64,000 bases of DNA from Sinorhizobium fredii. GTDB lineage: Bacteria > Pseudomonadota > Alphaproteobacteria > Rhizobiales > Rhizobiaceae. The notes beneath the pieces were generated by a model, which made no database searches, was not told the origin of the DNA, and was given only the letters and a program-made list of their open reading frames with translations. The DNA lies in contig NZ_CP024308.1 of assembly GCF_002944405.1 (NCBI RefSeq), positions 310,001 to 374,000 on the forward strand, in the 5' to 3' direction. The number at the start of each line of letters is the position of its first letter. The stretch's first letter is position 1. Position numbers and translations under genes: made by a program. Below are positions 1-64,000 of the stretch, piece after piece.

Positions 1-2
1 AC

Positions 3-256
3 TGGTCGAAGCTCACGGCGGAGCAGCAGAACCAGATCAAGCGGGATTGCAACACGATGCAAACCGCGGCGGCCGCGGGAGGCGGAAGCGCATCAGACTC
101 AAGCGGGTCAGCGGCTGGAACTACGCCCAGGTTTCGGGTGAAACCACTGCAAGCACGACCACTGGATCAACGTCATCCGGTTCGGCAGCGGGCACTTCCG
201 CCAGCGGCGGCACGATGACGGTCGCGCAACTCTGCACCATGGTCAACTCGATGTAG
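3..256 (+). pseudogene. 3' end of a small secreted-type protein gene, apparent frameshift
   Basis: The gene enters from the left edge. From position 3 the frame reads WSKLTAEQQNQIKRDCNTMQ and then a Ser/Gly/Ala-rich linker. The matching low-complexity linker and the C-terminus (ending AQLCTMVNSM, stop at 254-256) lie in another frame. The switch falls near 120-130 and fits loss of one base. The layout (W-x-x-L-T-x-E-Q-Q near an N-terminal Cys, then a Cys near the C-terminus) resembles small exported rhizobial proteins of unknown function; that comparison is from memory. A strong hairpin follows the stop. The break could be real or a sequence error. The upstream part is outside the window. Confidence 0.5.
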
Positions 257-265
257 AGCTGGCCA

Positions 266-304
266 GCGGTATCGCGGGAGACTCCGGCACTCTCGCGATA
301 CCGC
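266..304 (+). terminator. Strong hairpin after the partial gene
   Basis: Bases 266-280 (GCGGTATCGCGGGAG) pair with 290-304 (CTCTCGCGATACCGC) to give a 15-bp stem with one G-U pair and a 9-base loop. It starts 9 bases after the stop at 256. There is no clear T-run, so intrinsic termination is likely but not certain. It may also insulate the convergent gene ending at 349. Confidence 0.6.
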
Positions 305-348
305 CATCCGCAGGGGCAAATGCTTCTCAAAGCCAGACTCTATAGCCC

Positions 349-762
349 TCACGTGTGCTGGTGAGGCTCATCCGTGTGCCGCCCACCATATTGTTCGTCG
401 AGTTCTTTGATAAGGGTTTGGCCCTTCTTGCGATCCACCAGTTTAAGAAGCTCGTCCAGCTTTGCTTCCATTCGATCGGAACCCTCCTTCGATTGGGGAG
501 ATCCCACGAACAGCAGGAAGGCTAGCCCACCAACCTGCCAGAGCAACTGAAGGAATTCCGACTGCCAGTTTTCCAGCGTGTCGCGCGACATCTCAATGAT
601 GTAGCCGCCGGAGTCTGCCGGTTGCCCAAGAGCGCTCTGCTCGTCGACATACGCGAACCAGCCGAATATCCAGTGGCCGACGATGGACAAGGCAAAAAAA
701 GCGAACGTGATCCAGGCATAGCTATAGGCTCGCCAGATGGATCGTGATTTCGGTTCGATCAT
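349..762 (-). CDS. DUF6766-like membrane protein
   Basis: About 137 residues. The N-terminal half has a membrane segment (roughly 12-38, Phe/Ala/Ile rich) and an FGWFAYVDEQ stretch. The middle has a conserved-looking SRDTLENWQSEFLQLLWQVG segment leading into a second hydrophobic stretch (GGLAFLLFVG). The tail is charged and helical (SKEGSDRMEAKLDELLKLVD). This order matches what I recall of the DUF6766 family common in Rhizobiales, whose function is unknown. The open frame extends to 789, but the start at 762 (MIEPKSRS) puts the N-terminus nearer the family's usual one. Neither start has a clear ribosome site. It stands alone, convergent with the gene on its right edge of the window. Confidence 0.7.
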   Translation of the reverse strand: MIEPKSRSIWRAYSYAWITFAFFALSIVGHWIFGWFAYVDEQSALGQPADSGGYIIEMSRDTLENWQSEFLQLLWQVGGLAFLLFVGSPQSKEGSDRMEAKLDELLKLVDRKKGQTLIKELDEQYGGRHTDEPHQHT

Positions 763-966
763 GGGAAGACACCCTTGTGCTTTGCACATCCAGTTCTGTG
801 TACGTCAGAGAGGATGCAATCCTATGGACATTGCAATTTGCAGATCCAACGACGCCGCAGCACCTTTGTTCCTCCACGCTGGTTCAATCGAAATTGTCAT
901 CCTTCGCAGGCTAACACGAGCGCGCCGGCGCCGATCGACCCGGTAAGCTCGCGCAATGCGTTCCGT

Positions 967-1458
967 CTATTGCCCAGCCAGTTTCTGGGCATGTTCGAGG
1001 TGACGCTGAACAATCGGAGATGCCTTGGCCGCATGCGCTTTCAGGGGCTCACTGTCGCCGGTTTGGGCATAGCTTTGCATGAGCTTCAGAGCCTCCTGGT
1101 GCGCCATGAGTTGGGCTTCGATGTAGGCCTTGTCGAAAGCATCGCCTTGCGCATTCTGGAGTTTGTTCAATTGTGCGGCGTGCTTGTCGATCATCTGGGT
1201 CGGAACAGTGATTTTTGCGTCTGCGGCGGCAACCTTCAGCTCCTGGCTCGCTTTCGTATGGTCGGCGACCATCATTTCAGCGAACTGCTGAACACTTGCC
1301 TCCTTGCTGTTCTTGGCGGCGAGCTGGCCGGATTGCACCTCGAACATATCGGAGCTCGCAGCCATGGTTACGAACCCCTCCGACGACATCTGTTGCGCGT
1401 TGACGTGTGACGCACCGGCTATCAGTGCAGCGGCGATGGCGATGTTGATCACTCGCAT
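967..1458 (-). CDS. DUF4142 family exported protein
   Basis: 163 residues. A signal peptide is clear (MRVINIAIAAALIAGASHVNA, cut near residue 21). The mature part is helical and Ala/Gln/Lys rich, with the DUF4142 layout: FVTMAASSDMFEVQSGQLAA, then SVQQFAEMMVADHTKASQEL, then a KLQNAQGDAFDKAYIEAQ region and AHQEALKLMQSYA. Family members are periplasmic or outer-membrane-associated four-helix proteins that often lie beside stress genes; no reaction is known. An upstream CCGGAGG-like site precedes the ATG. It appears to be a single-gene unit. Confidence 0.85.
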   Translation of the reverse strand: MRVINIAIAAALIAGASHVNAQQMSSEGFVTMAASSDMFEVQSGQLAAKNSKEASVQQFAEMMVADHTKASQELKVAAADAKITVPTQMIDKHAAQLNKLQNAQGDAFDKAYIEAQLMAHQEALKLMQSYAQTGDSEPLKAHAAKASPIVQRHLEHAQKLAGQ

Positions 1459-2007
1459 GTTTACCTCCGGGGGCTTGGCTTGCGAAGAATGTTCCCAACC
1501 TCAAAAGAGCTATGATGTTCCCCGCACGCGTCACCTCTTAAATTCGCTGGAGCTGCGGCTGCGTCAGCAGACGTACTTGACGAAATCCGACGCTCGGCAG
1601 GCGCGTGTAGCTGCCGGGCGGCCGCTTTCCGAAACGACCTCCGGAAACGCATCAATGCCGTCGACGCACTAGGGCAATCAAAGCCGGAGCGTGACTGCGA
1701 CGAGCCTCCGCAAACGGCATCGCTGCTTCTATGCCGTCGTCTATGAAGGATCGTCTCACTACCTCCGCTGTCCGAAGCCTCGACAACGCCGCACGGCAGC
1801 CTCTGACGGCTCGGTGGAAGCGCCTCCGATGGTTCGGCCACTCGTGTTCGAAGAAGTGGAGCGCGTCATAAGGGCCGGAACGGTCGTTCTATGCCGTTCT
1901 GAAGTTTTACCGAGAAGGGTACGCGCCAGGATCTCCTTCACTGGAACCTCATCGGTCAGCCCAATCGACTGACGAATGTGCAGGTTGTGTCATCCACGGG
2001 TGCATTT
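1459..2007. other. Gap with no supported gene
   Basis: About 550 bases between the DUF4142 gene and the next leftward-reading frame. Open frames on both strands are short, lack ribosome sites and show mixed third-position base use. Nothing here was recognised. Confidence 0.5.
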
Positions 2008-2265
2008 TCATATCAGCCGGAATCGCTTTGCGTGCTGCAAGGCCGCCCCTGCTATGCTAGGCCTCGAATTAGGGGGTGAATACAAATCGTGCAACGCTGC
2101 CTCATCAAAGCGGCTTTCATGCTCGGAAATTTTGGGCAAAAAGCCCCAAAAAGCGGATTGTCGAGGCGGCCTGGTGTGCTCGCTTCGCAGCGGCCCGAAC
2201 CACAGCAGAACCACTGCCGCCTCCAGCGGCAGGGCCATGACGACGATGAGCACCACGCCTTCCAT
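2008..2265 (-). CDS. Possible small membrane protein
   Basis: 85 codons, starting 28 bases after the ferritin-like gene and read the same way, so it could be its second cistron. The first 27 residues form a hydrophobic segment (GVVLIVVMALPLEAAVVLLWFG) followed by a basic stretch. The rest is unremarkable. The ribosome site is poor (AGAGG very close to the ATG). A small hairpin (2276-2290) lies between the two genes. No family recognised; it may not be real. Confidence 0.3.
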   Translation of the reverse strand: MEGVVLIVVMALPLEAAVVLLWFGPLRSEHTRPPRQSAFWGFLPKISEHESRFDEAALHDLYSPPNSRPSIAGAALQHAKRFRLI

Positions 2266-2293
2266 GGGCCTCTTCGAGGAGCGAAACGCTCCA

Positions 2294-2797
2294 TTAGTGT
2301 TTGGCGGTCAACCCTTGCTGATCGCGTTCGAGGAACTTGCGGGTGATAGCGGCAGCGTGTTCGTCGAGCCATTGCGCCATGGCGAGCTCCTGCTGCAGGA
2401 TTGTTTCGCAAACCCGTTTGGTCTCCTGGTCGCCGGCATAGTCGGCCGCGGCGATGAGGATCTTGTAGCTGGCGATTTCCATCTGCTCGAAGGTGTAGCT
2501 GGCAAGCGAGCCCTTGACGACCTCGTCATTGACGAACAGTCCACTCAGGCCTTGGCCGAACGCTACAATCTTCCCAGTGATGTCCTTGATACTGGAAGCG
2601 CCGCCGGTCCGTTCGAGGCACCGATCAAGCATGACGATCTGATCGCGGGTTTCCTGAAGGTGTTTGTCGATCCGTGCTTTGAGCTCGGGGTAGTTTTCCA
2701 ATCTTGCGGACTGGCTGGTGAGCATTGTGATTGCCTGCTCTTCCATGGCGCGTGCATCCCTTAGCCAGGCATGGAGATGATCGGCCGGTGTGCCCAT
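2294..2797 (-). CDS. DUF892 (YciE/YciF-type) ferritin-like protein
   Basis: 167 residues, all helical, with no signal peptide. The pattern is that of the DUF892 family: HAWLRDARAMEEQAITML, then KARIDKHLQETRDQIVMLDRC, GKIVAFGQGLSGLF, FEQMEIASYKILIAAADYAG and ETILQQELAMAQWLDEHA. Glu/His residues repeat in the spacing of a ferritin-like di-iron bundle (E, ExxH and Q/E positions). The family is cytoplasmic and stress-linked; its chemistry is not settled. The ATG is preceded by GGAAGGGAC. It is the first gene of a leftward unit, divergent from the membrane protein at 3008. Confidence 0.85.
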   Translation of the reverse strand: MGTPADHLHAWLRDARAMEEQAITMLTSQSARLENYPELKARIDKHLQETRDQIVMLDRCLERTGGASSIKDITGKIVAFGQGLSGLFVNDEVVKGSLASYTFEQMEIASYKILIAAADYAGDQETKRVCETILQQELAMAQWLDEHAAAITRKFLERDQQGLTAKH

Positions 2798-3007
2798 TGT
2801 CCCTTCCTTTCGCCCTCACACTTCATCCTTCCTGCAACGTAGAACCTGAGGCCCCGGGAAAAGGTTCCGTTCCATGATCACGGCTCCACAGCATCAGCGG
2901 CACATGAACTGGCGGGGACGGTATGATGCACAGGAACTTCCGGATCAACTGCTTGTTAGAACGGCAATTCGATCGCCACTGCGACGTTAGGCCCCTCAGG
3001 AGTCAAG

Positions 3008-3484
3008 ATGCGCATGATCTTTGGAGCAGTTGCCGGCCTATGCGCCACGATGGTGATGACAATGGCAATGCGCCGACTATACGCCATGCTGCCCCCGGGT
3101 GAGCGCTATCCGCTTCCTCCGTCGGAAATCCTGGTGAGCCTGTGCGGTTCGACGAATGACAGAGCGCATACCACTCGAACAGTTTTGGCCCATTTTCTTT
3201 ACGGAAGTCTTTCGGGCGCCATCTACCCGCTCGTCCGAAGCAAGCTAGAGGGGCCAGGCTACGGCCTCGCGATCTGGGCTGCGAGTTACCTCGGATGGAT
3301 CCCGGCCGCCGGGATACTTGCTCCGGCGACAGAGCATCCCTTGTCACGCAATCTGCTGATGCTCGTCGCACACGTCGCGTGGGGCACAGCGCTGGCGGCG
3401 GGCTTTCGCGAACTAGAGCTCTCTCGAAATGACATATTCACCCGAGATCCGGCGCCTGACGTCCGCTCGCGACAAATCACCTGA
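3008..3484 (+). CDS. Integral membrane protein of unknown function
   Basis: 158 residues with about four hydrophobic stretches: residues 4-22 (FGAVAGLCATMVMTMAM), 60-75, 84-105 and 117-132. The opening and the PLPPSEI and LAHFLYGSLSGAIYPL segments resemble DUF1440/DUF6789-type membrane proteins; the exact family is uncertain. Start chosen because AGGAG (2998-3002) lies five bases before the ATG. It is divergent from the DUF892 gene, and the shared upstream region is about 210 bases. Confidence 0.7.
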   Translation: MRMIFGAVAGLCATMVMTMAMRRLYAMLPPGERYPLPPSEILVSLCGSTNDRAHTTRTVLAHFLYGSLSGAIYPLVRSKLEGPGYGLAIWAASYLGWIPAAGILAPATEHPLSRNLLMLVAHVAWGTALAAGFRELELSRNDIFTRDPAPDVRSRQIT

Positions 3485-3628
3485 CGCCGAAAGGCATTCC
3501 GACGAGCTGAGCTGGGCTGAAGCGCAACCTCCTTCGGCCGGACGACCACTCAAGTTTCTGCTTCGTGCCGGAACATCTTCCTCTTTGCTCGGTTCTTCTC
3601 CGGTCAGCGGGTGACCGAGGAGGCTACC

Positions 3629-3811
3629 ATGATCACTCCCGAGGAATTGGAAGACCGTATTCGTCGACGCGCCCATGAGATCTGGGAGCGCGAAGGCCGG
3701 ACCTATGGAAATCACGAGGGCCACTGGCTCCGAGCTACGAAGGAAATCGAGGACGAAGAGCAGGCCAAACTTCCAAAGAGAAACCGCCGGAAAGCACCGT
3801 CGCCGCACTAG
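3629..3811 (+). CDS. DUF2934 protein
   Basis: 60 residues. The core ITPEELEDRIRRRAHEIWER, followed by GRTYGNHEGHWLRATKEIE, is the DUF2934 motif (short helical protein, often in rhizobia beside stress genes, function unknown). The tail is basic (PKRNRRKAPSPH). The ATG at 3629 is preferred over an in-frame GTG at 3611 because GAGGAGG sits at 3617-3623. Confidence 0.8.
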   Translation: MITPEELEDRIRRRAHEIWEREGRTYGNHEGHWLRATKEIEDEEQAKLPKRNRRKAPSPH

Positions 3812-4027
3812 TTTGGTGACGCCGGCGCCGATCAGCGCCGAGAGGAGCGTATGTTCGCTAGGCTGCACTTCGTGCATCGAAAGAACAGAGCAGCGCCCAA
3901 CTGACTTGACCGCGATCCTTGAGCGGGCGTCCATGCACTGGGAAGCACGGAAAGGCGGGTTCCACCAAGGCAGTCCTGTTCTTGTCAGCGCCAGCATATG
4001 CGAGGAAGCAATCTCCACTCCTGCAAC

Positions 4028-4927
4028 TCAGGGCTGCCTGTACTCACCGCCCGTTCGTTCGGCGGCGGGTCTCTCCGCGTACTTCCCTCCCTCAGGCACG
4101 GCCACACGGTCGAAATTAGAGGCGAGCCGATGGAGTGCGTCACGCATCTGCACGCCCTGCATGGCAGGGCCGTGACCGGTGACCACCCTGTCGGGCTCAA
4201 GCGATGCGAGCAGTTCGACCGAGCTGCGGGCATTGTCCCAATGCGTCGTGTAGTACATCGGGGGACCGTGCATTTCCGGCTCCTGCACCGCGACGGCATA
4301 GGCGGACTCCTGCCGCGTCGTTATGAAGGCGTCTCCCGCGACGATCGTCCGGTCCGCCTCTCTCCAGAACGACACGTGACCAGGGGTGTGACCGGGCGTG
4401 TGAAGCCAGCGCCAGCCCGGCATATTCGGGACGCTGCCATCATCCGGTAGATTTTGTAGCCAACGGCTCACATCGACGGGGCCGCGCGGATAGAGCGGGG
4501 ACAGCATCGACATCAGGCCGCCGCCAACGGAGGGGTCTGGCGGAGGATAGGCGGCGCTGCCGTCGAGATAGGGTCGCTCGAGCCCGTGCGCATAAACGGG
4601 AGCCTCCCATTGATCGGAAATCTCTTCGAGAGCGCCGACGTGGTCGAAGTGACCATGCGTCATCACAATTGCGGCCGGCCGTGATTTTGCACCGAAACGT
4701 TCCTCGGCGGCCCGGGTAATGAGGCCGGTCGTCCCCATCACGCCGGCGTCGATCAGAACCCACTTGCGATCGCCGGCACCCGGGCTTCCGAAGAACACGA
4801 CATTGACAATGCCAAGGCGCCGGTAAGCGACGTCGGAGCACAGCTCCAAGGTGCCGTCGTCATTTGCCGTGTTGCTCGGCGGGTTCTCGGCGCGACTATG
4901 TGGATCGAGCGGTACTTGCTGGGCCAT
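4028..4927 (-). CDS. MBL-fold metallo-hydrolase
   Basis: 299 residues, no signal peptide. The metal motif THGHFDHVG is intact, followed by HTPGHTPGHVSFW (third His), GDAFITT (bridging Asp) and VVTGHGPAMQG (last His), so both metal sites look complete. The start at 4927 (MAQQVP) has AAGGAGG eight bases upstream; an in-frame ATG at 4969 lacks one. The layout is that of glyoxalase-II-like or lactonase-like MBL proteins, and the substrate cannot be told. It is a single gene with long non-coding flanks. Confidence 0.85.
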   Translation of the reverse strand: MAQQVPLDPHSRAENPPSNTANDDGTLELCSDVAYRRLGIVNVVFFGSPGAGDRKWVLIDAGVMGTTGLITRAAEERFGAKSRPAAIVMTHGHFDHVGALEEISDQWEAPVYAHGLERPYLDGSAAYPPPDPSVGGGLMSMLSPLYPRGPVDVSRWLQNLPDDGSVPNMPGWRWLHTPGHTPGHVSFWREADRTIVAGDAFITTRQESAYAVAVQEPEMHGPPMYYTTHWDNARSSVELLASLEPDRVVTGHGPAMQGVQMRDALHRLASNFDRVAVPEGGKYAERPAAERTGGEYRQP

Positions 4928-5690
4928 TTTCCCTGCCTCCTTCCGCTGGATAGAGAGGTGTCGAACCATCGCCGATGGGATTGGTTCCGAAGGGTCGGGT
5001 CACTCGCCGCATTTCGATCCTGACAGCCGAGGAGCAACGCACTGTCCAGCTCTTCTCGGCCACAAAAACGGAAGTCGGCCCCAAAAAGGCCTGCCACAGT
5101 GGGCCGGCCAATCCGCTCTAGGAGTAGAGAGCGGGGGAACAACATTCGAGGCCGCGTTGCCGAGCCCGCGTGGTCTCAGTCTAACGATCATTCCGCCGCG
5201 CGTGTCGGAGCAGCGTGGCGTAACGGCACTACTCATGCGCTACAGCTTGCTCGGGGCAGGCCGGTCTGTTGGCCATTGCCAAAGCGAGACCGTCTAGATC
5301 AGGACCACGCCCGCCGCGAACATCGGGTTGGTCCTCATTCGACCCCGCCTTCCTACCAGTTTCACTAAAGCGTCCGATTTCATTCGCTGCCGGCTTTGTC
5401 CACTCGAACGGTTGGACAACCCGACATCCATAGAGAACCGGCTGGCAAGCACCGGGTTCCAAGTGAGACACTATGCGCGCCTGAGTGTCCGCTTCAATCC
5501 TCGCGGACTACACCTTGGTAGAGGGCTATGGGGCACGCCTTCCTGCTGGAAATAATGTGTAGGCACCTCCGTCTGTTCCAAGGGGATACATTTATGAGTT
5601 AATCGAGAACAGAGCGAGAATTCTGGTTTTCCTCTGGCACCTCGAAGCGCCACCAAGCTTGCAACCAGCTCTGGACCAGGCGGCTGTTAA
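4928..5690. other. Long gap with no supported gene
   Basis: About 760 bases. Several short frames exist on both strands but none has a family match, ribosome site and even codon use together. A minus-strand stretch near 5500-5620 faintly recalls the N-terminus of Crp/Fnr regulators, but too weakly to call. Confidence 0.5.
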
Positions 5691-6713
5691 TTATTCAGTG
5701 CCCTCATGGTCGTCGGCGGTCCGCGCTTTGCCGAGCATAGCGCGACGCAATGTTTCCGCATGCTCGCGACCTTCATCGGCCCGCCGGCTGTTGACTGCGG
5801 CAGCGGCGTCTCGACCGCTGCGCCGCGCGTCTTCGGCCATTTTTTCACTGAGCGTCACCCTTTCCTCGATGATGCGTAGCGCAACCCGCATCGCCTCGTC
5901 GACGGAACCCTCGGACTCGGCCGCCAGCGTGTCGGAGGTGTAGGCATGGCCGACCTGACAACGGAAGCGGAGCGGCGGCCAGCTCTTGACCTGTGAAAGA
6001 ACGCCGCCGCAGGCGGGGCAGGACATTGGAACGACATCGGCCATCATTGCGATCCTTTCAGCGTCGACCTGCCGGCCAAGGGCGATATCGACCTCGAGCC
6101 TGAGGTCGTCCGGCACGGGAACCGGCGGCCCGGCCTCCTCGCTCGTGAGCTTGACAAGGAGTTGAGGCAGATCCGCAAGTGAAGCGCGATAGTCGACGTC
6201 GCTCGCCTTCAAGGCTCCGAGCGGCATGTCGGGCGCCGCCGCATCCTGCGGATTCTGCACCACGGTAACGCCGCCGCAGCGCTTCAGATCGGCAAGACCC
6301 GCCGCACCGTCGTTCAACATGCCGGTCAGGACCACTCCGACCGCTCGGGTGCCATGAGTCATGCCGACGGATCTGAAGAGGGGATCGACCGCCGGCCGGG
6401 CCAGGTTCTCGCGCGGTCCCCGACCAAGTCTGACAACGCCGTCGACGACGAGAAGATGGTGGTCTGCAGGTGCCACATAGACACGACCAGGCTCGACTCG
6501 CTCGCCATCGTCAGGCATTGTGACGGGAAGGGCCGTATGCTCGCTGAAGATATCTGCGAGCAGATTGTTTCCGCGCGCACCGACGTGGATGACGATGAAC
6601 ACGGCGGCCGCGAGGTCGGAAGGAAGCCCACCGAGCAATTGCTTCAGGGCGGCAACCGCTCCCACCGACCCTCCAATGGCTATGACATCGCGGCGGCCCA
6701 TCGCATGCTCCAT
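5691..6713 (-). CDS. cheB: CheB-type protein-glutamate methylesterase
   Basis: 340 residues with no receiver domain. The catalytic triad of the CheB domain is visible: Ser in IAIGGSVGAVAAL (near 16), His in FIVIHVG (near 43) and Asp in VVLTGMLNDGAAGL (near 140). The C-terminal 130 residues hold a Cys-x2-Cys (SCPACGG) and FRCQVGHAY, a zinc-ribbon-like insert common in stand-alone CheB proteins. The helical tail follows. Family role: removal of methyl groups from chemoreceptors or receptor-like proteins. It is divergent from the CheB-CheR-kinase fusion at 6953, so the two probably share a pathway. Confidence 0.85.
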   Translation of the reverse strand: MEHAMGRRDVIAIGGSVGAVAALKQLLGGLPSDLAAAVFIVIHVGARGNNLLADIFSEHTALPVTMPDDGERVEPGRVYVAPADHHLLVVDGVVRLGRGPRENLARPAVDPLFRSVGMTHGTRAVGVVLTGMLNDGAAGLADLKRCGGVTVVQNPQDAAAPDMPLGALKASDVDYRASLADLPQLLVKLTSEEAGPPVPVPDDLRLEVDIALGRQVDAERIAMMADVVPMSCPACGGVLSQVKSWPPLRFRCQVGHAYTSDTLAAESEGSVDEAMRVALRIIEERVTLSEKMAEDARRSGRDAAAAVNSRRADEGREHAETLRRAMLGKARTADDHEGTE

Positions 6714-6952
6714 TTGCCCTACAACGTTCCACGAGCGGATAGGTTCGATGTCGAGTTGATTGCGCGCCCTTCATCCTGGCAGGCAAGGGAAGATTTTCCC
6801 AAAACCCCTATTGGGTCCTTTCATCCGCTGCTATAAAAAATAACGCTGGGGCCGCCGTTCGAAGTAGAATGGCCGCCAATTTCGAATCCCGCAGTGGAGG
6901 CACGTCGAGCCGAGATCGTGGCTGATCAGGCGATGTTGCCGGGAGGTTAAGC

Positions 6953-9900
6953 ATGGACCAGAAATTGGATCCGCCGATTGTCGGAATTGGGGCTTCTGCA
7001 GGAGGCGTCCAGGCACTTCAGACCTTCTTCGATCACATGTCGACCGATACCGGCGCGGCTTTCGTGGTCATCATCCATCTTGATCCGCGTGCCCGCAGTG
7101 AGCTCGCCAATATCCTGGCGTCCCGCACCCAGATGCCGGTGACGCAGGTCGACGACACGGCGAAGCTCGAGGACAACCACGTCTACGTCATTGCGCCGAA
7201 TCGGCGGCTGAAGATTGCCGACGGTACGATTGCCGCGCTTGAGTTCGAAGAGACGCGCGCGGCTCGCGCTCCAATCGACTTTTTCTTTCGATCGCTCGCC
7301 GAACACAATGGGACCGGCTTTGCCGTCATTCTCACCGGTGCAGGTGCAGATGGTGCGGTCGGCGTCAAGGCCATCAAGGAGGCCGGCGGCATTGTCCTGG
7401 TGCAGGATCCGAACGAGGCTGAATATGCCTCCATGCCCCGCAATGCCATTGCGACCGAAGTGGCCGATTTCGTGCTTCCCGTCACCGAGCTTTCCGAGCG
7501 CCTGATCGAGTTGCTCGCCAGCCGCGACGCACTTCCCTCCCACCCGATCCGATCCAGCGACGAAGATCTGCTGGCGCGAATCCTGGCGCATGTGCGCGTT
7601 AGGACCGGTCACGATTTCTCGCAATACAAGCGGGCCACGATCTTGCGCCGCATCGGCCGCCGGGCGCAGGTCACCAGGAAAGAAACGCTTGCCGACTATT
7701 ACGCCTATATGCGCGAGAATCCGGAAGAAGCGCAGGCGCTTTTCAGCGATTTCCTGATTTCGGTTACGACGTTCTTTCGCGACCCGGCGGCGTTTCAATC
7801 GCTGGCCGAGAACGCCATCCCGCAACTGTTCGACGGGAAGGAAGCCGGCGACAGCATTCGGGTCTGGGTTCCCGGTTGCGCCACGGGCGAGGAAACCTAC
7901 ACGGTCGGCATTCTTCTGCTCGAGGAAGCGGCGCGCCGCGATCTCGCGGCCGACATCCAGGTCTTCGGCTCCGATCTTGATGTCGGCGCTCTGGCGATCG
8001 CCCGCGAAGGGCGCTTTCCCGCGACGATCGAAACCGACCTTAGCGAGGAAAGACTGCGGCGGTTCTTCCAGCGGGAAGGCGATCATTATCGCGTGCGCCG
8101 GGAGCTGCGCGACGTCGTGCTGTTTGCCAGCCATAGCCTGCTCAGGGACCCGCCCTTTTCCCATCTCGACATGATCTCCTGCCGCAACCTGTTGATCTAT
8201 CTCGATCGGCAGCTTCAGCAGCAGGCCTGCCAAACGTTTCATTACGCCCTCAACCCGGGAGGCTTCCTCTTCCTGGGGTCGTCGGAAAGTGCCGACAACC
8301 CGAACGGGCTCTTCCGCACGGTCGATCGGGAGGCACGCATCTACAGGTCGGTGCCAGGCGCCGGCGATCGCCGCCCGGTGCTGCCCGTGCTGCTCGGTGC
8401 GCACCATGGGGTGGAGCGGACACCGGTGGTCGCACGACCGCCCTTGGCGGCCGGGAGCGTCAGTGACGCAGCCTTGCACCGGCAGATGCTCGAAAAAATC
8501 GCCCCGCCAAGCATGGTCGTGGATGAAAGCCATCGGGCGGTCCATCTCTCCGAGAACGCCGGCCGCTTTCTGCAGCCATCCGGCGGACCGGTCAGCACCG
8601 ATGCCACGGACCTCGTGCGCGAGGAATTTCGCTTCGACCTCCGGGCGGCGCTGCACCGTGCCTTCGAGCGCAACGAAGCGACGCTCAGCATGCCGATCCT
8701 CGCTCACCTCGATGGACACCCTCATCGCGTCTATCTCCAGGTAAAGCCGGTCCTTCAAGGAACCGACCCGACGCGCCATGCCCTGGTGTTGTTCATCGAA
8801 GGCGATGTGCTGGACCCTTCCGAAGACGCCGTCGAGTCGTCGAACGGTCGCGTGCCGACCAATCTGGCGGTCCGGCAATTGCAGGAGGAACTGCAGCTCG
8901 CCCAGAACCGGCTTCGGGCGACCAGAGAGGAATCGGAAGCGGCCAACGAGGAACTGCGCGCCGCAAACGAAGAGCTCCAGTCGATGAACGAGGAGTATCG
9001 GTCGACGGCGGAAGAGCTCGAGACGAGCAAGGAGGAACTGCAGTCGATCAACGAAGAGCTGCAGACTGTCAACAACGAGCTCAAGCTGAAGCTGGAAAGC
9101 GTGTCCCGTGCGCACAGTGATTTGCAGAATTTGATGGCCGCGACCGATGTCGCGACACTTTTCCTCAACCCGTCGCTCCGCATCAAGCGCTTCACGCCGC
9201 GCCTGATGGAGATTTTCAACGTCACCCAGAATGACGAAGGACGGCCGATCACCGACTTTACGCATCATCTCGAATACGAGAACCTGGCGGAAGATGCGCG
9301 CTCCATATTGGAGGACCTCGCTCCTGTCGAACGGGAAGTCAAGAGCCGCAACGACGGTTGGTATCTCGTGCGGATGCGTCCCTATCGCACCATCGACGAC
9401 AAGATCGATGGAGTGGTGGCGACATTTGTCGACGTGACCCAGCGCCGCAAGGCCGAAGAGATGGCGCGAGAAAGCAAGCAGCGCCTCGAGCAGGAAATGC
9501 GGCTGGTCGAGCTCTCACGCTCGCCGATCTTCGTGTGGGATTTCGACGACGGCATCAAACAGTGGAATCGAGGCAGCGAGGAGCTTTACGGCTATTCGCG
9601 CGAGGAGGTCGTCGGGAAACAAAAGGAAGAGCTGCTCAAGACGGTCGTGCCGGGCTCGTCATTCAACGTGCTGCGGCAGGCCCTCCTTGAAAAGGGCCAT
9701 TGGAGCGGCGAACTGAACCATACGACAAAGGACGGGCAGGTGCTGACGGTGGAGAGCCAGATCGAGCTCCTGCCGCTCGGCGACCGACGCCTTGTCCTCG
9801 AAAGCACCCGCGACGTCACAGACCGCAAACGCTGGGAGCGGCGCCGGCAGCTCCTGCTGAACGAACTCAGCCACCGCGTGAAGAACACGCTTGCCGTCGT

Positions 9901-10441
9901 CCAATCCGTGGCGCGGCAGACGCTGCGCACCACCCACTCGAGCGAGGACTTCGTCGAGCGATTTGAAGGGCGCCTCGACGCCTTGGCGAGCGCCCACAAG
10001 CTTCTCGTCGATTCGGAATGGAGGGGCGCTGAGCTTGGTGCCCTGGCGCTCAGCCAGCTCGAAGCCTACGCGGGCACCGACGGGCGCAGGCTGCAGATCG
10101 AGGGGGAGCCGGTCATGCTGACGCCGGACATCGCCACGCCCTTCGGTCTCGTCCTTCACGAGCTGGCCACCAACGCAGCCAAATACGGTGCGCTCACCAC
10201 GGCAGACGGGCAGGTCAGCCTCCGCTGGAAGGTGGGGAACAATGACCGGCGGCTGGTTGTTACCTGGGAGGAACGCGGTGGTCCGCCGGTCGAATCGCCG
10301 GCCGAACAGGGCTTTGGCGGCGTGTTGATCGAAAAGAGCTTGCCAGGAGCGACGGTGCACCGTGATTTCCGGCCAGACGGCGTCGTCTGCACAATCGAGA
10401 TCAAGCTCCCGGAGAGTCCGCAAAATGGAGCGGAAAGCTGA
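6953..10441 (+). CDS. CheB-CheR-PAS-HWE histidine kinase fusion
   Basis: 1,162 residues, cytoplasmic. Domains in order: CheB esterase (about 5-190; Ser in GIGASAGGVQAL, His in VIIHLDP, Asp in LTGAGADGAVG). CheR N-terminal part and SAM methyltransferase (about 205-480; VWVPGCATGEETYTVG, DMISCRNLLIYLD). A less conserved linker. A long coiled coil (about 640-720, repeated EELQS units). Two PAS-like domains (about 725-860 and 870-980). An HWE/HisKA_2 kinase (about 990-1,160; phospho-acceptor in LNELSHRVKNTLAVVQ, ATP-lid region VLHELATNAAKYGAL). Such fusions join methylation and phosphorelay in one protein. The stop overlaps the next gene, a lone receiver at 10425. Confidence 0.9.
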   Translation: MDQKLDPPIVGIGASAGGVQALQTFFDHMSTDTGAAFVVIIHLDPRARSELANILASRTQMPVTQVDDTAKLEDNHVYVIAPNRRLKIADGTIAALEFEETRAARAPIDFFFRSLAEHNGTGFAVILTGAGADGAVGVKAIKEAGGIVLVQDPNEAEYASMPRNAIATEVADFVLPVTELSERLIELLASRDALPSHPIRSSDEDLLARILAHVRVRTGHDFSQYKRATILRRIGRRAQVTRKETLADYYAYMRENPEEAQALFSDFLISVTTFFRDPAAFQSLAENAIPQLFDGKEAGDSIRVWVPGCATGEETYTVGILLLEEAARRDLAADIQVFGSDLDVGALAIAREGRFPATIETDLSEERLRRFFQREGDHYRVRRELRDVVLFASHSLLRDPPFSHLDMISCRNLLIYLDRQLQQQACQTFHYALNPGGFLFLGSSESADNPNGLFRTVDREARIYRSVPGAGDRRPVLPVLLGAHHGVERTPVVARPPLAAGSVSDAALHRQMLEKIAPPSMVVDESHRAVHLSENAGRFLQPSGGPVSTDATDLVREEFRFDLRAALHRAFERNEATLSMPILAHLDGHPHRVYLQVKPVLQGTDPTRHALVLFIEGDVLDPSEDAVESSNGRVPTNLAVRQLQEELQLAQNRLRATREESEAANEELRAANEELQSMNEEYRSTAEELETSKEELQSINEELQTVNNELKLKLESVSRAHSDLQNLMAATDVATLFLNPSLRIKRFTPRLMEIFNVTQNDEGRPITDFTHHLEYENLAEDARSILEDLAPVEREVKSRNDGWYLVRMRPYRTIDDKIDGVVATFVDVTQRRKAEEMARESKQRLEQEMRLVELSRSPIFVWDFDDGIKQWNRGSEELYGYSREEVVGKQKEELLKTVVPGSSFNVLRQALLEKGHWSGELNHTTKDGQVLTVESQIELLPLGDRRLVLESTRDVTDRKRWERRRQLLLNELSHRVKNTLAVVQSVARQTLRTTHSSEDFVERFEGRLDALASAHKLLVDSEWRGAELGALALSQLEAYAGTDGRRLQIEGEPVMLTPDIATPFGLVLHELATNAAKYGALTTADGQVSLRWKVGNNDRRLVVTWEERGGPPVESPAEQGFGGVLIEKSLPGATVHRDFRPDGVVCTIEIKLPESPQNGAES

Positions 10442-10811
10442 TCATAACCTGCCTCTTGCCGGCGCCAGAATTCTGGTGGCGGAGGATGAGATTCTGATCG
10501 CGCTCGACATGGAGGCCGCATTCCGCGATGCCGGCGCCGACATTGTCGGACCATGCATGACGCTGGAAGCCGCCTTGGATGCGGCCAGAAACGAGCCGCT
10601 CTCGCTCGCCGTGCTCGATATCCGCCTTGGTGATGTGACGACCGAGAATATTAGCGATTTGCTTGCCGAACGCGGCATTCCATTCCTGTTCTATAGCGGC
10701 CAAAAGCTACCCGACGCGATGGAGCAGAAATGCAACGGCGCGGTGGTGGTCGACAAGCCGGCCACACACAGCGATCTCGTGGGCGCTGCGGCGAGAGTGC
10801 TGGCGAGCTAG
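10425..10811 (+). CDS. Single-domain response regulator
   Basis: 128 residues, one receiver domain. Acidic pocket VAEDEILIALD (near 20), phospho-acceptor Asp in LAVLDIRLGD (near 65), Thr/Ser position in FLFYSGQ and Lys in VVVDKPATHSDL. The ATG overlaps the last 17 bases of the kinase gene, so it is almost certainly its partner. No output domain is present; signal exit would be by protein contact or phosphotransfer. Confidence 0.88.
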   Translation: MERKADHNLPLAGARILVAEDEILIALDMEAAFRDAGADIVGPCMTLEAALDAARNEPLSLAVLDIRLGDVTTENISDLLAERGIPFLFYSGQKLPDAMEQKCNGAVVVDKPATHSDLVGAAARVLAS

Positions 10812-11326
10812 ACATTCGGTCCGTACCTTACTGAGAAGCAGTCCTCCGGTTTTCTTCTCCGCCAGGGCCATATTCAAGGTAGCTCAAAATCCCCGTAACG
10901 GCTTGCTTGTACCGCACAGCGGTCACTCCGCATGTCCACCATAGATTTCCGCCCTCGACCCGACTGCGACGTGAGCCTGAACCGGAACGATCGACCCAAT
11001 GCGGTCATCGAAAGCAGTCGTGGTGATTGGCTCGACAAGGCCCCACTGCGGCCGCTCGGCTCATTGCAAAGCGAGAGTACCGCCGCGCCATCGCCGCGTT
11101 GAGGTATTCGAACCGGGAATGCCCAAATTGACTTCGAGGGCAATTGGCGAGGCAACTGTATACTTCCTATCGCAAGCGCACGGTCAAGACTACGTGGCGG
11201 CATCGTCGATCCGATCCCTAAGTGCGGAAGCCGGACCGTGAACGGCTATAAAAGCGTTTGCCTTTGCTATTTGACATCCCCGTCGCGTTAGGCTCACCCT
11301 GCACGTTCTCGCAGGGGGACGCCAAC
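10812..11326. other. Gap with a dispersed repeat, no gene
   Basis: No frame here is convincing. It contains one copy (10964-10997) of a 34-base sequence found again at 39878-39911. A TTGACA at 11271-11276 may be a promoter -35 for the following regulator, but no good -10 is seen. Confidence 0.4.
10964..10997 (+). repeat. Dispersed 34-base repeat, copy 1
   Basis: CTGCGACGTGAGCCTGAACC followed by GGAACGATCGACCC, in the gap before the broken winged-helix regulator. Same orientation as the copy at 39878. Confidence 0.6.
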
Positions 11327-12597
11327 GTGGAAGAGGCATTCTATTTCGGCCCGTTCTCGATAGTGCCCACCCGACGCAGCCTGTCGCGGAACGGCAGCGT
11401 GGTTCCGCTGGGAAGCCGTGCCCTGGATATCCTCCTGTTTCTTGTCTCCCATCCCGGCGAGTTGAAGACCAACGCGGAGATTGTCAGGCAAGTCTGGCCC
11501 GACACTTTCGTGGATGAGGCCAATCTCCGGGTGCACGTCTCCGCCCTAAGGAAAGCGCTAGGGGACACGCAGCGCGAGCCGCGATTCATCGCAAACATAC
11601 CGGGCCGCGGGTACACCTTCATCGCCCCAGTGGAGCGCCGCGGCCCCGCGGCCGTTTCCCCGAGACCGCCTCACCAGCTTCGGCCCGAGCGTCCCGAGCC
11701 CCGCATCTTCGGACGCGACCACGCTGTCGCGGCGATCTCCGATCAGCTTAGCAAGGGGCGCCTGGTGACCGTCACCGGCCCCGGAGGAATGGGCAAGTCC
11801 ACCGTCGCAAGAGCGGTCGTCTCGCGAGCCGTGAGAGACAACGAGGTCCTCTGGATCGGCCTGTCAGAGCTCTGGAACGGCAACTTGATCCCGACCGTCG
11901 TTGCCTCCAGATTGGGCATCCTCGCCAGGACCGACGACCTCATGCGCGAAATCGCCTCGGTCCTGCAATCGCGCAACATGCTGTTGGTAATGGACAGTTG
12001 CGAACATCTCGTAACCAGCGCTGCCAAATACGCGGAGAACCTCCTGGCTGACACGACAAACCTGCGCATCCTCGCCACCAGCCGCGAGCCGCTGCGCGCG
12101 GAGGGAGAACGCGTCCACCGTCTCCCGTCCCTCGATCTGCCGCCGCCGGCCACGGCGGAGATCGCGTTGAAATCGCCTGCCGTCCAGTTGTTCGTCGCGC
12201 GGGCGGACGCCTGCCTCGGGGCTACGAGCTGACCAATGAAGACGCGCCGCATGCCGTCGATATCTGCACGAGGCTGGATGGCATTGCCTTGGCCATCGAA
12301 CTCGCCGCCGGCCGGCTTGAAGCGATCGGCGTCAATGCGCTTTCCCGTTCCCTGACCGACTGCTTTAAGGTGCTTACAAGAGGGCGGCGAACCGCCCTTC
12401 CGCGCCACCAGACGCTCCGTCCCACACTGGATTGGAGTTATCTCCTCTTGCTGCCGCAGGAGCAGCAAGCCCTCAGAGAACTATCCGTCTTCCGCGGGCG
12501 CTTCACGCTCGAGGCCGCAAGCGCCGTTCTCTCGGACCCAGAGGCCGACGAGCTTATCGCCGCCCTCGTCGCCAAATCCGCCGCGTTTCGATCCTGA
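11327..12597 (+). pseudogene. Winged-helix/NB-ARC-type ATPase regulator, frameshifted and truncated
   Basis: GTG start at 11327 with AGGGGG upstream. An OmpR-type winged helix (FGPFSIVPTRRSL to GRGYTFIAPV, about residues 5-100) is followed by a STAND/NB-ARC-like ATPase with P-loop GPGGMGKSTVARAV and LLVMDSCEHLV. The first frame stops at 12232. The correct continuation (YELTNEDAPHAVDICTRLDG) is in another frame, explained by one missing G in the GGGG run near 12215. The second part then stops at 12597 (LVAKSAAFRS) where relatives go on for several hundred residues of helical repeats. So it is broken twice and probably non-functional. Confidence 0.75.
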
Positions 12598-12921
12598 AAC
12601 GCTAGTCTAGCGCGCCTGCGGGGAGAACAGGCGCAACCCGTGAGTGATCTCATCGAATGCTCGCGACTAGAGCAGTTGAGCGCGACCGAGAGCTACCGTG
12701 GAGAAATAACAATCGCTTATTCTCTACAAGAAACGCAGGCAAGACGGAGGCAGCAGTTTTCAATTCCGCATCAAGGGGTTGCACGACAACGCTGCCGCGC
12801 GTCGATAAAATCAGGAGAGTGAGCCGCCATCTCGACCCGCTCACGCGCTGTCGGGACACCGGACCGCTGCCAACTCTATTTCATAAATGGGTGCCCTAGA
12901 GGGGGCGGCGGGTTACTTACG
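12598..12921. other. Gap with no supported gene
   Basis: About 320 bases after the broken regulator. No match to its expected C-terminal part was seen, and there are no convincing frames. Confidence 0.4.
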
Positions 12922-13038
12922 CTAGGGCGCCGTCAGCCCTCCAAAGACCAGTAAACCGCCGAGAAATATCGCCGCGAACAGCACGCATGTGTAGAAGCCG
13001 GGCTCCCGAAAGACCCGCATATCCTTTCGCAGGCTCAT
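12922..13038 (-). CDS. Small single-span membrane protein (38 residues)
   Basis: ATG at 13036-13038 with AGGAG ten bases upstream. The product starts MSLRKDMRVFREPGFYTCVL and continues with a hydrophobic span rich in Phe, Ile, Leu and Gly, ending GGLTAP. The basic start and one transmembrane segment predict an inner-membrane protein with its N-terminus inside. It is divergent from the quinoprotein dehydrogenase operon. No family recognised, but the ribosome site and membrane pattern make it better than chance. Confidence 0.5.
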   Translation of the reverse strand: MSLRKDMRVFREPGFYTCVLFAAIFLGGLLVFGGLTAP

Positions 13039-13178
13039 CGATGGGCACTCCTGCATTCTTATCAAAACGCATCACGGGAGCCGCAGTTCCAACTCCTCTT
13101 CTCCGGCAGGAACAAAGAACCGTCTCGCCCGTTTACTTGCGGCGCCGAGCATCGGCCGACGCGCCCAAGGTCAATAAT

Positions 13179-14990
13179 ATGCGTTTCTTGCATTTATACT
13201 GCTGCTCTGCAGCGCTTCTGGCCTTTTCCTCGTTGACCGCCTCCGGCCAACCGCCAAAAGACCGTCCTTCCGTGTCGGCTCCGCCCTTCGCCGATGCCAC
13301 TGACGATGCGGAATGGAGTATGCCGACGAAAAATACGGCGGCTACACGCTTTAGCGAATTGTCGGAAATCAACGTCGAGACAGTGAAGGATCTGCGCGTC
13401 GCATTCACCTTTTCCACCGGCGTCAACAAGGGTCATGAAGGCGCCCCGCTTGTGGCCGGCAGTTTGATGTTCATCATCTCGCCTTATCCAAACATCGCTT
13501 ATGCGCTCGACCTGACACGACCGGGAGCGCCGGTGAAATGGCAGTACAACGCCAAGCCGGACGCCTCCGCTCAAGGGGTCGCCTGCTGCGATGTCGTCAA
13601 TCGTGGCCCCACCTATTCCAACGGCCGGCTGTTCTTCACGACGCTCGATGCCCACGTGGTGGCGCTCGATGCAAATAGCGGCCGTGAGATCTGGAAGGTG
13701 AAGCTCGGCGAGATCAATCGCGGCGAGACCATGACAATGGCGCCGCTCGTCGTGAGGGACAAGGTGATCGTTGGCATATCCGGCGGCGAGTACGGGGTGC
13801 GCGGCTGGATTCAGGCGCTCAACGCGGCCGACGGCAAGACCCTATGGAAAGCCTTCAGCACCGGCCCCGACCAGGACGTGAAGATCGGAGCGGGCTTCAA
13901 GCCCTTCTACGAAGGGGATCGGGGCAAGGATCTCGGAGTCTCGACATGGCCTCCCAATGCCTGGGAAATCGGCGGCGGCACCGTCTGGGGGTTCACGAGC
14001 TACGATCCCGAACTCGAGCTGATCTTCCATGGCACGGCCAATCCTGGTCCGTGGAACCCGAACCAGCGGCCGGGCGACAATAAATGGACCGACACCGTCT
14101 TCGCACGAGACCCCGATACCGGCGAGGCGCGTTGGGCCTATCAGTGGAACCCGCATGATTATCATGACTGGGACGGAATCAACGAGAACATTCTCGTCGA
14201 CGTGGAATGGCAGGGCAGGCCGCGAAAAGCCCTGGTCCACCCCGACCGGAATGGGCTGGTGTATCTGCTCGACCGCACAACGGGCGAAGTTCTCTCGGCC
14301 AACTTGTATCACCCCGTCAACACACATCAGGGCGTCGACCTCAAGACCGGCCGGATCAAGATGAACGAGAAGAAATATCCGCACGAGGGCAAGGTGATCC
14401 GCGACGTCTGCCCGACCGCGCCTGGGGCGAAGGACTGGAGCCCGTCCTCCTTCTCTCATCAGACCGGCCTTCTCTATATCCCACACAACAACATGTGCAT
14501 GGATTGGGAAAGCACCGAAGCGAACTTCATCGCCGGAACCCCTTACGTCGGCGCCGAGGTGCGCATGTATGCCGGGCCCGGCGGCCATCTTGGCGAGCTC
14601 TCCGCCTGGGACATCGTCGCCGGAAAGGAAGTCTGGACGATCAAGGAGCGCTTCCCCGTCTGGGGCGGTACGATCGCTACCGCCGGCGGCCTGGTTTTCT
14701 ACGGCAACATGGAAGGCTGGTTCAAAGCGGTCGACGCGAAGACTGGCGAAGTGCTGTGGCAGTTCAAGACCGCGTCCGGGATCATCGGCCAGCCGACAAC
14801 CTATCGCGGTCCCGACGGCAAGCAGTACGTCGCCGTTCTTTCCGGCGTAGGCGGCTGGGCGGGTTCGATCGTCTCCGGCGATCTCGATCCGCGCGACGGA
14901 ACCGCCGCCCTCGGCTTCGTCAACGCCATGGCCGACCTGAAGCAGGCCACCACAAAGGGGGGCAGTCTTTATGTCTTCGCGCTGCCTTAG
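13179..14990 (+). CDS. PQQ-dependent alcohol dehydrogenase, lanthanide-type (XoxF/ExaF-like)
   Basis: 603 residues. Signal peptide MRFLHLYCCSAALLAFSSLT, so periplasmic. Eight-bladed quinoprotein fold with tryptophan-docking-like repeats. The adjacent cysteine pair that lies over PQQ is at residues 136-137 (GVACCDVV). The active-site run HDYHDWDGINEN has the catalytic Asp at about 330 and, two residues on, Asp 332. Calcium MxaF enzymes have Ala there, while XoxF and ExaF/PedH types have Asp to bind a lanthanide; the metal here is inferred from that. HGTANPGPWNPNQRPGDNKW and GGGTVWG are further family motifs. ATG 13179 is chosen for the signal peptide; the open frame runs further upstream. Substrate (methanol, ethanol or other) is not decided. 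Confidence 0.88.
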   Translation: MRFLHLYCCSAALLAFSSLTASGQPPKDRPSVSAPPFADATDDAEWSMPTKNTAATRFSELSEINVETVKDLRVAFTFSTGVNKGHEGAPLVAGSLMFIISPYPNIAYALDLTRPGAPVKWQYNAKPDASAQGVACCDVVNRGPTYSNGRLFFTTLDAHVVALDANSGREIWKVKLGEINRGETMTMAPLVVRDKVIVGISGGEYGVRGWIQALNAADGKTLWKAFSTGPDQDVKIGAGFKPFYEGDRGKDLGVSTWPPNAWEIGGGTVWGFTSYDPELELIFHGTANPGPWNPNQRPGDNKWTDTVFARDPDTGEARWAYQWNPHDYHDWDGINENILVDVEWQGRPRKALVHPDRNGLVYLLDRTTGEVLSANLYHPVNTHQGVDLKTGRIKMNEKKYPHEGKVIRDVCPTAPGAKDWSPSSFSHQTGLLYIPHNNMCMDWESTEANFIAGTPYVGAEVRMYAGPGGHLGELSAWDIVAGKEVWTIKERFPVWGGTIATAGGLVFYGNMEGWFKAVDAKTGEVLWQFKTASGIIGQPTTYRGPDGKQYVAVLSGVGGWAGSIVSGDLDPRDGTAALGFVNAMADLKQATTKGGSLYVFALP

Positions 14991-15792
14991 CGCCACGGCA
15001 GCCTTGCTGCTCTGCCTCTGCGCCTCGAAGCTCGAGTCGCGCGAACTGAAGGTCTGCGCCGACCCGAACAACATGCCATTCTCCAACGAGCGCGGCGAAG
15101 GCTTTGAGAACAGAATTGCCGAGTTGCTGGCCCGTGAGCTCAATGCGACGCTTGCCTATACCTGGCGAGCGCAGCGTCGCGGCTTCCTTCGGGAGACGCT
15201 TAACGCAGGGCGCTGCGACGTCGTTATCGGCGTTCCGACCGAGTTGGAGAGCCTCGGCACGACCCGTCCCTATTATCGCTCGGCCTATGTTTTCGTCACG
15301 CGTGACGACGCGGCGTCCGTCGCGTCCTTGGACGATCCGTCGCTTCGCAATATGCTGGTCGGCGTTCAACTCGTCGGCGACGACGGCTGGAACACACCGC
15401 CCGCGCATGCGCTGACCCGCCGCGGCATCGTCGACAACGTCCGCGGCTATACTCTCTATGGCGACTATCGCGAGCCCAGCCCGAACGCCACGATCGTTTC
15501 CGCCGTGGCCCACGGCGAAATCGACATAGCGCTCGCCTGGGGCCCAACTGGCGGCTACTTTGCCGCACGCGAGCAGCCGCGCCTGCATGTCAGAGCCGTC
15601 AAGCCTCTCGATGAGCCCGGCCTGCCGATGGCCTGGCATATTTCCCTCGGCGTTCGCAAGCGCGACAAAGCGCTACGCGCCGAAATGGACACCCTGCTGG
15701 CGCGGCTCGCGCCGCAAATCGATGCGATTCTGAGCGAATATGACATACCGCGCGTCCCGCCTGCGACCAGGTCGGCAGGTGTTGAGCCATGA
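14971..15792 (+). CDS. Quinoprotein-associated periplasmic binding protein (XoxJ-like)
   Basis: 273 residues with an N-terminal signal peptide and a periplasmic binding-protein type 2 fold. The opening after the signal, RELKVCADPNNMPFSNERGE, is the hallmark of the binding proteins that accompany PQQ alcohol dehydrogenases (MxaJ/XoxJ type). Further motifs: GRCDVVIGVPTELESLGTTRPYYRS and GEIDIALAWGPTGGYFA. Members lack an ABC transporter and are thought to help activate the dehydrogenase. It overlaps the dehydrogenase gene by 20 bases, so translation is probably coupled. Confidence 0.85.
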   Translation: MSSRCLSATAALLLCLCASKLESRELKVCADPNNMPFSNERGEGFENRIAELLARELNATLAYTWRAQRRGFLRETLNAGRCDVVIGVPTELESLGTTRPYYRSAYVFVTRDDAASVASLDDPSLRNMLVGVQLVGDDGWNTPPAHALTRRGIVDNVRGYTLYGDYREPSPNATIVSAVAHGEIDIALAWGPTGGYFAAREQPRLHVRAVKPLDEPGLPMAWHISLGVRKRDKALRAEMDTLLARLAPQIDAILSEYDIPRVPPATRSAGVEP

Positions 15793-16346
15793 AGCATCTG
15801 CTATCGATCGCTGCCGCTCTCGCCGTTCTTGCCGCTTGCGAGCGGGAGGACCGGGAATTTCGCCCCTCGCCCGTCGCAACCGAGGGCGAGGCGTCGATCA
15901 CCTTGTCCAGCATCTCGCCGGGCGTCGTCGGACTGGGGACACCGAGGGACATCGGAAAGGCCTATGAAGAGAACGCCTATCATCTGAGCGAAGGCAAACG
16001 ACTCTTCAACTGGTTCAATTGCAAAGGCTGCCACGCTAATGGCGGCGGTGGCTCCGGTCCGGCATTGATGGATGACAGCTGGATCTATGGTGGCGAGTTC
16101 CAGAACATCGCCCAGACAATTCGCGAAGGGCGCCCGAACGGCATGCCTTCCTTCCGGGGGAAGATTCCGGATGAGCAAATCATGCAGATCGCGGCTTACG
16201 TCCGTTCGATGGAGCGGCAGGTGCACCAGGACGCTGCACCCAGCCGCGACGATGATCTGATGCCGCGGCCGTCCGAGCATCGGCTGCCGACGTCGCCCCC
16301 GGTCGCGGGCGGAACGGTCCCGCCATCCGGCCAAGCACCGCAGTGA
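15789..16346 (+). CDS. Cytochrome c, probable electron acceptor of the dehydrogenase
   Basis: 185 residues. N-terminus MKHLLSIAAALAVLAAC is a lipoprotein signal with the Cys at 17. One heme site, CKGCH at 78-82, with a likely Met ligand in GMPSFRGKIPDEQIMQIAAYV. The tail is Pro/Ser rich. The position, overlapping the XoxJ-like gene by four bases, matches XoxG/PedF-type cytochromes that take electrons from the quinoprotein. The lipid anchor would hold it at the membrane near the oxidase genes that follow. Confidence 0.85.
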   Translation: MKHLLSIAAALAVLAACEREDREFRPSPVATEGEASITLSSISPGVVGLGTPRDIGKAYEENAYHLSEGKRLFNWFNCKGCHANGGGGSGPALMDDSWIYGGEFQNIAQTIREGRPNGMPSFRGKIPDEQIMQIAAYVRSMERQVHQDAAPSRDDDLMPRPSEHRLPTSPPVAGGTVPPSGQAPQ

Positions 16347-16353
16347 GGCTGCG

Positions 16354-17358
16354 ATGCTTGACCGGCGCTCCGTCCTGCTGCTCCTCCCGCTCATCCTGGC
16401 AGGTTGCGCCGGCTGGCAATCCGTGCTCGACCCTGAGGGCCCGCGGGCGGATCTGCTGGCGAATCTGTTCTGGGTGTTCACCGCCATCGTTGCCGCGGTT
16501 TGGCTCATGACCATGGCGGTACTGGTCCTTGCGCTCCTGCGGCGGCGCGCCGCTCGAGCCGACCCGCTCGTGCTCGAGCCGGAGGCCGAGCGGAGCATGG
16601 CGCGCGCCGTCGGCGCGGCGGCAGCGCTGACCGCTGCAATCGTCGTGGCGCTCACACTGGTGAGCTACGGTGCGCAGCGAGCCCTGTTCGACAGCCACGA
16701 GGCTGAACTGACGCTGCTGGTCAAGGGCCACCAGTGGTGGTGGGAGGTAACCTATGAGGACGCTCAACCCTCCCGGAGCTTCACCACCGCCAATGAAATC
16801 CATGTTCCCGTCGGTGAACCGGTTCTTCTCAAGCTACGGTCCTCGGACGTCATCCATTCCTTCTGGGTGCCGAGTCTCGCGGGCAAGATGGATCTTATCC
16901 CCGGGCGCGAGAACCTGCTCATCATCGAGGCAACCAGGGAGGGTGTCTATCGGGGACAGTGCGCGGAATTCTGCGGCTGGCAACACGCGCATATGGCGAT
17001 GACCGTGGTCGCGCATTCCGCTGAGGACTTCGAGCGCTGGCGAGAGAGCCAGATCAGCGCAGCCAAGCCGCCCGATAATCCGGTGCGCAAGCGCGGCATG
17101 GAGATCTTCCTGACCCGGCCATGCGTGATGTGCCACCAGATCCGCGGCACGCCGGCAGCGGGCAGGGTGGCGCCGGACCTGACTCATTTCGGCAGCCGTT
17201 TACATCTGGCCGCCGGCACGCTCGCCAACAACCGGGGTAATCTGGCCGCCTGGATAATCGACCCGCAGGGCATCAAACCCGGCGCGCACATGCCGCTGGT
17301 GAAGCTCGGAGCGGAGGAAATCGAACCGCTGGTGAGCTATCTAGAGGGCTTAAGGTGA
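16354..17358 (+). CDS. coxB: Cytochrome c oxidase subunit II fused to cytochrome c (caa3 type)
   Basis: 334 residues. Lipobox LAGC near residue 20, two membrane spans (about 30-60 and 85-105), then the cupredoxin domain with the complete CuA set in CAEFCGWQHAHM (203-214) and the aromatic KGHQWWWEVTYED patch. A C-terminal cytochrome c carries CVMCH at 257-261 and a Met ligand in PGAHMPLVKLG. The fusion defines a caa3-type oxidase that receives electrons directly from soluble or anchored cytochromes c. It starts eight bases after the preceding cytochrome. Confidence 0.92.
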   Translation: MLDRRSVLLLLPLILAGCAGWQSVLDPEGPRADLLANLFWVFTAIVAAVWLMTMAVLVLALLRRRAARADPLVLEPEAERSMARAVGAAAALTAAIVVALTLVSYGAQRALFDSHEAELTLLVKGHQWWWEVTYEDAQPSRSFTTANEIHVPVGEPVLLKLRSSDVIHSFWVPSLAGKMDLIPGRENLLIIEATREGVYRGQCAEFCGWQHAHMAMTVVAHSAEDFERWRESQISAAKPPDNPVRKRGMEIFLTRPCVMCHQIRGTPAAGRVAPDLTHFGSRLHLAAGTLANNRGNLAAWIIDPQGIKPGAHMPLVKLGAEEIEPLVSYLEGLR

Positions 17359-19274
17359 GCGAGACGGTTCTAAGGTCCCCCAGCAAGGAAGCGCTCGACA
17401 CCGATGTCAAAGACGGCGAGCTGCCGGCGCGGCTTGCCGCCACCTGGGGCACGGCCGCCGGGCTAATCGGCGCCCTTTCTACCGTCGACCACAAGATCAT
17501 CGGCCGTCGCTATATCATCACCGGTTTCTTCTTCCTCTTCCTCGGCGGACTCGCGGCCGTTGCGATACGCCTCCAGCTCGCGCGACCCGACAACACGCTC
17601 ATCGGCCCGGACCTTTACGACCAGATCTTCACCATGCACGGCACGACGATGATGTTCCTCTTCGGCGTGCCGATCGGCGAGGCGATGGCGGTCTATCTCG
17701 TGCCGCTGATGGTCGGCACGCGCAACATCGCCTTCCCGAGGCTGAACGCCTTTTCCTATTACGTCTATCTGTTCGGCGGCCTGATGATCTGGATCGCGTT
17801 CGCGCTCAATATCGGACCCGACAACGGTTGGTTCTCCTATGTGCCGCTTGCCGGCCCGGAATTTTCCCCGGGCAAGCGGGCCGATTTCTGGGCTCAGATG
17901 GTGACGTTCACCGAAGTCTCGGCGCTTGCGGTCGCGGTCGAGATTATAATTACGGTCTTGAAGCTGCGCGCGCCGGGTATGACGCTCGACCGTATCCCGC
18001 TTTTCGTCTGGGCAATGTTCGTGAATGCCTTCCTGATCATCTTCGCGATGCCCGCGGTGATGCTGGGCTCGACGATGCTCATCCTCGACCGCCTGCTCGA
18101 TACCCACTTCTTCAACCAGGCCGAGGGAGGCGACCCGCTGCTCTGGCAGCACCTTTTCTGGTTCTTCGGACACCCCGAAGTCTACATCATCTTCCTGCCG
18201 GGCACGGCTTTCGTCTCGGCCATCGTGGCGACCTTCGCCCGCCGCCCGGTATTCGGCTATTCGGCTGTCGTGCTTTCTCTCATTGCAACTGGCTTTCTCT
18301 CCTTCGGCCTCTGGGTCCATCACATGTTCACCACCGGCCTGCCGCAGCTCGGCGCGACCTTCTTCACCGCCTCCAGCATGATGATCGCCATTCCCTCGGG
18401 CATCCAGATCTTCTGCTGGATCGCGACGCTGTGGGACGGCAAGCCGGTCTATCGCACGCCGCTTCTCTTCGTGCTCGGCTTCTTCTTCATCTTCGTGGCT
18501 GGCGGTCTTTCCGGCATCATGCTTGCCTCGGTGCCGATCGACACACAGGTTCACGACACCTACTTCGTGGTGGCACATTTCCATTATGTCCTGATCGGTG
18601 GCGCCGTCTTTCCGCTAATCGGCGCGATCTACTACTGGTTCCCCAAGTTCACCGGCCGGATGCTGAGGGAGGGGCTGGGCCGCTGGCACTTCTGGCTTGC
18701 CCTCATCGGCTTCAACATCGCCTTCTTCCCGATGCATATCTCTGGCCTCAGGGGCATGCCCCGGCGGGTCTATACCTATCCCGCCGAGATGGGCTGGGAT
18801 GCGCTGAACCTCGTCTCAACGCTAGGCGCGACACTGTTCGTCGCAAGCTTCCTCGTCTTCCTCTACAACGTCGTTGTCAGCAGCCGTGGAGGCGAGATCG
18901 CAGGCGACAATCCCTGGGACGCCTCTACCCTCGAATGGGCGACCACGTCGCCACCCCCACCGCACAACTTCGACCACGTGCCGTTCGTCACCAGCCGCGA
19001 ACTGCTTTGGGCCGAGCGCCAGACGCTACCTGTAGTGGCGGGACTTGCCGTCGACAAACGGGAGGTGCTCGTCACGACAACGACACAGGCACTTCCCGAT
19101 CTAAAGGAAAGCTCACCTGATCCGACGATCTGGCCGTTAATTTCCGCGATAGTCGTGACGGCCATTTTCATCGGCAGTATTTTCACGCCGTGGGCGGTCG
19201 CCTGGGGTGCTCCCGTCGCCTCTTTCGTCATCATTGCCTGGTTCTGGCCGAAGAGCACTGAGGAGAACGTTTAG
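17355..19274 (+). CDS. coxA: Cytochrome c oxidase subunit I
   Basis: 639 residues, 12 core membrane spans plus a C-terminal extension. All metal ligands are visible: low-spin heme His in FTMHGTTMMFL, CuB His and cross-linked Tyr in FWFFGHPEVYII, CuB His pair in GLWVHHMFTTG, and the two heme His in YFVVAHFHYVLIGG. The HPEVY-IIFLPG run indicates an A-type heme-copper oxidase. The tail after about residue 560 has two more hydrophobic stretches, as in caa3 enzymes with part of subunit III attached. ATGA-type overlap with coxB. Reduces O2 and pumps protons. Confidence 0.95.
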   Translation: MSETVLRSPSKEALDTDVKDGELPARLAATWGTAAGLIGALSTVDHKIIGRRYIITGFFFLFLGGLAAVAIRLQLARPDNTLIGPDLYDQIFTMHGTTMMFLFGVPIGEAMAVYLVPLMVGTRNIAFPRLNAFSYYVYLFGGLMIWIAFALNIGPDNGWFSYVPLAGPEFSPGKRADFWAQMVTFTEVSALAVAVEIIITVLKLRAPGMTLDRIPLFVWAMFVNAFLIIFAMPAVMLGSTMLILDRLLDTHFFNQAEGGDPLLWQHLFWFFGHPEVYIIFLPGTAFVSAIVATFARRPVFGYSAVVLSLIATGFLSFGLWVHHMFTTGLPQLGATFFTASSMMIAIPSGIQIFCWIATLWDGKPVYRTPLLFVLGFFFIFVAGGLSGIMLASVPIDTQVHDTYFVVAHFHYVLIGGAVFPLIGAIYYWFPKFTGRMLREGLGRWHFWLALIGFNIAFFPMHISGLRGMPRRVYTYPAEMGWDALNLVSTLGATLFVASFLVFLYNVVVSSRGGEIAGDNPWDASTLEWATTSPPPPHNFDHVPFVTSRELLWAERQTLPVVAGLAVDKREVLVTTTTQALPDLKESSPDPTIWPLISAIVVTAIFIGSIFTPWAVAWGAPVASFVIIAWFWPKSTEENV

Positions 19275-19871
19275 ATGGAGCACCGCGTCGTTCGAGATCT
19301 GACTGAACTGCCGAGCTACGCATTCGGTCCGCGCATGACCATGTGGTGGGGCACGCTGGCCTTCTGCGTGCTCGAGGGGACCGGCTTCGCGCTGGTGCTT
19401 GCGGGTTATCTCTATCTCGCCTTCATCAACCCAGAGTGGCCGCTCGGCCCGCCACCGCCTTTACTCTGGTCGGGCATCTTCACACTCGCGACACTGGCGA
19501 GCCTCGTTCCCAATTTCTTCGTCGAGCGGGCCGCGCGCCAGGAGAACCTCTCCAGAGTCCGCCTCCTTCTGGTCGTGATGAGCGCCGCTGGTCTACTGGT
19601 CACCGGTGTCCGCGTGATGGAATTCGCGGTGCTTCCGGTACGATGGGATTTCAATGCCTATGGCTCGCTGCTCTGGGTGATTCTCGGGCTCCATGCGACG
19701 CATCTCGTCACCGATGTCGTTGACACCGTGGTCGTCACGGTCCTGATGTTCACTCGCCATGGATTCGGCAAGCGCTTCAGCGACGTCGAAGACAATGCCT
19801 TCTATTGGAATTTCGTGGTCCTCTCCTGGCTGCCCACCTATGCCGTCCTCTATTGGGTGCCGCGGCTATGA
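19275..19871 (+). CDS. coxC: Cytochrome c oxidase subunit III-type protein
   Basis: 198 residues, about five membrane spans. Opening PSYAFGPRMTMWWGTLAFCVLE and the late LLWVILGLHATHLVTDVVDT match the subunit III pattern, including the conserved LHxxH-type element. It is shorter than canonical subunit III (about 260), which is usual when subunit I has a C-terminal extension. It follows coxA directly. Confidence 0.88.
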   Translation: MEHRVVRDLTELPSYAFGPRMTMWWGTLAFCVLEGTGFALVLAGYLYLAFINPEWPLGPPPPLLWSGIFTLATLASLVPNFFVERAARQENLSRVRLLLVVMSAAGLLVTGVRVMEFAVLPVRWDFNAYGSLLWVILGLHATHLVTDVVDTVVVTVLMFTRHGFGKRFSDVEDNAFYWNFVVLSWLPTYAVLYWVPRL

Positions 19872-20218
19872 TCGCAAGGGTACTCCATGACGGCCTCCCC
19901 TCGTCCGGGCTCTATGTCAGCCCTGTCGCATGGCTCCTCAGCACGCAGATCAACTACATGCTGCCGGGGGTCGCCTGTCGCACCGGCCTACCCGCCGTGC
20001 TCATCGCTGGCCTGGCGCTGGCGCTCGTCAGTGCGTTTTCCGCCTTCCTATCCTGGCGTGCCTGGCTGGTGCTGGCCGGGCCCGCACCCTTCGCGCAGGA
20101 AGAGGGCCGCCCCCACGGCTTTGTCGCGCTCCTCGGGACAACGGCTGCGGTCCTCTTCACCCTTGTGATCCTGCTGCATGCATCAGCCAATCTGTTCCTC
20201 ACTGGGTGCGAACGATGA
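19868..20218 (+). CDS. Small membrane protein of the oxidase cluster
   Basis: 116 residues with two to three membrane spans (about 15-30, 43-68 and 88-110). ATG overlaps the coxC stop and its own stop overlaps the next start, so it is translationally coupled. No clear family; position and size would suit a subunit IV-like or assembly-related component. Confidence 0.65.
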   Translation: MIARVLHDGLPSSGLYVSPVAWLLSTQINYMLPGVACRTGLPAVLIAGLALALVSAFSAFLSWRAWLVLAGPAPFAQEEGRPHGFVALLGTTAAVLFTLVILLHASANLFLTGCER

Positions 20219-21120
20219 GGATCGCGCTTGTTACACTGTTCACGCTTTTTGCTGCCGAAGCGGTGGCGCACGAGCTGGGCGTTGGACCGGACGACTCCTG
20301 GACCTCGCTCTGGGCGGCCGCGCCCCTAGCGCTCGCGTCGTACGCCTATGCTGTCGGCATGTGCCGGCTTTGGTCCGCATCCCGGCTGGGCAGGGCCGTC
20401 CATCTGAGGCGGGCCACATGCTTCGGCCTTGCCTGGTTATCGTTGGTAATCGCGCTACTCTCGCCGTTGGACGGGCTGTCCACGCAACTCTTCACCGCCC
20501 ACATGGTGGAACACGAGATCCTCATGGTGGTCGCCGCTCCGCTGCTCGTATTGTCTCGGCCGCTCGCACCTATGCTCTGGGCATTGCCACGGAAGGTCAG
20601 GTCGGCCGTCGGCCGCGCACTCGGCAGTAGCATTTTCCTCTTTCCGATCCGCAAATTGGCCATGAGCCCGCTTGCCGCAACTGCACTGCACGCGGTGGTT
20701 CTCTGGCTGTGGCATGCCCCAAGCCTTTATACGGCCGCTCTCGCCGAACAGCCGATCCATTGGCTTCAGCATCTCAGCTTCTTCTGCACCGCATTGCTGT
20801 TTTGGTGGGCTCTGCTCTTTGGCTGCGGTCGGCGAGAATACGGTGCAGCTATCTTCTATCTTTTCGCGACCGCGCTTCAGTCCGGCTTCCTCGGCATCCT
20901 GCTCGCTTTGGCGCGCGTCCCGCTTTATCCGAGCCAAGGCATTGCCGCAGTTAGGTGGGGCCTCTCGCCTATCGAGGACCAGCAGCTTGCCGGCCTTATC
21001 ATGTGGGTACCGGCGGGAATGGTCTACTTCATCGCCGCCCTTGCGCTCGCCGCGCTCTGGATAAGAGGCTCCAGCGCATACATTCACGGAGAAAACTGCT
21101 ATGATCTCCATGCGCGCTAA
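20215..21120 (+). CDS. ctaG: Cytochrome oxidase assembly protein, caa3 CtaG type
   Basis: 301 residues with a signal-like N-terminus and about seven membrane spans. Motifs of the caa3_CtaG family are visible: SPLDGLSTQLFTAHMVEHEI, LVLSRPLAPMLWALP, LWLWHAPSLYTAAL and WLQHLSFFCTALLFWWAL. Repeated His at membrane edges (HMVEHE, LWHAP, LQHLSF) fits a role in copper delivery to the oxidase. The start at 20215 overlaps the preceding stop. Confidence 0.85.
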   Translation: MRIALVTLFTLFAAEAVAHELGVGPDDSWTSLWAAAPLALASYAYAVGMCRLWSASRLGRAVHLRRATCFGLAWLSLVIALLSPLDGLSTQLFTAHMVEHEILMVVAAPLLVLSRPLAPMLWALPRKVRSAVGRALGSSIFLFPIRKLAMSPLAATALHAVVLWLWHAPSLYTAALAEQPIHWLQHLSFFCTALLFWWALLFGCGRREYGAAIFYLFATALQSGFLGILLALARVPLYPSQGIAAVRWGLSPIEDQQLAGLIMWVPAGMVYFIAALALAALWIRGSSAYIHGENCYDLHAR

Positions 21121-21520
21121 CAGCGGCTGGAAGGGTGCATTCTTGGTTGTAGCCCTGTCCGCAACCGCAATTCTTGTCTATGGCGGCTATACACTGAAGG
21201 CGGCCTCTGAACGCCGGGCCGCGGCGATCGCAATCGCGGGGGGCGAGCCGGACAATGGCCCGGCGCTGCTGGCCCGGTACGGCTGCCGGGGCTGCCACGC
21301 CATCCCTGGGGTGGCTGGCGCAGGCAATCGCGTCGGGCCACCCCTGAATGGTCTTGGCGACAGCGTTTATATTGCCGGCGTTGTACCCAACACGCCGGAC
21401 AACCTCGTCCGCTGGATCGAGAAGCCGCACGAAGTCGACCCACGCACGGCGATGCCGGCGACTGGTATTTCCAAAAGTGAGGCCCGAGACGTGGCTGCCT
21501 ACCTTTACTCGCTGCGCTGA
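21101..21520 (+). CDS. Membrane-anchored class I cytochrome c
   Basis: 139 residues. One N-terminal uncleaved-looking membrane span (about 13-31), then a single heme domain with CRGCH at 62-66 and a Met ligand in TAMPATGISKSEARDVAAYLY. It overlaps the end of ctaG by 20 bases and is the last gene of the nine-gene run. Likely carries electrons between the dehydrogenase cytochrome and the oxidase. An alternative start at 21110 cannot be excluded. Confidence 0.85.
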   Translation: MISMRANSGWKGAFLVVALSATAILVYGGYTLKAASERRAAAIAIAGGEPDNGPALLARYGCRGCHAIPGVAGAGNRVGPPLNGLGDSVYIAGVVPNTPDNLVRWIEKPHEVDPRTAMPATGISKSEARDVAAYLYSLR

Positions 21521-21573
21521 GCATCCTTCCCGGGCAACGCGAGGAGGTAAGCTCGGTTTGAGGAGTCGGTACG

Positions 21574-21750
21574 ATGGGCTCAAACGCATTCAGTCGATCG
21601 CCTGGTTCGAACCCAACGATATTGGCCCGGCCCCTCGACGAGCTTCGGTCGAGCGCCCATCAACGGCCTTGGCTTCGCGCTCATTTCATCCGCTGGTGCC
21701 TGGCGGTCTTGCCGCTACCTAGCGTGTCCAAAGTCTTGCTCCATAAGTGA
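21574..21750 (+). CDS. Possible small protein, 58 residues
   Basis: An ATG with GAGGAG eight bases upstream opens a 58-codon frame (start MGSNAFSRSPGSNPTILARP, end SVSKVLLHK). No family or domain seen. Listed because of the good ribosome site. The rest of the gap from 21521 to 21857 shows nothing else. Confidence 0.25.
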   Translation: MGSNAFSRSPGSNPTILARPLDELRSSAHQRPWLRAHFIRWCLAVLPLPSVSKVLLHK

Positions 21751-21857
21751 AGGGCACGATATCTCGCAGCGCCTCGCCACGCATAAGCGACGCTACGGCG
21801 CAGAGTGCAAGCGAGGCGGCGAGAGAGCTCATAAGGGCTCATTGTGAACTTCAAAGA

Positions 21858-22661
21858 TTACCGCTCATTTGAAAGAAACTGCCTGAAGCGCTCGGATTTT
21901 GGGTTCCGAAAAACGTCGGCAGGATGCCCCTCTTCCTCGACAACGCCCTTGTGCAGAAACATAACCCTAGTGGATACGTCGCGTGCGAAGGCCATCTCAT
22001 GGGTGACCACGAGCATAGTTCGGCCTTCTTCAGCGAGTGAACGCATAACTTTCAGCACCTCGCTAACGAGCTCCGGATCCAGCGCGGAGGTCGGCTCATC
22101 GAAGAGCATGACCCTTGGTCGCTGTGCTAGCGCACGCGCGATTGCGGCCCGTTGCTGTTGCCCACCGGACAAGTGCCCTGGGTAGAAGTTGCGCTTGTCG
22201 GCAATACCGACCCGCTCGAGTAAAGCCTCCGCCTCTTCAATGCATTCGGCGCGATTGCGCTTTTGCACGTGCACGGGTGCTTCGATCACGTTCTCGAGGA
22301 TCGTCATGTGCGACCACAGATTGAAGCTCTGGAACACCATTCCAATGTGTTCGCGAAGGCGGTCGACTTGCCGCCGATCGGCTGGCTCCGTTTTGTAGCG
22401 TCCCTTTTTCAGCCGAAACATTTCGCCGCCAATACGGACTTCACCGCTGTCGGGGACTTCGAGCATATTGATGCACCTTAACATCGTCGACTTTCCGGAT
22501 CCGGATGAGCCGAGGATCGAGATCACGTCACCTTCCTGCGCTTCGAGGGAAACTCCCTTCAGAACTTCAAGCGGACCAAAGCGTTTGCGGAGGTCCTTAA
22601 CTGAGACGGCGGCTGTTTTGTTTTTATTGTCAGCCGTGAGAAACGTTCCCCTGTCAGACAT
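21858..22661 (-). CDS. Polar amino-acid ABC transporter ATPase
   Basis: 267 residues. Walker [16 protein letters not shown] (near 52), Q-loop [16 protein letters not shown], signature [15 protein letters not shown], Walker [17 protein letters not shown] and switch His [11 protein letters not shown]. It belongs to the HisP/GlnQ/OccP group that imports polar amino acids and opines. Last gene of the leftward unit gntR-permease-permease-ATPase. Its binding protein is encoded in the divergent unit at 26140. Confidence 0.92.
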
Positions 22662-22672
22662 GCGTACTCCCG

Positions 22673-23377
22673 TTATGCCAAAGTTGGTGGCCTCATGCGG
22701 AGATGGGGCGAGAGCCAGAATTCAACGATCATCATCAAACGCGTGACGAGGAAGGTGATCGCAAGATAGATCGCACCGGCGACGATGAAGACCTCGAAGG
22801 CTCGGAAACTGTCGGCAATCAGCTTGCCCGCGAGGCCGGTGACCTCCATGATGGTGATCACGGAGGCCAGCGCCGTCGCCTTGAGCATCAGAATGACCTC
22901 GTTGCCGTAGGCTGGAAGTGCATGCCGGATGGCGATTGGCAGAACGATGCGCCTGAACAGCAGCGGGCCTGACATGCCGCAGGCACGTGCGGCCTCAACC
23001 TGCTGGACGGAAACGGCGTTCAAGCCTCCGCGGAAGATCTCGCTGGTATAGGCCGCTGTGTTCAATGTCAGTGCGATCACTGCACACCAATAGGGCTCGC
23101 GGAAGATTGCCCAAAGGCCGAGTTCCTGCAGCAATGGTCGGAATTGCCCAAGGCCGTAATAAATGAGGAACATCTGTACAAGCAGCGGCGACCCTCGAAA
23201 GACGAAGACGTAGCCTCGGGTGAAACCACGGCCGACCGGCCCCCCGACCACCGCAACAAGCGAAATGATAAGCGCAAGGATGCCGCCGGCAAAAATGGAC
23301 GTCGCTGCGAGCTCCAGTGTGAGCGGCAACCCCGTCAGGAGGATGAGAAAAGTCTCCCACATGAATGCAATGTCCAT
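22673..23377 (-). CDS. Polar amino-acid ABC transporter permease
   Basis: 234 residues, about five membrane spans. The EAA-like loop is [20 protein letters not shown] with [20 protein letters not shown], as in the HisM/OccM family. The start at 23377 ([10 protein letters not shown]) shares one base with the upstream permease stop (TGATG), so translation is coupled. The much longer open frame upstream belongs to a shadow of the neighbouring gene. Confidence 0.9.
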
Positions 23378-24102
23378 CACAGAGAACTCCGGGTGCCGCG
23401 CATGGTTCTCGTTTCCAAATGGCGGAAGGCGATCGACGATGCCCAGGTGATGACGAGATAGAGGACGATGGCGGTCAGGTAGAACTCGAACGGGCGCCGT
23501 GTCGAACCGGCCGCGATCTGAGATTGACGCAGAAGTTCGACCAGGCCGGTGATGGAGATCAGCGCCGACTCCTTCAGCACTAGTTGCCAGGTATTGCCCA
23601 ATCCCGGAATAGCGTAGCGCAGAACCAGGGGTGCGACGATGCGGCGAAACTTCGGCCAGGGCCGCATCCCGACAGCACTCGCGGCCTCGAGCTCGCCGCT
23701 GGCAACCGATTTGAAGGCGCCACGAAACACTTCGGATTGATATGCAGCGGAAACAACGCCGAGCGCCAATGTGCCGGTGAGGAAAGCCGGCATCCCAATG
23801 AAGCCTTGATAGCCAAAGAGGCCGCCGAGATACCCCAGAAATGCGCTGCCGCCAAAATAGAACAGGTAGATGACAAGGAGATCGGGCACACCGCGCAGGA
23901 TGGTCGTGTAAGCATCCGCCAGCCAACGGAGCACTATGTAGCGCGACAGCTTCATAAAGGTGACGACTGATCCCAGGATCGTACCCGCCAGGAAGCCGCA
24001 GATCGAGACCCCGAGCGTCATGGCCGATGCACTAAGAAGCAATGTGCCCCAACCGGTCTCGCCAAAGCCGACGAGCGCCAAGTACCTGTCAATGAGTTCC
24101 AT
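23377..24102 (-). CDS. Polar amino-acid ABC transporter permease
   Basis: 241 residues, about five spans, HisQ/OccQ type. Motifs: TTILRGVPDLLVIYLFYFGG and the EAA loop EAASAVGMRPWPKFRRIVAP followed by RYAIPGLGNTWQLVLKESAL. GAGAGG precedes the ATG. Pairs with the permease at 22673 to make a heterodimeric channel. Confidence 0.9.
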   Translation of the reverse strand: MELIDRYLALVGFGETGWGTLLLSASAMTLGVSICGFLAGTILGSVVTFMKLSRYIVLRWLADAYTTILRGVPDLLVIYLFYFGGSAFLGYLGGLFGYQGFIGMPAFLTGTLALGVVSAAYQSEVFRGAFKSVASGELEAASAVGMRPWPKFRRIVAPLVLRYAIPGLGNTWQLVLKESALISITGLVELLRQSQIAAGSTRRPFEFYLTAIVLYLVITWASSIAFRHLETRTMRGTRSSL

Positions 24103-24130
24103 GCGTATCGGCCTCTCTGCGCCAGGCGAG

Positions 24131-24829
24131 TTAATCCATAGCCCGTCGATGCGCCCAGATGCGCTGCAGTTTCGACATGTTCTTTAGTGAGCTCTGAACA
24201 TGCGCTCGAGCAGCCGCTTCGGCCGCCTCGGGGTCGCGCGCGCAGATGGCATCAGCAATGGCCCGGTGCTCATCCAGATCGGTATGTTCGAGATCCACCC
24301 ACAGAACCTCGAGCCAAAGCGCCAGCCGCAGCTGTTGATAGACCTGCTCGCTTAATCGAGTGAGCGCATCATTGCGAGCCGCCTCCAGAATGACACGGTG
24401 GATGTAAAGGCCAAGATCAAGGTTTCGGGCCGCATCGGAAGGAGTGTCGTTGGCACTTTCCTTGAGCTCGACCATCTGCGCGATGACGCCGCGGAGCCTA
24501 TCGAGGTCTTCTTCCGTCGCCGTGACGCACGCGAGCCGGGCCGCACACACATCGAGCGCCTCCCTGACAACCAGAAGGTTGCAGAACGCGGTGATATCCA
24601 AGTCCGAAACCGTGTAGCCGAGGTTTCTCTGGCCGACGACCAAACCTTCCTCTTCAAGCTTCATCAACGCTTCACGAAGAGGAGTGCGGCTTACTCCAAG
24701 CCTCTTGGCGAGAGCGTTTTCGGAGAGCCGCTCGGAAGGCCGAAGCTGTCCGGTGAGGATCAAATCCTTAAGTCGAGCATATGTCGTCTCACGCAGCGAA
24801 GCGCGCGGCTCGTTTTTGGTGAGTGTCAA
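24131..24829 (-). CDS. GntR family regulator (FadR/FCD subgroup)
   Basis: 232 residues. N-terminal winged helix (TTYARLKDLILTGQLRPSER, then LAKRLGVSRTPLREALMKLE) and a helical FCD ligand domain with the metal/ligand-type residues in YIHRVILEAA and DEHRAIADAI. It is first in the leftward ABC unit and divergent from the catabolic unit. A TGTATACA palindrome in the shared promoter region (24924-24931) is a plausible operator. The likely effector is the imported compound or a breakdown product. Confidence 0.9.
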   Translation of the reverse strand: MTLTKNEPRASLRETTYARLKDLILTGQLRPSERLSENALAKRLGVSRTPLREALMKLEEEGLVVGQRNLGYTVSDLDITAFCNLLVVREALDVCAARLACVTATEEDLDRLRGVIAQMVELKESANDTPSDAARNLDLGLYIHRVILEAARNDALTRLSEQVYQQLRLALWLEVLWVDLEHTDLDEHRAIADAICARDPEAAEAAARAHVQSSLKNMSKLQRIWAHRRAMD

Positions 24830-24920
24830 ACCAGTCCCCTTTCATAGCCCTCGGCCCCGAAGCCGGACTACCGCAAAGAAAGATATCGTTTTTCCTCTTG
24901 CCAGATCAAGCGGCATACAG

Positions 24921-24935
24921 ATATGTATACAACAT
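24921..24935. promoter_or_regulatory. Candidate GntR operator
   Basis: ATATGTATACAACAT contains the perfect palindrome TGTATACA (24924-24931), in keeping with the GT-N-AC cores bound by FCD-type GntR proteins. It lies in the divergent region between the regulator gene (start 24829) and the ureohydrolase gene (start 25019), so one site could control both units. Confidence 0.5.
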
Positions 24936-25018
24936 TGCCCACAGCATTCAATCGGATTTTGTCGATGTGGGGAATTGGCAGTACCCAGGGGGAAAAAGGG
25001 CAAAATGGAGGACCTTAC

Positions 25019-26086
25019 ATGCCCGAGATCTTAAGCCTTGAGGAACTCCGTGCCCGATTTGGGAACGCGTCTGGGGCTGACATTTTCGACCCCGAGTTTC
25101 GCAAGGTCGCGGACCAGGTCTTCGGCAAAGGCGATCGCCGCCAGGCGCCCTATTGCGGCGTTCCGACATTGCTGAAAGCTCCTCTTCGGCAAGATGCTGC
25201 GCCCCCCTTTACGGATATCGATGTGGCGCTCCTCGGCATTCCGTTGGATCTGGGCGTGACGAACCGCCCCGGTGCGCGCTTCGGCCCTCGCGCCGTTCGT
25301 AACGTCGAGAGAGTAGGGCCCTATGATCACGTGTTGCGTGCGGTCCCCGCCACGCACGTCCGTGTCGCAGATGTGGGCGACGTCCCTTTTCGCAGCCGTT
25401 TCGATCTCGTTAGTTCTCACGAGGATATCGAGCGGTATGTTCGCGGCCTGGTCGACGCTGGCGTTGTGCCGCTCTCGGTTGGCGGTGATCACTCCATAGG
25501 ACTGCCGTTGCTTCGCGCCGTCGGCCGCGATCGTCCGGTGGGCATGATCCACATCGATGCCCATTGCGATACGAGCGGCTCGTTTGAAGGCTGCAAGTTT
25601 CATCATGGCGGTCCGTTCCGGCAAGCCGTACTTGACGGCGTGCTGGATCCCCGCCGGACGATCCAAATCGGTATTCGTGGCAATTCCGAATATCTGTGGG
25701 AGTTTTCCTACGCCTCGGGAATGACAGTCATTCACGCCGAGGAGGTTGAGGAACTCGGCATCAAACACGTGATCGAAAAGGCTCGCGCGGTCGCGGGCGA
25801 CGGCCCGACCTATGTCAGCTTTGACGTGGATGCCTTGGACCCGGCATTTGCGTCAGGCACCGGTACACCGGAAGTGGGAGGGCTCACCTCCGCGCAGGCG
25901 CTCGGCATCCTTCGCGGCCTATCCGGTCTCGACATTGTCGGCGGTGACGTCGTCGAGGTCGCGCCTCAATACGATCCGACAACGAATACGGCGCAGATCG
26001 CCGCTCAGGTCTTATTCGAAATCCTCTGCCTTGCCGCAGAGGCGACAAGGATCCGCGCGTTCCGGCAAATCGAGCCATCACGCTGA
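25019..26086 (+). CDS. Agmatinase/guanidinobutyrase-type ureohydrolase
   Basis: 355 residues. Binuclear manganese site residues are intact: GGDHSIGLP, MIHIDAHCDT and SFDVDALDPAFASGTGTPE. It removes urea from a guanidino compound. The substrate (agmatine, 4-guanidinobutyrate or similar) cannot be read from sequence. ATG 25019 has GGAGG about nine bases upstream; an in-frame ATG at 24923 falls inside the likely operator. First gene of a six-gene rightward unit with an aminotransferase and an aldehyde dehydrogenase, which fits guanidinobutyrate to GABA to succinate or agmatine to putrescine. Confidence 0.88.
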   Translation: MPEILSLEELRARFGNASGADIFDPEFRKVADQVFGKGDRRQAPYCGVPTLLKAPLRQDAAPPFTDIDVALLGIPLDLGVTNRPGARFGPRAVRNVERVGPYDHVLRAVPATHVRVADVGDVPFRSRFDLVSSHEDIERYVRGLVDAGVVPLSVGGDHSIGLPLLRAVGRDRPVGMIHIDAHCDTSGSFEGCKFHHGGPFRQAVLDGVLDPRRTIQIGIRGNSEYLWEFSYASGMTVIHAEEVEELGIKHVIEKARAVAGDGPTYVSFDVDALDPAFASGTGTPEVGGLTSAQALGILRGLSGLDIVGGDVVEVAPQYDPTTNTAQIAAQVLFEILCLAAEATRIRAFRQIEPSR

Positions 26087-26139
26087 TCAAAAGCAAGTCC
26101 CGCTCAATAATGAGCGCCAAACCAAGAAGGGGAATGAAA

Positions 26140-26982
26140 ATGAGAACAATCGAACTTGCACTCGCCAGCATGGTTCTGGGCGCGGCTGCTACGAGCGGCG
26201 CCTACGCCCAGGGCAAGCCAGCCGAAATCACCATTGCCACTGAAGGCGCCTACGAGCCGTGGAACTTCACAGGACCCGACGGGAAGCTTGCTGGTTTTGA
26301 GATCGATCTCGCCAATGATCTTTGCGGCCGCATGAAGATCAAATGCAACATTGTCGCGCAGGACTGGGACGGGCTTATCCCCTCACTGATCGCCAAGAAG
26401 TTCGATGTCATCATGGCATCGATGATCGTCACGGAGAAGCGCCTTGCCGTCATCTCCTTCAGCGAACCTTACGCGCCAACGGCGGCAGCATTCATGGTTG
26501 AAAAATCGGGCCCGCTCGCCAGTCTCCCCGGCACCGGAACGAATATCGATCTTGCGGGCGACAAAGCGAAGGTCGAACAGGAATTGCAGCCTCTTCGGGA
26601 CGCCCTGAACGGCAAGGCGATTGGCGCTCAGGTCTCCACGGCAAACGTCGCTTTCCTTGATACTTATTTCAAGGATGTCGTCGATCCGCGCGAATACAAG
26701 ACCGTCGAGCAGCACGACCTCGATCTGCAGGCGGGTCGCATCGACGCTGTCATAGCGCAGAAGACATCGCTGACCGCGACGCTGTCGAAGGAGGACTTCA
26801 AAGACTACACCATCGCCGGCCCGACCTTCACCGGCGGGGTATTCGGCCAGGGTATCGCTGCCGGCGTTCGCAAGGACGACGCCGAACTCAAGGCCATGCT
26901 TGACGAGGCGATCCGCGCGGCGAAGTCTGATGGGACGATCAACACCCTTTCGAAAAAGTGGATGAAGATCGGCCTCGAATAA
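26140..26982 (+). CDS. Periplasmic polar amino-acid/opine binding protein
   Basis: 280 residues. Signal peptide MRTIELALASMVLG ending GAYA-QG. PBP type 2 fold: ITIATEGAYEPWNFTGPDGK, GFEIDLANDLCGRMKIKCN, DWDGLIPSLIAKKFDVIMAS and the usual TEKRLAVISFSEPY. The closest pattern I recall is the octopine/nopaline/lysine-arginine-ornithine binding group. ATG 26140 has GGGGA eight bases upstream; two earlier in-frame ATGs are less well placed. It supplies substrate to the permease-ATPase genes of the divergent unit. Confidence 0.9.
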   Translation: MRTIELALASMVLGAAATSGAYAQGKPAEITIATEGAYEPWNFTGPDGKLAGFEIDLANDLCGRMKIKCNIVAQDWDGLIPSLIAKKFDVIMASMIVTEKRLAVISFSEPYAPTAAAFMVEKSGPLASLPGTGTNIDLAGDKAKVEQELQPLRDALNGKAIGAQVSTANVAFLDTYFKDVVDPREYKTVEQHDLDLQAGRIDAVIAQKTSLTATLSKEDFKDYTIAGPTFTGGVFGQGIAAGVRKDDAELKAMLDEAIRAAKSDGTINTLSKKWMKIGLE

Positions 26983-27086
26983 TCGACCGAAAACCATCCT
27001 CCCATCCACAAGAAAGACAGCCGCCGGACGCTCGAAAAGTTCGGCGGCTACATGGAACATGCCTGGAACACCACCGGAGAGCTATC

Positions 27087-28472
27087 GTGACCATTCTTCT
27101 CAATTCCCTGGAAGCGCGCGACGCGGCGTTTGTCCTTCATCCCTATACGAATGCGTCCCAGCATCTGCAGCACGGCCCGCTTGTGATTTCCGGGGGAGAA
27201 GGGATCTACATCGTCGACAGAGACGGCAATAAGTACATCGAGGGGCTCGGTGGTCTGTTTTGCGCTTCGCTTGGCTTTAGCGAACAACGGCTCGTCGACG
27301 CTGCCATGCGGCAAATGCAGGAATTGCCGTTCTATCACAGCTTTGGTGGCAAGTCGCATGAGACGGCAATCGAACTTGCCGAACGGCTGATCCGCCTTGC
27401 TCCGGTCCCGATGTCGAAAGTGTTCTTTGCCAATTCGGGTTCAGAGGCCAACGACACGGCTCTGAAACTTGTCTGGTACTATCACAATGCGATCGGCAAA
27501 CCGGAAAAGAAGAAGGTCATCTCCCGCTGGCGTGCCTATCATGGGGTGACAATTGCCTCCGCAAGTCTCACGGGATTGCCGAACAACCATCGCGATTTCG
27601 ATCTGCCGATCGGCGGGGTGCTTCATACCGATTGTCCTGAATATTATCGCTATGGTCTTTCCGGCGAGACCGAGGAAGAATTCGCGACGCGTTGCGCTGC
27701 ATCGCTTGAGAATCTGATCCTTGCTGAGGGACCGGACACGATCGGCGCCTTCTTCGCCGAGCCGTTGATGGCGTCGGGTGGCTGCATCGTTCCCCCGCCG
27801 ACCTATTACGACAAGATCCAGGCTGTGCTCCGGAAGTACGATATTTTGCTGATCGCCGATGAGGTGATCTGCGGCTTCGGCCGGCTCGGCACGATGTTCG
27901 GCTCAGAGAGCTTCGGCATGCAGCCCGACATGATTTCCATGGCCAAGCAACTGTCGGCGGCTTACCAGCCGATTTCCGCGCTGATGATCAACGAGAAAGT
28001 CCACGCCGCAATCGTCGCCGAGAGCGAGAAGATCGGCACCTTCGGGCACGGCTTTACCTATAGCGGTCACCCGGTCGCCACTGCAGTGGCCCTCGAGACC
28101 CTGAAAATCTACGAGGAAAGAGACATCGTAGGGCACGTCCAGAATGTCGCGCCGCTCTTCCAACGAAGACTCCGCGCGCTCGCAGAACATCCGCTCGTCG
28201 GAAACGCGCGTGGACGAGGCTTGATCGGTACGCTTGAGCTTGTTCGCAACAAGGAGACCAAGGAACCCTTCAATCCGGCGAACGGCGTCGCGATACATGC
28301 CGGCAAGCGAGCACAAGCGCACGGTGTCGTCACGCGTGCCATCGGCGACAACTACTCTCTTTGCCCACCTCTGATCATCACGGAAACGCAGATCAACGAC
28401 ATGTTCGACCGCTCGGAAAAGGCGCTCGATGACACCTATGCGTGGGCGCGCGCCAGCAACCTCTATTCATAA
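27087..28472 (+). CDS. Class III omega-aminotransferase
   Basis: 461 residues, PLP-dependent fold type I. Motifs: FFANSGSEANDTALKL, RAYHGVTIASASLTG, IADEVICGFGRLG and the Lys region MISMAKQLSAAYQPISA. It resembles aminotransferases acting on putrescine, GABA or beta-alanine with pyruvate. GTG 27087 is chosen because GGAG is nine bases upstream and the N-terminus (TILLNSLEARDAAFVLHPYT) then matches the family. With the neighbours it would convert the amine left after urea removal to an aldehyde. Confidence 0.88.
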   Translation: MTILLNSLEARDAAFVLHPYTNASQHLQHGPLVISGGEGIYIVDRDGNKYIEGLGGLFCASLGFSEQRLVDAAMRQMQELPFYHSFGGKSHETAIELAERLIRLAPVPMSKVFFANSGSEANDTALKLVWYYHNAIGKPEKKKVISRWRAYHGVTIASASLTGLPNNHRDFDLPIGGVLHTDCPEYYRYGLSGETEEEFATRCAASLENLILAEGPDTIGAFFAEPLMASGGCIVPPPTYYDKIQAVLRKYDILLIADEVICGFGRLGTMFGSESFGMQPDMISMAKQLSAAYQPISALMINEKVHAAIVAESEKIGTFGHGFTYSGHPVATAVALETLKIYEERDIVGHVQNVAPLFQRRLRALAEHPLVGNARGRGLIGTLELVRNKETKEPFNPANGVAIHAGKRAQAHGVVTRAIGDNYSLCPPLIITETQINDMFDRSEKALDDTYAWARASNLYS

Positions 28473-28482
28473 GGACGATTCC

Positions 28483-30075
28483 ATGCGGAACTTCGAACAG
28501 CCTGGGCGCTCGATTGCAGTTGGCCGCAGCGGCATGGCAGCGACCTCTCATCCCATGGCAACCCTGACCGCCATCGAAATACTCAAAATCGGCGGCAAGG
28601 CCATCGATGCGGCCGTGGCGGCCTGTGCGGTTCAATGTGTAGTTGAAGCCGGCTCCACAGGTATCGGCGGCGATTGCTTCGCCTTGCTGGCTCCCAACGG
28701 CAGCGACCAGGTGATCGCCTATAATGGCTCGGGTCGCACGCCCGCCGCCGCTGAATTCAAGTGGTTCACGGACCAAGGTCTCTCAGAGATCACACGGTCT
28801 TCGCCTCACGCGGTAACCATCCCTGGCGCCGTCGATGCCTGGACGCGGTTGGTCGCAGATCATGGACGCATGTCAATGGCCGATATCTTGGCGCCGGCGA
28901 TCGCGCTTGCGCGGGACGGCTACGCCATCACCCCGCGCGTTGCTGCCGACATTTCGCATCAGCGCGCGATGCTGGCGCTCGATTCGTCGACGCGCCGCAT
29001 TTTCCTCGACAATGATGAAGCTCCCGCAGTCGGGTCGGTTCAGCGTCAGCCGGAGCTTGCCGAGACTTTGTCGGCGATCGGCAAGTATGGCCGGGAGGCA
29101 TTCTATCGGGGCGATGTCGCGGAAGACATGGTCTCATACCTCCAGGCGCGCGGCGGCCTGCACACCCTGGAGGATTTCGCCTCCGCCGCGGGGGAATACG
29201 TTATGCCCATCAGTGCAAGCTATCGTGGATGGACGATTCATGAATGCCCTCCCAATGGGCAAGGCATCATTGCTCTCATGATCCTGAAGATATTGGAGCG
29301 TTTCACCCCGTCGGGCGATCCTCTCGATGCCGACAACCTCCACATCGAAGTCGAGGCAACCCGGCTTGCCTATGCTGCGCGCGAACGATGGCTGGCGGAC
29401 GCGGCAACATCAAACGTGCCGATCGATTTTCTTTTGTCGGACGAACTTGCAGACGAGCTTGCCTCCATGATCAGACCGGACGAGGTTTGCGACGCCGGCG
29501 GTCTCATCGATGGTGTCGAGCACTCCGACACCGTCTACATCTCGGTGGTCGACAAAGATCGCAATGCCGTTAGTTTTATAAATTCCATCTTCCACCCTTA
29601 CGGTAGCGGTCTCATGGCTCCGAAATCGGGGGTGTTGTTCCACAACCGCGGCCAGAGCTTCGTGCTAAAGGACGGGCATCCGAATGCGATCGGTCCACGC
29701 AAGAGGCCGATGCATACGATCATTCCGGGAATGGTCACGCGGAACGGCAAAACCGTCCTCTCATTCGGCGTCATGGGTGGGCACTATCAGGCAATGGGAC
29801 ATGCGCATTTTCTGTCGAAGCTGTTCGACTTTGGCATCGACATCCAAACCGCGATCGGGCTTCCTCGTCTGTTCCCCCTCCCCGGCACCCGGACGGTCGA
29901 AGCCGAGGAAGCAATTCGAACTGCGATCGGCGAAGACCTCGAGGGTCGCGGCTTCCAGGTGATCCCACCGAAATGGGCCATCGGCGGAGCGCAGGCGGTG
30001 TGGATCGATCATCAACACGGATCCCTGCTCGGCGCGTCTGATCATCGCAAGGATGGCTGCGCCCTGGGGTACTGA
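28483..30075 (+). CDS. ggt: Gamma-glutamyltransferase family protein
   Basis: 530 residues. Starts MRNFEQPGRSIAVGRSGMAA with AAGGA upstream and no signal peptide. Family motifs: GGKAIDAAVAACAVQCVVEAG, STGIGGDCFALL, TIPGAVDAWTRL and the autocleavage/nucleophile region EHSDTVYISVVDKDRNAVSF (catalytic Thr). Cytoplasmic location is unlike secreted Ggt. In this setting it may hydrolyse or form gamma-glutamyl-amines, or act on another acylated nitrogen compound; the family also includes acylases. Ten bases after the aminotransferase. Confidence 0.82.
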   Translation: MRNFEQPGRSIAVGRSGMAATSHPMATLTAIEILKIGGKAIDAAVAACAVQCVVEAGSTGIGGDCFALLAPNGSDQVIAYNGSGRTPAAAEFKWFTDQGLSEITRSSPHAVTIPGAVDAWTRLVADHGRMSMADILAPAIALARDGYAITPRVAADISHQRAMLALDSSTRRIFLDNDEAPAVGSVQRQPELAETLSAIGKYGREAFYRGDVAEDMVSYLQARGGLHTLEDFASAAGEYVMPISASYRGWTIHECPPNGQGIIALMILKILERFTPSGDPLDADNLHIEVEATRLAYAARERWLADAATSNVPIDFLLSDELADELASMIRPDEVCDAGGLIDGVEHSDTVYISVVDKDRNAVSFINSIFHPYGSGLMAPKSGVLFHNRGQSFVLKDGHPNAIGPRKRPMHTIIPGMVTRNGKTVLSFGVMGGHYQAMGHAHFLSKLFDFGIDIQTAIGLPRLFPLPGTRTVEAEEAIRTAIGEDLEGRGFQVIPPKWAIGGAQAVWIDHQHGSLLGASDHRKDGCALGY

Positions 30076-30097
30076 TTTCAGAGCATCGGAGAAGGTG

Positions 30098-31527
30098 ATG
30101 TCCGACTATCCGCAAACGCAACTCTATATCGGCGTTGGCGGGACGGATCGAAAGAACGCCTTTCGATCGTCAATCCTGCCTCCGACGAGGTCATTGGAAC
30201 GGTGGCAAATGCCGGGCGGGATGATCTCGACGAAGCCCTCGCCACAGCCGCAACCGGGTTCACGGCCTGGTCTCGGATCAGCGCATTTGAGCGCGCTAAA
30301 CTGCTGCACAAGGCTGCCCAGCTACTGCGCGAACGGGCTGAAAAGATCGCGACGATCATGACTCTCGAACAGGGAAAGCCGCTCGCGGAGTCGAAAGCGG
30401 AGACTCTGGCGGCGGCCGACACGATCGACTGGTTTGCCGAGGAGGCGCGGCGGGCATACGGTCGTGTTGTCCCTTCCCGTGTCGCCAATGTTCGGCAGAC
30501 CGTCGTGAAGGAGCCAGTCGGTCCGGTCGCCGCCTTCAGCCCCTGGAATTTTCCGTTGAACCAGGCCGTGCGCAAGGTAGCGGCCGGTCTTGCGGCCGGT
30601 TGTTCCGTCATCCTGAAGGGGCCGGAGGAGACGCCGGCGAGTTGCGCAGAACTTGTTCGCGCATTCGCGGACACCGATTTGCCGGCCGGCGCACTCAATC
30701 TGGTTTTCGGAATTCCCGCCGACATCTCCAACCACATCATTCCGCACCCGATCATCCGCAAGGTCTCCTTCACGGGATCGACCTCCGTTGGCAAGCAGCT
30801 TGCGGCTCTTGCCGGTGCCCATATGAAGCGGGTGACGATGGAACTTGGCGGTCACGCGCCGGCGATGGTGTTCGACGATGCCGACGTCGATCTCGCAGTC
30901 ACGATGTTGGCCGGAGCGAAATTCCGCAATGCGGGCCAAGTCTGCATTGCCCCGACCCGCTTCCTCATACAAGAGAAAATCTACGCGAGGTTTCTCGAGT
31001 CCTTCGTCAAGGCCGCAGAGGCCGTCAAGTTGGGCAATGGACTGGATTCGGGCACGACCATGGGCCCGCTTGCAAATGGCAGACGCCTCGAAGCCATGGA
31101 ATCATTGACTGCGGATGCCGTCTCACGGGGCGGAAGGATTGCGACCGGCGGCGAGCGCATCGGCAACCGCGGAAATTTCTACAAACCCACGGTTCTGACA
31201 GATGTGCCGCTGAGCGCCCGGATATTGAACGAGGAGCCTTTCGGCCCGATCGCGGTGGTGAGTCCGTTTTCGACCTATGAAGCCGCCATTACGGAAGCGA
31301 ACCGACTCCCCTACGGCTTGGCAGCCTATGCTTATACGACATCCGGGAAAACGAGCGCCGCACTGAGCCGCGATATACAGAGCGGAATGATGTCAATCAA
31401 TCACCATGGGCTGGCGCTGCCGGAGCTTCCCTTTGGCGGCATAAAGGACTCGGGCTACGGGTCCGAAGGTGGAGCAGAGGCGATGGACAACTTCTTCAAC
31501 ACCAAGCTGGTTACAGAAGCGATTTGA
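30098..31527 (+). pseudogene. gabD: NAD(P)-dependent aldehyde (succinate-semialdehyde type) dehydrogenase, frameshifted near its start
   Basis: The true start is ATG 30098 with GAGAAGG upstream (MSDYPQTQLYIG). The frame then changes near 30135. Inserting one G after ATCGGC restores the expected run from LYIGG through RDGSKERLSIVNPASDEVIG into the main frame. The rest is complete: GPVAAFSPWNFPLNQ, catalytic Glu in TMELGGHAP, catalytic Cys in NAGQVCIAPTR and NEEPFGPI. About 476 residues if repaired, normal for the family. A shorter product from GTG 30202 would lack the N-terminal strands. It may be a sequence error. Fits oxidation of the aldehyde made by the aminotransferase. Confidence 0.8.
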
Positions 31528-31542
31528 TTCCTAGAGAGCACC

Positions 31543-32508
31543 ATGCGCCGCTTTTTGCCTGATACTTTCACGATCCTACTCGTCTGTAGCGTCGTCCTTG
31601 CCTCGCTGCTTCCGGCAAGCGGGAGTTTCGCGGATCATTTCGGCGTTGCCACAAGTCTCGCCATTGCGCTTCTCTTCTTCCTGCATGGCGCGCGGATGTC
31701 CACCGATATTGTCATTGCCGGCATCCTGCATTGGCGCCTGCACCTCGTCATTCTGCTGACGACATTCGCCGTTTTCCCATTGCTTGGCCTAGCGTTGGGC
31801 CTCATTCCCCATTCGCTCCTGCCGCAACCGCTTTATCTCGGTATTCTCTTCCTGTGCGTCCTGCCGTCGACTGTGCAATCATCCATTGCATTTACGTCAA
31901 TAGCAGGCGGGAATGTTCCGGCCGCCATCTGCTCGGCCTCCGCCTCCAATATCCTCGGCATGTTCCTGACGCCTCTTCTCGTCGGCTTGCTCTTTTCCGT
32001 CGGCGGCCATGGCACGTTCTCCTGGGATGTCATGGAAAAGATCCTGCTGCAGTTGCTCGCGCCATTTGTCGCCGGGCAGATCCTACAGCCGTGGATTGGA
32101 AATTGGGCACGCTCGAAGAAGAGGATTCTCACTCCTGTCGACAGAGGTTCCATTCTGATGGTTGTCTACGTCGCCTTCAGCAAGGCAGTCGTCGAGGGAT
32201 TGTGGCAAACCTTCTCGCTGAGAGATATAGCCGTCGTTGTCGGGCTTGACATGCTACTGCTCGGCTTTGTGTTGACCTTCACCATGCGTGGCAGCCGCCT
32301 TATGGGCTTCAACAGGCCAGACCAGATCACCATCACATTTTGTGGATCGAAGAAGAGCCTTGCCAGTGGCGTACCGATGGCAGGCGTCATCTTCGCCGGG
32401 CAGTCGATCGGAGCGATCGTTCTGCCGTTGATGCTTTTCCACCAGATCCAGTTGATGGTGTGCGCAGTCATCTCACAGAAATATTCCACTGCCGCCAAAA
32501 CCGTATGA
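31543..32508 (+). CDS. BASS/SBF-like transporter (YfeH/DUF4137 type)
   Basis: 321 residues with about nine to ten membrane spans. Motifs: LLFFLHGARMSTDIV, LGILFLCVLPSTVQSSIAFT, AICSASASNILGMFLTPLL and ITFCGSKKSLASGVPMA, as in bile-acid-sodium-symporter-like (BASS/SBF-like) proteins. The first gene after the dehydrogenase, 15 bases on, so probably the last cistron of the catabolic unit. It may export a product or import a related acid; direction is not known. Confidence 0.82.
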   Translation: MRRFLPDTFTILLVCSVVLASLLPASGSFADHFGVATSLAIALLFFLHGARMSTDIVIAGILHWRLHLVILLTTFAVFPLLGLALGLIPHSLLPQPLYLGILFLCVLPSTVQSSIAFTSIAGGNVPAAICSASASNILGMFLTPLLVGLLFSVGGHGTFSWDVMEKILLQLLAPFVAGQILQPWIGNWARSKKRILTPVDRGSILMVVYVAFSKAVVEGLWQTFSLRDIAVVVGLDMLLLGFVLTFTMRGSRLMGFNRPDQITITFCGSKKSLASGVPMAGVIFAGQSIGAIVLPLMLFHQIQLMVCAVISQKYSTAAKTV

Positions 32509-32812
32509 CGGCAAGCCTAAAGCGATGAGAGGACCTCCGCCTGCACCGTACGCTTTGATGTGATGCGGCCAGGAGAGAGTTGCTGGTACCAGCGGAGCGC
32601 CGAAGCGCGAATGCGCGTTCTTGAGGCGGGAGGCATGGCAATGTCGGCTCCTCCCGCGCATTGCTGTCACTCAGCGGGTCGCTCTCCAAGCTCCGCTTTC
32701 CACCCTCCCGCGACAGATTGGAACCGGAAGATCGACCCACCCGCAGCGCTGATTAAGGGGAATTCTCGACCCAGTGCTGCCATTCACTGGAAGAGGTGGG
32801 AATTTCCGGTAC
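32509..32812. other. Gap with dispersed repeat
   Basis: No gene. It holds one copy (32734-32782) of an about 49-base sequence that recurs, with roughly ten differences, at 36830-36882. A strong hairpin follows at 32813. Confidence 0.4.
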
Positions 32813-32847
32813 TTCCTGCCAGAGCAGCACACGAGCTCTGGCAGGAA
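32813..32847 (+). promoter_or_regulatory. Perfect 13-bp hairpin upstream of a kinase gene
   Basis: TTCCTGCCAGAGC (32813-32825) pairs perfectly with GCTCTGGCAGGAA (32835-32847) over a 9-base loop. No T-run follows on the plus strand. It sits 69 bases before the kinase start, so it may be a 5' leader element, a protein-binding inverted repeat, or the terminator of the preceding unit. Confidence 0.5.
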
Positions 32848-32915
32848 CCGCAAGATCTTAATGCCTTCCCAGAATTATCTCGACTCTCGCAGAATAGGTG
32901 CCACATTATGAAATC

Positions 32916-34310
32916 ATGATCGATGGGAACGACAGCGCGGGGGATGCGGGTGACGCAAGGCAGCGCTTCGGCTTGGCGGGGCTTGCCGAAGTCATCGTCG
33001 AGACGCTTGATCAGCCGCTGCTGATCCTCACTTCCAATCTCACCATCGCCGACGTCAACTCCGCATACTGCGAAACCTTCGGCGTCACGGCCGAGGAGAC
33101 GCGCGGCCAGCTGATATACCGGGTGGGCAATGGGCAGTGGAACATTCCCGAGCTGCGCGGGCTCCTGGAGCAGGTCCTGCCCGAGCGCTCGATGGTGAAA
33201 GGCTACCGGATCGAGCACAAGTTTCCCAATGTCGGGAGGCGAGTCATGATCCTCAACGCCCGAAGAATAACGGCCGATAACGGGCGCCCGGAACTGATCC
33301 TGCTCACAGTCTCCGATCGAACGGAAGCCGAGCAGGCCCGGTTCGAGCTCGAAGGCCACCGGGAGTTCCTGGAGAAGCTGATCGACAGCGTTCGCGAAGG
33401 GCTACTGGTGCTCGGCTGGGATCTGCGAGTCATCAGGGCGAACCAGACCTTCTACGACCTGTTTCAGGTCTTCGCCGCCGACACCGAAGACCGGCTGGTA
33501 TACGAACTTGGAAACCGGCAATGGGACATTCCGAAACTGAGGGAGCTCCTGGAAGATGTTCTTCCCGACAACAATGCGTTTGATGATGTCGAGGTAGAGC
33601 ACGACTTCGAAACAATCGGGCGGCGCATCATGCTCCTCAATGGCCGCCGTCTCGATCATCTCGACCTCATTCTGCTGGCGATACGCGACGTCACCGAACA
33701 ACGTCGAATGGAGGCGCAGCAACAGACGTTGATGGGCGAGTTGCACCACCGGGTAAAGAACGTCCTGGCGAGCGTAAACGCGCTGGCAAATCGCAGCCTG
33801 CGCGAAAGCCAATCGCTTGATGACTTTCGAGCTACGTTTGCAACTCGCTTGGGCGCCCTCTCCAGGACCCAGGACCTGCTGATGCGCGCACCTGCGCACG
33901 ATGTCCGCATGGCCGAAGTTCTGCGCCTGGAGTTGGAGGCTCAAGGCGGCCATGAGGGAGAAAACTACCAGCTTGACGGTCCAGATGTAACCCTGTCGCG
34001 TGAAACCACGCAAGCGTTCGCCATGGCGATCCATGAACTGGCCACCAATGCGGTAAAACACGGTGCCTGGGCCACGCACGAAGGCCGGCTGAAGGTAACT
34101 TGGACAGCACACCCAAAAAAGGACAACGGAACGCTAATCAGTTTTCGCTGGCGGGAGAACGGCCGCGAAATCGATACCGCCCCGGCTCGCAAGGGCTACG
34201 GCTCGCAAGTGCTGGAGGGAGTGTTTAGCCATTCCCTGGACGGCACGTCCGAATTGACGCTCCATCCTGACGGCGCCGAGTTCGCTGCTGAATTCAAGCT
34301 GCAGGATTAG
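32916..34310 (+). CDS. PAS-PAS-HWE sensor histidine kinase
   Basis: 464 residues, soluble. Two similar PAS modules (about 18-140 and 158-278) share the runs GNxQWxIPxLRxLLExVLP and IExxFxxxGRRxMxLNxRR, so one probably arose by duplication. Then an HWE/HisKA_2 kinase: phospho-acceptor in MGELHHRVKNVLASVNAL, N-box in AIHELATNAVKHGAW. ATG 32916 is used; a GTG at 32898 is possible and neither has a strong ribosome site. No response regulator is adjacent; the nearest regulator is the AraC gene downstream on the other strand. Confidence 0.85.
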   Translation: MIDGNDSAGDAGDARQRFGLAGLAEVIVETLDQPLLILTSNLTIADVNSAYCETFGVTAEETRGQLIYRVGNGQWNIPELRGLLEQVLPERSMVKGYRIEHKFPNVGRRVMILNARRITADNGRPELILLTVSDRTEAEQARFELEGHREFLEKLIDSVREGLLVLGWDLRVIRANQTFYDLFQVFAADTEDRLVYELGNRQWDIPKLRELLEDVLPDNNAFDDVEVEHDFETIGRRIMLLNGRRLDHLDLILLAIRDVTEQRRMEAQQQTLMGELHHRVKNVLASVNALANRSLRESQSLDDFRATFATRLGALSRTQDLLMRAPAHDVRMAEVLRLELEAQGGHEGENYQLDGPDVTLSRETTQAFAMAIHELATNAVKHGAWATHEGRLKVTWTAHPKKDNGTLISFRWRENGREIDTAPARKGYGSQVLEGVFSHSLDGTSELTLHPDGAEFAAEFKLQD

Positions 34311-34477
34311 GTTTTCGCTTGCTGCTTGCCCAACGGTGATGACCTGCTTTCCATACTTTTACTGCGGCGACCAAGGCAAAGAACGACCCTGTCCAGTCGT
34401 TTCCGCCACCGCTGCACGAATGACCGCTGTGCGCCCCACCCGCCGTTGATCTCTGCTTCCTCGCTGCCTAAGGGCAG

Positions 34478-35479
34478 TCACGAAAGAGACTTGACCCGAC
34501 GCCAGTGGCCGGGCGTCATGTTTTCCCACTCGCGGAAAGCGCGATAGAACGAGTTGGCGTCCTGGTATCCGAGCAGGTAGGCTACCTCTTCCACGTCAAT
34601 CGTGAGATCGGAGAGAAGCTGGCGGCCGAGTTCCTGTCTGGCTTCGGTCAGGAGAGCACGGAAAGTCTGGCCTTCCGCCGCAATCCGCCGCTGCAAGGTG
34701 CGTTCGCTCAGGCCCAGATCGCGCGCCACGGCAGCGACGTCGTGGCGACCACTGGCCATTGTGCGTTTCAAGGTGCCCTTTACCTGCTCACCGACTGTAG
34801 CCAGTGCCTCGATCTCGCGCACGGCGTCTGCCAGCGCGGGGGTCAGCATGTGGATCAGTTCGGGGTTGTGTCCGGGGAATGGCAGGTCGAGATCCGGTGC
34901 ATTCAGCACCATGCGATCACGCTCTGTCCCGAAATGGATCGGGCAATCGAAGAAAATGGCATGTCTGTCCGTTCCCGGCTTTGGTCGCCGCAGTTCCACT
35001 GAGATTGGCCGCAGGTGACGGCCAGTACCGCGTCGCCCGAGTTCCAGCACAAGGGCAAAGCTTGCGTCAACCGACAGGGGCGGCTCCGGTTCGGTGCCGG
35101 CAGGCCACTCGATCGTCACCGCCACCTTGCCGTCGCGCTCTTCGAAACAAAGACGGTCAGGGCTGCAGAGACGATTGAAGCGGTCCAGCCGCGCTATAGC
35201 GTCCCGAAAGTCGGCGGCGTAGGACGCCACCACAATTGCGAGCTTGTGATTGGCGGTGCTGGTCTCGCTCACCATCCTTATGCTGAAGGCGGGGTCTGCG
35301 GACAGCGTCTCTATGGCGTTCCAGATGGCGAAAAGTTGTGTGGTGCTGATGACGGCGGAATTGTCGAGATGCAGCGTCGCAGGAAGCCTGGCCTGCCGCA
35401 GCACCGCCGAAGGCCGCAGTCCCAGGCGTTCAAGTGACTGCCAGAACGGCCTCGGCAATCTGCATCGGTCGGAACGCAC
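34478..35479 (-). CDS. AraC family regulator (Arabinose_bd-type N-terminus)
   Basis: 333 residues. N-terminal 190 residues match the OruR/ArgR-like ligand domain (RLGLRPSAVLRQARLP, then FAIWNAIETLSADPAF). The C-terminal two-helix-turn-helix domain is complete (VAAVARDLGLSERTLQRRIA, VAYLLGYQDANSFYRAFREW, TPGHWR). It is divergent from the glutathione transferase gene at 35763, which is its likely target; the 283-base spacer would hold both promoters. Confidence 0.88.
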   Translation of the reverse strand: MRSDRCRLPRPFWQSLERLGLRPSAVLRQARLPATLHLDNSAVISTTQLFAIWNAIETLSADPAFSIRMVSETSTANHKLAIVVASYAADFRDAIARLDRFNRLCSPDRLCFEERDGKVAVTIEWPAGTEPEPPLSVDASFALVLELGRRGTGRHLRPISVELRRPKPGTDRHAIFFDCPIHFGTERDRMVLNAPDLDLPFPGHNPELIHMLTPALADAVREIEALATVGEQVKGTLKRTMASGRHDVAAVARDLGLSERTLQRRIAAEGQTFRALLTEARQELGRQLLSDLTIDVEEVAYLLGYQDANSFYRAFREWENMTPGHWRRVKSLS

Positions 35480-35762
35480 TTTAGTTATCTCTTCACTCCA
35501 TTTGGAGATTGCAGGCCGTCGGAGGCCTGGTGCGCGGAGTACAGGTGGAGGCGCCGGTTTACATACGACCTGGCGTATACCGTAGTGCTTTTGGCGCGCT
35601 TTGCAAGTCCGGTGGCGGATCTTGCTAATGCCTGCGCGGCGTCCTGTTCGTATCGTCTTCTCCGATGGTGCTGGCGCTGAACCTCAAATCCCGCGGCAAC
35701 CATATCTGGAGCCGACAGCGAACCGGTCCAGATAAGAACAACCACGAATCAGGAGATCGAAC

Positions 35763-36455
35763 ATGACGCTCACATTCTACACCAACCCGAACTCACGCGG
35801 GCGCATCGTGCGCTGGATGCTGGAGGAGGTGGGCCAACCCTACGAAACGGTGGTCCTCGATTACGAAAAGACCAGCGCATTTGACGAGTGGGGCGGCGCG
35901 GCGCTCGAACGGCCAGTTTCGAGCAATCCCAGCGACGAGTTGGTTCGCTTCTTCATCGAGATCAATCCCATGGGCAAGGTGCCAGCGCTCGTGCATGATG
36001 GCCGCGCCGTAACAGAGAGCGGCGCAATCATTACGTACCTCGCCGAGACGTTCCCCGAGGCTGAGCTTGCACCGACTGCAGATGAGCGTGCCGAGTACTA
36101 CCGCTGGATGTTCTTCGCTGCGGGACCGGTGGAACAGGCCGTTACGAACCACCGGGCGGGATTTTTGCCCGCTCCCGAACAGGAATTTTTCTTCGGCTAC
36201 GGCAGCTATGAGCGCACTTTGGACCAGCTGGAAAAAGCAGTGCAGGCGCATCCTTTCATCGCGGGCGACCGGTTCACAGCTGCGGACATCTATGTCGGCT
36301 CGCATATCGGCTGGGGCCTTGGCCTTCAGACGTTACCTCCGCGCAAGGCGTTCCTCGACTATATCGGCAAACTGGTGGAGCGAGATGCTTTCAAGCGGGG
36401 CGTGGCCAAGGACGAGGAATTGATAGCGCAAGCCGCAGCAGCCCGTGCCGCATAG
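35763..36455 (+). CDS. Glutathione S-transferase family protein
   Basis: 230 residues. N-terminal thioredoxin-like domain (LTFYTNPNSRGRIVRWMLEE, cis-Pro in GKVPALVHD, ESGAIITYLAETFP) and an all-helical C-terminal domain (FIAGDRFTAADIYVGSHIGW with the N-capping Asp). The active residue near position 9-11 is Ser/Asn-type rather than clear Tyr. AGGAG precedes the ATG. The divergent AraC regulator suggests induction by an aromatic or electrophilic compound. Confidence 0.85.
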   Translation: MTLTFYTNPNSRGRIVRWMLEEVGQPYETVVLDYEKTSAFDEWGGAALERPVSSNPSDELVRFFIEINPMGKVPALVHDGRAVTESGAIITYLAETFPEAELAPTADERAEYYRWMFFAAGPVEQAVTNHRAGFLPAPEQEFFFGYGSYERTLDQLEKAVQAHPFIAGDRFTAADIYVGSHIGWGLGLQTLPPRKAFLDYIGKLVERDAFKRGVAKDEELIAQAAAARAA

Positions 36456-37178
36456 GCATCTTGCCTCACGCCCGGGTTCGGAGAATACCGTCTCGCACCA
36501 AGCTGCGCCCGGAGGCACGCTGAACATCCGGCAAGACCGCGCCGCAGGCTTAAGACGTCGTTTGAGCACGCCTCCCGGCGACGGCAGGCGTGCGCCACAA
36601 GTGGCCGACCCTTACGCCGCCCAATGGCCGGTTTTACTCTGGCCGTTGAGACGCGGAGGTTTGAAGCTGCAGACGCGAGCGGCGACCCGGAGCGGAGCAT
36701 ACCGCCACAAGCCTGCTTGACAGCGGACTTCAACTTCCCGCCCCGAACACGTCATTCGGCAATCGCCTTGGCGACGACCGCTTAGAGGTCCGCATGCGGC
36801 CGGCCCTCGTCCCAGCCCTGGAATTTCGTCGTCCACCCACCGACAACGCTGATCAAGGCGAATTCTCGACCCGTTCCTGCCGTCCAGAATGAAGCGCGCT
36901 ATGACGCGAGTTGACCCACAAGAGACATTGCAGCCCGCTCGGGCAAGCACGGATATCCGCCTTCGCGAACGTGAATTAAGCATGTTCGCGCGACGTGCTA
37001 TGGTTCATCAAAGCGCGTCGCGATTTCCAGGATTTCCAGATTCCCAAGTCGGGTTGGCCCTTCCTGCGACGGAGGGAACCCCAGCAGCAAATCACTTCCA
37101 CTTGCATTGCGTAGCCGTGTCATTGCGTTCGTCGAGGCCGGGTACAGCCGTCAACAAACAAGAATGATCGGATCGCTC
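36456..37178. other. Gene-poor region with repeat copy
   Basis: No supported gene in about 720 bases. It holds the second copy (36830-36882) of the repeat also present at 32734-32782, set in short degenerate sequence of a type often left by decayed mobile elements. Confidence 0.4.
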
Positions 37179-37201
37179 AATGGTGCATCACCTGCACCAT
37201 T
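37179..37201. promoter_or_regulatory. Operator-like palindrome before the hydrolase gene
   Basis: AATGGTGCA-TCACC-TGCACCATT, a perfect 9-bp inverted repeat with a 5-base spacer, ending 63 bases before the hydrolase start. The 23-bp size suits a dimeric regulator such as TetR or LysR type. No obvious regulator gene for it was found close by. Confidence 0.55.
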
Positions 37202-37264
37202 TGCAAGCCGATCGTAGGCGCTTCGCGAATGGCTGAGGACGGTCGTTAACACCGGAGGAACCTG

Positions 37265-38212
37265 ATGAGTCAGCTCGAGCCTACCACACAAGCCTTCATC
37301 GACAGCCTTGCCGGCGCAATGCCCATCTACACGCTCTCGCCCGAGGCGGCTCGCGACGTGCTCGCCGGCGCCCAGAAGTCGGCGCCGGTAAAGCTCGCGC
37401 CCGCGCGCAGCGAGGACCGTGTCCTCAATGTCGGCCCCAAGGGTCGCACCGACATCCGGATCTATCGGCCGGAGAGCGCCAAAGGCCCGCTGCCCGTGGT
37501 GATCTATACCCACGGCGGCGGCTGGGTGCTAGGCGACCGCGAGACGCATGATCGGCTGGTCCGCGAGCTGACCATTGGAGCGAACGCCGTCGTGGTGTTC
37601 GTCGACTATGATCGCTCGCCCGAGAGCCGCTATCCCGTCGCAGTCGAGGAAAGTTATGCAGTGCTCAAGTATGTAGCCGAGCATCCCGACGAGTTCGGCG
37701 GGGATGCCAGCCGAATTGCGATCGCAGGCGATAGTGTTGGCGGTACTATGACGGCCGTGGTCGCGCTGCTCGCCAAAGAACGCAATGGCCCTGACGTGAG
37801 GGCACAGCTTCTCTTCTATCCGGTCACTGATGCCTCAATGTCAACCGGCTCCTACAAGGAGTTTGCCGAGGGTCCGTGGCTGACGCAAAAAGGGATGGAA
37901 TGGTTCTGGGATCAATATCTGCCCGATGTCTCCAAGCGCGCCGACATTCATGTCTCGCCGATCAACGCCAGCTCGGAGCAGCTAAAGGGCTTGCCGCAAA
38001 CGCTGCTCTTGGTCGACGAGAACGATGTGCTGCGCGACGAGGGCGAGGCTTATGGCCGCAAGCTCGCAGCAGCTGGCGTTCTGGTCAGGTCGGTCCGCTA
38101 CAATGTCACCATCCACGACTTCATGCTGCTCAACCCGATCGCGAACACGCCCCCGGTGCGTGGTGCCGTCGATCAGGCGTCGGCATATCTGCGTGAAGTT
38201 TTCGCGGGCTGA
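37265..38212 (+). CDS. Alpha/beta hydrolase of the hormone-sensitive-lipase type
   Basis: 315 residues, no signal peptide. Oxyanion motif YTHGGGWVLGD (near 80), nucleophile GDSVGGTMTAV (near 157; usual form GDSAGG), acid Asp in LLVDENDVLRDEG and His in TIHDFMLLNP. Likely esterase of short or medium chains. GGAGGAA upstream of the ATG. First of three closely spaced rightward genes (hydrolase, NmrA-like reductase, cupin), perhaps a small detoxification unit. Confidence 0.87.
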   Translation: MSQLEPTTQAFIDSLAGAMPIYTLSPEAARDVLAGAQKSAPVKLAPARSEDRVLNVGPKGRTDIRIYRPESAKGPLPVVIYTHGGGWVLGDRETHDRLVRELTIGANAVVVFVDYDRSPESRYPVAVEESYAVLKYVAEHPDEFGGDASRIAIAGDSVGGTMTAVVALLAKERNGPDVRAQLLFYPVTDASMSTGSYKEFAEGPWLTQKGMEWFWDQYLPDVSKRADIHVSPINASSEQLKGLPQTLLLVDENDVLRDEGEAYGRKLAAAGVLVRSVRYNVTIHDFMLLNPIANTPPVRGAVDQASAYLREVFAG

Positions 38213-38334
38213 TGACCGCGAGACCCAGTAGAGCAACAACCAGCGGCCCGGCATCCCGAGCGGCAGGACCGCTGGCAATGGAAGCGCAGCAGCCGGCGAG
38301 CATACCGACCACGTCGACAAGGGGAGGATAAACC

Positions 38335-39087
38335 ATGAAGATCGTCGTCATCGGCGGCACCGGCCTGATCGGCTCGAAGACCGTCGCCATTCTGCGCCAG
38401 GGCGGCCACGAGGTCGTCGCCGCCTCGCCCCAGAGCGGGGTTAACACGATCACCGGCGAGGGCCTCAAAGAGGCCATGGCGGACACGCAGGTGGTGATCG
38501 ACCTTGCCAATTCACCCTCATTTGAAGACAAGGCGGTGCTTCAATTCTTCGAGACCTCCGGCCGCAACCTTCTCGCGGCGGAGGCCGCAGCGAATGTCGA
38601 GCACCATGTCGCGCTCTCCATCGTCGCAATTGACCGGACAGACAATGGCTATTTCCGCGCCAAGGTCGCCCAAGAGAAACTGATCAGGACCTCCGGCATC
38701 CCCTACACCATCGTTCGCGCGACCCAGTTCATGGAATTCCTCGGCGGCATCGCCGATTCAAGCGCGGATGGAAACCTCGTCAGGATCCCACCCATTCTGT
38801 TCCAGCCCATCGCGGCGGACGACGTCGCCGCCATCGTTGCCGATGTGGCAATCGCGAAGCCGCGAAGCGGCATTGTCGAGATCGCCGGCCCGGAACGAGC
38901 GCCGCTCAACGAAATCGTCGCCCGCTATTTAAAGGCGGTCGGCGACCCGCGCGAAGTCGTGAGCGACCCCGCGGCTCCATACTGGGGCAGCCGGGTCGAG
39001 GAGCACTCGCTCGTGCCGTTGGGCGAGGCACGCCTCGGCCGCATCGGTTTCGACGAATGGCTCCGCCGCTCACAGGCAGCAGCCTGA
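38335..39087 (+). CDS. NmrA-like NAD(P)-binding protein
   Basis: 250 residues. Rossmann motif VVIGGTGLIGSKTVAIL at the start, then DLANSPSFED, HHVALSIVAIDR and RTSGIPYTIVRATQFMEFLGG, as in SDR-type NmrA/YwnB proteins. The usual Tyr-Lys pair is not evident, so it may sense nucleotides or act as an atypical reductase. AGGGGAGG lies before the ATG. 122 bases after the hydrolase. Confidence 0.85.
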   Translation: MKIVVIGGTGLIGSKTVAILRQGGHEVVAASPQSGVNTITGEGLKEAMADTQVVIDLANSPSFEDKAVLQFFETSGRNLLAAEAAANVEHHVALSIVAIDRTDNGYFRAKVAQEKLIRTSGIPYTIVRATQFMEFLGGIADSSADGNLVRIPPILFQPIAADDVAAIVADVAIAKPRSGIVEIAGPERAPLNEIVARYLKAVGDPREVVSDPAAPYWGSRVEEHSLVPLGEARLGRIGFDEWLRRSQAAA

Positions 39088-39152
39088 TCCCGCATCGGAG
39101 ATACTCCCAGTCTGTCCGAGCGGGTCCCGGGCAACGAACGAAAGAGGCGACC

Positions 39153-39542
39153 ATGATGATCAAACTCGTTGCGTTGGGTCTTCTGTGCCTCATGATCGGC
39201 ACGGCCGCGGCTCAGGAGCCTAAGGTCACGGCACTTATGTCTAAAGATCTTCCGGAGAATCCCGGCAGGGAAGCTCTGATGATTATGGTCGAGCATGCGC
39301 CCGCCGGGGCGAGCGCTATCCACCGACACAATGCACATGCGTTTGTTTACGTGCTGGAGGGCTCCGTCGTGATGCAGCTGAAGGGCGGACAACAGGTGAC
39401 ACTGACACCAGGACAGTCCTTCTATGAAGGCCCCGATGATGTTCATCTCGTCGACCGGAACGCAAGCGCCACTCAGCCGGCGAAATTCCTGGTGCTCTTG
39501 ATCAAGGACAAGGGCGCCCCGGCGCTCGTGCCCGCACAGTGA
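39153..39542 (+). CDS. Exported cupin protein
   Basis: 129 residues. Signal peptide MMIKLVALGLLCLMIGTAAA. The cupin core follows: HRHNAHAFVYVLEGSVVMQL (metal His residues) and LTPGQSFYEGPDDVHLV. Single-domain, periplasmic. Function unknown; such genes often accompany oxidoreductase sets. GAGG before the double ATG supports this start. The stop overlaps the next start. Confidence 0.85.
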   Translation: MMIKLVALGLLCLMIGTAAAQEPKVTALMSKDLPENPGREALMIMVEHAPAGASAIHRHNAHAFVYVLEGSVVMQLKGGQQVTLTPGQSFYEGPDDVHLVDRNASATQPAKFLVLLIKDKGAPALVPAQ

Positions 39543-39814
39543 CTGTTACGGCAACCACAGCAGGAGGCAGACACGAGCTTGGGCAACATCTCACGGTCAA
39601 GCACTGTGCCGACAAGGTGCACGCGAGGTACACCCACGGTAGACCGGATTCCGAGTTGGTTCCGTCGCGCTACGCGCTGCGGGTCGGCGAGATTGACGTC
39701 ATGGTGGTCAGCGATGGGGTGCTATCGCTGCCAGGCGCGATGTTGGGCCACGACGTCGATCCAGCCGTCCGGGCGGCCTGGCTGGAGGACATGTTCCTGC
39801 CGCCGGCCGGGTAG
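39539..39814 (+). pseudogene. Truncated MBL-fold hydrolase, N-terminal fragment
   Basis: 91 residues from a GTG that overlaps the cupin stop. SRYALRVGEIDVMVVSDGVL and LGHDVDPAVRAAWLEDMFLPP match the N-terminus of about 300-residue MBL-fold hydrolases, but the frame ends at FLPPAG before any metal motif. The downstream sequence is unrelated and carries the 34-base repeat (39878-39911), so the rest was probably lost by rearrangement. Confidence 0.65.
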
Positions 39815-39877
39815 GAACGTCTGGAAATGGTGCTCCCTCCTCGTTCAGGTCGACAAGAAGGGCGGCATTCCACCCGG

Positions 39878-39911
39878 CTGCGACGTGACCCTGAACCGGA
39901 ACGATCAACCC
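39878..39911 (+). repeat. Dispersed 34-base repeat, copy 2
   Basis: CTGCGACGTGACCCTGAACC followed by GGAACGATCAACCC. It matches 10964-10997 with two differences. Copy 2 abuts a truncated gene, which suggests a mobile-element tail. Confidence 0.6.
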
Positions 39912-40109
39912 TGAGGAGACCTTGCTCTCCTCAAGGCCAAATGACCGCTCCCCGCGCCCCAGACGGTCGTTGAGGCACCCGGTTTGTCGTTCTGAAAGCT
40001 GCCGGCCGGCTACGAAAGCGACAATGCCGCAAGTGCGCCGTTCGGACGGCCAGCGTCTTTCCCCCAATAATCGAGTGCTTCCCATCCCATGCACAATACT
40101 TTCAGGGCT

Positions 40110-40619
40110 TCAGGGGAGTTGAGCGAGGATATCGTCGACGATACTCGGGACGGTACCGGCCGTGTCGATATTGATGCCAGTGGGAACATATTCCCGGGTG
40201 CGATGGTAGCGGAGTACCAGCGCCCGCTCTGCCGGCTCGAAGCCCGGCTCATTTGGCCGCCCATCTAATCGTCGGTTCAACGTCTCAACGTCGATGTCGA
40301 GCACGAAAATCTTGTCGAATAGCTCCACAAATTTGTGAAAATTGCGCGAGCCTCCACAGAAGAAGGTGGCAGAATGGGTGGTGTCGGCAGCGATAGCCCG
40401 GACCTTGTCGACCGGCCAGATCCAGTGCGCGTATCCCCAAACCAAGCGGTCCGCGCCTTTGGGTGGTCCTGCGAGTGCCTGGCCCGTCTCGGCGTCGCCA
40501 ACATAGGCCAATACCCGGTCACCATGGACGACATGGTAGCCCCGCCGCTCCAGTTCGGTGGCGACAGACGTTTTTCCAGTGCCGGAACCGCCTTCGATCA
40601 GATAGTTCTTGATGCCCAT
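40110..40619 (-). CDS. Small P-loop nucleotide kinase-like protein
   Basis: 169 residues. Walker A IEGGSGTGKTSVATELERRG at the start, then a DRVLAYVGD region and FVLDIDVETLNRRLDGRPN. Family: AAA_18-type kinases of unknown substrate. The start at 40619 (MGIKNYL) has AGGAG just upstream; an earlier ATG at 40643 lacks one. A single leftward gene. Confidence 0.8.
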   Translation of the reverse strand: MGIKNYLIEGGSGTGKTSVATELERRGYHVVHGDRVLAYVGDAETGQALAGPPKGADRLVWGYAHWIWPVDKVRAIAADTTHSATFFCGGSRNFHKFVELFDKIFVLDIDVETLNRRLDGRPNEPGFEPAERALVLRYHRTREYVPTGINIDTAGTVPSIVDDILAQLP

Positions 40620-40643
40620 GGGGGCTCCTATCATGGCCCTCAA

Positions 40644-40979
40644 TCCGGTGAGAAGAGTCTCTCCGGGCGGACGCTCCCCTACTCAGTTCATCGTCGAGCC
40701 CGAGTAGTAGAGCCGCCCGACGGGATTGATATTGTTTTCAAGTGTGTCGCCAGGCCGTCGGGCGCGGGAAGGGACCCGGTGAAATTCCCTCACCTGCGGC
40801 GTTGATGGTCACCGTCGGCTACAGCTTCTCAGCCCTCATCAACCGGTTCAGGCAGTTCTTTGGGCTGCTGCTCGCTTGGTTGAACAGCAGGCCGAGAGCA
40901 TTCGGCGTTTAAGTCCGCCTATTGTTCACGGTCGATTGAAAAGACGCGCAGCGCCGTGGCCGCGCGGGCGCCAGGACAT
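40644..40979. other. Gap with possible decayed cobalamin-riboswitch-like core
   Basis: No gene. On the plus strand 40766-40800 reads GGGAAGGGACCCGGTGAAAT then TCCCTCACCTGC, which recalls the B12-riboswitch core, but the downstream conserved parts and a target gene are missing. Confidence 0.3.
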
Positions 40980-41774
40980 TCAAGCCGACACTTCGGTCAG
41001 TTCGTCAGCGCTATGGGGTGCGGAGCGAGGCGAGATCAGCGTCGCTCCGAAGTAGCGCGACGCAGCCTCGGTGCGGTTGCGCACGTTCATCTTCTTGTAG
41101 ATGTTGCGGACATGACCATTGACGGTGTTTTCGGAAAGACCGAGACGTTTGGCGATGATCTTGTTCTGCGTGCCCATGGATATGAGATCGAGAATCTGGA
41201 TCTCGATCATCCTGAGGAGGCCTGGGGCAAATTCGGTCTTGCGTTCCATATCGGTGTCTTCCGAAGGCCCCTGTTGCGCGACAACGCCGTCCCCTGCGAG
41301 CCCTCTCGGCGCCAGGCGCCGAAGCAACGCGGCGGGAAAATGCTCGCCGCCCTTCATCAAGAGATCAATGGCGGTGAGGCATAAGTCGAGATTGAGGGTC
41401 AGAGGCAGTACGCCCTGAAGCAATCCTTCGTCGACAAGCCCAGCGATCGACGAGTCGAGCTCGTCCGCATTCTGCACCATCAGGCCGATCGCGGCCATTG
41501 GATAGAACTCGTGGATCGTCCTCATGAACGATGGAAGTACTGCCGCCGGCAGGCGGTAGAGCATCACCAGGCTTACGTCGACAAGCGTACCGTCCAGAAG
41601 CCCGTCGGAATCGGAAAGGCTTACTGTGTCTTGATCTTGAAAACGCGCGCTGATCGCGTGCGTTAGACATTCGGCGAACAGGTCGGTCTTCGCGAGCACT
41701 ACAATCTTGCTTTTCTTCTGTAATACCTTGTTACAATCTTCAATATTGTTCAGGGTCGGGCTTGTATGGTCCAA
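40980..41774 (-). CDS. LuxR family regulator with receiver-like N-terminus
   Basis: 264 residues. The N-terminal 130 residues look like a degenerate receiver fold (KIVVLAKTDLFAECLTHAI, no clear phospho-Asp). The C-terminal helix-turn-helix is complete (ILDLISMGTQNKIIAKRLGL, SENTVNGHVRNIYKKMNVRN, RTEAASR). Rhizobia use such regulators in motility and exopolysaccharide control; the target here is unknown. A long AT-rich upstream region follows its start. Confidence 0.85.
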   Translation of the reverse strand: MDHTSPTLNNIEDCNKVLQKKSKIVVLAKTDLFAECLTHAISARFQDQDTVSLSDSDGLLDGTLVDVSLVMLYRLPAAVLPSFMRTIHEFYPMAAIGLMVQNADELDSSIAGLVDEGLLQGVLPLTLNLDLCLTAIDLLMKGGEHFPAALLRRLAPRGLAGDGVVAQQGPSEDTDMERKTEFAPGLLRMIEIQILDLISMGTQNKIIAKRLGLSENTVNGHVRNIYKKMNVRNRTEAASRYFGATLISPRSAPHSADELTEVSA

Positions 41775-42219
41775 TTATCTCTCCCTGATCTAGCGGGTTC
41801 CGTGTCGCTGAGACTGTACATTCTCATAAAAAATCATTGCGATAGTGTTCAACAAAAAACCCAATGGATCTTGGAATTAAGTACAGATTGTAGCTATGCG
41901 CTCACATTGTCCTTTTGTTGCTACAACCATCAATAGCCGTTGTCATTATCGCCCAGTTCAGATAGTTATCTCGCCGTTCAATTTCCACTCATAATGGACT
42001 AGCTCAGATCGCCATCAACCAGGCTACAGTGCCTTAGATGCGATGCTTCTTTGGTGGGCAAGTGGACTTGACAAAACACTGATCGTAATCGAAGCGCAGC
42101 ACCTCCCCGCTCCTGACTTCATCTCATCCGAGAATTCGATGCGGTCGTGCTGTTCGCACCCAAGACGTTCGGCCAAATGTCGGAGGCTGAGAAGCGAGCC
42201 GGTAGCCGTCCCATCTCAC
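41775..42219. other. AT-rich upstream region of the LuxR gene
   Basis: No gene. The first 200 bases are unusually AT-rich for this window. A 7-bp inverted repeat (TTGTAGC 41888-41894, GCTACAA 41920-41926) is present. Probably promoter and regulatory sequence. Confidence 0.4.
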
Positions 42220-42429
42220 CTCGAACGCCCGGTTCGGCCCGGAGTGCAGCCAAATGGGCCGCTACAAAGTCGCGCGCCTGATCGAGAAGGGCGGCGGCGA
42301 CATGCCGATCCGCGACTTTATCGCCATGATCGGCGCATCTGCGCGCTAGGCAAATATCAAAGTATCAAGCTGCGGCGCATGCTGCGATGTCCCGATCTAC
42401 ATGTTCATGCCGAAATCGGCAGCAGATGA
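42220..42429 (+). pseudogene. Remnant of a small GRY-type protein, frameshifted
   Basis: One frame gives CSQMGRYKVARLIEKGGGDM then PIRDFIAMIG, and the next frame continues ICALGKYQSIKLRRMLRCPDL. Read together this resembles a family of 60-80-residue Rhizobiales proteins with a Cys-x2-Cys and G-R-Y motif followed by a Cys-P-D-L end (recalled pattern, no name). One missing base near 42345 separates the parts. Confidence 0.4.
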
Positions 42430-42650
42430 TTATGGCGAGAAGATGCAGCAACATTTATTTCGAAACACCGAGGCCAAGGAGGTGTCTTGAGCACACCATC
42501 ACCAGACTGCGGTGTTCGCATAACATTAACCAATTGACGATCTTACATCGTGCGCGGAGCACGCGTATGCTGTATATAATACCGTTCTAATGCAAGACAT
42601 GGCCGCGCGGCTGGGAACTCCAGTCATCGCAACCGAGCCGAGGAGGCGCC

Positions 42651-42857
42651 ATGGAGCGCCGCGACGAAGCTTCCCGACCAATCACTACTGCCGAGGTGGA
42701 TATGCTCGGCGTAGTGTTCGATGAGTTGCGGGCAGAGTATTGTATTCCAAGCGAAGGCCCGGAAGCGGAAGATCTGGCAGCCAGAGTGTTTTCGCTCTAC
42801 CAGTCGGGCGTGCGAGATCTTGGACTACTGAAGAAGCTCGCCATCCGGTGTGGATGA
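42651..42857 (+). CDS. Small hypothetical protein
   Basis: 68 residues. GAGGAGG lies seven bases before the ATG. Helical throughout (TTAEVDMLGVVFDELRAEYC, then EAEDLAARVFSLYQSGVRDL). Short proteins of this form, with an EDLAxxxxxLxQSG motif, are frequent in Rhizobiales; function unknown. Confidence 0.65.
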   Translation: MERRDEASRPITTAEVDMLGVVFDELRAEYCIPSEGPEAEDLAARVFSLYQSGVRDLGLLKKLAIRCG

Positions 42858-43161
42858 AGCTCATGGGATAAGAACAGAGCGGCCGGCGCGACGTTTGGCG
42901 GGAAACCTCGGAGATTTCCGAAGCGTCCGGCCTATTTTTGAGGATCGTCATGATTCTTGCCGTGCTGGTGCTCTTTGCCTTTGGATGGTTCGTCTCCTGA
43001 CGTAATCTGCTACTTTTTCCGAGATACTCCATCAGATTGCACAGCCCTTTCCGGATGCTGTCCTCGAGGGCACGCAGGCGCTGTTCGTGCCAAGGCTCGT
43101 CGCGCTCCACCGTATTGAGCGCGGCAAACATCCAAGCGATCGCGCTCTCGGGCATTCGCAT
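42685..43161 (-). CDS. Doubtful hypothetical protein
   Basis: Only the first 48 or so codons (MRMPESAIAWMFAALNTVER, then a helical stretch ending CNLMEYLGKS) have GC-rich third positions like neighbouring genes. The rest overlaps the gene at 42651 on the other strand and looks non-coding. It may be a truncated gene. No family recognised. Confidence 0.25.
   Translation of the reverse strand: MRMPESAIAWMFAALNTVERDEPWHEQRLRALEDSIRKGLCNLMEYLGKSSRLRQETNHPKAKSTSTARIMTILKNRPDASEISEVSRQTSRRPLCSYPMSFIHTGWRASSVVQDLARPTGRAKTLWLPDLPLPGLRLEYNTLPATHRTLRRAYPPRQ
42950..43000 (+). CDS. Possible 16-residue membrane micro-protein
   Basis: GAGG at 42939-42942 precedes ATG 42950, opening MILAVLVLFAFGWFVS and a stop. 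It is entirely hydrophobic, as in single-span micro-proteins. Too short to be sure. Confidence 0.25.
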   Translation: MILAVLVLFAFGWFVS

Positions 43162-44085
43162 CGCCTAGTAGATGCGCCATGAAATCTCTGCCGAATTCGA
43201 TTTGGCTTCGCACGGAGCCAAGCTGCCGCTAGGCACGGTCACCACCTTATGAAGGGAGGCAAACCACGACGTTGCAGATCGTCTTGCCGCTCCCGACAGA
43301 CGCATGAGCATCGGCGACTAGCTCCCTACCCAATCTTGCTAGACGTCAAAGTGATCAGCACTTTCCCATCTGAACCAAGGCCGCCGGCTCTTCCTTGACG
43401 GGTCGCGCGTCGGGCGCCCCACCCATTCGCGGATGTCGAGCCCGTCATTTACGCGCTCGCTGACGGCGACGCGCCTCGGGTCACCGGCGCGGAGGTGCAT
43501 GAAGCTTCAGGCAGTGAATGCCACTTGAGCAAGGCAAACAGAAAAATTCTCCCAACAACCGGGCACCTCCTGCGAGGCAGCGACGAGCGGATCCTCGCTT
43601 TCGAGCCACATGAAGCGGAATATTGTGCCGGTGCGGGAACGGGTAACAACTACTGCGAGCCGCGAGTTGGTTTACAGGCTGTGGCGCGTAATCCAAATGA
43701 GCTATGAATTATTTCATTAGCAGCAGTTGTATTAGCGATTCCTTTAATATAACTTGTATTGTTTAATGCAGGACCAAGAGCACATGCCTGGTTCCAACCG
43801 TTAAAAGTCGCGGTCGGAAAGAGGGGGAGTGTTGGTTATGCGCGACGAGAGGCAGTGCCCTTTCCGCGCAGCCCTGTTGAGTTTGGCTGCCGGAATTTCT
43901 CGCACATTCGGAGTAGTCGGGACGCACAGTTGAGCGATCCAGCGTCTCACTTTTGATCAAACCAGTTCAGGCAAGTAATCCGCCGATCCGGATTCGGAGC
44001 GGTGGGCCTCGCGTTGGGGGCCAGAGCCAGAGATGACCTCTTACCAGCGACTTCAGTCCCGCTCTGGCGAACAAGGGAGGAAATC
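43162..44085. other. Gene-poor region with decayed coding traces
   Basis: About 920 bases with no supported gene. Near 43400-43500 the reading IYALADGDAPRVTGAEVH recalls the C-terminal end of a short-chain dehydrogenase, probably a remnant. 43700-43770 is an AT-rich patch, possibly promoter sequence for the operon starting at 44086. Confidence 0.4.
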
Positions 44086-44409
44086 ATGCTTAGACATCAT
44101 ATCTTCATGGCAAGCGCGGCCGCCGCCTTCTTCGGAGGGATCATGTTGTTCGATGTCGGGGGCGCTCAGGCCCAAACCTGTCCCGGCGTATCGCAAGACC
44201 AGTGCGTCGAATTGTGCGGTGCGGCCGGGGTTGCCTCCTGCACGAAGACCGGTTCAACGCCGAATTGCGTCTGCAACGAAGAGACCAAGAATGTAAACGG
44301 CAATGCCTTTGGCACGGCAACGACGAATACCGCTTCCGGTCAGGGCAACATCGGCAACAAGACCGAGGAAGAGTGCACGGGCAACGCGGGGCAGTGCAAA
44401 AAGCAATAG
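44086..44409 (+). CDS. Secreted Cys-rich small protein with defensin-like cysteine pattern
   Basis: 107 residues. GGAGG lies before ATG 44086; upstream in-frame codons lack one. Signal peptide to about residue 29 (ends GGAQAQ). The mature part has eight Cys. The first six are spaced C-x7-C-x3-C-x7-C-x8-C-x1-C, that is CxxxC and a later CxC, which is the CS-alpha-beta (defensin/scorpion-toxin) signature. Two more Cys follow a Gly/Asn/Thr-rich linker. Whether it folds that way is inference. It precedes a MacAB-like exporter and is separated from it by a strong hairpin, so it may be an exported peptide, a periplasmic partner or a sensor. Confidence 0.75.
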   Translation: MLRHHIFMASAAAAFFGGIMLFDVGGAQAQTCPGVSQDQCVELCGAAGVASCTKTGSTPNCVCNEETKNVNGNAFGTATTNTASGQGNIGNKTEEECTGNAGQCKKQ

Positions 44410-44517
44410 CACCAACGTAAGGGCGACTTGGGATACAGGAGGAGGGAACCACGGCCTGCTGGCCAAAACCGGTGAAGCCCACCGCGACCGTGCTTCGAAC
44501 TTCCTGAACCAGATCAC

Positions 44518-44541
44518 GAGCCGGGGAATTCGCCCCGGCTC
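44518..44541 (+). terminator. Hairpin between the Cys-rich gene and the exporter
   Basis: GAGCCGGGG (44518-44526) pairs perfectly with CCCCGGCTC (44533-44541) over the loop AATTCG. It ends 15 bases before the adaptor ATG (44557) and lacks a T-run, so it is more likely an attenuator or mRNA-stability element than a full stop. Confidence 0.6.
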
Positions 44542-44556
44542 CGATACGGGGTGAAC

Positions 44557-46011
44557 ATGATACGCAGCCTTTTATTCGCGGCAGTGGTTGTTGGCGGGAC
44601 AGCAATACCCGCCTACACCGAGGTGCCACTTCCGTCTGCTGCTTTCGACCGGATTTCCTCTGCCTTCACATATCTGAGAACTTCCTTGAAGACGATCTCA
44701 GGCGGTAGCATGAGACCTGGCTACCGGATGCGAGATGTTGTGCGTGGCGACATGGTCACCTCCTTGCAGGCGGCTGGCACTCTCAATGCGTTGGTATTGG
44801 TCGAAGTCGGCTCTCAGTTGTCCGGACGGATCAAGGAGCTTTACGCCGATTTCAACTCTCGTGTGACTCGGGGCCAAGTCATAGCCCGCGTCGAGCCAGA
44901 GCTATACGAAGCGAGGCTGGCTCAGTCCCGGGCCGAGCTGGAAATGGCCCGGACCCAGGTCGCGATACAGCGGGCGCAAATCGACAGGGTTCAAGCTGAA
45001 CTTGAGACCGCCACCGCCAAACATAATGCCGCAGCGGCTGAGACCGAGCAGGCCCAGGTGGTGCTGGACAGCGCTCAACGGGAAATGGAACGCAAGCGCC
45101 CATTGGCGAAGCGCAAGGTAATTGCGGCGAGTGAATGGGAGCGCGACAGCACCGCCTACAAGACTGCCGAAGCACAGGCTGGCGCCGTCCGCGCGGATCA
45201 GCTCTCGCAAGCCGCTGCCGTTCGGGCTGCGCAGGCGGCTCTGAAGATGGCTGAAGCACAACTCGCCAACACCCTGGCAGAGGTCAAGCAGAGGGAAGCG
45301 GTGCTACGGCAGGCAGAGATCGATCTCGAACGCACCTATATACGGGCACCAGTCACCGGAACTGTCGTCAATCGCGCCGTTAGCGGCGGCCAGACCTTGG
45401 CAGCAAGTCTGCAGACACCGATCCTCTTCACGATTGCCCAAGACCTCACCCAGATGCAGGTCGAGGCTTCCGTCGTTGAAGCCGATATCAGCAAATTTGC
45501 TGTTGGGCAGCCCGTGACCTTCACTGTCGATGCCTATCCGGACCGCATCTTTACCGGCGCGGTCCAGCAAATCCGGAAGGCTCCCCAGATCGTCCAGAAC
45601 GTCGTAACCTACACCGCTGTGATCAGCGCACGGAACCCAGATGAGTTGCTGTTGCCCGGCATGACTGCAAATCTGAACGTGGTAGTGGCAAGACGAGCAA
45701 ATGTTCTGACCGTCCCCAACGCAGCGCTCCGCTTTCGCCCGAGCATCGAAGCTGGGAATGCAGCCGCGGTCGCAGGCGAAGCATCGGCGAGAGCAGACAG
45801 TGAAACTGAGGGCACTCTAGGTCGGGTGTTCGTGCTGGGGAGCGACCGCACCCCACGCGCGGTGTCACTTCGTCTCGGTGTGACAGACGGACGGGTGACA
45901 GAGGTGCTGGGAGGCGAGCTGGGCGAAGGCGAGCGAGTGATTACCGGATTGGAGCCGACAGCGGACGGTAGAAATGAAACGTCGTTCCTGATCAAGTTTC
46001 GGCTGCAGTGA
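44557..46011 (+). CDS. MacA/HlyD-type periplasmic adaptor
   Basis: 484 residues. N-terminal signal or anchor (MIRSLLFAAVVVGGTAIPAY). Lipoyl half-motif near 95-120 (VEVGSQLSGRIKELYADFNS, RVTRGQVIARVEP), a long coiled coil (about 125-260, Ala/Glu/Gln rich), second lipoyl half (LERTYIRAPVTGTVVNRAVS), then the beta-barrel and membrane-proximal domains (GQPVTFTVDAYPDRIFTGAV, LLLPGMTANLNVVV). Links an inner-membrane ABC protein to an outer-membrane channel; no TolC-like gene is in the window. The longer form from GTG 44551 is less likely. Confidence 0.88.
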   Translation: MIRSLLFAAVVVGGTAIPAYTEVPLPSAAFDRISSAFTYLRTSLKTISGGSMRPGYRMRDVVRGDMVTSLQAAGTLNALVLVEVGSQLSGRIKELYADFNSRVTRGQVIARVEPELYEARLAQSRAELEMARTQVAIQRAQIDRVQAELETATAKHNAAAAETEQAQVVLDSAQREMERKRPLAKRKVIAASEWERDSTAYKTAEAQAGAVRADQLSQAAAVRAAQAALKMAEAQLANTLAEVKQREAVLRQAEIDLERTYIRAPVTGTVVNRAVSGGQTLAASLQTPILFTIAQDLTQMQVEASVVEADISKFAVGQPVTFTVDAYPDRIFTGAVQQIRKAPQIVQNVVTYTAVISARNPDELLLPGMTANLNVVVARRANVLTVPNAALRFRPSIEAGNAAAVAGEASARADSETEGTLGRVFVLGSDRTPRAVSLRLGVTDGRVTEVLGGELGEGERVITGLEPTADGRNETSFLIKFRLQ

Positions 46012-46012
46012 C

Positions 46013-46765
46013 ATGCCAGGGGATGTTCTGATAAAAATTGAAGGAGTGCGCCGGAGTTATCGAGTCGGCGGAAGACTGACCTGGGCCCTCGACTATGTAA
46101 CCCTCAACGTGCGGCGTGGCGAGTTCGTGGCGATCATGGGGCCGTCTGGCTCGGGCAAGTCGACCTTCATGAACATTCTTGGCTGTCTCGACAGTCCCAC
46201 CGAGGGGGGATACCGGTTGGACGGAACAGACGTCAGCCGCCTCCACCACGACGAACTGGCGGTAATCCGCAATCAAAAGATTGGCTTCGTATTCCAGTCG
46301 TTCAATCTGTTGCCGCGCGCCAGCGCTCTCGAAAACGTGGAGCTGCCACTTCTCTATCGCCGCATGTGGGCTAGCGAGCGCCGCCGCCGCGCCCTTGTGA
46401 CACTGGCGCGGTTCGGGCTTGCGGAACGCGCCGCCTATATGCCCACGGAACTCTCAGGCGGGCAGCAGCAGCGGGTCGCGATCGCAAGGGCATTGGCAAC
46501 GGAGCCCTTACTTCTGCTTGCCGACGAACCGACCGGTGCGCTCGACAGCCACACGGGCCAGGAGATCATGGCCATCTTCCGCCGCCTGAATGGCGAAGGT
46601 TTGACGATCGTCTTGGTCACGCATGAAGCAGGAGTCGCCGCCTGCGCCGACCGCATCGTTGCATTTCGCGATGGACGCGTTCTGGACGATGGGCTGGCTA
46701 ATCGTGTTGAGGAGCAGTCTGGCCCCTGGCGAGCATTATTATTGGCAGGCGACAATGCCGGGTAG
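46013..46765 (+). CDS. MacB/LolD-type ABC ATPase
   Basis: 250 residues. Walker A MGPSGSGKSTFMNILGCLD, FQSFNLLPRASALENVELPL, signature [15 protein letters not shown], Walker B LLLADEPTGALDSHTG and VTHEAGVAACADR. This group powers mechanotransmission transporters rather than import. It starts one base after the adaptor stop and overlaps the permease gene by 11 bases, so all three are coupled. Confidence 0.92.
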   Translation: MPGDVLIKIEGVRRSYRVGGRLTWALDYVTLNVRRGEFVAIMGPSGSGKSTFMNILGCLDSPTEGGYRLDGTDVSRLHHDELAVIRNQKIGFVFQSFNLLPRASALENVELPLLYRRMWASERRRRALVTLARFGLAERAAYMPTELSGGQQQRVAIARALATEPLLLLADEPTGALDSHTGQEIMAIFRRLNGEGLTIVLVTHEAGVAACADRIVAFRDGRVLDDGLANRVEEQSGPWRALLLAGDNAG

Positions 46766-47981
46766 CGTCAGAACAGCATTTCGGTCATTGCGTTCCCATC
46801 CGATGCGCAGCTCTCTGACCATGCTCGGCATTATTATCGGAGTCTCTGCCGTCGTCGTGATGAGCGCCATCGGCAATGGCGCACAGGAGCGGATCGATTC
46901 ACAGATCCGCAGCCTCGGCTCGAATCTCATCAGCGTCACTCCGGGTAGCGCCAGGATGGGCAGCGTACGGCTGGGCAGCGGCGCGGCGCCAAAATTGAGC
47001 GAAGAAGATGCACTCGCGATCGGCTCCGAGCTGCCTGGCGTCGTCGTCGCGGCGCCGCTCCTTCACGCTCGGACACAATTTGCAATCGGGGCTAGCAACT
47101 GGCAGGGTGTGCTTCGTGGCGTCACCCCTGAGTATTTCGCTGCGCGTGAATGGCGGGTCATTGCGGGGCGGGAGATGACTCCGGAGGACAACAAGCGCGC
47201 CATCAGTGTAGCGCTGCTCGGAACGACGATGCGAGAAAAGTTGTTCGGGGATTCGGACCCACTCGGCGCGACCATCCGCATACGGGACGTCCCCTTCGTC
47301 GTAATTGGGTTGCTCGAGCGAAAGGGACAAAGTGTCTGGGGTGACGATCAGGATGATATCGCGTTGGTGCCAATAAGAACGGCTAGACGCCAATTCATTG
47401 GAACAAGCCGAGCCAATCCAACCCTCGTGCACAGCATAGCCGTGAGATTCGACGACGGAGCCTCGCCGGAAAGCATCATGCTGGCCATACGCGACCTTCT
47501 CTGGCAGCGTCACCGCTTGAGCAAGGGTCAGGAAGACAGCTTCATGGTGAGCAACCTTGCAGAGGCGGCGGACGTCGAGGGCTCGACTACGCGAGTCATA
47601 TCGCTGTTGCTTTCAGCGGTCGCCTCCGTGTCCTTGGTGGTGGGCGGCATCGGTATCATGAACATCATGCTGGTGACGGTCTCGGAGAGGACGAGGGAGA
47701 TCGGATTGCGACTCGCAGTCGGCGCACGCCGGCGAGACATCCTCAGGCAATTTCTCATCGAGGCGGTGACTCTTGCCGTTCTCGGCGGCATCCTTGGCCT
47801 GCTTCTTGGAATCGCCGCGGCAACCGGTATCGGCATACTCGCCGGATGGCCAATCACCTTTGATTTGAACCCAATGCTCTTGGCAGTAGCCTTCGCTGCC
47901 GGCGTAGGCGTTTTCTTCGGCTATTACCCCGCCCGCAAGGCGGCACGGCTGCTGCCGATAGAGGCATTGCGCTTGGAGTGA
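46755..47981 (+). CDS. MacB-type ABC permease
   Basis: 408 residues. N-terminal span (SLTMLGIIIGVSAVVVMSAI), a large periplasmic domain (about 45-285), then three C-terminal spans with the FtsX core (SLVVGGIGIMNIMLVTVSER, TREIGLRLAVGARRRDILRQ). ATPase and permease are separate genes here, unlike the fused E. coli MacB. Known substrates of the class include peptides, toxins, macrolides and heme precursors. The Cys-rich protein encoded upstream is an obvious candidate partner. Confidence 0.9.
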   Translation: MPGSVRTAFRSLRSHPMRSSLTMLGIIIGVSAVVVMSAIGNGAQERIDSQIRSLGSNLISVTPGSARMGSVRLGSGAAPKLSEEDALAIGSELPGVVVAAPLLHARTQFAIGASNWQGVLRGVTPEYFAAREWRVIAGREMTPEDNKRAISVALLGTTMREKLFGDSDPLGATIRIRDVPFVVIGLLERKGQSVWGDDQDDIALVPIRTARRQFIGTSRANPTLVHSIAVRFDDGASPESIMLAIRDLLWQRHRLSKGQEDSFMVSNLAEAADVEGSTTRVISLLLSAVASVSLVVGGIGIMNIMLVTVSERTREIGLRLAVGARRRDILRQFLIEAVTLAVLGGILGLLLGIAAATGIGILAGWPITFDLNPMLLAVAFAAGVGVFFGYYPARKAARLLPIEALRLE

Positions 47982-48164
47982 TTCTCGGGCAATCCCGAAC
48001 CACTAATTTTGTGCATTAGATGCCGTAGATTGGCAGCTTCCAGATCTCGACTGACCGGGCTCGGGAGCGACTGCCCTGTGCGCCTTGCATGCAGCAAAGG
48101 ATTGCTTCTGCCTTTGCAGACGCTCGGCGGAACGGAAGAAAACGCCCGTCAAGGGAAAGTTTAT

Positions 48165-48171
48165 CCCTCGC
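48165..48171. repeat. Target-site duplication, left copy
   Basis: CCCTCGC directly before the left IS end; identical to 49964-49970. Confidence 0.75.
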
Positions 48172-49963
48172 TGCAGCGCGACAACCAAGATGAGACGCGC
48201 ATTGCCTCGCCGAAACTGTTCCCGAATACTCAACCGTTGCCTCACATAATTTGCTCCCTACCGAGGGGTATGAACAGGGGCGACTATGGGACAGCTGAGC
48301 ATGGCGACGAGGAAAGAACTGACGGCGGCGGTTTCGGAGCGTTATCGTGCTTCGACGCGAACGGAGAAGGCGAGAATTCTGGATGAGTTCGTCGTCATCA
48401 CGGGCTTTCACCGCAAGCACGCGATGCGGCTGCTGCGGCGCCACGGGAGAGAGCCTACAGGTCGGCGAGCGCGGCCGCGGGTTTATGATGAAGCGGAACG
48501 CAATGCGCTCATATTGCTGTGGGAAGCGTCTGACCGGGTCTGTGGGAAGCGGCTGAAGGCGTTGCTACCCGTCCTTGTCGAGGCGATGGAACGGCACGGT
48601 CATTTTGACCTCGCGCCTGAGATCCACGGCAAATTGCTGGCGATGAGCGCGGCCACGATCGACAGGACGCTGGGACCGATCCGGGAGGGCTTGGGACGTC
48701 CTCGACGGCGGCCCGCGGCGCACGCCCTGCAACGGAGCATTCCCATTAGAACGTCGGCGGGACAATCCGGCGCCAGGCTTCGTTGAGGCGGATCTCGTCG
48801 CCCATTGCGGCCCTTCGGCTCGCGGCAGCTTCATCCAAACCCTTGTTCTCACCGACATCGCGACTGGCTGGACGGAATGTGCGCCGCTGCTGGTTCGCGA
48901 GCAGACGCTGTTGAGCAGCGTGCTCACAGAATTGCGCAAGCAACTGCCGTTCGCGCTTCTCGGCCTGGACACGGACAACGACACCGTCTTCATGAACGAG
49001 ACGCTGAAGGCTTACTGTGACGCCGCCAATATCGTCTTTACGCGCTGCCGCCCCTACCGCAAGAACGACCAGACCTTTGTCGAGCAGAAGAATGGCGCCG
49101 TCGTGCGCAGGATGGTCGGATATCGTCGGTTCGAGGGACTGGAGGCCGCCACGCTGCTAGCGAAGCTCTACCGATCAGCGCGGCTGTTCGTAAACTTCTT
49201 TCAGCCATCATTCAAATTGATCGCAAAGCAGCCGACGGCGCTCGTGTGCGCAAGACGTATAGTCCGCCAGCCACGCCGCATCAGCGTCTGATTGCCGACG
49301 CTCGCACGTCAGATGCAGTCCGCTCCCGTCTGCGGGAAATCTACGCTGGGCTCGATCCTGTCCTGCTATTGCGCGATATTCGCGCCCTACAGGAGCGACT
49401 CGCTGCGCTTGCCGACACTCCGCCGGCCATGCGCACTGACGGGGTAGCTCAGCCGATCGACCTTTTCCTCGCGAGTTTGCGGACGGCCTAGAAGGACGGA
49501 GCTACCCGGCCGACGGATCGTCCGATTGTAAAAGCCAAAAGAGGACGGCGGCGTCCTGACCCTCTCGTCAAGGCGACCGCCGACTTGCGAAGTTGGTTCG
49601 AAGCCGAACCATGGCGAACCGGCAGTGAACTCCTGTCACGTCTGCAGGCCCAGTATCCCGGCGATTACCCCGACAAACTGCTTCGAACGCTTCAGCGCCG
49701 GCTGAAGGTCTGGCGAAGTGAACAGGCGGACGCGTTGCTGTTTGGCACCTTGAACAAGGAGCTGCCGATCCACGAGATCGCAAGGCCGCACTGAGGTGCC
49801 GTAGCGCTCGCGAAGGAGGCCAGGCGCTGCGAAACCCCTGCCATCTCCGCGCCCGGCCTCCTTCGCCCCAACCCGGGAGCAAAATGAATGAGGCAACGTG
49901 CGAATATCGGGGAGCATCGTTACGTGCGGCAATACGTGATCTCAGCCAGATTGTCGCTCTACA
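48172..49963 (+). mobile_element. Insertion sequence with long imperfect inverted ends
   Basis: 1,792 bases. The left end (48172-48258, starting TGCAGCGCGACAACC) and the reverse complement of the right end (49875-49963, starting TGTAGAGCGACAATC) align over about 87 bases with a few mismatches and short gaps. The element is flanked by the perfect 7-bp duplication CCCTCGC. It encodes one DDE transposase (48286-49794) that is broken. TGT-type ends and a short duplication would suit an IS481-like or unclassified (ISNCY) element; the family is not certain. Confidence 0.85.
48286..49794 (+). pseudogene. DDE (integrase-core) transposase, broken
   Basis: N-terminal helix-turn-helix (TASTR-type opening, VITGFHRKHAMRLLRRHG), then an rve-like core: first Asp in GFVEADLVAH, second in LGLDTDNDTVFMN and Glu in DQTFVEQKNGAVVRR. 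The frame breaks near 48762 (several bases missing before the GFVEADLV run) and near 49235, and an in-frame TAG at 49489-49491 replaces an expected Trp. The C-terminus reads on to GTLNKELPIHEIARPH. About 503 codons if repaired. Inactive as written. Confidence 0.8.
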
Positions 49964-49970
49964 CCCTCGC
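49964..49970. repeat. Target-site duplication, right copy
   Basis: CCCTCGC directly after the right IS end; identical to 48165-48171. Confidence 0.75.
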
Positions 49971-50034
49971 CTTGAACCAAGTCGAACTACAGACCCCGCG
50001 ATCACACCAAGCAGTTCATTCGACCGGTTCGCGA

Positions 50035-50117
50035 CGATGTGGAGGAGTACACGCTTTGCCGACGACAGCTCAGCCGAGGTCAAGCGCTTCTTGATCGGTA
50101 CATAGCGAGTGCCGGCA
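50035..50117 (+). pseudogene. Fragment of a flavin monooxygenase gene
   Basis: The reading RFADDSSAEVKRF, then after one missing base DRYIASAG, matches the run RFADERSAEVKRFIDRYIER inside the intact monooxygenase gene at 59035-60273 (near 59872-59940). DNA similarity is high over about 70 bases. It is a leftover of a second, decayed copy, next to the insertion sequence. Confidence 0.55.
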
Positions 50118-50266
50118 TTTTGGTGACATGCCGGGCTACCACTTTTGTGCAAATCCCAGTTTATACCATTTTTATGAGAAGATTTATCTCTGGTCACCCG
50201 CTTAGCTGCGAGATGCTTGGAAGGCGACTGTTAGATGAAAATAATGTCCTCGCGAGGGGGCCGGCT

Positions 50267-50482
50267 ATGAAAATCCTATTGCAGTCAGCCCTTCTTTGGG
50301 CACTGATAGTCGGCTGCACCCAAGGTAGCCGATACGAGTACTTGCCTGGGCATGCCTATAAAACCGATCCAAGCTGCCGCCGCGCTGAGCTGCCCTCCAA
50401 GTTCGATCCTCGCTGCGATCATCCCAGACTGGGCTTTCCCGACTTCACACCCCTGCCAACATTCGGCACCGGAGGGATTTAG
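50267..50482 (+). CDS. Small lipoprotein
   Basis: 71 residues. Lipobox-type start MKILLQSALLWALIVGC with Cys at 17, then a Tyr/Pro-rich mature part with two further Cys (DPSCRRAEL, DPRCDHPRLG). GAGGGGG lies before the ATG. The upstream in-frame extension is the monooxygenase remnant. Function unknown. Confidence 0.55.
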   Translation: MKILLQSALLWALIVGCTQGSRYEYLPGHAYKTDPSCRRAELPSKFDPRCDHPRLGFPDFTPLPTFGTGGI

Positions 50483-51418
50483 CTGGAAGCTGATTGCAGA
50501 AACTCGCACAGTGAGCTGGACGCTGGTCGCTTTGTACGAACAGCTATCGTCTCGACCGGACCCTGAACGCCCATTGTAGAGTATTTCACTGCTTCACTGC
50601 TGGGTTGCCGCCCTTGAGTGCGGTTATTGTCGCAGGAGCATCATCTGAGCATTTTTAATTGTTGCTTTGATTTCTACGATGATCACAACGATCGCTTTAG
50701 CGGTGCACTTCAGTCCTCTCAGGGCGTGGCCGAACTGCACCTTCTCCGACGGAGGGAAACCCGCACATCGGCGGCTGGATCCGAGCGGCGCGTGCTTGCG
50801 GCGATCGCGAGGAGGCGGGACTGCGCTAGCTCCCGCGCCGCCTCTATTGATTCTTCATTGTGTCCAAGCGGCACATGGATCGGCCGCAGCGTATCCGTCC
50901 GGTGAGTGCCGAGGGCAACAGAAGGGAAGTATGTCTATGATCGCTACAATAGACTGCTCCAAATGATTATCCGGCAGAGAATGATAGCCCATTCTGCGTA
51001 GCCTATAAGAGTGGCTTGAAGAACACCGGAAATTAGAGCCTCCTAAAGGAATGCCGCCGCTATCCTCCCAGCCTGGAGCAGGTACAGAGTGGGGTGCGCT
51101 CTAATCCGAGAGATGGCTGACGACCTCGATGAATGAGGGGTGCCTTTGTGCGGACACGCGCGAGGGCAAATCAGCAATGGCAGCCATGAACAGCGCCATA
51201 AGCGGATTATTACAATCGCCGCAGCGATTGGATAGCCTGTCTGCAAACGATTTGCGATCGGCAGCAATCCGCATGTCCGATTTTTCGCTGGCAGCCTGCC
51301 GCTGCCAATTCCCCTCGACAGGCATGACAGCAGGTGCGCCTCGGCGCGTCCAGCGATCCACCCGGAGGACTAACACCGCGGTCGCCCGTTAAGGCCGGCC
51401 AAAGAGGGAGGAAAAACA
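50483..51418. other. Long gap before the repeat protein gene
   Basis: About 930 bases with no convincing gene. Frames on both strands are short and without family matches. It probably holds the promoter of the secretion operon; the ribosome site GGGAGG lies at 51407-51412. Confidence 0.45.
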
Positions 51419-54400
51419 ATGGCTATCGTGATCACATCGACTGGCGTATTTGCCGTTCTCGACGAAACTGACGGCCTGCAGAACGCGACCGCTACGCCCG
51501 CCCCTCCATCGCCCTCGGGCGACGCCGACGACAACGACATTTTGAGCAGCAGCTTGCCGGCACCATTTTCGAGTCGGCTGACCTCCTACAGCCTGACAGT
51601 GGATGAGGCCGCACTGAGCGGGTACACCGGCGCCAACACCGGCGCAAACATCATCAACATCACCGGCGCCACGGCGTCTACCGACCTGGCGCTCACCGGC
51701 GCGAATGGGGCAGCGTTCCCGGATTATGAGACAGGCGCGACGTCCACCTTCAGCAGCGGTCTGTTCGCGGTGGCTGATGACGGGACCATCTCGGAAATCT
51801 TTCTCTTCACCGATCCGACCAACAATAACATCGTCTATGGCGTGGCCGGCGACAGCGGCGACGATCCGATTGTGTTCGCGGTCTATCTCGAAGAGGTAAA
51901 GACGTCCGGCATCACCACCGGAGCCAAGATGTGGAGCGTGCTTGCGGACGGCTACACGCTGGCACACACCACCGACGGCAGCTCCGTTGCCGCGCACGAC
52001 GACTTTCTTGATCTGACGAACAAGCTGTTCGTCTCCGCCATCGCGGAGAATGACTTTTCCTTCGCAAATGCGCCTTCCGGCCAGAACCTCTTCATGATGT
52101 TCGGAAACACGACGCTGGCAATCCTCGTCACCGGCGAGGATCCGGCCAACCAGTCGGCCGGCCAGAATGTGTCGAATGACGGCGACACCGTCAATACCGG
52201 CCAGGGCGGCGGTGCCACGACGCTCGGCACCGAAGGTCAGCAGATCAAGGCCCAAAAGGCGTTGGTCGTCACCTTCGTGACCGGGGCCAATTCCAACTTC
52301 CTCGTTCCCGGTCTCACGCCGACCGAGGCAAACCTCGAGTCTAACATCGCCTTCAGCGGTTATGCCCAGGACGTTACCGGTGCCGCGATCACGATCTCGC
52401 AAATGACACCCGGAAGTGCCAGCACGACTGCGAGCGTGGAGCTTCAAGCCTTTCTCACGGCAGACACAAGCGGGACCGGCTATATCGACAATAATCCGCT
52501 CACGACGGGCGATGCGGCCGTCGCCATCGCGTCGGTGCAGGTCATCCGCGGCGGGGTCGACGTCACCGGCACCCTCGGTGTGAACGTCACGATAAGTGGC
52601 GGCATAGCCACGATCATGGGCGTGAAGGATGACGACATCATCCAGTACACGACCACCGGCGACCATAACCGCGTGCTGATCCGGAACGATCAGCCGGCAA
52701 CGGGCCAAGGCAGCAACGTTGCCTTCGATCTCGGCGGCTTCACAATCACGCAGGTCTCGAGTGACGTCGAGGAGGTCGGCTCGAAGGTCAGGTTTGAGGA
52801 TGATGGCCCGGATGCCGTGGCGAAGAACGTGGCGGGCCCGACGGCAACGCTCGACGAATCGCCGCTGCCGACCAGCGGCGACGGCGTGAATTCGGTGACG
52901 ATCGCAGCGACGACGATCGCCGCGCTGTTCGAGACCCCTGATTTCGGCGAGGATGGCCAGGGAAGCGTGAGCTACACGCTGTCCGGCACCGCTGGCGCTC
53001 AGACCGGACTGTGGCTCACCGGGGAATCTGGGGCGGCCAACGAGATCCTGCTGGTCAAGGTCAGCGACACCCAGTGGGAGGGCCGCAAGGCTGGCGCGGG
53101 CGGCACGCTCGCCTTCACCGTGTCGATCAACGGCACGACCGGCGCCGTCACCGTCACCCGCAGCGCCGCCACGCTCGAGCACACGGTCGACGGCAGCAGT
53201 GCTGCGGCGCATGACGACGCCTTGACGATGGCGGCCACCGCCAACCTGTTCGTGGTGCAGCATGTTACCGACGGCGATGGCGACACCGACAGCGCCACCG
53301 CAACCAACCCGTTGACCATCAAGTTCGAGGATGACGGGCCGGATGCCGTGGCGAAGAACGTGGCAGGGCCGACGGCAACGCTCGACGAATCGCCGCTGCC
53401 AACGGCTGGCGACGGCGTGAATTCGGTGACAATAGCTGCGACGACGATCGCCGCGCTGTTCGAGACGCCGGACTTCGGCTCCGACGGCCAGGGCAGCGTG
53501 AGCTACACGCTGTCGGGCATCGACGGCGCGCAGACGGGGCTGTGGCTCACCGGCGAGTCCGGGGCGGCCAACGAGATCCTGCTGGTCAAAGTCAGCGACA
53601 CCCAGTGGGAGGGCCGCAAGGCTGGCGCGGGCGGCACGCTCGCCTTCACCGTGTCGATCAACGGCACGACCGGCGCGGTCACCGTCACTCGCAGCAGCGC
53701 CACGCTCGAGCATACGGTCGACGGCAGCAGTGCGGCGGCGCATGACGACGCGCTTACGATGGCGGCCACCGCGAACCTGTTCGTGGTGCAGCATGTTACC
53801 GACGGCGATGGCGACACCGACAGCGCCACCGCAACCAACCCGTTGACCATCAAGTTCGAGGATGACGGGCCGGATGCCGTGGCGAAGAACGTGGCGGGCC
53901 CGACGGCAACGCTCGACGAATCGCCGCTGCCGACCAGCGGCGACGGCGTGAATTCGGTGACGATCGCAGCGACGACGATCGCCGCGCTGTTCGAGACCCC
54001 TGATTTCGGCGAGGATGGCCAGGGAAGCGTGAGCTACACGCTGTCGGGGACCGCTGGCGCTCAGACCGGACTGTGGCTCACCGGGGAATCTGGGGCGGCC
54101 AACGAGATCCTGCTGGTCAAGGTCAGCGACACCCAGTGGGAGGGCCGCAAGGCTGGCGCGGGCGGCACGCTCGCCTTCACCGTGTCGATCAACGGCACGA
54201 CCGGCGCCGTCACCGTCACCCGCAGCGCCGCCACGCTCGAGCACACGGTCGACGGCAGCAGTGCTGCGGCGCATGACGACGCCTTGACGATGGCGGCCAC
54301 CGCCAACCTGTTCGTAGTGCAGCACGTCACCGATGGCGATGGCGACACCGACAGCGCCACCGCAACCAATCCGTTGACGATCAAGTTCGAGGATGACGGG

Positions 54401-55486
54401 CCCGCTGTCACGGTCGACAACTCCAGCGGGACATACGACGCCGGGGCCCAGGGAACCTGGGACGACAATGATCCCGGCAGCGACGGGTTCGAGTCGCTGA
54501 GCGTGAACTTTGATAGCTATGAGATTGACGACGATGGTCTCGTCACCGTCGATGCTGCACTTATTAAGACGGGCGAATTCACGTTCACCGGGTCGATCAC
54601 GGACGACTTCAACAGCGACGGCGCCGATGAGACAGTTGGCTTCACGCTGACCTTCGATCCGGTCAACGATACTTACGACCTCGATGTGACGACGCCGCCA
54701 CCGACTACTAGAACCTTCGACACCTCGCAGGGATCGCTGAAAGCCGGTGGACCCGACGCAGTGCAGACGCTGCTGTTCGGCGGCAGCGAGGCGGGAGCCG
54801 ACGACATCGTGTTCTTCGGCGTCGTCGCGACGGCGCCGATCCAAGGCGTGTCCTCACCCCCGACAAACGACATCGAAGATCTCGTTGTCGAGGGAGCCGG
54901 CGACCTGACGGAGGCGCAGATCGAGGGGCTGTTCCCGATCCCAAGCCTGATCAACCCGTCGACGCAGATGAACGTGTCGACCTCGGGCATCGGCATCAAC
55001 AACAACAATCTCAACGGTGCGAGTGAGGGCGCCGGGACTGGAGCCTTTGCGGGCACCTCGATCACCTCGGGCGACGAGAGCTTCGTCGTCAACCCCGAGA
55101 CGGTGGTAGACAAGGTGACGGTGTTCATCGACAACTCCGTCGGCGGCTATAACCCGGCCACCGAGGATCTCTATTTCACCGTCTATTATACCGACGGGAC
55201 CATCCAGGCAGCGACGAAGGTGGCGGCCGGCATGCTGACCCCGGTCACCTCGGGCGTGGCGGCGGGCGGCTTTTCCTTCGAGATCGATGGTGGGGCCAAG
55301 CAAATCGACGCGGTCCAGCTCACCATGGGCCAGGGAACCATCAAGATCCCGGTGATCGCGTTCTCGGTCGAGCAGGTGTTCGACCCCGAAGCGCTGCAGC
55401 TCGACTTCACCGCGACCCTGTTCGACGGCGATGGCGACAGCAGTTCCGATTCGTTCTCGATCGATCTGATCGAGGCGGTTGTCTGA
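51419..55486 (+). CDS. Large repeat protein, probable type I secretion substrate (DUF5801/RTX-like)
   Basis: 1,355 residues, acidic, Cys-poor, no N-terminal signal. An N-terminal region (about 1-460) contains VDEAALSGYTGAN- and ITGATASTDLAL-type beta segments like DUF5801 repeats-in-toxin proteins. Three tandem 177-residue units follow (about 465-995), each ending DGDGDTDSATATNPLTIKFE-DDGP. Units 1 and 3 are identical in protein sequence and unit 2 differs at five positions. The C-terminal part ends TLFDGDGDSSSDSFSIDLIE, typical of uncleaved C-terminal type I signals. Asp/Gly-rich turns suggest calcium binding. Followed by its probable ABC exporter and adaptor. Likely a surface or released adhesin. 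Confidence 0.82.
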   Translation: MAIVITSTGVFAVLDETDGLQNATATPAPPSPSGDADDNDILSSSLPAPFSSRLTSYSLTVDEAALSGYTGANTGANIINITGATASTDLALTGANGAAFPDYETGATSTFSSGLFAVADDGTISEIFLFTDPTNNNIVYGVAGDSGDDPIVFAVYLEEVKTSGITTGAKMWSVLADGYTLAHTTDGSSVAAHDDFLDLTNKLFVSAIAENDFSFANAPSGQNLFMMFGNTTLAILVTGEDPANQSAGQNVSNDGDTVNTGQGGGATTLGTEGQQIKAQKALVVTFVTGANSNFLVPGLTPTEANLESNIAFSGYAQDVTGAAITISQMTPGSASTTASVELQAFLTADTSGTGYIDNNPLTTGDAAVAIASVQVIRGGVDVTGTLGVNVTISGGIATIMGVKDDDIIQYTTTGDHNRVLIRNDQPATGQGSNVAFDLGGFTITQVSSDVEEVGSKVRFEDDGPDAVAKNVAGPTATLDESPLPTSGDGVNSVTIAATTIAALFETPDFGEDGQGSVSYTLSGTAGAQTGLWLTGESGAANEILLVKVSDTQWEGRKAGAGGTLAFTVSINGTTGAVTVTRSAATLEHTVDGSSAAAHDDALTMAATANLFVVQHVTDGDGDTDSATATNPLTIKFEDDGPDAVAKNVAGPTATLDESPLPTAGDGVNSVTIAATTIAALFETPDFGSDGQGSVSYTLSGIDGAQTGLWLTGESGAANEILLVKVSDTQWEGRKAGAGGTLAFTVSINGTTGAVTVTRSSATLEHTVDGSSAAAHDDALTMAATANLFVVQHVTDGDGDTDSATATNPLTIKFEDDGPDAVAKNVAGPTATLDESPLPTSGDGVNSVTIAATTIAALFETPDFGEDGQGSVSYTLSGTAGAQTGLWLTGESGAANEILLVKVSDTQWEGRKAGAGGTLAFTVSINGTTGAVTVTRSAATLEHTVDGSSAAAHDDALTMAATANLFVVQHVTDGDGDTDSATATNPLTIKFEDDGPAVTVDNSSGTYDAGAQGTWDDNDPGSDGFESLSVNFDSYEIDDDGLVTVDAALIKTGEFTFTGSITDDFNSDGADETVGFTLTFDPVNDTYDLDVTTPPPTTRTFDTSQGSLKAGGPDAVQTLLFGGSEAGADDIVFFGVVATAPIQGVSSPPTNDIEDLVVEGAGDLTEAQIEGLFPIPSLINPSTQMNVSTSGIGINNNNLNGASEGAGTGAFAGTSITSGDESFVVNPETVVDKVTVFIDNSVGGYNPATEDLYFTVYYTDGTIQAATKVAAGMLTPVTSGVAAGGFSFEIDGGAKQIDAVQLTMGQGTIKIPVIAFSVEQVFDPEALQLDFTATLFDGDGDSSSDSFSIDLIEAVV
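52810..53340 (+). repeat. 531-bp tandem repeat, unit 1
   Basis: First of three in-frame units in the large repeat protein. Almost identical in DNA to unit 3 and identical to it in protein. Confidence 0.9.
53341..53871 (+). repeat. 531-bp tandem repeat, unit 2
   Basis: Middle unit. Five amino-acid changes relative to units 1 and 3 (in PLPTAGDG, FGSDGQ, SGIDGAQ and TRSSATLE) and more silent changes. Confidence 0.9.
53872..54402 (+). repeat. 531-bp tandem repeat, unit 3
   Basis: Last unit, followed by a different segment (AVTVDNSSGTYDAG). Near copy of unit 1. Confidence 0.9.
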
Positions 55487-55493
55487 CACGGCT

Positions 55494-55522
55494 GCGAGCC
55501 CGCCTCGGTAGGGTGGGCTCGC
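55494..55522 (+). terminator. Hairpin between the secreted protein and its exporter
   Basis: GCGAGCCC (55494-55501) pairs perfectly with GGGCTCGC (55515-55522), starting seven bases after the stop. In type I secretion loci such hairpins reduce read-through so that substrate is made in excess of exporter. Confidence 0.65.
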
Positions 55523-55560
55523 ATCTTCCCAGCAAGGCTTCCAGTCGCGGAAGGTAATCG

Positions 55561-57327
55561 ATGCCGCCGAGTACCAGCACCACCCGCCTCGCCGAGGTCA
55601 TAAGCGCTATCCGCAGGCAGTTTCCGCTGCTGATCTTGCTGAGCTGCCTGCTCAACCTCTTGCTCCTCGTCAGCAGCATCTACATGCTGCAAGTCTATGA
55701 CCGGGTGCTGTCGAGCGGGTCGCTGGACACGCTCCTGTGGTTGACGTTGATAGCGATTTTTGCCGTTGTCATTTACGGCGCGCTCGAGCAGGCAAGGCGG
55801 GTGGTCCTCGGCCGTGCGGCCGGCTGGCTCGACAGCGAGCTCAACGCGCCGATGCTGAAACGCGCCATGGAAGTGCGGCTCGCGGGCAAGGAAGGTCGCG
55901 CCGGCAGCCGCGACGTGACCGACCTCAGGTCCTTCTATGCGGGCGATGCAGTGCTCGCCTTACTCGACATGCCCTGGAGCGTCATCTTCCTCGCCTTCAT
56001 CTGGGCTCTGCACCCTGCCTTGGGTGTGGTTGCCACCGGCGGCGCCGCCATCCTTCTCGGGCTCGCCTTGACAAACGATGCGCTGACACGGGACCGCCAG
56101 AAGCGCGTCACAGCCGTCACCAAGGCCCATCAGGAGAATGCCATGCGCTATGTCGATGGCGGCGAGACGATCCGACCTCTCGGCATGGCACAGGCTGTCT
56201 TCGACCGTTGGCGCCGCCGTCAGGCCGAAGTGGTGGCCGAACAGCAGCTCCTGGCCGATCGGACCACCACGATCCTTTCGATTTCGCGCAGCCTACGGCT
56301 CATCCTGCAGATTGCTATCTTGGCTGTTGGCGCCTATTTCGTCCTTCTCGGCGAGATGACCGCGGGCGCGATGATTGCAGGGTCCATCGTCATGGGCCGC
56401 GCGCTTGCGCCGATCGAACGGGCGACCGGTGCCTGGCGTTCCTTCGTCGCAGCAAGGAACGCCCATGCAAACCTGAAGGAACTCTTCGCCGGCACGTCAA
56501 ACGGTGACCACGACCGCGTCACCCTCCCCCGTCCGAAAGGCGGGCTCGCCTTCGAGAACGTGTTCTATTTGCCTCCCGGCACACAGGAGCCTGTCCTCAG
56601 CGCCATCAGCTTCGCGATCCAACCGGGCGAAAACTGTGCAGTGGTCGGACCGTCCGGAGCCGGAAAATCGACGCTCTGTCGCCTCGCTGTCGGCGCCTGG
56701 AAACCGACCAAGGGTCACGTCCGCCTCGACGCGGCGGACGTTTTCGACTGGGACCCGGAGGAATTGGGCCCACATATCGGCTATTTGCCGCAGCAGGTCG
56801 AGCTTCTCCCGGGCACGGTGGCTCAGAACATCGCACGTTTCCGGGAGGTGGACAGCAACGCGCTGATCCGGGCAGCGGAAGTCGCCGGCGTTCACGAACT
56901 GATCCTGTCATTGCCGGACGGCTACGAAACCGAAATCGCACTGCACTCGCAGCGGATCTCACTGGGGCAGCGGCAGCGCCTCGGGCTGGCGCGCGCCCTG
57001 TACGGCGATCCGGCATTCGTCGTGTTGGACGAGCCGAATGCGAACATGGACGAAGCCGGAGACCGGGCTCTGATCGAAGCTCTGACGACGCTCAGGCAGC
57101 TCCGAACGACCGTGTTGATCGTCACGCACCGCGCTTCCGTGCTGAAGTGCGCCGACAAGGTCCTGGCACTTCATAGCGGCGCCGTTGCTGCCTTCGGCCC
57201 GCGCGAGCAGATGGTGCGGCAGGTACAGCCGGCGGGAACGGCGCCCGCAAGACCCCTGCAAGCTCCTCATCCAGAAGATCGAACACAGGTCGTCGGCCGC
57301 GAGAACCGCCTTTCCGCGGGGGAATGA
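55561..57327 (+). CDS. Type I secretion ABC transporter (PrtD type)
   Basis: 588 residues. Six-span membrane domain (first spans about 20-45 and 57-80; LLILLSCLLNLLLLVSSIYM with LQVYDRVLSSGSLDTLLWLT), then an ATPase: Walker A VVGPSGAGKSTLCRLAVGAW, signature ISLGQRQRLGLARALYGDP and Walker B FVVLDEPNANMDEAGDRAL. No N-terminal peptidase domain, so it exports proteins with uncleaved C-terminal signals. 75 bases after the repeat-protein gene and three bases before the adaptor. Confidence 0.93.
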   Translation: MPPSTSTTRLAEVISAIRRQFPLLILLSCLLNLLLLVSSIYMLQVYDRVLSSGSLDTLLWLTLIAIFAVVIYGALEQARRVVLGRAAGWLDSELNAPMLKRAMEVRLAGKEGRAGSRDVTDLRSFYAGDAVLALLDMPWSVIFLAFIWALHPALGVVATGGAAILLGLALTNDALTRDRQKRVTAVTKAHQENAMRYVDGGETIRPLGMAQAVFDRWRRRQAEVVAEQQLLADRTTTILSISRSLRLILQIAILAVGAYFVLLGEMTAGAMIAGSIVMGRALAPIERATGAWRSFVAARNAHANLKELFAGTSNGDHDRVTLPRPKGGLAFENVFYLPPGTQEPVLSAISFAIQPGENCAVVGPSGAGKSTLCRLAVGAWKPTKGHVRLDAADVFDWDPEELGPHIGYLPQQVELLPGTVAQNIARFREVDSNALIRAAEVAGVHELILSLPDGYETEIALHSQRISLGQRQRLGLARALYGDPAFVVLDEPNANMDEAGDRALIEALTTLRQLRTTVLIVTHRASVLKCADKVLALHSGAVAAFGPREQMVRQVQPAGTAPARPLQAPHPEDRTQVVGRENRLSAGE

Positions 57328-57330
57328 AGC

Positions 57331-58875
57331 ATGTCTGATATGCTGGATCTGATCAATTTTGCTGTGGTCTGGACGGAGACGCGGCTAGCCCGCGCCATGG
57401 AGGAGCTGCCGGCCGGTTACGCCGCGACGATCGCTACGATCCGTGACCGGTTGGCGCTTGCTGGCATTCCATTGAGCGACACAACCGTTGCACTCATCGT
57501 ATCGGGGACTGCAGCGGTCGCCTTTTTCGTCCTTGCGCGCATGCTTCGCTTCAGCGTTCGACGTGGCGCCGAAAAGTCGCCGGATGCCCTCACGAACGCC
57601 ACCCGGATGCCGCGACGTTTGGGGCTTCTGGCAATAATACTGTTCATCCTGGTGTTGGGCGGCTGGTCCGTGCTCGCCCCGCTGGCGAGCGCGTCGCTCG
57701 CCCCGGGGGTCGTCAGCCCCGACGGGTATCGCAAGACCATTCAGCACCTCGAAGGCGGGATTATTCGGTCGATTCACGTTCGCGAGGGTGATGTGGTCAA
57801 GATTGGAGATCCGCTGATTACCCTCGATGACATCAGGGCCAGGTCTCAAGACGCGGAAATACGGGAGCGGCTTCTGCACGTTTTGGCAACCGAGGCGCGA
57901 CTGGAGGCCGAGCGGACCGACGCTGCCGAAATCAGCTTCCCGGACTTTCTCATTCACAACAGCAGCTCTGCCGGCCTACAGCGACTGATGGAAGGGCAGC
58001 GGCAACTATTCATCAGCCGGCGAGCAGCGCATCGAGGTCGCATCCAGATTCTGGAGGCACGAACTCGCCAACTCGAGGAGCAGAACGCGGGTCTCCGTGA
58101 GGTGATCGCCGCTGAAACCGAGCAGATCGCGCTGATTGACGAAGAAATAACGGCCGCGCAGGATCTTCTCGAAAAGCATTTGGAGCGCAAACCGCGAATA
58201 TTGGCCCTCAAGCGGCATCGTGCCGACATCGCAGCCGCAAAGGCAGCGAACCGGTCGAAGATCGCCGAGAATGCACAGGCCGTTGGCGAGACGAGACTGC
58301 AATTGCTTACGATAGCCGAAGAGCGCCAGGAAAAGCTCGGTGCGGAGCTCGCCGAAATGCGCCGTATCCTGGCGGAGCTCAAAAGCCAGCTACCGACACG
58401 CGAGGACGTACTTGAGCGCACAGTCATTCGAGCTCCGCTTCCCGGCACTGTGATGAATCTGCGCGTCACGACGGAGAGAGGCGTCATAGATCCAGGACAG
58501 CCGCTCCTCGACCTGGTTCCAAATGACAGCGGAGTGGTCATCGACGCCCGGGTCCGACCGATCGACATCGAGCGCGTCAGGTCCGGCATGTCCGCCCGCG
58601 TAATCCTCACGGCTTATCGACAGCGGAACTTGCCGCTCATTCATGGCCGGCTGCGCTCGATCTCAGCGGATGCGATAGCCGATGAACGAGCGGGAACAAC
58701 CTATTTCCTGGCGAAAGTGGTGGTCGCGCCTACCGACCTCGCAAAACTCGACGACGTGCACCTTATTCCGGGAATGCCGGCGGAGGTCATGCTCATGGAC
58801 GGCGAACGGAGCCTCTTCGCATATCTTCTTGCCCCGATTATCGACAGCGGTCGGCGGAGCCTTATTGAGAACTAG
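57331..58875 (+). CDS. Type I secretion HlyD-family adaptor
   Basis: 514 residues. An N-terminal extension with two hydrophobic segments (about 47-70 and 92-112, LGLLAIILFILVLGGWSVLA), then LAPGVVSPDGYRKTIQHLEG and the lipoyl-like GGIIRSIHVREGDVVKIGDP. A long coiled coil spans about 170-350. C-terminal barrel: ERTVIRAPLPGTVMNLRVTT and LIPGMPAEVMLMDGERSLFA. The usual form is about 440 residues with one span; the extra N-terminal 60-90 residues with a second span are unusual. No outer-membrane TolC-like gene is adjacent. Confidence 0.92.
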   Translation: MSDMLDLINFAVVWTETRLARAMEELPAGYAATIATIRDRLALAGIPLSDTTVALIVSGTAAVAFFVLARMLRFSVRRGAEKSPDALTNATRMPRRLGLLAIILFILVLGGWSVLAPLASASLAPGVVSPDGYRKTIQHLEGGIIRSIHVREGDVVKIGDPLITLDDIRARSQDAEIRERLLHVLATEARLEAERTDAAEISFPDFLIHNSSSAGLQRLMEGQRQLFISRRAAHRGRIQILEARTRQLEEQNAGLREVIAAETEQIALIDEEITAAQDLLEKHLERKPRILALKRHRADIAAAKAANRSKIAENAQAVGETRLQLLTIAEERQEKLGAELAEMRRILAELKSQLPTREDVLERTVIRAPLPGTVMNLRVTTERGVIDPGQPLLDLVPNDSGVVIDARVRPIDIERVRSGMSARVILTAYRQRNLPLIHGRLRSISADAIADERAGTTYFLAKVVVAPTDLAKLDDVHLIPGMPAEVMLMDGERSLFAYLLAPIIDSGRRSLIEN

Positions 58876-59034
58876 CCTAGAAAGACTCGGCCACACTACA
58901 GGGAGGCCGCGAGATCTGGGTTCGGAGAGGTCCAGGATCCGATTTCGGCCCCAAAGCTGGCTTGAATCGTCAACTCGACTCCGACGGATGGGCGTAGTCT
59001 TTCCACACTCGCCCCGCAACCATTAGGGGGTAGC

Positions 59035-60273
59035 ATGGACGGGATCTTTCACGCCGTTGTCGTAGGCGCCGGCTCAGCGGGACTCGGCGTCAGCTACTTC
59101 CTCAAGCAGCGAGCACTAGATCACCTGGTGCTCGAGCGCAACCGGATCGGCGAGACATGGCGGACCCAGCGATGGGAATCGTTTCGGCTAAATTCGCCGA
59201 GAATACGATCGCTGCTGCCCGGCGATGCCTACGATGGGCCAGACCCTTGGGGTGCGAGTACCCAGCATGATTTCGTCACCTATCTTGAAAGCTACGCCGA
59301 CCGACATCGACTGCCGGTGAAAGCCAGAACTCCGGTCCACGAGGTGACGGGAGAGGATGGGCTATTCGAGGTGGCGACGCCGCAGGGTCGGTTCTCCGCG
59401 CGTAATTTGGTGATCGCCAGCGGCAGCCTGAATTGCCCAATGCGGCCGCATTGGTGGGGGCAACTGCCGCCGTCACTTTACCAACTTGATGCCTCCAACT
59501 ATCGCAATGCCGCCGATCTGGAGGACGGTGCGGTTCTGGTGGTCGGCAGCGGTCAGTCGGGGGGACAAATTGCCGAGGACCTGGTGCTCGCCGGGCGCTC
59601 GGTTTTTCTGGCAACCAGCCGCGCCGGCCGCTTGGTGCGCCGTTATCGTGGCGGCGACATCTTCAATTGGATGACCCTGTCAGGCTATCTGGACGTGCCA
59701 CGCGAAGAACTCGTTCTCCCTTCCGGGAAGCTGCCGCCACGAGCTTTGCTCGGCGCCACTCATACGATCAGCCTGCAATCACTGAGTGCCAAGGGCGTTG
59801 TGTTGCTGGGGCGGTTCATCGGCGCCGAAAAAAGCGCCCTGCTGTTCGGCAATGACCTAGACGATAACATTCGCTTTGCGGACGAGAGGTCAGCGGAGGT
59901 CAAGCGCTTTATTGACCGGTATATCGAACGCGCGGGGCTTAAGGCGCCGGCAGCCGAGGATGACCCTGCCGAGATGATAGAACGGTGCCTTCCTGATCCA
60001 CCCATCCGCTCGATCGCCTTGACGACAAGCAACATCAGATCGGTCATCTGGTGCACCGGCTTCAAGGGGAATTTCCAATGGATCCAAATTCCCGGCGTTC
60101 TTGATGCGAGCGGACAGCCCATCCACAAGGACGGGATAGCGGCCGTTCCCGGGGTCTATTTTGCCGGTCTCGATTTCGCAACGACGCGCAAATCAGGCAC
60201 CATACCAGGGGTTGCTGAAGAGGCCTTGCGTCTGGTGAACCACCTCACCCAGAGGGCAGATCATTCTGCATAG
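59035..60273 (+). CDS. Flavin-containing monooxygenase (CzcO-like)
   Basis: 412 residues. FAD motif VVVGAGSAGLGVSYFLKQ at the start, NADPH motif VLVVGSGQSGGQIAEDLVLA (near 165) and a late VIWCTGFKGNFQWIQIPGVL. Probable N- or C-oxygenating enzyme; the substrate is unknown. GGGGG precedes the ATG. A decayed fragment of a related gene lies at 50035-50117. Confidence 0.87.
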   Translation: MDGIFHAVVVGAGSAGLGVSYFLKQRALDHLVLERNRIGETWRTQRWESFRLNSPRIRSLLPGDAYDGPDPWGASTQHDFVTYLESYADRHRLPVKARTPVHEVTGEDGLFEVATPQGRFSARNLVIASGSLNCPMRPHWWGQLPPSLYQLDASNYRNAADLEDGAVLVVGSGQSGGQIAEDLVLAGRSVFLATSRAGRLVRRYRGGDIFNWMTLSGYLDVPREELVLPSGKLPPRALLGATHTISLQSLSAKGVVLLGRFIGAEKSALLFGNDLDDNIRFADERSAEVKRFIDRYIERAGLKAPAAEDDPAEMIERCLPDPPIRSIALTTSNIRSVIWCTGFKGNFQWIQIPGVLDASGQPIHKDGIAAVPGVYFAGLDFATTRKSGTIPGVAEEALRLVNHLTQRADHSA

Positions 60274-60428
60274 ATGGATTTGCCCGAGGCGGGCATTTGC
60301 GTGCTCTTGTTCTGAAGAACAAAGACCTGACGCAGAAGCGGAGAGAAAGCGTCCCGCTCCATTCAGAAGTGCCATGAAACTTAGTATTGCTGCATAATGT
60401 TTTTCTCTCTTCTTTGCAGGAGGGTACG

Positions 60429-61253
60429 ATGGAGAGTTCTCGCGATCCAACAGCCTTTCGTGAATTCGAACACACTGGGTGGGAAGCTGCCAGCCGAGGA
60501 TACGACCAGCATTTTGCCCGCCTTACCTCGGAAACCGTGCCAACTCTATTGGCCGCCGCCCACGTTGCGAAGGGAATGCGCGTCCTCGACGTCTGCACCG
60601 GCCCGGGAATGCTCGCCCGAGCAGCGGTCGACTTGGGCGCGCAAGTCGTCGGTCTCGACTTCTCCGGCAAAGTCGTAGAAATCGCCCGGCGCAATGTGCC
60701 CGAGGCGGAGTTTCTGGAGGGTGACGCCCAAGCTTTGCCGTTTGACGCTGAAAACTTTGATGCCATCGTTTGCGGATACGGCATAATCCACGTTTCAGAC
60801 CCCCGGTCCGCATTCTCCGAAATGCATCGTGTGCTGAAGCTAGGGGGATATCTCGCCGCTAGTGTTTGGCATGCGCCAGAACCGACCAACGGCTTTGGCC
60901 TGCTCTTCGGCGCAATTACGAAGCACGGCAACCTCGACGTACCCCTGCCCCACGGCCCCGATTTCTTTCAGTTCAGCGAGCCGGCGAAATTGAGGGCAGC
61001 ATTCGAAGAATCCGGGTTTGTGGACGTGACCGTCGCGGGGGTGGATCAGACTTGGATAATGGACGATCCGTTCGGGATAATAACCGCGATCCTCGAAGGG
61101 GGTGTGCGCGCCCGTGGCCTTCTGATGGCCCAAACCGAGGCGGTGCGAAGCGACATCTCCACTACGGTTGCGAACGGCATAAAGCAGTTTCGCTCCGCCG
61201 ACGGGAGCTATCGAATCCCGATGCCGGCCCTCGTGGGGTCAGGAAGGAAGTGA
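60429..61253 (+). CDS. Class I SAM-dependent methyltransferase
   Basis: 274 residues. Motif I VLDVCTGPGMLARAAVDLGA (near 52), acidic loop VVGLDFSGKVVEIARRN, EGDAQALPFDAENFDAIVCG and HRVLKLGGYLAASVW. UbiE/COQ5-like methyltransferase fold; substrate unknown. AGGAGG is six bases before ATG 60429. Upstream in-frame codons are not needed. Downstream sequence is an IS630 remnant, but the C-terminus looks native. Confidence 0.87.
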   Translation: MESSRDPTAFREFEHTGWEAASRGYDQHFARLTSETVPTLLAAAHVAKGMRVLDVCTGPGMLARAAVDLGAQVVGLDFSGKVVEIARRNVPEAEFLEGDAQALPFDAENFDAIVCGYGIIHVSDPRSAFSEMHRVLKLGGYLAASVWHAPEPTNGFGLLFGAITKHGNLDVPLPHGPDFFQFSEPAKLRAAFEESGFVDVTVAGVDQTWIMDDPFGIITAILEGGVRARGLLMAQTEAVRSDISTTVANGIKQFRSADGSYRIPMPALVGSGRK

Positions 61254-61299
61254 TCTTTTCGCAACCGAGCGCAAGCTGAACCTCGAACTCCTCCGGACT

Positions 61300-61445
61300 T
61301 GCGTCGCTCGCCAAGCCGAGGCATCAGCTCCAAAGGAAAGGCCGTCCGCAGCACTCTGGAAAGCCATCGGCGACATCTGCGCCCTGTTCTGTCTCCAGCC
61401 GAATGCAGAAACTACTTCAACGCCGCAGAATATGGGTTCACTTGA
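61300..61445 (+). pseudogene. IS630-type transposase, 3' remnant
   Basis: PSAALWKAIGDICALF in one frame is followed in another by ECRNYFNAAEYGFT and a stop at 61443-61445. Together they match the conserved C-terminus of rhizobial IS630 transposases (ALWKAIGDICxLFxPxECxNYF, recalled). The catalytic part is gone. Confidence 0.55.
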
Positions 61446-61716
61446 ACGTTCGTTGCTCTAGATCTGGAGGACCCTGACGCCGCAGCTCGATCGAAGGGTC
61501 GACCGTCGTGACTGACATATTCCGGGAATAGGTATCCCTGGACATCGTTCGCGATCCTCAGGGGAAGCGATCAACGCTCATCGACGTTAAACAAATATTT
61601 CTTTGCCGATCCTCCAAATTTCATCGTCGCGCTCTGGGAATAGCCAGATGCAAAAATCCTAATGAATTTGCAAACGGGAGTTCAATGAACAACGCCTAAA
61701 GTCGTCATTTCCTGAA
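61446..61716. other. Probable promoter region of the TadG-like gene
   Basis: No gene. The last 120 bases are AT-rich compared with the rest of the window, as expected of a promoter. Confidence 0.4.
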
Positions 61717-63057
61717 ATGGGGGCATCGATAGACATGATTGAAGTCTTAACTACGATGCAGCGTCTGCTAAAGGATGAGAGCGGCAACTTCGGCCTCATG
61801 ACGGCTCTATTGGTTCCGGTGCTCTTCCTCGGCGGTTCGGTGGCGGTGAATATAGCGAACGCGGCCAGGGAAGCTTCCAAGATGCAAGATGCGCTAGATG
61901 CTGCGGCCATAAAGGCCGTGCGGTCCTACGGGGAAGGCGAGAGCGAGAACGCGGTGCGGATGGATGCGAACAGATTGTTTTTTGCCAACTTTCAAACGCC
62001 TTCTGCCGCCGATGGATACAATTCAGCCTCTCCTGAAAGACCTGCAGTGCAATTTACCTTCTCTGAGGTTGGCCAGGAGACAAGGGTTCAGGCCTTTTAT
62101 GCGGCACAGTATAACCCGGTGTTCTGGGGCCTGGAGCCTTTCGAAATTAGTAAAATAAGCGTTGCCGCGCGACTGGCGGATAGGGAAGCTTGCATTTTAG
62201 CCCTGCATCCGACGGCCAGTCGCGCAATAGAGGTTAGCGGAAGTGCGGCGGTAGATACGTCAAACTGTACGATTACGTCGAACTCAGATGACACACAATC
62301 GATCTACCTGAGCGGGACAGCCACTCTCAGAGCTGAATGTCTTTACGCAACCGGCAAGGTGTATGCGGCCCTAGCTCATCTGGAGTTGGCTTGCCAGCAG
62401 GCCCGTGAGGGCGTTTCACGAACACCAGATCCCTTCAGGAAGAAAGCCGTGCCGACGGCGGGAAACTGGGTGAATCTGTCTGGTTGCGGTCAAGAGTTTG
62501 TAGGAAATGGGGGCGGCAATGGGGACTGCAACGGCACCGGCAAGACGCCGAGCAAGGTTCCGGATGCATACAGTGTTACGCTGAAACCAGGCACCTACGG
62601 GGAACTCGAGATCAAAGGAAAGGTAACCCTTCAGCCCGGTAATTACATCATCGACGGCGGTGTCCTGAAGTTCGCGAGCCAGTCGACAGTCAGTGGCGAG
62701 GGCGTGACATTCTTCCTTCTCAACGGCGCTGAGGTCGACCTTCATGGTGGCTCCGATTTTCGTGTGACAGCAGCCACAAGCGGTGAGTGGGCCGGCTTCG
62801 TAATCGTTTCAGGCCGGAACAATACGGAGCCGGCCGTGATCAACGGCAACAGCAACTCCTTGCTGAGCGGTATCATATACATGCCTGCATCCAAGGAGAT
62901 CCAATATTCCGGCAATGGATCAAGCGGAGGCGAATGTGTGCGCATCATCGCTCAACAAATCACCATGATAGGCAACAGCGGATTTGCAATCGACTGTGAG
63001 AGCGAATTGGCTGACAACCAGATATTGAATCCGGGCGCTATCAGGCTCGTTCAGTGA
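61717..63057 (+). CDS. TadG-like pilus-associated protein
   Basis: 446 residues. The N-terminus has the Tad pattern: a short leader, DESGNFGLMTALLVPVLFLG and GSVAVNIANAAREASKMQDA (membrane span, then a LDAAAxxA motif). The rest is extracytoplasmic, with a beta-rich repeat region (about 285-440, CLYATGKVYAALAHL, then GELEIKGKVTLQPGNYIIDG) and several Cys. No von Willebrand domain is seen, unlike full TadG. No other tad genes lie in the window. Start could be 61717 or 61735. Confidence 0.78.
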   Translation: MGASIDMIEVLTTMQRLLKDESGNFGLMTALLVPVLFLGGSVAVNIANAAREASKMQDALDAAAIKAVRSYGEGESENAVRMDANRLFFANFQTPSAADGYNSASPERPAVQFTFSEVGQETRVQAFYAAQYNPVFWGLEPFEISKISVAARLADREACILALHPTASRAIEVSGSAAVDTSNCTITSNSDDTQSIYLSGTATLRAECLYATGKVYAALAHLELACQQAREGVSRTPDPFRKKAVPTAGNWVNLSGCGQEFVGNGGGNGDCNGTGKTPSKVPDAYSVTLKPGTYGELEIKGKVTLQPGNYIIDGGVLKFASQSTVSGEGVTFFLLNGAEVDLHGGSDFRVTAATSGEWAGFVIVSGRNNTEPAVINGNSNSLLSGIIYMPASKEIQYSGNGSSGGECVRIIAQQITMIGNSGFAIDCESELADNQILNPGAIRLVQ

Positions 63058-63111
63058 ATGGGCTTGTTGCGGCGCCCTCGGCGGCCATTATCGGTCCTCC
63101 AAATGATAGGG

Positions 63112-63400
63112 GGCGGTACGCGACCTGGCGCTGTTCAATCTCGCAATCGACAGCAAATTGTGAGCTTGTGATCTCGTGGCGATCTCAGTTGCCGATGTTG
63201 CGATTTCCGGAAGGGTGCGCGACCGGGCGATCATCATCCAACGGAAAACAGGTCGCCCAGTGCAATTCGAACTAACCGATCAAACGCGGGAGGCTGTCGG
63301 TGCCTGGATTGGACGTCGGAGGCTCGGTGAACGGGGTTACCTGTTTCCCAGCCGAGTTCATGCAAAGCCGCACCTGTCGACGCGGCAGTATGGCCGGGCG
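63112..63400 (+). pseudogene. Tyrosine recombinase (integrase) remnant
   Basis: RDLALFNLAIDSKL, an in-frame TGA, then ACDLVAISVADVAISGRVRD, RAIIIQRKTGRPVQFELTDQ and LFPSRVHAKPHLSTRQYGR match the middle of the common rhizobial phage-type integrase. The C-terminal catalytic part (H-x-x-R and the Tyr) is missing; the sequence runs directly into the truncated multicopper oxidase. Confidence 0.65.
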
Positions 63401-63749
63401 GCTGCGTTAGACCCGGCACCCCGTCCATGGCATTGGCAAGCCTTATTCCATCCCAGTGCACGGTCGTCTCCTGGTCGAGACCGTCTTCGACGACGAGGCG
63501 CACCGAGTCGCCCTGGCGGAGTCTGACAAGCGAGCCGGGCACCGTCCCGTTGTATGTCCAGACGTCCGTTTCCGGATGCTCGGGACCGGCAAGCCGTGCG
63601 CGGGCGGGTCCGGCTACGACCCGGTAGTCCTTGGGCGGCGCAGCCTGCGCACCGATGGCCGGCAGCGAGGCCGCCAGGAGAAGGCCTCCGCCGCTCCGGA
63701 GCAGCTCCGGCGCGACAATTCCATAGTCACATTCGATCCTTCCATTCAT
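63396..63749 (-). pseudogene. Multicopper oxidase, N-terminal fragment
   Basis: Reading leftward: a signal segment (LLRSGGGLLLAASLPAIGAQ), then the first cupredoxin domain (HPETDVWTYNGTVPGSLVRL, RQGDSVRLVVEDGLDQETTV, HWDGIRLANAMDGVPGLTQPP). The copper motif HWHG is HWDG here, so one ligand is changed as well. The frame leaves the family right after LTQPP, at the junction with the integrase remnant. Most of the enzyme (about 350 residues) is gone. It was likely exported and active on copper. Confidence 0.7.
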
Positions 63750-63833
63750 CGTGATCACGCGCAGCGCCTTGCTCGGCAAACGATGCACGCGTTCGTTTGC
63801 CCGGCTCGGCCGCTTGAGGGCGGCAGCCGGGTA

Positions 63834-64000
63834 TCAGCCGATGTCGGAGGTTCGTGGCGGGTCGGGATCGGGAGGCAGGGTCCTGCCATTCAGAAAAAGA
63901 TCGGGGGCGGCCATGAAGGCCAGGTTCTCCCCGGCTGGCAGGGCGGCCGCAAGCGGAAGCGGCGCGATGACGGGGGCGGCGCAGATGTTGCCGCAGGCCA
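63834..64000 (-). CDS. 3' end of a small protein gene upstream of the multicopper oxidase
   Basis: The frame enters from the right edge as ACGNICAAPVIAPLPLAAAL and ends FLNGRTLPPDPDPPRTSDIG, stop at 63834-63836. The Cys-rich, hydrophobic start and Pro-rich end recall short copper-associated DUF2946-type proteins, but this is tentative. It reads toward the oxidase gene about 85 bases on, so it is probably in the same unit. Confidence 0.5.
   Translation of the reverse strand, partial: ACGNICAAPVIAPLPLAAALPAGENLAFMAAPDLFLNGRTLPPDPDPPRTSDIG

Follow-up and report, generated by a model that had tools for sequence, protein, structure and literature searches.

Several described systems bear on the locus reported here. 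STII of Escherichia coli passes through Sec, acquires its disulfides in the periplasm, and is then exported by MacAB-TolC; the same source, in its excerpted text, calls the substrate range of MacAB-type systems an open question (PMC5985334). cis-Defensins occur in Proteobacteria, including the alphaproteobacterium Paramesorhizobium desertii (PMC11561630, in excerpt). In the excerpted text of PMC5116183, the CSH motif takes four Cys, and the full CS-alpha-beta fold takes a further two.

Here, we describe a four-gene unit of the soil bacterium Sinorhizobium fredii in which a small Cys-rich protein is encoded directly in front of a MacAB-type pump. "The window" denotes the whole 64-kb stretch of DNA that was analysed, and all positions refer to it unless another locus is named.

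The four-gene unit

The first gene (44086–44409, forward strand, ATG start) encodes a small, probably exported Cys-rich protein of 107 amino acids, and is recognised from its ORF, the alignment, and its homologues. A ribosome-binding site, GGGAGG, is read from the sequence at 44075–44080 (forward strand), and its GGAG is conserved among the compared loci. By inspection, the N-terminus (about residues 1–29) looks like a signal peptide; it is followed by a six-Cys core (about 30–66) and a C-terminal tail (84–107). The mature protein has eight Cys, at 32, 40, 44, 52, 61, 63, 97, and 104, the first six of which have the spacing C-x7-C-x3-C-x7-C-x8-C-x-C that the initial annotation had described. 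That the gene is real is supported by 15 proteins matching at E ≤ 1, including the window's own entry, and all eight Cys are invariant when the window protein is aligned with the other 14. Pfam has 0 families for it at E ≤ 1, and NCBIfam has none either. A loose regular expression for the CS-alpha-beta pattern matches this protein alone in the window, compared with 0.02 matches per shuffled 64-kb window (50 mononucleotide shuffles).

Behind it, on the same strand and as first annotated, lie the three genes of the pump, all identified with Pfam and NCBIfam. The MacA-type periplasmic adaptor (44551–46011) has a GTG start, with an ATG at 44557 as a possible alternative, and matches HlyD_D23 (1.3e-19) as well as RND_mfp (134.8 bits, cut-off 94.9). 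The MacB-type ATPase is a separate chain (46013–46765; ABC_tran, 7.3e-33), and its ORF overlaps by 11 nt that of the MacB-type permease (46755–47981), which has a periplasmic core domain (MacB_PCD, 3e-47) and an FtsX domain (1.5e-19) and is also placed by a tree. The adaptor, ABC ATPase, MacB periplasmic core, and FtsX-type permease of a MacAB-TolC set are thus all found, and the two chains score 265.3 and 251.2 bits against the cut-off of 966 for the macrolide MacB equivalog. The unit itself contains no gene for an outer-membrane channel, and a TolC-family protein is encoded elsewhere in the genome (349.8 bits, cut-off 225.15), outside the unit. Nor does it contain an evident immunity gene. 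With PADLOC, no defence system was called: neither the small protein nor the adaptor was matched, and the ATPase and permease had general matches only.

Linkage, distribution, and conserved elements

The link between the small gene and the pump is real. A contig scan with two peptide patterns, in which 10 of 38 matching stretches were confirmed as relatives, gave ten further loci (L002–L011), from eight Mesorhizobium records, one Phyllobacterium, and one "Rhizobiales bacterium"; their adaptors, ATPases, and permeases are 58–81% identical to those of the window. In a reverse search, the adaptor was run against 210 genomes of the class; counting the genome that contains the window, 8 gave a match at E ≤ 1e-90. 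The closest of the other seven (G1001, locus L058) belongs to another family of the class and has a member of the small family in front of its adaptor, seen only after this adaptor-based retrieval (E 2e-8 by tblastn, 9.7e-27 by profile); the remaining six have no small gene in front. Adaptor, ATPase, and permease follow directly behind the small gene, in the same order and on the same strand, in 12/12 located members (the window, L002–L011, and L058), and in the permease tree these twelve loci group together with full support (100/100), separate from five rows of the outgroup. The pairing of the small gene with a MacAB-like exporter, proposed from the sequence at the outset, is borne out by this neighbourhood search. 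The count rests on located loci, the 120 homologues listed below being assessed as proteins, and G625 and L010, inferred to be the same record, were counted once.

Pumps of this kind also occur where no small gene is seen. In 9/9 outgroup loci (L026, L027, L049, and L059–L064; permease ~46–54% identical), which include two plasmid loci of Azospirillum brasilense and G158, the three pump genes are present and the small gene is absent from the stretch examined; L049 and L059 cover only ~1 kb before the adaptor. The overlapping sets L016–L024 and L028–L034 (permease ~51–52% identical, no small-gene profile match) were left out of the outgroup because neither an adaptor nor an ATPase was matched in the DNA examined there. 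Five weak profile matches (L012, L013, L014, L037, and L038) were dropped before members were counted, since they lack the C-terminal tail and have no adaptor or permease within ~3 kb; L014 matches the ATPase only, and that is a general match. Three of them (L037, L038, and L012) are small, exported-looking, Lys-rich proteins with a C-x-GLSK/T-x-x-C start.

When the window and L002–L011 are compared over 13–16 kb, only the four genes of the unit, and ORFs antisense to them, are common to all 11 loci. The flanks differ, and clusters outside the unit (considering those of at least three loci) are common to at most 5/11. In the window, a LuxR-type regulator gene with a GerE domain (40980–41774, reverse strand) lies ~2.3 kb upstream of the unit and falls in no cluster of at least three loci. 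Directly behind the permease gene, pieces at 48286–49291 resemble by eye a broken transposase/integrase-type ORF (no Pfam match), and may mark how the unit arrived. Further on, the region 51419–58875 includes a gene for a repetitive protein of 1355 residues with three DUF5801 stretches, probably a type I secreted surface protein, followed by ORFs that by eye are ABC transporter-like and HlyD-type adaptor-like. In L011, the adaptor (8407–9892 of that locus) is split over two overlapping ORFs in different frames, and so may be broken, or misassembled or affected by a sequence error there.

The unit is rare and patchy. Among 60 relatives searched, only the window's own genome has the small gene; it is absent from all 32 other genomes of the same genus searched. 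Across 394 genomes of the family, a full-length small-gene match and a close permease occur together in the same two, and weak partial small-gene matches in two further genomes were dropped. All carriers named to genus belong to Mesorhizobium, Phyllobacterium, or Sinorhizobium. Plasmid records gave no tblastn match to the small protein or to its homologue P0028, and viral contigs gave none to the one tail pattern used.

Two elements accompany the genes. Just upstream of the ribosome-binding site lies an inverted repeat, GCCAGAG-N-CTCTGGC (44020–44068, forward strand), with an inner copy of the first arm at 44026. It is present in the window and in 10/10 of L002–L011 (the second arm of L004 and that of L011 differ by a single base); its 5' half is conserved, and the spacing between the arms varies from ~23 to ~33 nt. 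It is absent in front of the L058 small gene. Elsewhere in the genome the pattern occurs in one place, on contig C3, and is no commoner than a reversed control pattern. A plain hairpin gained no support: 0/7 pairs are changed on both sides, and L003, L006, and L010 fold preferentially into different pairings. The repeat could act in DNA as an operator, or in RNA, as a hairpin or as a leader able to pair in more than one way; Rfam has nothing above family cut-off in 43700–44700.

The gap of 141 nt between the small gene and the adaptor gene contains a conserved stem-loop (44518–44541, forward strand), an 8-pair helix over the same 11 loci that is held by compensatory changes although the sequence differs. 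Changes on both sides are found in 4/8 pairs (reached by 11/500 shuffles), 94.3% of cells are paired against 83.2% in shuffled alignments, and the covariation score is 0.452 against 0.241 (0/500 shuffles reach it), counts made on the same alignment from which the structure was predicted. For further pair types, the count is unremarkable (118/500 shuffles). The probable role of the stem-loop is to set how much small protein is made relative to the pump.

A constant tail, a variable core, and a proposed export route

A profile search yielded 166 homologues, of which 120 were listed and used for all family counts; with the window protein these make 121 rows, one listed entry being the window's own. 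The consensus layout (57 rows) is a signal peptide, a Cys core, a linker rich in Gly, Thr, and Asn, and the C-terminal tail TGQGNLGNK..CTGNxGQCK. Among the matches listed, the tail pattern GxGN..C-x-G-x-x-G-[QH]-C-K is near-invariant: G85, G87, N88, C97, and G99 are identical in 121/121 rows, and C104 is present in 120 (P0076 has a gap there). Over the 121 rows the mean majority fraction is 0.77 for the tail, the best-kept part, against 0.62 for the core.

The core, in turn, comes in three states. All six Cys are present in 41/121 rows (the alignment columns give 40, and P0108, with its C1 out of register, is the other), with a spacing of x7-x3-x6..9-x8..10-x1 in 37 of the 38 rows in which all six were scored, P0108 being shorter. 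C2 and C5 alone are kept in 76 rows, two of which (P0079 and P0082) have further Cys outside the core. The remaining 4/121 rows have C2, C3, C5, and C6: P0053 and P0068 lack C1 and C4, and P0072 and P0073 have a shorter spacing, with C2 and C5 separated by 15 residues, as are the core Cys of 71 two-Cys rows. Core Cys are thus gained or lost in matching pairs, and the three states (1–6; 2, 3, 5, and 6; 2 and 5) fit one pairing only, 1-4, 2-5, 3-6, an argument that rests on perhaps three independent changes, since related rows are not independent and the Cys scored as retained depends on the alignment. Two-Cys cores also occur within the linked exporter clade (L010, L011, and L058). The window protein is acidic (pI 4.8), and the median pI is 4.52 in the 41 six-Cys rows and 4.66 in the 80 others (reaching 8.96); most antimicrobial peptides, unlike it, are not acidic. 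The label bufferin (DUF2282), carried by the UniRef entry of P0032, was dropped, as P0032 has no Pfam match.

Our main reading, to which we give a probability of roughly 0.58, is that the four genes are one unit that makes a small disulfide-bonded protein and exports it through its own MacAB-type pump, the core acting outside the cell. The precursor would enter the periplasm by Sec and lose its signal peptide there; the core would fold into a helix packed against a hairpin of two strands, joined by the bonds C32-C52, C40-C61, and C44-C63, and a C97-C104 bond would make a loop at the very C-terminus. Adaptor, ATPase, and permease would then form a MacAB-type pump that moves the folded protein from the periplasm, with exit through the TolC-type channel encoded elsewhere. 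By analogy, the most likely route is that of STII: Sec, then Dsb, then MacAB-TolC. The near-invariant tail is likely a recognition element for the adaptor or permease, because it is the part that stays constant across core types. The genes, their order and linkage, the family, and its Cys patterns are observed; export, the function of the tail, and the target are what we infer. The variable core would act most likely on competing bacteria; rivalry between bacteria is a first guess, since the unit is rare and patchy and no evidence ties it to a host. Against this reading stand the acidic protein, the lack of its own channel gene and of an evident immunity gene, and the L011 adaptor in two ORFs.

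The small protein could instead be a periplasmic partner of the pump, binding some compound that enters or strays in (antibiotic, peptide, or porphyrin) and passing it to the adaptor, so that the unit would be a resistance pump. We regard this as unlikely. Expulsion of antibiotics and protection of producers from peptides are both described for MacAB-type pumps (PMC5985334, excerpted text), no located small gene lacks the pump, and the tail could serve for docking; however, the core is more variable and its number of disulfides changes within the linked clade, which in our judgement is unusual for a docking subunit, and the nine outgroup loci described above have the pump without any such gene in the stretch examined.

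It is more doubtful still that the plant host, and not other bacteria, is the target of the protein as a secreted signal or effector. In favour are the nodC gene in the genome and the genera of the named carriers, but nodC lies on another contig (C3) from the unit, the 32 other genomes of the genus lack the small gene, and the L058 carrier belongs to another family of the class. The tie to plant NCR peptides that had been drawn at first finds no support here, with nodC on C3 and one member (L058) in another family.

The core fold and comparison with known systems

An AlphaFold2 prediction for the whole protein (20 rows) reached a pLDDT of 47 and was set aside, having no useful fold match. For the core (residues 29–69), AlphaFold2 predicts with moderate confidence (pLDDT 77.9, pTM 0.45) one helix (37–47) and a two-stranded hairpin (49–55 and 58–63), as in the CS-alpha-beta fold; fold matches are weak. 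The structural check proposed at first thus yields a predicted helix and hairpin for the core. The bond pattern 1-4, 2-5, 3-6 is that of CS-alpha-beta peptides, and the joint loss of Cys fits the pairing C32-C52, C40-C61, and C44-C63; both fold and pairing are predictions of moderate confidence. In the window protein, C1 and C4 accompany C-x3-C and C-x-C, which gives the Cys pattern of CS-alpha-beta peptides, and the four- and six-Cys cores of the family match the two states in the excerpted text of PMC5116183. The GXC of the gamma-core is absent from the window protein, which has A-S-C at C52, and P0108 has G-T-C; AdDLP also lacks GXC (PMC5116183, in excerpt).

By sequence, no defensin family matches the window protein, one of 16 family cores matches Gamma-thionin (E 0.083), and the core profile finds 0 PDB sequences of solved structures at E ≤ 10. 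The initial annotation had called the protein defensin-like. What stands of this is the predicted helix-hairpin core and a Cys pairing compatible with CS-alpha-beta; the family label "defensin" is not supported, given the two-Cys members in the linked clade and, for the window protein, the missing GXC, the pI of 4.8, and the absence of a sequence match to any defensin family.

The permease tree has a midpoint root, which lies on the branch to the outgroup, and it places the two-Cys carriers L058 and then L010/L011 before the six-Cys carriers, with the deciding fork at only 87/83. With two-Cys carriers branching first, no relative of the core profile among solved structures, and, in the window protein, no GXC and an acidic pI, a gain of disulfides within the family is the simpler reading compared with loss. 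Judging loop lengths by eye, we would take P0053 and P0068 for losses, and P0072 and P0073 for gains. The relatives suggest a defensin-like scaffold built bond by bond inside this bacterial family. Taken further, the CS-alpha-beta scaffold may have arisen a second time, in a bacterial secreted family, with disulfides gained in the order 2-5, 3-6, 1-4 on a one-bond ancestor as the pump-coupling tail stayed constant; we offer this as a tentative proposal. Living members would then survive at each step, and the tail would direct export by a MacAB pump dedicated to this protein, a kind of cargo signal of which we know no other. Descent of the small protein, as a true cis-defensin, from the CS-alpha-beta peptides of animals, plants, fungi, and myxobacteria is very improbable, in view of the core profile without a solved-structure match, the missing GXC, the pI, and the two-Cys carriers that branch first, if only at 87/83.

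If the main reading is right, MacAB-type systems gain a dedicated pair of cargo and pump, and the constant tail can be tested as a cargo signal. In addition, the family would offer a natural series of one to three core disulfides, in which the origin of a defensin-like scaffold could be tested by trees and structures.

We found no such unit among the papers listed in searches of the open-licence PMC literature, in agreement with the first impression that none is described in rhizobia. The lactococcin 972-type ABC transporters (TIGR03608) likewise link a MacB-type ATPase and permease to a small peptide, but the ATPase here scores 192.4 bits against their cut-off of 254.85. YknXYZ (SDP) and the AS-48 transporter, both of Gram-positives, join a MacB-type ATPase, permease, and adaptor to a small peptide; in the excerpted text of PMC5985334, however, they are described as protecting against it. 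cis-Defensins of classes I–V share with our protein secretion and three core disulfides (both predicted here), and the CSH spacing, but by their description all members have GXC, which the window protein lacks, and the main text of that paper contains neither "ABC transporter" nor "MacB" (PMC11561630). The nearest published case in mechanism that we found appears, by analogy, to be STII, likewise a small Sec-delivered, disulfide-bonded protein that leaves by a MacAB-type tripartite pump, as we propose here; MacAB-TolC has several substrates (PMC5985334, in excerpt), whereas here the small gene and its pump form one conserved unit.
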